From the NCBI GenBank assembly GCA_016840385.1, contig JAEOSL010000061.1, positions 1 to 21,180 of the forward strand: DNA of 21,180 bases, in the 5' to 3' direction. The DNA comes from Candidatus Thorarchaeota archaeon (GTDB taxonomy: Archaea; Asgardarchaeota; Thorarchaeia; Thorarchaeales; Thorarchaeaceae). Below, one piece after another: positions 1 through 21,180 of this stretch; the stretch's first letter is position 1, and each line of letters starts with the position of its first letter. Under the pieces are notes generated by a model, which was not told the origin of the DNA, searched no databases, and saw only the letters and a program-made list of their open reading frames with translations. The translations under genes and the position numbers were made by a program.

Positions 1-10
1 ACAAAAGGTC

Positions 11-33
11 ATATATTAACCAGAATTGGTTAA
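11..33 (+). promoter_or_regulatory. TATA-like element overlapping a perfect inverted repeat, candidate operator
   Basis: An AT-rich TATA-like stretch (11-18) runs into a perfect 7-bp inverted repeat, TTAACCA-GAAT-TGGTTAA (16-33). It ends 15 bases before the GTG start of the helix-turn-helix gene. A TATA box here would start transcription close to the start codon, so the dyad would cover the core promoter. This suits autorepression by the downstream regulator; the repeat is seen, the role is inferred. Confidence 0.5.
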
Positions 34-48
34 CTACGAAGAATGTGA

Positions 49-528
49 GTGCTATCTGTGAAGTCTATCCATTTCAGGTTTCCAACCAAGCGGCAGGAAT
101 TCATATGGCTGAAAAGACGACAGGAAATCCCTCCGTCGACAATCGCTCGAGAATTGAAGGTATCGCGGGCATTAGTTAGCAAGACACAACGAATTGCTGA
201 GGAAAGAATCGAGAAAATCCTGTTGCACACTGCAGCGACAAATCGGATTAATATCCAGCAAATCAGTCCAAGATACGGTTTTGCCATGGGTTACTGTCCT
301 GCAAACAAGTCGGAAACATACATTGTATACTCACCTGATCTGGGAACTCAACTATGGTTCAGTCACGAGGGAAACTGTAGTAGTTGCAGTGAGCAGTCAG
401 TATGCGAGAAGACAATCCGCACGCTAGCTCATGAATGGAATCTCCCACTCCAGAAGGGAATACCAGCAACAGAAGCAGCAGAAGAACTATTTATTGCAAT
501 AATGAGGCGATTGAAATGGAGCGAGTAG
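49..528 (+). CDS. Tfx-like helix-turn-helix regulator with C-terminal cysteine cluster
   Basis: This is a 159-residue cytoplasmic DNA-binding protein. Residues about 12-56 form a helix-turn-helix of the kind at the N-terminus of archaeal Tfx: a KRQEFIWL-like first helix, then IARELKVSRALVSKTQR as the recognition unit. The C-terminal half carries C83 and a CSSCSEQSVC motif (C110, C113, C119), four cysteines that could hold zinc or an iron-sulfur cluster. The start is GTG at 49, because a TGA lies directly upstream in frame; a second GTG at 58 is possible. There is no clear ribosome binding site, and the TATA-like element at 11-18 suggests a nearly leaderless mRNA. The inverted repeat at 16-33 may be its own operator. 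The next gene overlaps its end, so the two are probably co-translated. The target genes and the signal are unknown. Confidence 0.75.
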   Translation: MLSVKSIHFRFPTKRQEFIWLKRRQEIPPSTIARELKVSRALVSKTQRIAEERIEKILLHTAATNRINIQQISPRYGFAMGYCPANKSETYIVYSPDLGTQLWFSHEGNCSSCSEQSVCEKTIRTLAHEWNLPLQKGIPATEAAEELFIAIMRRLKWSE

Positions 529-1352
529 ACACAGGGTCGGAAGTTCATTCCTCAAGCATTCATGAAAATCTCAATACAAGAACACTGTATGAGATGGTCA
601 CAGCTTGGGCTGAACAACCGTGGGATGGAGTCCAATACAAGCGCATTGCAGAGGAACTTTGGGATTTGCTTGATGCTTCGAATCTCATGGAAGGACCATA
701 TGGCGATTCCGTTACGCTGCTTGAGTCGTGTATTACCGACTCAGCAGAAGGAATAGAAGCAGGTCTGTTTCAGGCTAAGCAGGCAGTAAGCAATCTGAAG
801 AAGCTTATAGAGAATGACGACTTTGTTGAGGGTGCTAAGATTATAGAAGTCTATATCAAGATAAATCCAGTGTGCAGAATATCAAATCTGACGGGTTTGC
901 ATAAGTCAGGTAAAGGTCTGCCATTCCCTGAGTGGAATAGAAGGAATACCCTGTTAGTTTCTTTGTCGCTTGTTTCTTGGCTTGTGCTGTATGTGGTGTT
1001 AGTAGGCTTTGGGGTATGGGAACCCACGCAGCTTATCACATGGACTATCATCACTGGTGTGTCTGGAGTTTTCTTCTACTTCTTTCGGAGAGGACTCCAT
1101 AATTTCAGGTTCAGAAGAACGTTTTGGATCGTAGGATTTGGATGTTTCTTCTGTATGCCACTTGCAATTGCTTGGTTATATCTTCTGAGCTGGCTAGCTG
1201 CTCCCTTTGTGAGCTGGCTCGCTACTCCCTCACTTCCTCTAGTTCTTCGATTGATGATTTTTGTTCCTGTTTATATCATCCCACCTTTGCTAGGTGGTGG
1301 TTTGATTGCAGAGATATTAGGGAAACAGCGTGACTACATGCCTTACATGTGA
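516..1352 (+). CDS. Four-helix membrane protein coupled to the HTH regulator
   Basis: I do not recognise this family. The 278-residue product has a soluble N-terminal part (about residues 1-140, acidic and helical, with a leucine-rich stretch near 85-115). Four hydrophobic segments follow at about 145-167, 172-190, 202-226 and 241-266, with a short charged tail. I chose ATG 516 because GAGG at 504-507 sits 8 bases upstream; the frame is open back to an ATG at 435, inside the regulator gene. From ATG 516 it overlaps the end of the regulator gene by 13 bases, indicating translational coupling. That arrangement suggests a membrane partner or sensor for the cysteine-bearing regulator, though it could equally be a target of it. 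Between helices 3 and 4, eight residues are duplicated (SWLAAPF / SWLATPS), mirrored in the DNA. Confidence 0.7.
   Translation: MERVDTGSEVHSSSIHENLNTRTLYEMVTAWAEQPWDGVQYKRIAEELWDLLDASNLMEGPYGDSVTLLESCITDSAEGIEAGLFQAKQAVSNLKKLIENDDFVEGAKIIEVYIKINPVCRISNLTGLHKSGKGLPFPEWNRRNTLLVSLSLVSWLVLYVVLVGFGVWEPTQLITWTIITGVSGVFFYFFRRGLHNFRFRRTFWIVGFGCFFCMPLAIAWLYLLSWLAAPFVSWLATPSLPLVLRLMIFVPVYIIPPLLGGGLIAEILGKQRDYMPYM
1187..1230 (+). repeat. Tandem 24-bp duplication in the membrane protein gene
   Basis: The 20-base segment at 1187-1206 recurs at 1211-1230 with two mismatches and an offset of 24 bases (8 codons). It encodes two copies of an SWLAxP unit at the end of the third membrane helix. It looks like a recent in-frame slippage duplication. 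Confidence 0.75.
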
Positions 1353-1510
1353 TCCCGCGGGTTGCACGGTTCTAGAATGACCTCTAACCAAGCTTGTACT
1401 CATTTATGATTTCCCAGAATGCTCTATGTTGGGCTATCTTTCCAGTCGTCGTTCTACGCAGTCGCTTTTCCATGAGGTCATTCTTGGAGAGAACCCCCTC
1501 CTTGTTTAGA
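1353..1510. other. Non-coding or degraded stretch
   Basis: This is about 160 bases between the convergent membrane-protein gene and the truncated ferredoxin-family gene. No iron-sulfur cysteine motif is found here in any frame, so the missing C-terminal half of the neighbouring gene is not present. On the minus strand a 46-codon open stretch (1387-1524, stop at 1384-1386) has protein-like composition but no recognisable motif. It may be a gene remnant; together with the truncation it suggests a deletion or recombination scar. Confidence 0.4.
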
Positions 1511-1975
1511 CTATGGACACCATCCTACCAAATCACAGATTATAGTGCTAAAATATGTGCATCCCAAAGTGTAACACAGTTGAAGGTATGGCAATGCTGG
1601 GGGGAAATATCCCTCAAGTAATTTGGCAAATTCCTCATCCATACGATCTAGCTGCTCTTCATAGATACCCACAGCAAACGGCATTAATCCAAATATTCGA
1701 GCTCCTTTATTCTTCGACATCCAAGCGCGAATCTGACCTTTCGAATGCATTGTTTCCAAGAGGGTTTCTATTTCATCTGGTGGTCTTTCAAGACGTATTG
1801 CTATCGTTTCAGCTGTTTCAGCTTTGAGTTTTAATTTCCTACAGAGTTCTGCTTCTTCAGGAGTGAAAATCCATTCAAGAACTCGCAGATGAGTTCCATC
1901 TTCAACTGCAGGATAACCATTCGGGATTGTATCGAGAACAAGCGCTAGTTCTTCGTATGGATTCGTGACTGTCAT
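1511..1975 (-). pseudogene. Truncated N-terminal domain of an anaerobe 4Fe-4S protein family
   Basis: Residues 1-125 resemble the helical/winged-helix N-terminal domain that, in many anaerobic bacteria and archaea, precedes two [4Fe-4S] ferredoxin motifs. Recognisable features are LPNG-like 'IPNGYP', 'FTPEEAEL', 'RLERPPDEIE', 'KGQI' and 'LMPFAVGIYE.QLDRMDEEFA'. The usual protein is around 300 residues or more. Here the match fades near residue 125 and the frame ends at 154 with a tail of unrelated look and no CxxCxxC motif. The break lies next to a run of six G (plus strand 1599-1604), which could be a frameshift point. The shifted frame also stops soon and shows no ferredoxin motif, so a larger loss is more likely. 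The start is ATG at 1975. It may still be expressed as a short protein. Family memory is moderate. Confidence 0.5.
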
Positions 1976-2073
1976 AACCTGTTGAGCTTTTCAATCTCCT
2001 AAAATAACCCTTCCATCATCAAGTTTCATATAGTCTATGGAGATTTCTAACATGTTGACCTCTTTGGAGTTTC

Positions 2074-3405
2074 TCATTCTAGACAGCTGAGTACGATACC
2101 CAGTGGCCTGAGCTCTGAATTCACTCTTTCCACAATCTCAGTGCATTCCAGTCCCTTTCCAATCAGTATGTGAGCTAGGGACATCTGGAAAGGTGGCAGG
2201 AATGGTATACTACTTGCTTCTAGGATATTGGCGTACGTGTCTCTCGCGGCTTCATCCGTAAGGTATGATTCCAACTGCTGAAGTGTGGTTCGAGTTTCAA
2301 GAAGTATCATTGATATTTTCTTCATGAACGCAGTTTTGGGAACATTGACAGATTCACCGAATAAACGTTTGACATTCTCTTCAAACCAGGTTCTCATTCG
2401 TTCTGGACTATAGACTGGAAGAACAATTGCACCCTCGTGTTCATCCTCTGCAGGCATAATTCTGATGAGACCTCGTTTCTCTGCTGACATGACAAAGTCT
2501 GAGAATCTACGGTACCCTACTTTTTCAAATTCCAATCCTCTCTCCCTCATCTTAATTCCTAGACTCATTAAGGATGGTGGAGGTCCCTCGTTAAGGTCTT
2601 CCTCAGTGATCATAGCAAGGAAATCAAATGCTTCACTAACTTCCTGCGACATCTTGACAGATTGAGGTGTAAGTGTTTTTGGTAGTGCAAGCACAGTGCT
2701 TGGTAACTCTCCTTCCTGGTCGATGTATCTCTGTGCTTCTGCCCATTCTAAGAACTCATTCCAACCTGCGAATTCTAGTTCCTTTTCATTGAATTCTGGA
2801 TTTAGTGAGTTCATTACATGTTTTGCATGACCTACTCCTGGTTTGCTACCTGTTTTCATTATTGTACGAACAACTTCTTGGAGCTGAACTCCAGCAATAT
2901 GCCTTTGTTTAACTATACTCTGGACTGATTCATCACAGTCTTCGGGACGGACACAATCTAGTGATGGTCTAAATGAAAATATGTCACTGTAAATTGTAGC
3001 GAGGTCGGGTAGTTCTGATGCTGTGATTACTGGATTACTGATAAGCCAGAGTTCAACACCTCGCTCTTTGAGAGACCCAACAAGGAGTTTGAAGTCACCA
3101 TCTCCTGTAATCATTACATATCGAGTAGTTTCAGGGTAGTGGACAAGATGATCCAGAATGTACGAGGCCATCTTGTAGTCACTTGCATTGTCCTTGTTAT
3201 CCGGCACGTGGATGAGATCATACCCAAGGGAGTAGAGATCTTCAGCCATATCTCGACGAGGATCCCAATCCGCAAAAGCATAGGCTTTCACAATGTGTCC
3301 TGACTTGCGTATTTGCTCAGTCATTGCTTTATGGGTTGATGATTCATCTGAAACATTTTCTACGTCCCAGAATATTGCTAATTGTGTTTTTGCCTCTGAT
3401 GTCAT
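2074..3405 (-). CDS. NYN-domain (PIN-like) nuclease with two OST-HTH/LOTUS domains
   Basis: This 443-residue cytoplasmic protein probably cuts or binds RNA. Residues about 8-145 are a NYN/LabA (DUF88) domain with the acidic metal-site residues in place: D14 in AIFWDVENV, D76 in ASDYKMA, and D102/D104 in ITGDGDF. Two OST-HTH (LOTUS) RNA-binding domains follow at about 160-240 and 252-332, each with the typical central G.xxF.(D/E)F.. and a V/I-rich end. The last 110 residues are helical and unassigned. The frame is open back to an ATG at 3441, but GGAGAGGTG at 3412-3420 lies 6 bases before ATG 3405, which fixes the start there. It is divergent from the histidine kinase at 3574. A TATA-like CATATAGG on the minus strand near 3446-3453 would give a short leader containing this site. 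The RNA target is unknown. Confidence 0.85.
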   Translation of the reverse strand: MTSEAKTQLAIFWDVENVSDESSTHKAMTEQIRKSGHIVKAYAFADWDPRRDMAEDLYSLGYDLIHVPDNKDNASDYKMASYILDHLVHYPETTRYVMITGDGDFKLLVGSLKERGVELWLISNPVITASELPDLATIYSDIFSFRPSLDCVRPEDCDESVQSIVKQRHIAGVQLQEVVRTIMKTGSKPGVGHAKHVMNSLNPEFNEKELEFAGWNEFLEWAEAQRYIDQEGELPSTVLALPKTLTPQSVKMSQEVSEAFDFLAMITEEDLNEGPPPSLMSLGIKMRERGLEFEKVGYRRFSDFVMSAEKRGLIRIMPAEDEHEGAIVLPVYSPERMRTWFEENVKRLFGESVNVPKTAFMKKISMILLETRTTLQQLESYLTDEAARDTYANILEASSIPFLPPFQMSLAHILIGKGLECTEIVERVNSELRPLGIVLSCLE

Positions 3406-3411
3406 CAGAAA

Positions 3412-3420
3412 CACCTCTCC
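3412..3420 (-). promoter_or_regulatory. Strong Shine-Dalgarno site of the NYN gene
   Basis: GGAGAGGTG on the minus strand, 6 bases before ATG 3405, closely matches the archaeal anti-Shine-Dalgarno sequence. It decides the start in favour of 3405 over the in-frame ATG at 3441. Confidence 0.7.
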
Positions 3421-3573
3421 GGATATATCCCATTGAAGCAAGAGCCTATATGAGCCTACTGAAATTACTATGTCTACATAGAGGAAAGCTCATTACAGTG
3501 ATATTTGAAGCAAAAACAGTCGCATAGCTCTACCTATTGAGAACCAACTCTCCAAATCAAGAGGAATACTTGA

Positions 3574-4989
3574 ATGCCACAAAAAGAGCGAGTAAACCGA
3601 GAAGATTTCCAGTTAGATGAAAAGCACTACAAGGAACTTCTCATATATCTTCCAGAAGGTGTTGGAATAACCGACCTGGATGAAAATCTCGTTTTTGTCA
3701 ATGATGAATTTGCAGCAATGCTGGGTTATGAATATCAAGAACTACTTGAAATGAGCATATACGATTTAGTCCCTGAGCGCGACAAACCTCTTCTAGAAAG
3801 AGAATCTGCAAAACGCGCAGTTGGAGTATCCTCTGGGTATAATATAGTACTAACTAGAAAAGATGGCGGCGAAATAATTGTCCGGGTATCTGGTGTACCG
3901 CGTCGTGATGAAGAGGACAATGTAGTAGGTACGATGGCTGTCATCATCGATATTACAGCAGAGCGTGAGCAAGAACTGGAACTTCAAAAGCTATCAAGAG
4001 CAATAGAGGCAAGTCCCACTTCTGTTGTAATCACTGATATTGATGGTATAATCGAATATGTGAACCCGATATTTACCGAACTCACGGGATATACGGCTGA
4101 GGAAGCACTTGGGAAGAATCCTCGTATTTTGAAATCCGATCGAACTCCTGCTAAAACGTATGATGATTTATGGAATGCACTCACAGCTGGCAAGGTCTGG
4201 TACGGTAGATTCATCAATCGAAAGAAGAGTGGTGAGTTATATTGGGAAGAGGCTGCTATCTCTCCAGTTTTCGATTCTGATGGAAAAGCAACTCATTATG
4301 TTGCAGTTAAGGAAGACATTACTAGAAATGTAATTGCTGAAGAGAAATTGCATTTTTCCAATCAAGATCTGAAACTCTATACTTCTTTCTTACAGCATGA
4401 TTTACGAAATGACCTCCAAGTGCTCATGAGCCATGCCGAGGCTGCTCTTATGTTGATGGATGAAGATTCTCGTGCTTCGGAATACATCTCTATTGTACAA
4501 GCTGCTTCAGAAAGAATGGTCAGTCTCCTTGACGTATTTGGTCGTCCAGCAGAGATTGATGAGGTTGACATTGTAGGTATTCTTGAAAGATGCAAATCCC
4601 AAGCAGAAAAAACCCATTCAAATCTGACTGTGAAGATTGATGTTAATACTAATGAAACCGAGGTTCTGAGTGCGAGACTCATCCCCATGGTCTTTGACAA
4701 TCTAATGCGTAATTCAGCAGAATACGCAGAAAAAGACGTTACACTCACAATCGAACTTACGAGTGATGACGATTTTGTTTTCATTACAGTGAGTGATGAC
4801 GGTCCTGGTCTTTCCAAAGAGATAGAGTCTAGGGTATTTGAAAAGGGCGCATCCACTACTGGTGGCGGATTTGGATTATATCTAACAAAGAAGGTTGTCG
4901 AAGGATACGGCGGCAAAATTGAATATATCTCAGATAAAAAACGACCAGGGACAACATTCAGGATACAACTCCCCAGCAAACCATCATAA
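3574..4989 (+). CDS. Soluble PAS-PAS sensor histidine kinase
   Basis: This is a 471-residue signal-transducing kinase with no membrane segment, so it is cytoplasmic. PAS domain 1 spans about residues 20-130 (GITDLDENLVFVNDEF) and PAS domain 2 with its PAC motif about 138-258 (ITDIDGIIEYVNP). The phosphoacceptor is H275 in FLQHDLRNDLQ, an H-box common in archaeal PAS kinases. The ATPase domain shows an N box (N376 and N380 in NLMRNSAEYA), a G1 box DDGPGL (D409) and a G2 box GGGFGLYL (from about 430). GAGG lies about 10 bases before ATG 3574. No response regulator or receiver domain is encoded nearby, so its partner is elsewhere. The ligand of the PAS domains cannot be told from sequence; no haem- or flavin-specific motif was recognised. 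Confidence 0.9.
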   Translation: MPQKERVNREDFQLDEKHYKELLIYLPEGVGITDLDENLVFVNDEFAAMLGYEYQELLEMSIYDLVPERDKPLLERESAKRAVGVSSGYNIVLTRKDGGEIIVRVSGVPRRDEEDNVVGTMAVIIDITAEREQELELQKLSRAIEASPTSVVITDIDGIIEYVNPIFTELTGYTAEEALGKNPRILKSDRTPAKTYDDLWNALTAGKVWYGRFINRKKSGELYWEEAAISPVFDSDGKATHYVAVKEDITRNVIAEEKLHFSNQDLKLYTSFLQHDLRNDLQVLMSHAEAALMLMDEDSRASEYISIVQAASERMVSLLDVFGRPAEIDEVDIVGILERCKSQAEKTHSNLTVKIDVNTNETEVLSARLIPMVFDNLMRNSAEYAEKDVTLTIELTSDDDFVFITVSDDGPGLSKEIESRVFEKGASTTGGGFGLYLTKKVVEGYGGKIEYISDKKRPGTTFRIQLPSKPS

Positions 4990-5071
4990 TTTCTAGATTC
5001 TTTGCGTATCCACTCACATTTATGAGAGTGATTGGTTTTCAGTGAATATAGGATTATGAGAATTCACGTTA

Positions 5072-5076
5072 GAGGT
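5072..5076 (+). promoter_or_regulatory. GAGGT-type ribosome binding site deciding the start at 5085
   Basis: AGAGGT ends at 5076, 8 bases before ATG 5085. A longer reading would start at TTG 5076, which overlaps this site, so the ATG is preferred. Confidence 0.6.
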
Positions 5077-5084
5077 TGAAACAA

Positions 5085-6521
5085 ATGAAAGAAGATGCAT
5101 GGAAATGGATTTCAGATAATGAATCGAAAATCATCGAAGCTAGTGATAAGATTTGGAATTTCGCAGAACTGGGACTTGTAGAATACAAATCCTCAGAACT
5201 TCTAGCCCATATCCTTGAGGAGAATGGCTTCAAGGTACAGATGGGCGTGTCCGACATGCCGACCGCATTTGTGGCATCTTGGGGATCAGGAGGTCCCATT
5301 ATCGGAATGCAAGGAGAATATGATGCACTTCCCGGAATATCGCAGAAGGTTTCAACACAAAGGGAACCCTTGGTCGAAGGTGCCCCTGGACACGGGTGTG
5401 GACATAATATCCATGGAATGACTGCAGTATCTGCTGCAATCGCAGTAAAGGTTGCAATGGAGAATAGTGGTACAAAAGGGACGATTCGATTCTATGGTAC
5501 TCCCGCAGAAGAAACATACAGTGGAAAGATGTTCATGGTGCGAGATGGACTGTATGATGATGTCGCAGCTGTACTGAGTCACCATCCTGGAAGTCATAAC
5601 TACGCAGGGATTGGTAGTAGTCTATCTGTGAATTCAGTGAAGTTTCATTTTCATGGAGTTTCTTCACACGCAGCTTACACACCTTTTCTAGGAAAGAGCG
5701 CTTTAGATGCGTTGGAACTTATGAATACGGGAGTCAATTTCATGCGGGAACACATCATCCAAGAAGCTCGGATTCACTATGTCATTGAAGATGGTGGTAT
5801 GCAACCTAATGTAATTCCCCCTTATGCTCGCAGTTGGTATTTCATCCGCGCTCCAGAACGTGAGCAAGTCATGCAACTATCAAAGTGGATTGGGAAAATA
5901 GCAGATGGTGCAGATTTGATGGCTAGAACAACACATGAGATGGAGTTTATTGAGGGATGTTACAATGTACTTCCGAACAAAGCCCTGAGTGACGTTGTGA
6001 CTTCTAATATGAGAGAAGTTGGTATCCCTGAATATTCTGCTGCTGAACTAAAATTTGCAGAAGAAATGACTGAAACTGTTTCAAAAGATGACAAGATTGA
6101 AGAACTTCGATTGACCAAGCGTCCTGGCTGGCAGGATTTAGTAGACAAAACAATTGATACTGATATCATGGATCCGTGGGATGAAGATTTTGTCTGGCCT
6201 GGGTCAACTGATGTTGGTGATGTAAGCTGGGTTGCTCCAACTATGGAATTCACCACAGCGACCTTTGTTCTTGGTACAGGAGGCCATTCTTGGCAAGTTG
6301 TAGCCTGTAGTGGTTCTAGTATTGGTCACAAATCTCTGTTATTTGCAGCAAGAACTATGGCTGGGTCTGCAATTGACCTTCTAACTAAACCGGACCTACT
6401 CAAACGAGCTCAGGAGGAATTTGAAACTCGTATAGCAGGACGAAAATATGTATCACCAGTAGGAAAGGATGTCAAACCACCTCTTGAACTGGCTAAACGA
6501 ACCGCAGGATTGGAAGATTAA
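5085..6521 (+). CDS. M20-family amidohydrolase, AbgB-like (p-aminobenzoyl-glutamate hydrolase subunit B type)
   Basis: This 478-residue zinc hydrolase of the M20D/AbgB group is close in length to E. coli AbgB. Metal-site and catalytic motifs are visible: D80 in GEYDALP, GHGCGHN (H103, C105, H107), the glutamate pair in GTPAEET (E142/E143) and HHP (H166/H167). The dimerisation/lid insert begins near residue 180 (VKFHFHGVSSHAAYTP). The family cleaves N-acyl amino acids or aminobenzoyl-glutamate type amides in the cytoplasm; the true substrate here is not shown. In E. coli AbgB works with AbgA, but no AbgA-like gene is in the window, so this subunit may act alone as a homomer. It lies between the kinase and the zinc-ribbon gene on the same strand with gaps of about 95 bases, so it is probably transcribed separately. 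Confidence 0.85.
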   Translation: MKEDAWKWISDNESKIIEASDKIWNFAELGLVEYKSSELLAHILEENGFKVQMGVSDMPTAFVASWGSGGPIIGMQGEYDALPGISQKVSTQREPLVEGAPGHGCGHNIHGMTAVSAAIAVKVAMENSGTKGTIRFYGTPAEETYSGKMFMVRDGLYDDVAAVLSHHPGSHNYAGIGSSLSVNSVKFHFHGVSSHAAYTPFLGKSALDALELMNTGVNFMREHIIQEARIHYVIEDGGMQPNVIPPYARSWYFIRAPEREQVMQLSKWIGKIADGADLMARTTHEMEFIEGCYNVLPNKALSDVVTSNMREVGIPEYSAAELKFAEEMTETVSKDDKIEELRLTKRPGWQDLVDKTIDTDIMDPWDEDFVWPGSTDVGDVSWVAPTMEFTTATFVLGTGGHSWQVVACSGSSIGHKSLLFAARTMAGSAIDLLTKPDLLKRAQEEFETRIAGRKYVSPVGKDVKPPLELAKRTAGLED

Positions 6522-6528
6522 TACGATA

Positions 6529-6563
6529 ATTTCGAAAATCATCCTCGAAAATATTTTCGAAAA
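6529..6563. promoter_or_regulatory. Cluster of TCGAAAA elements with a 16-bp perfect palindrome, candidate operator/promoter
   Basis: Three copies of TCGAAAA start at 6532, 6545 and 6557 (12-13 bases apart). The middle two form the perfect 16-base palindrome TCGAAAATATTTTCGA (6545-6560), overlapping a 10-base one, TTTTCGAAAA (6554-6563). The cluster lies after the AbgB-like gene and about 50-80 bases before the zinc-ribbon gene. Its AT-rich centre could serve as the TATA box. The spacing near one helical turn suggests cooperative binding of a dimeric regulator; the role is inferred. Confidence 0.45.
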
Positions 6564-6613
6564 CCTTTACAGGTGATGTTACGGTAGTTTGGCATTGCGT
6601 GTAGCCACCGGGG

Positions 6614-7879
6614 ATGATGTTCTTCATGAGAACCTGTGCAAGTTGTGGAAAGGCGAATAATCCCATACGGAAATACTGCACGAGATGTGGGAAATGCCTC
6701 ATCTCAGTGAAAGATGATGCACCAAGTCCAACTCCAACCAGTGTCATCACTGAAACTCAAATTCCTGATGTACAACCTTCTGTTGATACATCTGAAGAAG
6801 GATACACCCGATCAGACACAGTCAAGGCTACGACTGATGATAAATGGGTTCGTCCCAGTCAAGTTGCTCGTGACCGTGTGCGTTCCAAATCTACAAGTAG
6901 AGGAAAATCCGAGATGGAAAAGGCCAAGGAAGCATTTGCCAAAGCTGAAGGCGTTGGTATTTATGAACCTGATGGCTCTGGAGTTGTAGAAACACGGATG
7001 CTTCGTGCTAGTGAGGTCCGTGAGTTGATGGGTGAAGGAGCAGTCATAACTCAAGAATCTGCCCCAGCTACTCCACCTACAACACAACCAACTCCTGCAC
7101 CAGCTCCCTCAACTACTCAACCAACACTTCCTCCCCCAGAAGCAGGTCCGAAACCTACACCCGCAGCTCCCCCAGCTACTCAACCAACACTTCCTCCCCC
7201 AGAAGCAAGTCCGAAACCTGCAGCTCCCCCTGTAACTCCATCCCAACCTCCAGTAGCAGCGCCCTCACCTCAACCTGCTCCAATTCCAACACCCACTGCA
7301 CCTGCAACAAATAAGTCTGAATTTGCAGCAAAACCGACACCCCCCGTACAGACTCCTCCTCCTGCGGCACCTGTACGCACATCAGTAAAGCCACCTACTC
7401 CTGAACCCACCGTTACTTCTGCGGCTTCCATAAGTCTTGATACAAGAGTTCCCGAGATAGAAGAAATACTATCTCAGGTATCTGAACCAGAAGACCTTCA
7501 AGATAGGAAGATCAAAGATCTAATTGCTGGCATGACTACACAGCATGCAGAATTACGTAGAGTGCGAGAAGATATGGCAAACGTAACAGCACGTCTGGAT
7601 GAATTCGTTCGAACCTGCCAAAATGATGCTGAAGTCAAGAGAATTCATTATGAAAGTCTGTGCGATCAAGAGCGGTTTGCCAAGAAAGAGTACGAATCCG
7701 CAAAGAAAGAATTCGAACGAGTTGATAAGAGAAGAAAGAAAGAAATCTCATCTCTTGAAGGTAAGGTAAAATCTGTTGAGAAGAATATCTCCAAGTCCGA
7801 AGATGCAGTGAAAAAGCGCATTACAGAACTGGACAAAGTACGGGAGAAAATTGCTCAACTACAAGAACAGGAATCGTGA
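6614..7879 (+). CDS. Zinc-ribbon, proline-rich linker, coiled-coil protein
   Basis: This 421-residue protein has three parts. A zinc ribbon sits at the N-terminus (C8-x2-C11, C22-x2-C25). A low-complexity Pro/Ala/Thr region spans about 145-275, with repeats of TQPTLPPPEA. A charged C-terminal coiled coil covers about 285-421, rich in Lys, Glu and Arg. There is no membrane segment or enzyme motif. A short conserved-looking module, 'RMLRASEVRELMGEGA', lies at about 130. The build suggests a scaffold or adaptor, but the function is unknown and the combination is not one I can name. ATG 6614, ATG 6617 and ATG 6626 are all possible starts, and no clear ribosome binding site separates them; starting at 6626 removes four residues. 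The gene is preceded by the TCGAAAA palindrome cluster and converges with the DHOD-like gene across 21 bases. Confidence 0.75.
   Translation: MMFFMRTCASCGKANNPIRKYCTRCGKCLISVKDDAPSPTPTSVITETQIPDVQPSVDTSEEGYTRSDTVKATTDDKWVRPSQVARDRVRSKSTSRGKSEMEKAKEAFAKAEGVGIYEPDGSGVVETRMLRASEVRELMGEGAVITQESAPATPPTTQPTPAPAPSTTQPTLPPPEAGPKPTPAAPPATQPTLPPPEASPKPAAPPVTPSQPPVAAPSPQPAPIPTPTAPATNKSEFAAKPTPPVQTPPPAAPVRTSVKPPTPEPTVTSAASISLDTRVPEIEEILSQVSEPEDLQDRKIKDLIAGMTTQHAELRRVREDMANVTARLDEFVRTCQNDAEVKRIHYESLCDQERFAKKEYESAKKEFERVDKRRKKEISSLEGKVKSVEKNISKSEDAVKKRITELDKVREKIAQLQEQES
7101..7226 (+). repeat. 63-bp tandem duplication in the proline-rich region
   Basis: Unit 1 (7101-7163) and unit 2 (7164-7226) are offset by exactly 63 bases (21 codons). 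The 44-base core at 7113-7156 matches 7176-7219 with one mismatch, while the 3' ends of the units diverge. It encodes two copies of a TQPTLPPPEA-containing linker and looks like a recent in-frame slippage or unequal-recombination event. Confidence 0.85.
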
Positions 7880-7900
7880 GCAATCATCAATCGATTCTGT

Positions 7901-9019
7901 TCAATAACTGAGCGCATAGTATGGACACACTGATACACACATTCCACAGCCTTCGCACTTATCGGCATCAATTGCAAAGATATTTTCTTTCTTGTTTGAT
8001 GTTATTGCTCCATATACACATGATTTCTCGCAGAGTCCACATATTGTGCACTTGTCCATGTCTACTACCGGTGGTGGATCAAGGTTCACACCCTTCTTGA
8101 GATGAGGTAGAGCTATCCCCTGAATGTCCTTTATGGATTCATATCCATGGGAGTCGAGCCATTCATCTGCTTGTCCTGCAATCTTTCCGTAGATGCTATC
8201 GCCTTCGAGGATTGCAGCTGTGCAGACCTCTACTGCTGAAGCACCAGCCATCATGAACTCGATGACGTCCCCACCAGATACAACTCCACCAACACCAATC
8301 ACAGGAAGTTTGACAGCACTTGCAATATCTGCTACACATCTCAGAGCTATTGGTTTCAGAGCAGAACCACTCATCCACCCAGTTCCATTCTCACTACCTA
8401 ACATTGGTTTTCCAGTTTCAATATCTACCCTAAGACAGGGACCATAGGTATTGATTGCAGCGATGGCATCTACGTGGGATTCTAAGGATTTAGCTACTTC
8501 TGCAACGTCCACCTTTGGACTCAATTTTGCGATGATTGGAATATCTACAGCATCTCTCAGAGCTTTTGCAATCTCTACATGACCTCCAACATAATGTGTG
8601 CTATACTCGATTGCTTGAACTCCCGCTTTCTCCAGTTTCGGTGCAATTTCTCTCACATTCTCAGGAGTGTACCCAACACTTGCAATCAAAGGTAATCCTG
8701 CACTTAGAGCAATTGGATATTCTCTCTCAAGCCAGGTTTCTAGAGGAAGCTCACTCCAAAGTTCAGCATTGAGAATTCCTCTTCTTGATCCAACTCGACC
8801 CTCTTTCAATGCTGCCATATTTGGTTTCGGTACATCCGCTGGTTTTACACTGACAGTCTTTGCAACGAGACCTCCCACACCACCTGCAGCGGCATTGAGA
8901 AGAGTCATCCCATCTCTTGATGTGGGACCTGCTGCAGTTAGGATAGGATTTCTGAATCTAAGTCCTAATAGTTCAATGCTAAGGTCTGCCATACAGTCAA
9001 CTGACACGTTCGTCAACAT
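7901..9019 (-). CDS. DHOD/PreA-like FMN protein with C-terminal 2[4Fe-4S] ferredoxin domain
   Basis: This 372-residue flavoprotein has a dihydroorotate-dehydrogenase-type TIM barrel followed by a two-cluster ferredoxin domain, the layout of dihydropyrimidine dehydrogenase subunit PreA. FMN-phosphate motifs are IGVGGVVSGGDV (241-252) and MMAGASAVEVCTA (256-268). Cluster cysteines are C324/C327/C330/C334 and C355/C358/C361/C365. The loop that holds the catalytic cysteine in PreA and dihydropyrimidine dehydrogenase instead reads IEYSTHYVGGHVEI (137-150), with no cysteine. Classical pyrimidine reduction is therefore doubtful, and the redox partner may be the AOR upstream. It starts 19 bases after the AOR stop, as the third gene of that operon. 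ATG 9019 and ATG 8992 (MADLSIELLG) are both possible starts; the second better matches family length. No convincing ribosome binding site precedes either. Confidence 0.8.
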   Translation of the reverse strand: MLTNVSVDCMADLSIELLGLRFRNPILTAAGPTSRDGMTLLNAAAGGVGGLVAKTVSVKPADVPKPNMAALKEGRVGSRRGILNAELWSELPLETWLEREYPIALSAGLPLIASVGYTPENVREIAPKLEKAGVQAIEYSTHYVGGHVEIAKALRDAVDIPIIAKLSPKVDVAEVAKSLESHVDAIAAINTYGPCLRVDIETGKPMLGSENGTGWMSGSALKPIALRCVADIASAVKLPVIGVGGVVSGGDVIEFMMAGASAVEVCTAAILEGDSIYGKIAGQADEWLDSHGYESIKDIQGIALPHLKKGVNLDPPPVVDMDKCTICGLCEKSCVYGAITSNKKENIFAIDADKCEGCGMCVSVCPYYALSY

Positions 9020-9038
9020 AAACCATGTGTTTCATAGA

Positions 9039-10967
9039 TTACCTTGTCATTCCCTTTGGCTTTAGTTCATCAACTACAAAACCCAGTTGTAGTTCTTTGA
9101 GTTTGGCCTCTTTCGGATAACCAGTTTCTCTATCGCATCCTCGGTATTCATAATACTCGTCAAGCATCTCATCTAGGTCCGGAAGTCCTCCCTTTGATGG
9201 TCCCGTTGGCATCGGTTCTGACAGAAGTCTTGGTGGTAAGGTCTCTTCCTTTCGAGTCACACCTATTCTGTGATTGAAGGCTCGTCTGAGATGACTGATT
9301 CGTTCAGCACTCTGTCTAACATACTTTGGATTGCCCCATTCCTCCATTCCAGTAAGAGCTGGAAGGACATTCACAAAGGTATCAAAGTAGAAGACTGGAG
9401 GCCACATGGTTGCGTATTTGCAAATCACTGCTGAGTCAACTAGAGCATATAGATCCTCCATGTCCCACACAACTTCTCCCTTATGTTTTGGAGACATGAT
9501 GTCAAGGATAGCATCTGTCTTACTATCATCGAATCTCTGTTTCACAATGCTTGGATATCCAAGTTCTTCTAGACTTGATAAACTTCTGAGATGATCTGCA
9601 CCTCGTACATTTGTGGCATATGTGAGTCCGATACTCTGGTGAGCTCTTGGGTCCTGTCCTGAGGCTTCAAGCCCCTTCACATGGACTGCATATTTCCAGG
9701 CATCTCCACCTATCTGCTCTGCAGCTTTTCTGACACCGTTCGCTAGAATCTTACCTATTCCTTCTCGTTTGGCAATCTTTTCCACAAGTTCAACCTGTGC
9801 TGCAGCATTACCCCACGAAAGATCCAGACCATCAGTATCTTTCTTGGTCAGGATGCCTTTTTCATAGAGTTCCATTGCAAAACCAATCGTCTTTCCACAA
9901 GAGATTGTATCCATTCCAAGGAGGTCACATCTCTTACCCATATGGAACACTGACTCTACATCGTTGTTAAGGCAATTCGAACCAAAAGCCATTAGTGTTT
10001 CATATTCTGGGCCACCAATGGGGTCAGTTGGGTATTCGCCTCCCTTCACACGGATAACATACTTGCATCCGACTGCACACCCATGGCATGCTTCTTGGGC
10101 AATACGATATTTCTCTGCTATAATTTCTGGACCGATATCTTCTGCATCCTCATAGAATCCAGTCCAGTGATTCTTTGTGGGAAGTCGACCTATCTCATTG
10201 ATTATTGCGACAAGGTCAGTAGTCCCATATTTTCGCAATGACGCAAGTGAATCCTTCCAGATTGGGTCTTTCAACCTGTCCATCTCTCGAGCATTGGCCT
10301 CAAGATATTTCTCCATATCATGCGCTTCTAATCCTAATGAACCTGAAGCTGCAATGCCTTTCAGATTCTTTGAACCCATCACAGTTCCGAGACCGGCTCT
10401 TCCTGCAGCACGGTAGAAGTCGACGATAATTGCACCGTAGAGTACTTGATTTTCTCCACCAGGTCCAATGACTGCTGTTTCAATTGAAGGATCCTTGTGG
10501 TCCTCTCGGATCATAATTGTTGTTTTGTCGGTTTCTTGACCCCACAAGTGTGATGCATCAAGTAGTTCTGCTTTGCCATCTCTCAAGAACAGATATACTG
10601 GCTTTTTGGAGCGTCCATTGATAATGACAAAATCAAAACCTGCATATTTTATCTCTGGACCCATGAACCCACCTACGTGGGATTCCGCCCAGACTCCTGT
10701 TAGCGGACCTCGAGCGGCAAACATCATTCTCCCTGAGGGTGAAAACATTACTCCCGTAAGTGGTCCAGTCCCCACAACAAGTACATTTTCTGGAGATAGC
10801 GGATCTGTTTTTGCTGTAGTCCTCTCCCAGAGTATCTTGGAGGAAACACCAGCTCCACCAAGGTATAATCTCGCCCACTCTTTCTCCATCTCTTTCTTGT
10901 GGACGACTCCTTTAGTGAGGTCAACTTCTAGATAATATCCTGCGTATCCTTTGTATGGAAATGTCAC
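9039..10967 (-). CDS. aor: Tungsten-type aldehyde:ferredoxin oxidoreductase family protein
   Basis: This 642-residue cytoplasmic oxidoreductase belongs to the AOR family, which oxidises aldehydes to carboxylates and reduces ferredoxin using a tungsto-bispterin and one [4Fe-4S] cluster. The cluster ligands are all present: C294, C297 and C301 in ACHGCAVGC, plus C516 in DSAVICKY, matching the CxxCxxxC...C layout of Pyrococcus AOR. Pterin-binding stretches include AAGRAGLGTVMGSKNLKG (187-204) and ATNVRGADH (451-459), whose histidine corresponds to a family active-site histidine as I recall it. Its start is GTG, overlapping the polyferredoxin stop as GTGA. The sub-family (AOR, FOR, GAPOR or other) cannot be fixed from motifs, so the aldehyde is unknown. 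No MoaD-like or pterin-synthesis gene is nearby. Confidence 0.9.
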   Translation of the reverse strand: MTFPYKGYAGYYLEVDLTKGVVHKKEMEKEWARLYLGGAGVSSKILWERTTAKTDPLSPENVLVVGTGPLTGVMFSPSGRMMFAARGPLTGVWAESHVGGFMGPEIKYAGFDFVIINGRSKKPVYLFLRDGKAELLDASHLWGQETDKTTIMIREDHKDPSIETAVIGPGGENQVLYGAIIVDFYRAAGRAGLGTVMGSKNLKGIAASGSLGLEAHDMEKYLEANAREMDRLKDPIWKDSLASLRKYGTTDLVAIINEIGRLPTKNHWTGFYEDAEDIGPEIIAEKYRIAQEACHGCAVGCKYVIRVKGGEYPTDPIGGPEYETLMAFGSNCLNNDVESVFHMGKRCDLLGMDTISCGKTIGFAMELYEKGILTKKDTDGLDLSWGNAAAQVELVEKIAKREGIGKILANGVRKAAEQIGGDAWKYAVHVKGLEASGQDPRAHQSIGLTYATNVRGADHLRSLSSLEELGYPSIVKQRFDDSKTDAILDIMSPKHKGEVVWDMEDLYALVDSAVICKYATMWPPVFYFDTFVNVLPALTGMEEWGNPKYVRQSAERISHLRRAFNHRIGVTRKEETLPPRLLSEPMPTGPSKGGLPDLDEMLDEYYEYRGCDRETGYPKEAKLKELQLGFVVDELKPKGMTR

Positions 10968-11455
10968 TCTTGAGCCTCCTTGATTTGAATTCCTAATTTT
11001 TGAATCGCTGGAGAAACGGCTTTCCTACGTTGGTCGAGTCCTTCTGATTTCATTGATGAAACACTGATTGCACCATAATCACATGCCTTAACGCATGCAG
11101 GGTTTCCATCACAGAGGTCGCACTTTATCGCTTTCTTGGTTTGAGGGTCTATAGCGATTCCACCATAAACACAAGCAGTTATACAGTTCATGCACCCAAT
11201 GCATGTTTCTTGTTTTACGTATAGAATCCCGTGATCTTTCTCAACAATTGCACCATTTGGACAGGCTTCTTGACATAATGGATTTTCACACTGCAAACAA
11301 ACCATTGGAACAACCAGATTCCTGACTTCGTCTTTCAGAATTTGGATTCTCGACCTCTTTGGGTTGAATGATTGTGTATGAGCAGTAGAACAAGCTAGTT
11401 CACAATTTCGACAACCAGTGCACAATTCTAAATCGATAGTAAGGATTTCCTTCAC
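10964..11455 (-). CDS. Polyferredoxin subunit with four [4Fe-4S] clusters
   Basis: This 163-residue electron-transfer protein has sixteen cysteines in four cluster motifs: C12/15/18/22 (CTGCRNCELAC), C53/56/61/65 (CLQCENPLCQEAC), C85/88/91/95 (CIGCMNCITAC) and C112/115/121/125 (CDLCDGNPACVKAC). This is the HycB/DmsB/CooF-like fold that pairs with many AOR-family catalytic subunits. It has no signal peptide, so it works in the cytoplasm. It starts at GTG 11455 with GGAG about 10 bases upstream, and its TGA overlaps the AOR start by four bases, so the two are translationally coupled. It is the first gene of the redox operon and diverges from the second kinase. It probably takes electrons from the AOR and hands them to a further acceptor. 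Confidence 0.88.
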   Translation of the reverse strand: MKEILTIDLELCTGCRNCELACSTAHTQSFNPKRSRIQILKDEVRNLVVPMVCLQCENPLCQEACPNGAIVEKDHGILYVKQETCIGCMNCITACVYGGIAIDPQTKKAIKCDLCDGNPACVKACDYGAISVSSMKSEGLDQRRKAVSPAIQKLGIQIKEAQE

Positions 11456-11632
11456 GGGACAGTCGCTCCGAAACTATATGCGCCTCTTTCATTCTTTCTT
11501 ACCACCTTTAAGTTGTTCCGCTAAGGAATAGAATATACGTCCTACAAAGCTATTTGTAACGAACTCGTTCGATTTCAGCTACTGGTTTGCCCTAGTGCTG
11601 TTGCGTTGCCACATGAGTAGAGAAGTGGGACT
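11456..11632. promoter_or_regulatory. Divergent intergenic region between redox operon and kinase
   Basis: These 177 bases separate the divergent polyferredoxin (minus) and kinase (plus) genes, so promoters for both must lie here. AT-rich TATA-like stretches occur around 11531-11537 (plus strand) and near 11510 (minus strand). No strong long dyad was found; a short AACGA-AC-TCGTT repeat at 11558-11569 is close to chance level. Confidence 0.4.
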
Positions 11633-13432
11633 ATGACCATATCCTACGAGCGAAAGCCATCCCCGGATAGAACTGAATTCCGCAGAGTAGCAGATACTAT
11701 GCTAATCCCTGTAGTGGAATTTGACTTAGAGTTGTCACTATTATATGCAAATCCAGCAGCTCTTTCGATGCTAAAATTTTGTGATGAGCGACTATCTGAA
11801 GGTCTGAAAGTCAAAGATCTGCTTATTCCAGAGCAACATGCTCTAGTAAATGAGGCTCTCGGATTGCTAGATGGTGATGTTGAACCAACATCTCTCTCAC
11901 TCAGGATAGTAACCGGAAGTGGAGTTGCTATTCCTTGTCAAGTATATGCTGACAGGATTTTCAACGATGGTAAACCCATAGGCTTTGCAGTATATGTTGT
12001 AGATCTCTCTCGTAGAGAAGCAACTGAAGAAAAGATACTCTCACGTAAAGAAATTCTAGAGTTCATGGTTGATTATTACAGTTTTAGCGGAATCATCATT
12101 GTCGATGATCAATTCAAGTTTGAGTATGTAAATGATAAACTATGCGACATTATAGGAAGACGAAGAAGCGAGATACTGGGTCACGATTTTCGAGAATTCA
12201 TGTACCCTGAAAGCGTCGACATTGTTTCAGAGCGGTATGTAAAACGCCAACAAGGTGAGGAAGTTCCATCTGTCTACGAGCTTCAAGTACTGCGTAAAGA
12301 TGGAGAAATTCGTGATATTCGATTGAATGTGGGTTCCATCCGAGGAAGTGATGGTAATATTCGTACGGTCGCTCAAATCTTAGATATATCAGAAGAAAAG
12401 GAAGGAGCCCGCGCACTTGAAGAATCTGAACATCGATATAGGAATCTTGTAGAAACCATGGATTCTGGTCTTAGTGTTGATGATACTGAGGGTCGGATGA
12501 TTCTGGTCAATGATGCACTAAGTCGTATGTTGGGGTACGATTCTCCAGAGGATTTGATCGGTAAGAAGATTACATCAGTCCTTCATGGCTGGACCGAGAA
12601 TAATGTAGCTCAGAAAGTTGAAGAAAGGAAGGCTGGAAAAATTGAGCACTACGAAGCGCAGCTCCGCCATAAGACTGGTGGAATTGTTCCTGTAGTAGTT
12701 TCTGCATCTCCCTTACTTGACCGCAATGACGAGTATGTTGGTAGCATGGCGGTCTTCGCAGATATTTCCGAATTAAAGAAAACTGAGGCAGAGGTGCACT
12801 TTCTACTTGACCTTATTCTCCATGATATTGGTAATCAACTGCAGCTAATCTTGGCTGGTGGTGATTTCCTTGAGAGAGACTCTCCAGGAGACCAGATAAT
12901 ACGGTCGAAGAGATATATCATGGATGGCGCACTACGATGCTTGGAGCTAATTCAGAAAGTGCGACGTGCAGAAGAATCAAAATCAGAGCCTCTTGCTGCA
13001 AGGCATCTGTGCACAGTTACTTACGCTGAGTCGGAACTTCTATTCAAACAGAGGGGAGTTCGTGTAGATCACAGTGAATTAGGAGATGGAATCATAGTCT
13101 ATGCTGACCAAGCACTTAGTCAACTGGTATGGAATCTTCTTGAAAATGCAGTCATTCATAATCCTAAGCCTGAGAAGGAGAAATTAGTGACTGTTAGCGG
13201 GTCAATATCTGGGGATACATTCACCCTTAGTATTAGTGACAACGGGCCTGGTATTCTCGATGATAGGAAGAAAGAGCTATTCAATCCCTCTCGAAGGTAC
13301 GGTGGGGTAGGTCTGCATCTTGTGAGAAGACTTGCTGAGAAATATGGCTGTACCCCTAAGGTGAGAGACCGTGTAGAAGGTCATTCCGAAGAGGGCCTGA
13401 GAATTGATATTGACTTCAAACTTGTCACATGA
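11633..13432 (+). CDS. Soluble triple-PAS sensor histidine kinase
   Basis: This 599-residue cytoplasmic kinase has no membrane segment. There are three PAS regions: a divergent first one at about 18-132, a second at 140-255 and a third at 265-385, joined by short helical linkers (for example ISEEKEGARALEESEHRYRN). The phosphoacceptor is H397 in LILHDIGNQLQ. The ATPase domain has an N box (N501, N505 in WNLLENAVIHN), a G1 box SDNGPGI (D536-G540) and a G2 box YGGVGLHL (556-563). GTGGGA lies just upstream of ATG 11633. The design parallels the kinase at 3574, but the H-boxes and PAS number differ, so they are not a recent duplication. It is divergent from the AOR operon and may sense a redox or metabolic signal for it; that is inference. 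No response regulator is nearby. Confidence 0.9.
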   Translation: MTISYERKPSPDRTEFRRVADTMLIPVVEFDLELSLLYANPAALSMLKFCDERLSEGLKVKDLLIPEQHALVNEALGLLDGDVEPTSLSLRIVTGSGVAIPCQVYADRIFNDGKPIGFAVYVVDLSRREATEEKILSRKEILEFMVDYYSFSGIIIVDDQFKFEYVNDKLCDIIGRRRSEILGHDFREFMYPESVDIVSERYVKRQQGEEVPSVYELQVLRKDGEIRDIRLNVGSIRGSDGNIRTVAQILDISEEKEGARALEESEHRYRNLVETMDSGLSVDDTEGRMILVNDALSRMLGYDSPEDLIGKKITSVLHGWTENNVAQKVEERKAGKIEHYEAQLRHKTGGIVPVVVSASPLLDRNDEYVGSMAVFADISELKKTEAEVHFLLDLILHDIGNQLQLILAGGDFLERDSPGDQIIRSKRYIMDGALRCLELIQKVRRAEESKSEPLAARHLCTVTYAESELLFKQRGVRVDHSELGDGIIVYADQALSQLVWNLLENAVIHNPKPEKEKLVTVSGSISGDTFTLSISDNGPGILDDRKKELFNPSRRYGGVGLHLVRRLAEKYGCTPKVRDRVEGHSEEGLRIDIDFKLVT

Positions 13433-13487
13433 TTTGAAGCTACCACAATAATTATGACATCTCTCGTTGAAAGATGAGTCCGCATCA

Positions 13488-13493
13488 GAGGTG
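13488..13493 (+). promoter_or_regulatory. GAGGTG Shine-Dalgarno favouring a TTG start
   Basis: GAGGTG lies 7 bases before TTG 13501, in frame with the amidohydrolase. The upstream in-frame ATG 13474 has no such site, and it would place this site inside the coding region. Confidence 0.6.
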
Positions 13494-13500
13494 TAATTGT

Positions 13501-14895
13501 TTGCCATCTAGTTCTATATTGATCAAGAATGGGTATATTCTCACACTTAATCCTCAACGTCAGATTCTCCGTGATGGAGCAATCTACATAGAAGATGAGA
13601 AGATTGTTGAAGTTGGAAAGGCTGAGGACCTCAAGGGGCACAAAGCTGAGAAAGTCATTGATGCAAAGAACAAGATTGTGATGCCAGGTCTCATCGACAC
13701 GCATGTTCATCTAGCCCAAGCTCTGATTCGAGGATGCGCAGATGACGTTGCTCTTGTTGACTGGCTCAAGAAGTATGTCTGGGTTCTTCAAGGTAACTTC
13801 ACTCATGATGATGGAAGGGTTTCCGCAGAACTCTGTATGGCTGAGATGGTACGAACTGGAACCACCTCATTTGTTGAATGTATGATTCACTCTCGATATG
13901 GTTTTGATGGCATTGCTAAGGCAGTCGAGAAGGTTGGAATGAGAGGAGCACTCTCAAAGATTGTTATGGATTCCACGGGTTATGCTGATAGTGCGGACAT
14001 AATGTATCCTGGAATGGTCGAGAATGCAGAAGAATGCTTGACCGAAGCCGAACAGATGTACAACAAGTGGCACGGGAAGGCAGATGGCAGAATTCAGGTC
14101 TGGTACGGTCTAAGGTCTCTTGGAGGAGTTACTCCAGAATTGTTCAAGGATGTTGCTCGCAAAACTCGTGAGAAACACACACACATGACCATGCATCTTG
14201 GAGAAGTAATTGATGACGTTCGTTATGTCAAGGAGAATTATGATACAACTCTCACAGGATTCGCACGTGACCACGACCTACTTGGTCCTGAGATGATTTT
14301 CGCTCATGGTATCCACTTTGAAGATGCTGAGTTGAAGGTGTTAGCTGAAACAAAATCGAATATTTCACATTGTCCTGCAAGTAACACAAAACTTGCTTCT
14401 GGATTTGCTAAGATTCCTCAAATGCTTAATCTGGGTGTGCCTGTTTCATTGGGTTGTGATGGTGGACCGAGTAACAATACCTATGATTTGATTCGTGAAA
14501 TGCGTCTTGCAGCTCTTATTCACAAGGCTGTCGTGAGCGATCCACTTGTTGTCAGTGCGGAGAATGTGATTGAGATGGCCACTCTTGGTGGTGCTGTAGC
14601 AATGGGCATTGATGATAAAGTTGGGTCTCTAGAAGCTGGAAAGCTTGCTGACATTATCCTCATCGATATGCATGATCTTGGTCTTACACCCTCAGTGAAC
14701 CCTGTTTCGAACCTAGTCTACAGTGGAAATGGTCTGAGTGTCGATACTACCATGGTCAATGGTAAGATCCTGATGAGCAACAAGCAGCTCCTGACACTTG
14801 ATGTAGAGCAGGTCAAGAGCAAGGCACGCACTCACATTATTGACCTGTTAGAGAGGGCTGAAACTGATATCAGCCCCAAGTGGCCAATTCTCTAA
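13501..14895 (+). CDS. Amidohydrolase of the MtaD/SsnA deaminase type
   Basis: This 464-residue metal-dependent hydrolase belongs to the branch containing 5'-methylthioadenosine/S-adenosylhomocysteine deaminase, SsnA and atrazine chlorohydrolase-like enzymes. Metal and catalytic motifs are GLIDTHVHLAQ (H68, H70), MHLGE (H232, E235), FAHGIH (H269), SHCPASNTKLASG (H290) and GCDGGPSNN (D320). A small beta domain formed by both ends, as in the family, brackets the barrel. The likely reaction is hydrolytic deamination of a purine-like or other N-heterocyclic amine; the exact substrate is unknown. The start is placed at TTG 13501 because of GAGGTG at 13488-13493; ATG 13474 would add nine residues unlike the family N-terminus. 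It follows the kinase gene on the same strand and converges with the ABC permease across only four bases. Confidence 0.85.
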   Translation: MPSSSILIKNGYILTLNPQRQILRDGAIYIEDEKIVEVGKAEDLKGHKAEKVIDAKNKIVMPGLIDTHVHLAQALIRGCADDVALVDWLKKYVWVLQGNFTHDDGRVSAELCMAEMVRTGTTSFVECMIHSRYGFDGIAKAVEKVGMRGALSKIVMDSTGYADSADIMYPGMVENAEECLTEAEQMYNKWHGKADGRIQVWYGLRSLGGVTPELFKDVARKTREKHTHMTMHLGEVIDDVRYVKENYDTTLTGFARDHDLLGPEMIFAHGIHFEDAELKVLAETKSNISHCPASNTKLASGFAKIPQMLNLGVPVSLGCDGGPSNNTYDLIREMRLAALIHKAVVSDPLVVSAENVIEMATLGGAVAMGIDDKVGSLEAGKLADIILIDMHDLGLTPSVNPVSNLVYSGNGLSVDTTMVNGKILMSNKQLLTLDVEQVKSKARTHIIDLLERAETDISPKWPIL

Positions 14896-14899
14896 CAGT

Positions 14900-16102
14900 C
14901 TATGATATTATTGCCTCTCTCTCAAAGAGCTTCGCACCAATGAATAGGAATACGAGTGTGAAACCTATCATGTAGCCGACATTGATTGAGAGTCCAATCA
15001 GTGTACCAGTTCCTGCTAGCACTGCGTTCAGGAAAAGGATTGCATGACTGAATGGCATTACAAGAATGAACACTCCTAATATTCCTCCATATTGAAGAAT
15101 ACTTCCTGTGAATCCAAGTATCCCAATCACAAAAGTCGGTATTAGCATGATCATACTGTTCACTGATTCTGCAGTTGCCCGATCCTTTGCTAGGCATGAT
15201 ATGACCACTCCAATTCCTATTGCACACAAGAGAACAAGGAACTGGCAGAACATGATGAGCGGAATTGTTTCAGGATTGACAGTATAGATATCTATGTTGG
15301 CTTGCTGTAGATCAGTGGCGAGACCTGCAACTCTCATAATGATGGATAAATTATATGTCAAGATACCCACGGCTGTGAAAACGGAATAGATGCCAGTCAG
15401 GGCAATACCTGCTACTAGTTTTGAACCGAGAATCTTTATTCGGCTCATGGGTACTACAAGCAGGGCCTCCAGTGTTTTAGCTTCTCTTTCTCCAGCAAAT
15501 GATTTACTGATATAGGGGGCAGGTGCGAGAACTGATGTTAGCATGACTAAGAATATGGCTAATGAGTGACCGTAATTTGCCTCTGGGGCAATGGTGTACC
15601 AATTGACCTGGACCTGTCGGATTATAGTGACTTCATTGATGACCAACTTTGAAAACAAATCAATTCGTGCTGCAGCGGCTTGAGCGCGGAAACTGGCTGT
15701 ATTTACGACAAGTTCCATTGTACTGTTGGAATTCAAATTAAGCTCCTGCGAAAACCCGTCAGGTATATGCACCCATACTGATATCGTCTTATCCACAATC
15801 ATTTGTTGCGCTTCTGCTAATGTTACGTTCACTAATGGGTCGATAAGCAGACTTGTAGTATTTTTGACAATTTCTTCGTACAGAAGCCTTCCCCACTCTC
15901 CATCATCTTCAACTGTGATATAGACCATCTCTGGTTCCTCACTAGTCTGGTAGACGATAAAGGAGAGAAACAATCCTTGAAACGTCCATGCAAACATTGG
16001 ACTGATGATGAAACCCAGTATCAACCATCGTGAGCGAGTAACTTCTCTAATTTCTTTACGAATCATCCAGAGTGTCTTAGCGTCAAGAGTAGGCATTTTC
16101 AT
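14900..16102 (-). CDS. ABC-2 type transporter permease
   Basis: This 400-residue integral membrane protein has the NatB/ABC-2 export permease layout. A cytoplasmic start with an amphipathic IRKEIREVTRSRW stretch is followed by a first membrane helix (about 27-50). A large external domain (about 55-180) comes next, with several NxT/S sequons. Further helices lie at about 184-202, 229-250, 285-305, 317-336, 340-360 and 372-392. The EREAKTLEALLVVPMSR motif after the second helix is a hallmark of the coupling helix in this family. The ATG overlaps the ATPase stop by four bases (ATGA), so it forms one exporter with the upstream gene. The cargo (ion, drug or lipid) cannot be told. Confidence 0.88.
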   Translation of the reverse strand: MKMPTLDAKTLWMIRKEIREVTRSRWLILGFIISPMFAWTFQGLFLSFIVYQTSEEPEMVYITVEDDGEWGRLLYEEIVKNTTSLLIDPLVNVTLAEAQQMIVDKTISVWVHIPDGFSQELNLNSNSTMELVVNTASFRAQAAAARIDLFSKLVINEVTIIRQVQVNWYTIAPEANYGHSLAIFLVMLTSVLAPAPYISKSFAGEREAKTLEALLVVPMSRIKILGSKLVAGIALTGIYSVFTAVGILTYNLSIIMRVAGLATDLQQANIDIYTVNPETIPLIMFCQFLVLLCAIGIGVVISCLAKDRATAESVNSMIMLIPTFVIGILGFTGSILQYGGILGVFILVMPFSHAILFLNAVLAGTGTLIGLSINVGYMIGFTLVFLFIGAKLFEREAIIS

Positions 16103-16878
16103 GGTACCGCATCTCCATAAACTCCTTCTCCTGTAACAAGGCCAGTGAAGACCTCCTCAAGATTTGCAGCGCGGAATTTCTCTTCGAGCTCGCTTGGTTT
16201 ACCAACAGCAACGAGTTTTCCTTCATTCAATATTCCAACTCTATCACAGAGCTCCTTCACTTCAGCAAGATCATGGGTCGTAAGAATAATCGTGCGCTTT
16301 TGTTCAGAACTGAGTTGTTTCAGCATGTTCCGCACAACTCGTGCTCCGAGGGTATCTATTGCAGTGGTCGGTTCATCGAGAAACAATATCTCTGGTTCGA
16401 TGATCAATGCTCGGGCAACAAGCACCTTTCTCTTCATTCCCCCACTGAAACCTTTCACCTGGTAGTCTTCTTTTTCCTTTAGTCCAACGATTTCTAGAAG
16501 TTTGTCTGCCCTTGAATTCAGGTCTTCCTCAGGAATACCATAGAGTCCTCCATAGTAGATGAGATTCTCTCGTGCAGTCAACCTATCATAGATTCCTGCT
16601 TCTTGAGGAAGGAGTCCTACTCTTTGGCGGATGAAATCTATATCCTCAGTCACATCTTTTCCAAGCACGTAGGCTTTTCCTTCAGTTGGAGTCAGTAAAC
16701 CAACTAGAACTCGAATCAGGGTCGTCTTCCCCGCTCCGTTGGTTCCTAGAAGTCCAAAGACTTCTCCCCGTGAGATTTGAAGGTCAACCTCATTCAGAGC
16801 GATAACTTCTCTCTTCTTTCCTTTCTCGAATATCTTTGTCAGTCCTTCAGTTTTTATGACAATATCATCTGTAAACAT
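16099..16878 (-). CDS. ABC transporter ATP-binding protein (exporter, NatA-like)
   Basis: This 259-residue nucleotide-binding subunit powers the ABC-2 permease encoded directly downstream. All key motifs are intact: Walker A GTNGAGKT (45-52), Q-loop Q92 in LLPQEAG, signature FSGGMKRK (144-151), Walker B ILFLDEP (164-170) and switch H202 in TTHD. The final 30 residues (EEVFTGLVTG) are the usual extension of the DrrA/NatA/CcmA group. It begins 27 bases after the stop of the unknown 255-residue gene, and the ribosome binding site is weak (GAGG about 13 bases upstream). It is probably transcribed as part of the purB operon. Drug, sodium or lipid export are all possible. Confidence 0.9.
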   Translation of the reverse strand: MFTDDIVIKTEGLTKIFEKGKKREVIALNEVDLQISRGEVFGLLGTNGAGKTTLIRVLVGLLTPTEGKAYVLGKDVTEDIDFIRQRVGLLPQEAGIYDRLTARENLIYYGGLYGIPEEDLNSRADKLLEIVGLKEKEDYQVKGFSGGMKRKVLVARALIIEPEILFLDEPTTAIDTLGARVVRNMLKQLSSEQKRTIILTTHDLAEVKELCDRVGILNEGKLVAVGKPSELEEKFRAANLEEVFTGLVTGEGVYGDAVP

Positions 16879-16905
16879 CAGTACAACCGTCCTCTATGAG
16901 AAATT

Positions 16906-17673
16906 CTATTTCACGTGGTCTACTTTCGGAAACGGTTCTTCACCTTTGAGATCAACAAGGAACTCGTACGCTCTAGCTGTTTCCTCATCTCCGCCCTCGA
17001 TGAATAATGTGATTGAACCCTCTGCTCCATTAACACCACCTGCAGAAATTGGCATTGCTTGAACGTCGAATAGTGCTTCGAGGGCTTCAATCTCAGTGAA
17101 GGCCATCCCCTCATGAAGTGCAATTGCTCCAACAGGTGTTCCAATGGCGTAGTCCCATTCACCTTTTCCAAATTGTCCACAGAATTCACTGTAAGCCACT
17201 GGGATTGATTTCTCAAGACCTACTGCAACTATGAGCTTGATATTCCTCGCTGCTACAGCACCAAGAAATACACCAACAGTACCTGCTGTAGGATGTGCTA
17301 GGAGGACTATGGGAACGTAATTTTCATCCAATGCATTCGCACTTTTGATAATCACATCATCAGGTCCTAATTTGTCAAGGATATCGATGACTTTTGTATT
17401 CTCCAAATATTCTCCTTTGTGGAAGATAGCATCAGTGAACCTCTTTGTACTATCAGTTACCGCGAGACCCTTGGGAACAACAATGCCTGCAATATGGCGA
17501 GTCTTATCGTATTCACCGAGTATCTCTTCAGCAATATATCCCGAGGTGGTCCCCATTGTGATACATAGGTACCCGTTCTTCATGGCGTTCTGTACAAGAT
17601 CTGTGGCCAGAATGCCACGTGCTATCAATCTCTTACTCTCAGCTGGTGTTAGTGTGGCTAGTAGTTTCTTCAT
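16906..17673 (-). CDS. Conserved protein of unknown function, 255 residues
   Basis: I have no functional name for this protein, although its sequence has the look of a conserved archaeal/anaerobe family. It is soluble and glycine-rich with alternating beta/alpha character. Notable stretches are MGTTSGYIAEEILG (40-53), IAGIVVPKGLAVTD (61-74), DVIIKSANALD (106-116), AHPTAGTVGVFLG (126-138), AVGLEKSIP (150-158) and ISAGGVNGAEGS (209-220). The Gly-Thr-Thr-Ser loop and repeated GG/GT turns could bind a phosphate or nucleotide, and a NagB/RpiA-like fold is one guess, at low confidence. GGAG lies 9 bases before ATG 17673. The gene starts 12 bases after purB and 27 before the ABC ATPase, so it is an operon member. 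The setting hints at purine or nucleotide metabolism, unproven. Confidence 0.75.
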   Translation of the reverse strand: MKKLLATLTPAESKRLIARGILATDLVQNAMKNGYLCITMGTTSGYIAEEILGEYDKTRHIAGIVVPKGLAVTDSTKRFTDAIFHKGEYLENTKVIDILDKLGPDDVIIKSANALDENYVPIVLLAHPTAGTVGVFLGAVAARNIKLIVAVGLEKSIPVAYSEFCGQFGKGEWDYAIGTPVGAIALHEGMAFTEIEALEALFDVQAMPISAGGVNGAEGSITLFIEGGDEETARAYEFLVDLKGEEPFPKVDHVK

Positions 17674-17685
17674 GGTGGCTAACTC

Positions 17686-19032
17686 CTATTTCTTGTGTAC
17701 CGATTCAGCTTCTCGGACAATCCGTCGCGAGGTTTCTCTGATATTGTTGTAATATTCCTCTAGTTGTAACTGCTCCAAGTCAAGAATACCTGAGAGATGT
17801 GCATCATTTCTCACTGCATCCAATAGGCTTGTGTCAGATGCCTGAGCGGTGTTACTCAGGGCTCGAAGTTTTTCATGTGCTTTTGGTCTTTCTAAACCTG
17901 CTTTTGTGAGTAGGGTTACAACGTATTCACTCAGGATTGAATCGTTAGAAAGGTTGAGGTTCCTCTCAACAGCTTTTTTGTCAATCTCAAGGCCTTCAAT
18001 TACTCGATTCATCTCTCGGACCATATAGTCAGTAAGAATGAATGCTTGAGGAATGATGAACCGTTCTGCTGAAGAATGTGATATATCCCGTTCCTCCCAA
18101 CTAACAACATTCTCTAGGGCTGGGGGAACTAACGATCTCACGATTCTCGCTAGACCGGATAACTTCTCACAGGTTACTGGATTTCGTTTGTGTGGCATTG
18201 CTGATGAACCAACTTGCTTTCCTTTCGCAAAGGGTTCGTAGGTCTCAGCAATCTCAGTTCGCTGCAGATTCCTCAGGTCCGTGGCAATCTTGTCAATGGT
18301 TGATGCTAGATTAGCTAGGGAAGTAATTGCCTCAGCAAGACGGTCTCGTTGAATGATTTGTGTGGTTGCGATTGGTACGTTGAGTCCAAGGGTTTCTAGA
18401 ACCTTCTTTTGAATATCGAATCCGGATGGACCTAGTGCAGCATGGCTACCAGTCGCCCCTGAAATCTTACCAACTCCAGTACTCTCCTTGGCACTAAGAA
18501 TCCTCTTCATGTGACGGTGAAATTCCTCAAACCAGACTGTGAAACGAATTCCGTATGTGATTGGAACTGCGTGTTGTCCATGAGACCGACCAACAGCAAT
18601 CAGGTCTTGGGTTTCCTTGGCTCTATCTAGTAGTGATTTGCATAGCGAGGCAATCTGAGGAATTAGAATCTCAAATGCCGCGTTTAATTGGAGCCCGAGT
18701 GCAGTATCTTTGATATCGTTGCTTGTGAGTCCAAAGTGGATCCACCGCGCCCCAGGTCCTTCACACTTCTCTGCAATGGCTTCGAAGAGAGCTACTACGT
18801 CATGTCGAGTTTTCTTCTCGATTTCCATGGTTCTTTCGAGGGTGACAATATCTGGTTTCGCAGTTGTGCAAATATCCGCAGCTGCTTCCTGGGGGATCAA
18901 ACCCATCTCAGCTTGTACTTCAGCTACTGCCGCCTCAATACTCAACCACAGTGAATGACGGTGTTCCTCCTCAAAGACGGTCACCATCTCTGGATGACCA
19001 TATCTTCCATAGTCAATAGGACTGACAGGCAT
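17686..19032 (-). CDS. purB: Adenylosuccinate lyase
   Basis: This 448-residue enzyme of the fumarase/aspartase superfamily acts twice in purine synthesis, cleaving SAICAR to AICAR and adenylosuccinate to AMP with release of fumarate. The signature loop GSSAMPHKRNP lies at 275-285, with its catalytic serine in the SS pair. Other active-site stretches are KTRHDV (H77), GLTSND (101-106) and GRSHGQHAVP (H151/H154). I placed the start at ATG 19032 (MPVSPIDYGRYG), which has GGAG just upstream and matches family length. An in-frame ATG at 19101 would add 23 residues unlike the family. It is the first gene of the minus-strand operon with the unknown protein and the ABC exporter, and it diverges from the carbamoyltransferase-like gene. 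The dyad at 19073-19099 lies in its leader or promoter. No other pur genes are present. Confidence 0.93.
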   Translation of the reverse strand: MPVSPIDYGRYGHPEMVTVFEEEHRHSLWLSIEAAVAEVQAEMGLIPQEAAADICTTAKPDIVTLERTMEIEKKTRHDVVALFEAIAEKCEGPGARWIHFGLTSNDIKDTALGLQLNAAFEILIPQIASLCKSLLDRAKETQDLIAVGRSHGQHAVPITYGIRFTVWFEEFHRHMKRILSAKESTGVGKISGATGSHAALGPSGFDIQKKVLETLGLNVPIATTQIIQRDRLAEAITSLANLASTIDKIATDLRNLQRTEIAETYEPFAKGKQVGSSAMPHKRNPVTCEKLSGLARIVRSLVPPALENVVSWEERDISHSSAERFIIPQAFILTDYMVREMNRVIEGLEIDKKAVERNLNLSNDSILSEYVVTLLTKAGLERPKAHEKLRALSNTAQASDTSLLDAVRNDAHLSGILDLEQLQLEEYYNNIRETSRRIVREAESVHKK

Positions 19033-19072
19033 GATACTCCAATCTCGCTGGTTTTTGAAAATCCCTTGCCTT

Positions 19073-19105
19073 GATATGGTTTGCCCACAAACCTGTATCA
19101 TATTT
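19073..19105. promoter_or_regulatory. Interrupted inverted repeat and TATA-like box between divergent genes
   Basis: GATA-T-GGTTTG-CCCA-CAAACC-TG-TATC (19073-19099) is a dyad with a perfect 6-base core and 4-base outer arms. It is followed by a TATA-like TCATATTT (19098-19105), centred about 23 bases before ATG 19125. That distance suits a leaderless transcript of the carbamoyltransferase-like gene. The dyad lies 40-67 bases before the purB start. It may be a shared operator; only the repeat itself is seen. Confidence 0.45.
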
Positions 19106-19124
19106 CATTTGATAGAAATCATTT

Positions 19125-20087
19125 ATGAATCACTCTAACTATCTGAATACCATGGACTCCAGAGCAGTAACAGAGATTCTCAAGGTTGCTCATGAAATCG
19201 AAACCAGTGGATTCTCCAAAGTTACCAGAATTCTTCAAGACCCGTTCGTTCTCGGTACTATGTTCCACAATGCTGAATCTAGAGAGCAACATATCTGTGA
19301 ACTCACTGGTGCTCGTTTGGGAGTACCTGTTGTTGACCTTAGCTGGAGAGATGTTGAGTCAAAAGAAACCTCCGCCTTGCTTGATGAACTGCTAATGGCA
19401 GAAAGCACTGTAGATCTACTTCTTACTGCTTTCAACAGTAAGGAAACCTTTGGTGAAGGTAGGAAATTGACAACAAAGTTCACTGGTGCTTCTAAGGGTC
19501 CAATAGTGAGTCTTCACGATGACATCTATAACTGGCAGACAGCTCTCTCACATGTTTTAGGATTCCAGAATCGTATCGGAAACCTCTCTGGAAAACGAGT
19601 TGTTGTTTCTTGGGGATTTGGCTCTAATTTTGCTAGTCCTGCAGTCGCACATGGACTGATTACTACCAGCGCTCTAGCTGGTGCAGATGTTCGAGTGGTA
19701 GAACCTCCAGACTTTCCCACACTTAATCGTGTAAGAAAAGAAGCAGCGGAATCTTCAAGGTCTGTAGAAGTAACCTCTGATTATAGAAATGCGTTCAGTG
19801 ATGCGGATGCAGTCTACGTACTAAACTGGTTCCGGCTTAATGATTTCAATCATCCAGAACGAAATGTGAACCATGTAAGCAAGTACAATGACTGGTATCT
19901 CACAAAGAATCTTCTTCCAGAATCCTGTATTCTTTCAACCGACCCCTCAATTCAATCAGGTCTCTCAATTGAACCCGAACTGCTTCAAGATCCACGTTGT
20001 ATCAACTCATCATGGTTATCACGAAGAGTCCAAACTCTTGCTGCAACAATACATTACGCTCTTCATTATGAATGCTCAATTACCTGA
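19125..20087 (+). CDS. Carbamoyltransferase-fold protein with degenerate active site
   Basis: This 320-residue protein has the aspartate/ornithine carbamoyltransferase layout. The N-terminal domain carries a helix MDSRAVTEILKVAHEIE. The C-terminal Rossmann-like domain is marked by GKRVVVSWGFGSNFASP (156-172), ALAGADVRVVEP (183-194) and DADAVYVLNWFR (226-237). The substrate motifs are largely lost. The carbamoyl-phosphate loop (STRTR) reads ESREQ at 51-55, HPxQ reads YNWQ at 135-138, and the HCLP loop is replaced near 268-275 (CILSTDPS). It may bind a different ligand, catalyse another transfer, or be regulatory. The start ATG 19125 has no ribosome binding site and seems leaderless; ATG 19152 is an alternative. 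The next gene overlaps it by 20 bases. Fold assignment is fairly sure; function is unknown. Confidence 0.7.
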   Translation: MNHSNYLNTMDSRAVTEILKVAHEIETSGFSKVTRILQDPFVLGTMFHNAESREQHICELTGARLGVPVVDLSWRDVESKETSALLDELLMAESTVDLLLTAFNSKETFGEGRKLTTKFTGASKGPIVSLHDDIYNWQTALSHVLGFQNRIGNLSGKRVVVSWGFGSNFASPAVAHGLITTSALAGADVRVVEPPDFPTLNRVRKEAAESSRSVEVTSDYRNAFSDADAVYVLNWFRLNDFNHPERNVNHVSKYNDWYLTKNLLPESCILSTDPSIQSGLSIEPELLQDPRCINSSWLSRRVQTLAATIHYALHYECSIT

Positions 20088-21180
20088 CCTTCATAGAGCT
20101 TTTATCGAACGGTGTATATCATCTCGTGAGATGTGGCGTATCATTCGACCTGATTCACTTAGAGTTTGGAAAAACCCAGAGGTAGTACGTAGACTATCAA
20201 GATACAGAGCAATAATTGACAAGGAACGTTTGGCAAAATATCTGATTGCTAAGAATTATCCATTCGCAGGAAGCCTCACTCAATCTACTGAGCAATTGTG
20301 GGAACTTCACGGTCAGATATCTATCAAATTTCGAGAGCATGTTACCCACGTAGACAGGATGGAGATAGTTCCATCCGAGAATCGCCTATCAACGAGTTTC
20401 TTGGACCTGAAGATTGAATTGGCACATCGGATTCTTGCAGACTGTCACTTTTGTGAACGCAAATGTGGTGCAGATAGGACCAAAGATGAGAAGGGATGGT
20501 GTAAACTTGGTTCTGAATCAAGGGTCTCTTCTGCATTCCTCCACACCGGTGAAGAAGCCCCGCTTGTGCCCTCGGGTACTATATTCTTTTCCTCTTGTTG
20601 TCTTGGTTGTGCCTTCTGTCAGAATGCTGATATTTCAACCAATCCGAATTCAGGACGTGTTGTGAGTTCCGAAGGCGTTGCTGCAGTTGCAGAGGGTCTC
20701 CACAGGGATGGTGCACTGAACATCAATTACGTTGGTGGTGATCCAATTCCTAATACTCACACCATCCTTGGTTCTTTACCATATCAGACATCGAATGTTA
20801 CTCAACTCTGGAATTCGAACCTCTATTGCTCTGAAGAAACGATGGCTCTTCTAGCTGATGTGTTTGATGTGTGGTTACCTGATTTCAAATATGGGAATAA
20901 TGAGTGTGCAGAGCGACTCTCGGGAGTCAAGAACTATTTCGATATTGTTTCTCGGAATCACTTGATTGCCTATAATTCCGGCGAGGTGATAATTCGTCAT
21001 CTTGTGATGCCCAACCATCTTGAGTGTTGTACAATTCCAATTCTGGAATGGGTGGCTGCGAACATGCCAAATTGCATCGTAAACATCATGGGTCAATATC
21101 GCCCCGAACACAGAGCTCGTAGTGAGCAAGATAAATTCCCTGACATCTCTCGAAGGGTAAGTGCTGAGGAGATGAATCTA
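20068..21180 (+). CDS. PflA/PflX-like radical SAM protein (COG1313 type), partial
   Basis: The frame stays open to the window edge, giving 371 residues without a stop. An N-terminal extension of about 120 residues precedes a cysteine motif C126-x2-C129-x3-C133...C145 (CHFCERKC, then KGWC). The radical SAM motif is C177-x3-C181-x2-C184 (FSSCCLGCAFCQN), which matches the FSxCxxxCxxCQN pattern of pyruvate formate-lyase activase homologues. NYVGGDPIPN (about 220-230) is the GGDP/GGEP motif that contacts SAM, and WLPDFKYG follows later. It should bind a [4Fe-4S] cluster and cleave S-adenosylmethionine to make a radical; the target is unknown. The start ATG 20068 overlaps the carbamoyltransferase-like gene by 20 bases, so the two are co-translated. 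No glycyl-radical enzyme is in the window. Confidence 0.85.
   Translation, partial: MNAQLPDLHRAFIERCISSREMWRIIRPDSLRVWKNPEVVRRLSRYRAIIDKERLAKYLIAKNYPFAGSLTQSTEQLWELHGQISIKFREHVTHVDRMEIVPSENRLSTSFLDLKIELAHRILADCHFCERKCGADRTKDEKGWCKLGSESRVSSAFLHTGEEAPLVPSGTIFFSSCCLGCAFCQNADISTNPNSGRVVSSEGVAAVAEGLHRDGALNINYVGGDPIPNTHTILGSLPYQTSNVTQLWNSNLYCSEETMALLADVFDVWLPDFKYGNNECAERLSGVKNYFDIVSRNHLIAYNSGEVIIRHLVMPNHLECCTIPILEWVAANMPNCIVNIMGQYRPEHRARSEQDKFPDISRRVSAEEMNL

Follow-up and report, generated by a model that had tools for sequence, protein, structure and literature searches.

A transcarbamylase-like protein of Thorarchaeota that lacks the carbamoyl-phosphate motifs and is usually encoded beside a radical SAM gene

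One end of a 21,180-nucleotide stretch of a Candidatus Thorarchaeota contig (assembly GCA_016840385.1, contig JAEOSL010000061.1; the whole stretch is called the window here) carries, side by side, a gene for a protein of transcarbamylase fold and a gene for a radical SAM enzyme. An earlier note on this DNA had proposed that the first protein has lost the residues needed for carbamoyl-phosphate chemistry and that the two genes form one functional unit. The locus raises two questions: what a transcarbamylase fold might do once those residues have been replaced, and whether the radical SAM enzyme is its partner.

Fold of the first gene product

19125 to 20087, plus strand: transcarbamylase-like gene, 320 amino acids as called (open reading frame call, Pfam and predicted fold)

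The start of this gene is probably at 19152, since an identical database protein of 311 amino acids, P0003, begins at residue 10 of the 320-residue reading frame. The carbamoyltransferase architecture was said to be kept, and the product does match Pfam OTCace (1.7e-10); AlphaFold/VIA-align comparison of its predicted structure also supports the fold, with the two-domain alpha/beta arrangement that characterizes the transcarbamylase family. The loop that in knotted transcarbamylases is proline-rich and threaded by a trefoil knot retains its length in the alignment but is not proline-rich here. As judged from sequence and predicted structure, the fold and the loss of motifs described below are both solid.

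Loss of the carbamoyl-phosphate motifs

According to the portions of PMC4581275 consulted, SxRT, HPxQ and HxLP are the motifs that define the transcarbamylase family. By alignment, the corresponding sites of the window protein, and the one remaining contact of interest, are the following.

19275 to 19289, plus strand: former SxRT(R) phosphate-binding loop, now E51-S-R-E54-Q55
19518 to 19541, plus strand: former HPxQ region, now D132-D-I-Y-N-W-Q138-T139
19935 to 19946, plus strand: former HxLP motif (HCLP), now S-T-D-P, residues 271 to 274
20025 to 20027, plus strand: R301, at the alignment position of the C-terminal Arg in OTCase (R319) and AOTCase (R322)

Two of the replacements described earlier, STRTR by ESREQ at residues 51 to 55 and the loss of HCLP, where residues 271 to 274 now read STDP, are seen in the protein. 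The third, HPxQ by YNWQ, is right as a loss but not in its register: in a gap-free alignment H-P-C-Q falls on N136-W137-Q138-T139, a shift of one residue. Intact motifs were looked for in close relatives, and neither HPxQ nor HxLP occurs in any of 81 family sequences, a set in which the window protein is counted twice (as P0001 and P0003) and at least six fragments may miss some of the sites. An SxRT string appears in one of the 81, at residue 290, away from the usual site. With the motifs absent across these sequences, the loss is no local mutation.

Residue counts come from an alignment of 88 rows, which omits P0003 and the short sequences P0045, P0062, P0066, P0067, P0071 and P0077; the later matches P0201 and P0202 are apparently the L117 and L118 proteins already aligned. 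Position 54, equivalent to the Thr of SxRT, is Glu or Asp in 87 rows, whereas P0203 and P0204, the nearest proteins outside the family among the matches listed, keep all three motifs. Because the motifs are lost in the whole family, the old phosphate loop carries an acidic residue and P0203 and P0204 remain intact, carbamoyl-phosphate chemistry is unlikely for this protein. The earlier note had reached the same view, which the sequences support well.

The protein might still act as a transcarbamylase if its carbamoyl-phosphate site had shifted, with the Gln one residue earlier, at 138, and R301 kept. R301 is found in 83 rows, Q138 in 85 and an Arg at position 53 in 40, and R301 is the one listed carbamoyl-phosphate contact that is widely kept, residue roles being those in the portions of PMC4581275 consulted, where transcarbamylase-like sequences without the essential motifs had also been noted before. 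We nevertheless consider such an enzyme very unlikely, given the acidic residue that replaces the Thr of SxRT, the 106/112 Arg, which here aligns to T101 (Thr in 78 rows), and a His at position 136 in just 3 rows. One of the closest known systems is N-acetylornithine transcarbamylase (AOTCase; PDB 3kzc and 3m5c), to which the protein is 20 to 21% identical. As far as these excerpts of the source assign the residues, the C-terminal Arg is the exception among carbamoyl-phosphate contacts that are otherwise lost or variable, and the Glu and Lys that serve the second substrate are replaced. The knotted transcarbamylase YgeW (PDB 2yfk and 3q98), by the same partial source, keeps its carbamoyl-phosphate site, unlike the protein described here.

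Distribution and divergence of the family

20131 to 21180, plus strand: radical SAM enzyme, truncated where the window stops, with a conserved ATG start at 20131 (the earlier note began it at ATG 20068)
17689 to 19101, minus strand: adenylosuccinate lyase gene purB, the divergent neighbour, with a likelier start near 19032 (by eye)
16909 to 17673, minus strand: F2, a conserved protein of 255 amino acids with no Pfam or NCBIfam match

Of 227 Asgard genomes, 33 match the transcarbamylase-like gene at E values of 1e-75 or better; every one of these is among the 47 genomes of the class of G001 (referred to below as the class), and the 180 Asgard genomes outside it have no such match. In one more class genome, G217, the 34th, the match is partial and lies where a contig ends. 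The other 20 matching Asgard genomes score 2e-34 to 5e-31, and all six of those extracted carry STRT and HPxQ. Of 17 loci from a pattern-based scan of GTDB contigs, 16 have Thorarchaeota in their title and the other has "archaeon," and the source-named matches of both proteins are nearly all from Thorarchaeota among the matches listed. As far as searched, which covers that scan, 7993 listed profile-search candidates and the 227 Asgard genomes, the family appears to be bound to the class. A tree built from 19 members together with 16 canonical proteins separates the two groups by a 100/100 branch. "Ornithine carbamoyltransferase," the name that one source gives to 20 of the 78 relatives listed, is an annotation that their residues do not support. 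A contig from a viral collection, L018, holds a 35% match over part of the protein.

The gene is under purifying selection, with dN/dS of 0.12 to 0.13 against two relatives. Mean pairwise identity is 0.35 to 0.38 for the transcarbamylase-like protein versus 0.67 to 0.79 for its neighbors (about 0.69 for the radical SAM protein, 0.69 for purB and 0.68 for F2), and it is the lower value in 230 of 231, 105 of 105 and 153 of 153 pairs against these three, respectively. Across 30 class genomes, the canonical OTCase-type protein used for comparison has a mean identity of 0.80. Canonical transcarbamylase paralogues are present in every class genome. Two further paralogues in G193 (L109, 12669 to 13778 and 16879 to 17982) are no more than about 10 kb away from the transcarbamylase-like gene, and paralogues often lie near each other in other genomes as well, for example in L132, with SLRTR and SVRTR copies.

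A new set of conserved residues

19824 to 19865, plus strand: N234-W235 ... F241-N-H243-P-E245-R246-N247, the family's conserved 240's-loop block (alignment)

Invariant in the 88 rows are D132, W163, R202, N234, W235, W257, G112, P194 and F197, and a nearly invariant set includes D132, Y135, Q138, W163, H176, R202, N234, W235, H243, E245, R246, W297 and R301. Transcarbamylases hold their substrates on the side that follows the strands. Here the loops after strands 2 to 7 have a mean entropy of 1.15 bits versus 1.76 bits in the loops before strands (p 0.0012, a rough value because the aligned rows are related), and the old phosphate loop has a mean of 2.15 bits. Of the 20 polar positions with low entropy, only eight fall in the loop windows tested (or in 296 to 303); the remaining 12, which include H176, R202, H243, E245 and R246, are at strand ends, in the following helices or elsewhere. 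Strand ends are frequently conserved for structural reasons, and part of the conservation may be structural in origin. We read the alignment as pointing to a ligand site that was rebuilt, not decayed.

The loss of the catalytic motifs, the fast divergence, the canonical paralogues in every class genome and the 12 conserved polar positions that the tested cleft loops do not include would also suit a pseudoenzyme, a scaffold or regulator that binds no ligand and might pair with the real transcarbamylases of the cell. This is unlikely in our judgment, as a bare scaffold would not obviously need a new, largely polar and near-invariant set of residues that is enriched after the strand ends. A literature search for transcarbamylase pseudoenzymes found nothing related.

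The radical SAM enzyme

20443 to 20502, plus strand: four-cysteine motif C126-x2-C-x3-C-x11-C145 (C126/C129/C133/C145; alignment)
20596 to 20619, plus strand: radical SAM CX3CX2C motif, C177/C181/C184 (alignment)

The second reading frame is present as previously described and runs off the window at 21180; a full copy of the protein, 99% identical, has 387 amino acids. A 20-base overlap with the first gene had been proposed, and an in-frame ATG does exist at 20068, but most aligned orthologues start with Met-Trp, which falls here at 20131 and leaves a gap of 43 bases. The relative L001 has an identical 43-base gap without an in-frame start further upstream, and residues 1 to 20 of the modelled 387-residue copy have a mean pLDDT of 47 to 49. 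Five of 27 distinct loci, counting the window, have an in-frame start that would produce an overlap. The N-terminal extension and four-cysteine motif had been taken as unusual. They are not: all 36 aligned Asgard homologues have the extension and keep the four cysteines without exception, and eight of them come from genomes outside the class, where no transcarbamylase-like partner was found.

The protein may belong to COG1313 (PflX-like), the label used in the earlier note. Many of its relatives are named "putative pyruvate formate lyase activating enzyme" by one source, among the best 120 of 6566 matches. The protein has the CX3CX2C motif and core fold of pyruvate formate-lyase activase, and its predicted core is closest to that enzyme (PDB 3cb8), which was solved with a peptide substrate; it differs in an extra N-terminal part, 22 to 148, that carries the four-cysteine motif. 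Against the NCBIfam PFLA equivalog, the query, cut by the window end, scored 20.2 bits, below the cut-off of 231.75. Full-text literature searches found no paper on a Thorarchaeota carbamoyltransferase, or on COG1313 or PflX as radical SAM.

Adjacency and co-occurrence of the two genes

Recurrence of the gene pair was checked across Asgard genomes, and the adjacency proved to be real but not specific. The 33 genomes with the transcarbamylase-like gene were sorted by eye, 30 being decidable and three (G195, G210 and G220) left undecided at contig ends. The radical SAM gene is next to the transcarbamylase-like gene, on the same strand with none between, in 22 of the 30, a count that includes G193, with a truncated neighbor, and G221, with a neighbor cut by the contig end. 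One or two reading frames separate the pair in G188, G189, G191 and G218. The genes are not adjacent in four genomes: G213 and G219 have the radical SAM gene on another contig (in G213 the 0.8 kb before it holds no match to the transcarbamylase-like gene), G203 has, where a contig ends, a radical SAM fragment on the other strand, and in the draft genome G002 no radical SAM gene was found, including in about 6 kb downstream of the transcarbamylase-like gene. A contig-end radical SAM fragment is seen in L009 (2855 to 3226), on the strand opposite the transcarbamylase-like gene, and may reflect an inversion or a misassembly.

Removal of the second copies of three genomes (L121, L123 and L028) from a set of 30 loci leaves 27 distinct ones, and in 21 of these the genes are on the same strand with a gap of 42 to 78 bases. 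This suggests co-transcription, which probably holds in most of these genomes. Such spacing, together with the adjacency, would be expected of a dedicated two-gene system in which the transcarbamylase-like protein is either modified by the radical SAM enzyme or delivers a substrate to it. The predicted likeness to an activase with a peptide substrate is consistent with this, as is the association across the 47 class genomes, where 30 have both genes, 4 the transcarbamylase-like gene only (three at contig ends, and G217 counted via its partial match), 1 the radical SAM gene only and 12 neither (p 4e-7).

However, the radical SAM gene is found in 131 of the 180 Asgard genomes outside the class, none of which has the partner. 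Within the class, the draft genome G192 has a radical SAM gene, on a contig separate from F2-purB, and no transcarbamylase-like gene was found there; G002 shows the reverse. In G193, which is nearly a single contig, only residues 1 to 227 of the radical SAM protein are present and the last third was not found, yet the transcarbamylase-like gene is intact. Counting for each pair the loci that contain both of its genes, the transcarbamylase-like and radical SAM genes adjoin in 20 of 24, compared with 18 of 18 for F3-F2, 12 of 13 for F2-purB and 13 of 16 for purB and the transcarbamylase-like gene; other neighboring pairs are kept as well or better, so the segment is syntenic as a whole. When the unrelated neighbor F2 takes the place of the radical SAM gene in the 47-genome table, the counts become 30, 4, 2 and 11 (p 5e-6), and with an association so nearly equal the co-occurrence signal is regional. 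Eleven of the 12 genomes with neither gene also lack F2, and loss and incomplete bins are indistinguishable among them. The distances of the transcarbamylase-like protein correlate at 0.60 with those of the radical SAM protein versus 0.79 with those of F2. No gene fusion was seen in the Pfam annotations of the 78 transcarbamylase-like matches and the best 120 of 6566 radical SAM matches listed.

On these grounds the description of the two genes as coupled into one functional unit is not borne out, and a dedicated modification system is possible but unproven; we regard it as doubtful. An extended form, in which a duplicated transcarbamylase of Thorarchaeota would belong to a new modification pathway linked to radical SAM, as the half that binds the substrate or is itself the target, with a cleft rebuilt for a non-phosphorylated, amine-bearing ligand and an ancestral radical SAM enzyme recruited in the class alone, is unlikely.

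In G192, the segment before the radical SAM gene (L127, 1 to 2909) contains repeated units that resemble a CRISPR array, by eye from translations, and two small reading frames that resemble, again by eye, a HEPN/nucleotidyltransferase pair, in the place that the transcarbamylase-like gene occupies elsewhere.

Proposed function of the transcarbamylase-like protein

We give an even chance to the reading that this is a class-specific, neofunctionalised transcarbamylase paralogue, its old site dismantled and its cleft used for a different small ligand, with a radical SAM gene that is not obligate. Since its gene is commonly next to the radical SAM gene but not tied to it, the protein seems to form a new branch within a known fold. 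The carbamoyl-phosphate site has been taken apart: its phosphate loop is variable and carries a conserved acid, and HPxQ, HxLP and the strand-2 phosphate-binding Arg are gone. The nearly invariant residues, presumably facing the cleft, have taken over from it. The inter-domain cleft may bind, and perhaps turn over, the new ligand, which would more likely place a cationic or amino group than an acyl phosphate where the phosphate used to sit. The radical SAM enzyme, with its core resembling pyruvate formate-lyase activase, would be co-transcribed in most genomes without being an obligate partner. This reading is weakened by the 12 of 20 low-entropy polar positions that lie outside the tested loops, and divergence far faster than that of the neighbors also fits a weakly constrained scaffold. 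If it is right, a clade has kept the transcarbamylase fold and swapped the residues that define its chemistry while staying under purifying selection, a testable case of an old enzyme fold gaining a new ligand.

Neighboring genes

Other functional links were considered from the gene context. A purine link through purB was rejected, as purB does not adjoin the transcarbamylase-like gene in several loci. F2 is present in 32 of the 47 class genomes, and an ABC ATPase gene adjoins it in all 18 loci holding both. Downstream, the radical SAM gene and F4 are adjacent in 9 of 17 loci, and the order of sugar-nucleotide and glycosyltransferase genes recurs. A link to these genes was set aside because outside the class, in 8 loci examined, the radical SAM gene stands by other genes, with a proteasome-subunit gene beside it in 4 of the 8. 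An amidohydrolase is encoded at 13474 to 14892 on the plus strand, and of the NCBIfam families it matches 5'-deoxyadenosine deaminase best, at 409.7 bits against a cut-off of 522. Radical SAM enzymes usually release 5'-deoxyadenosine as a by-product, but several genes separate this one from the radical SAM gene.
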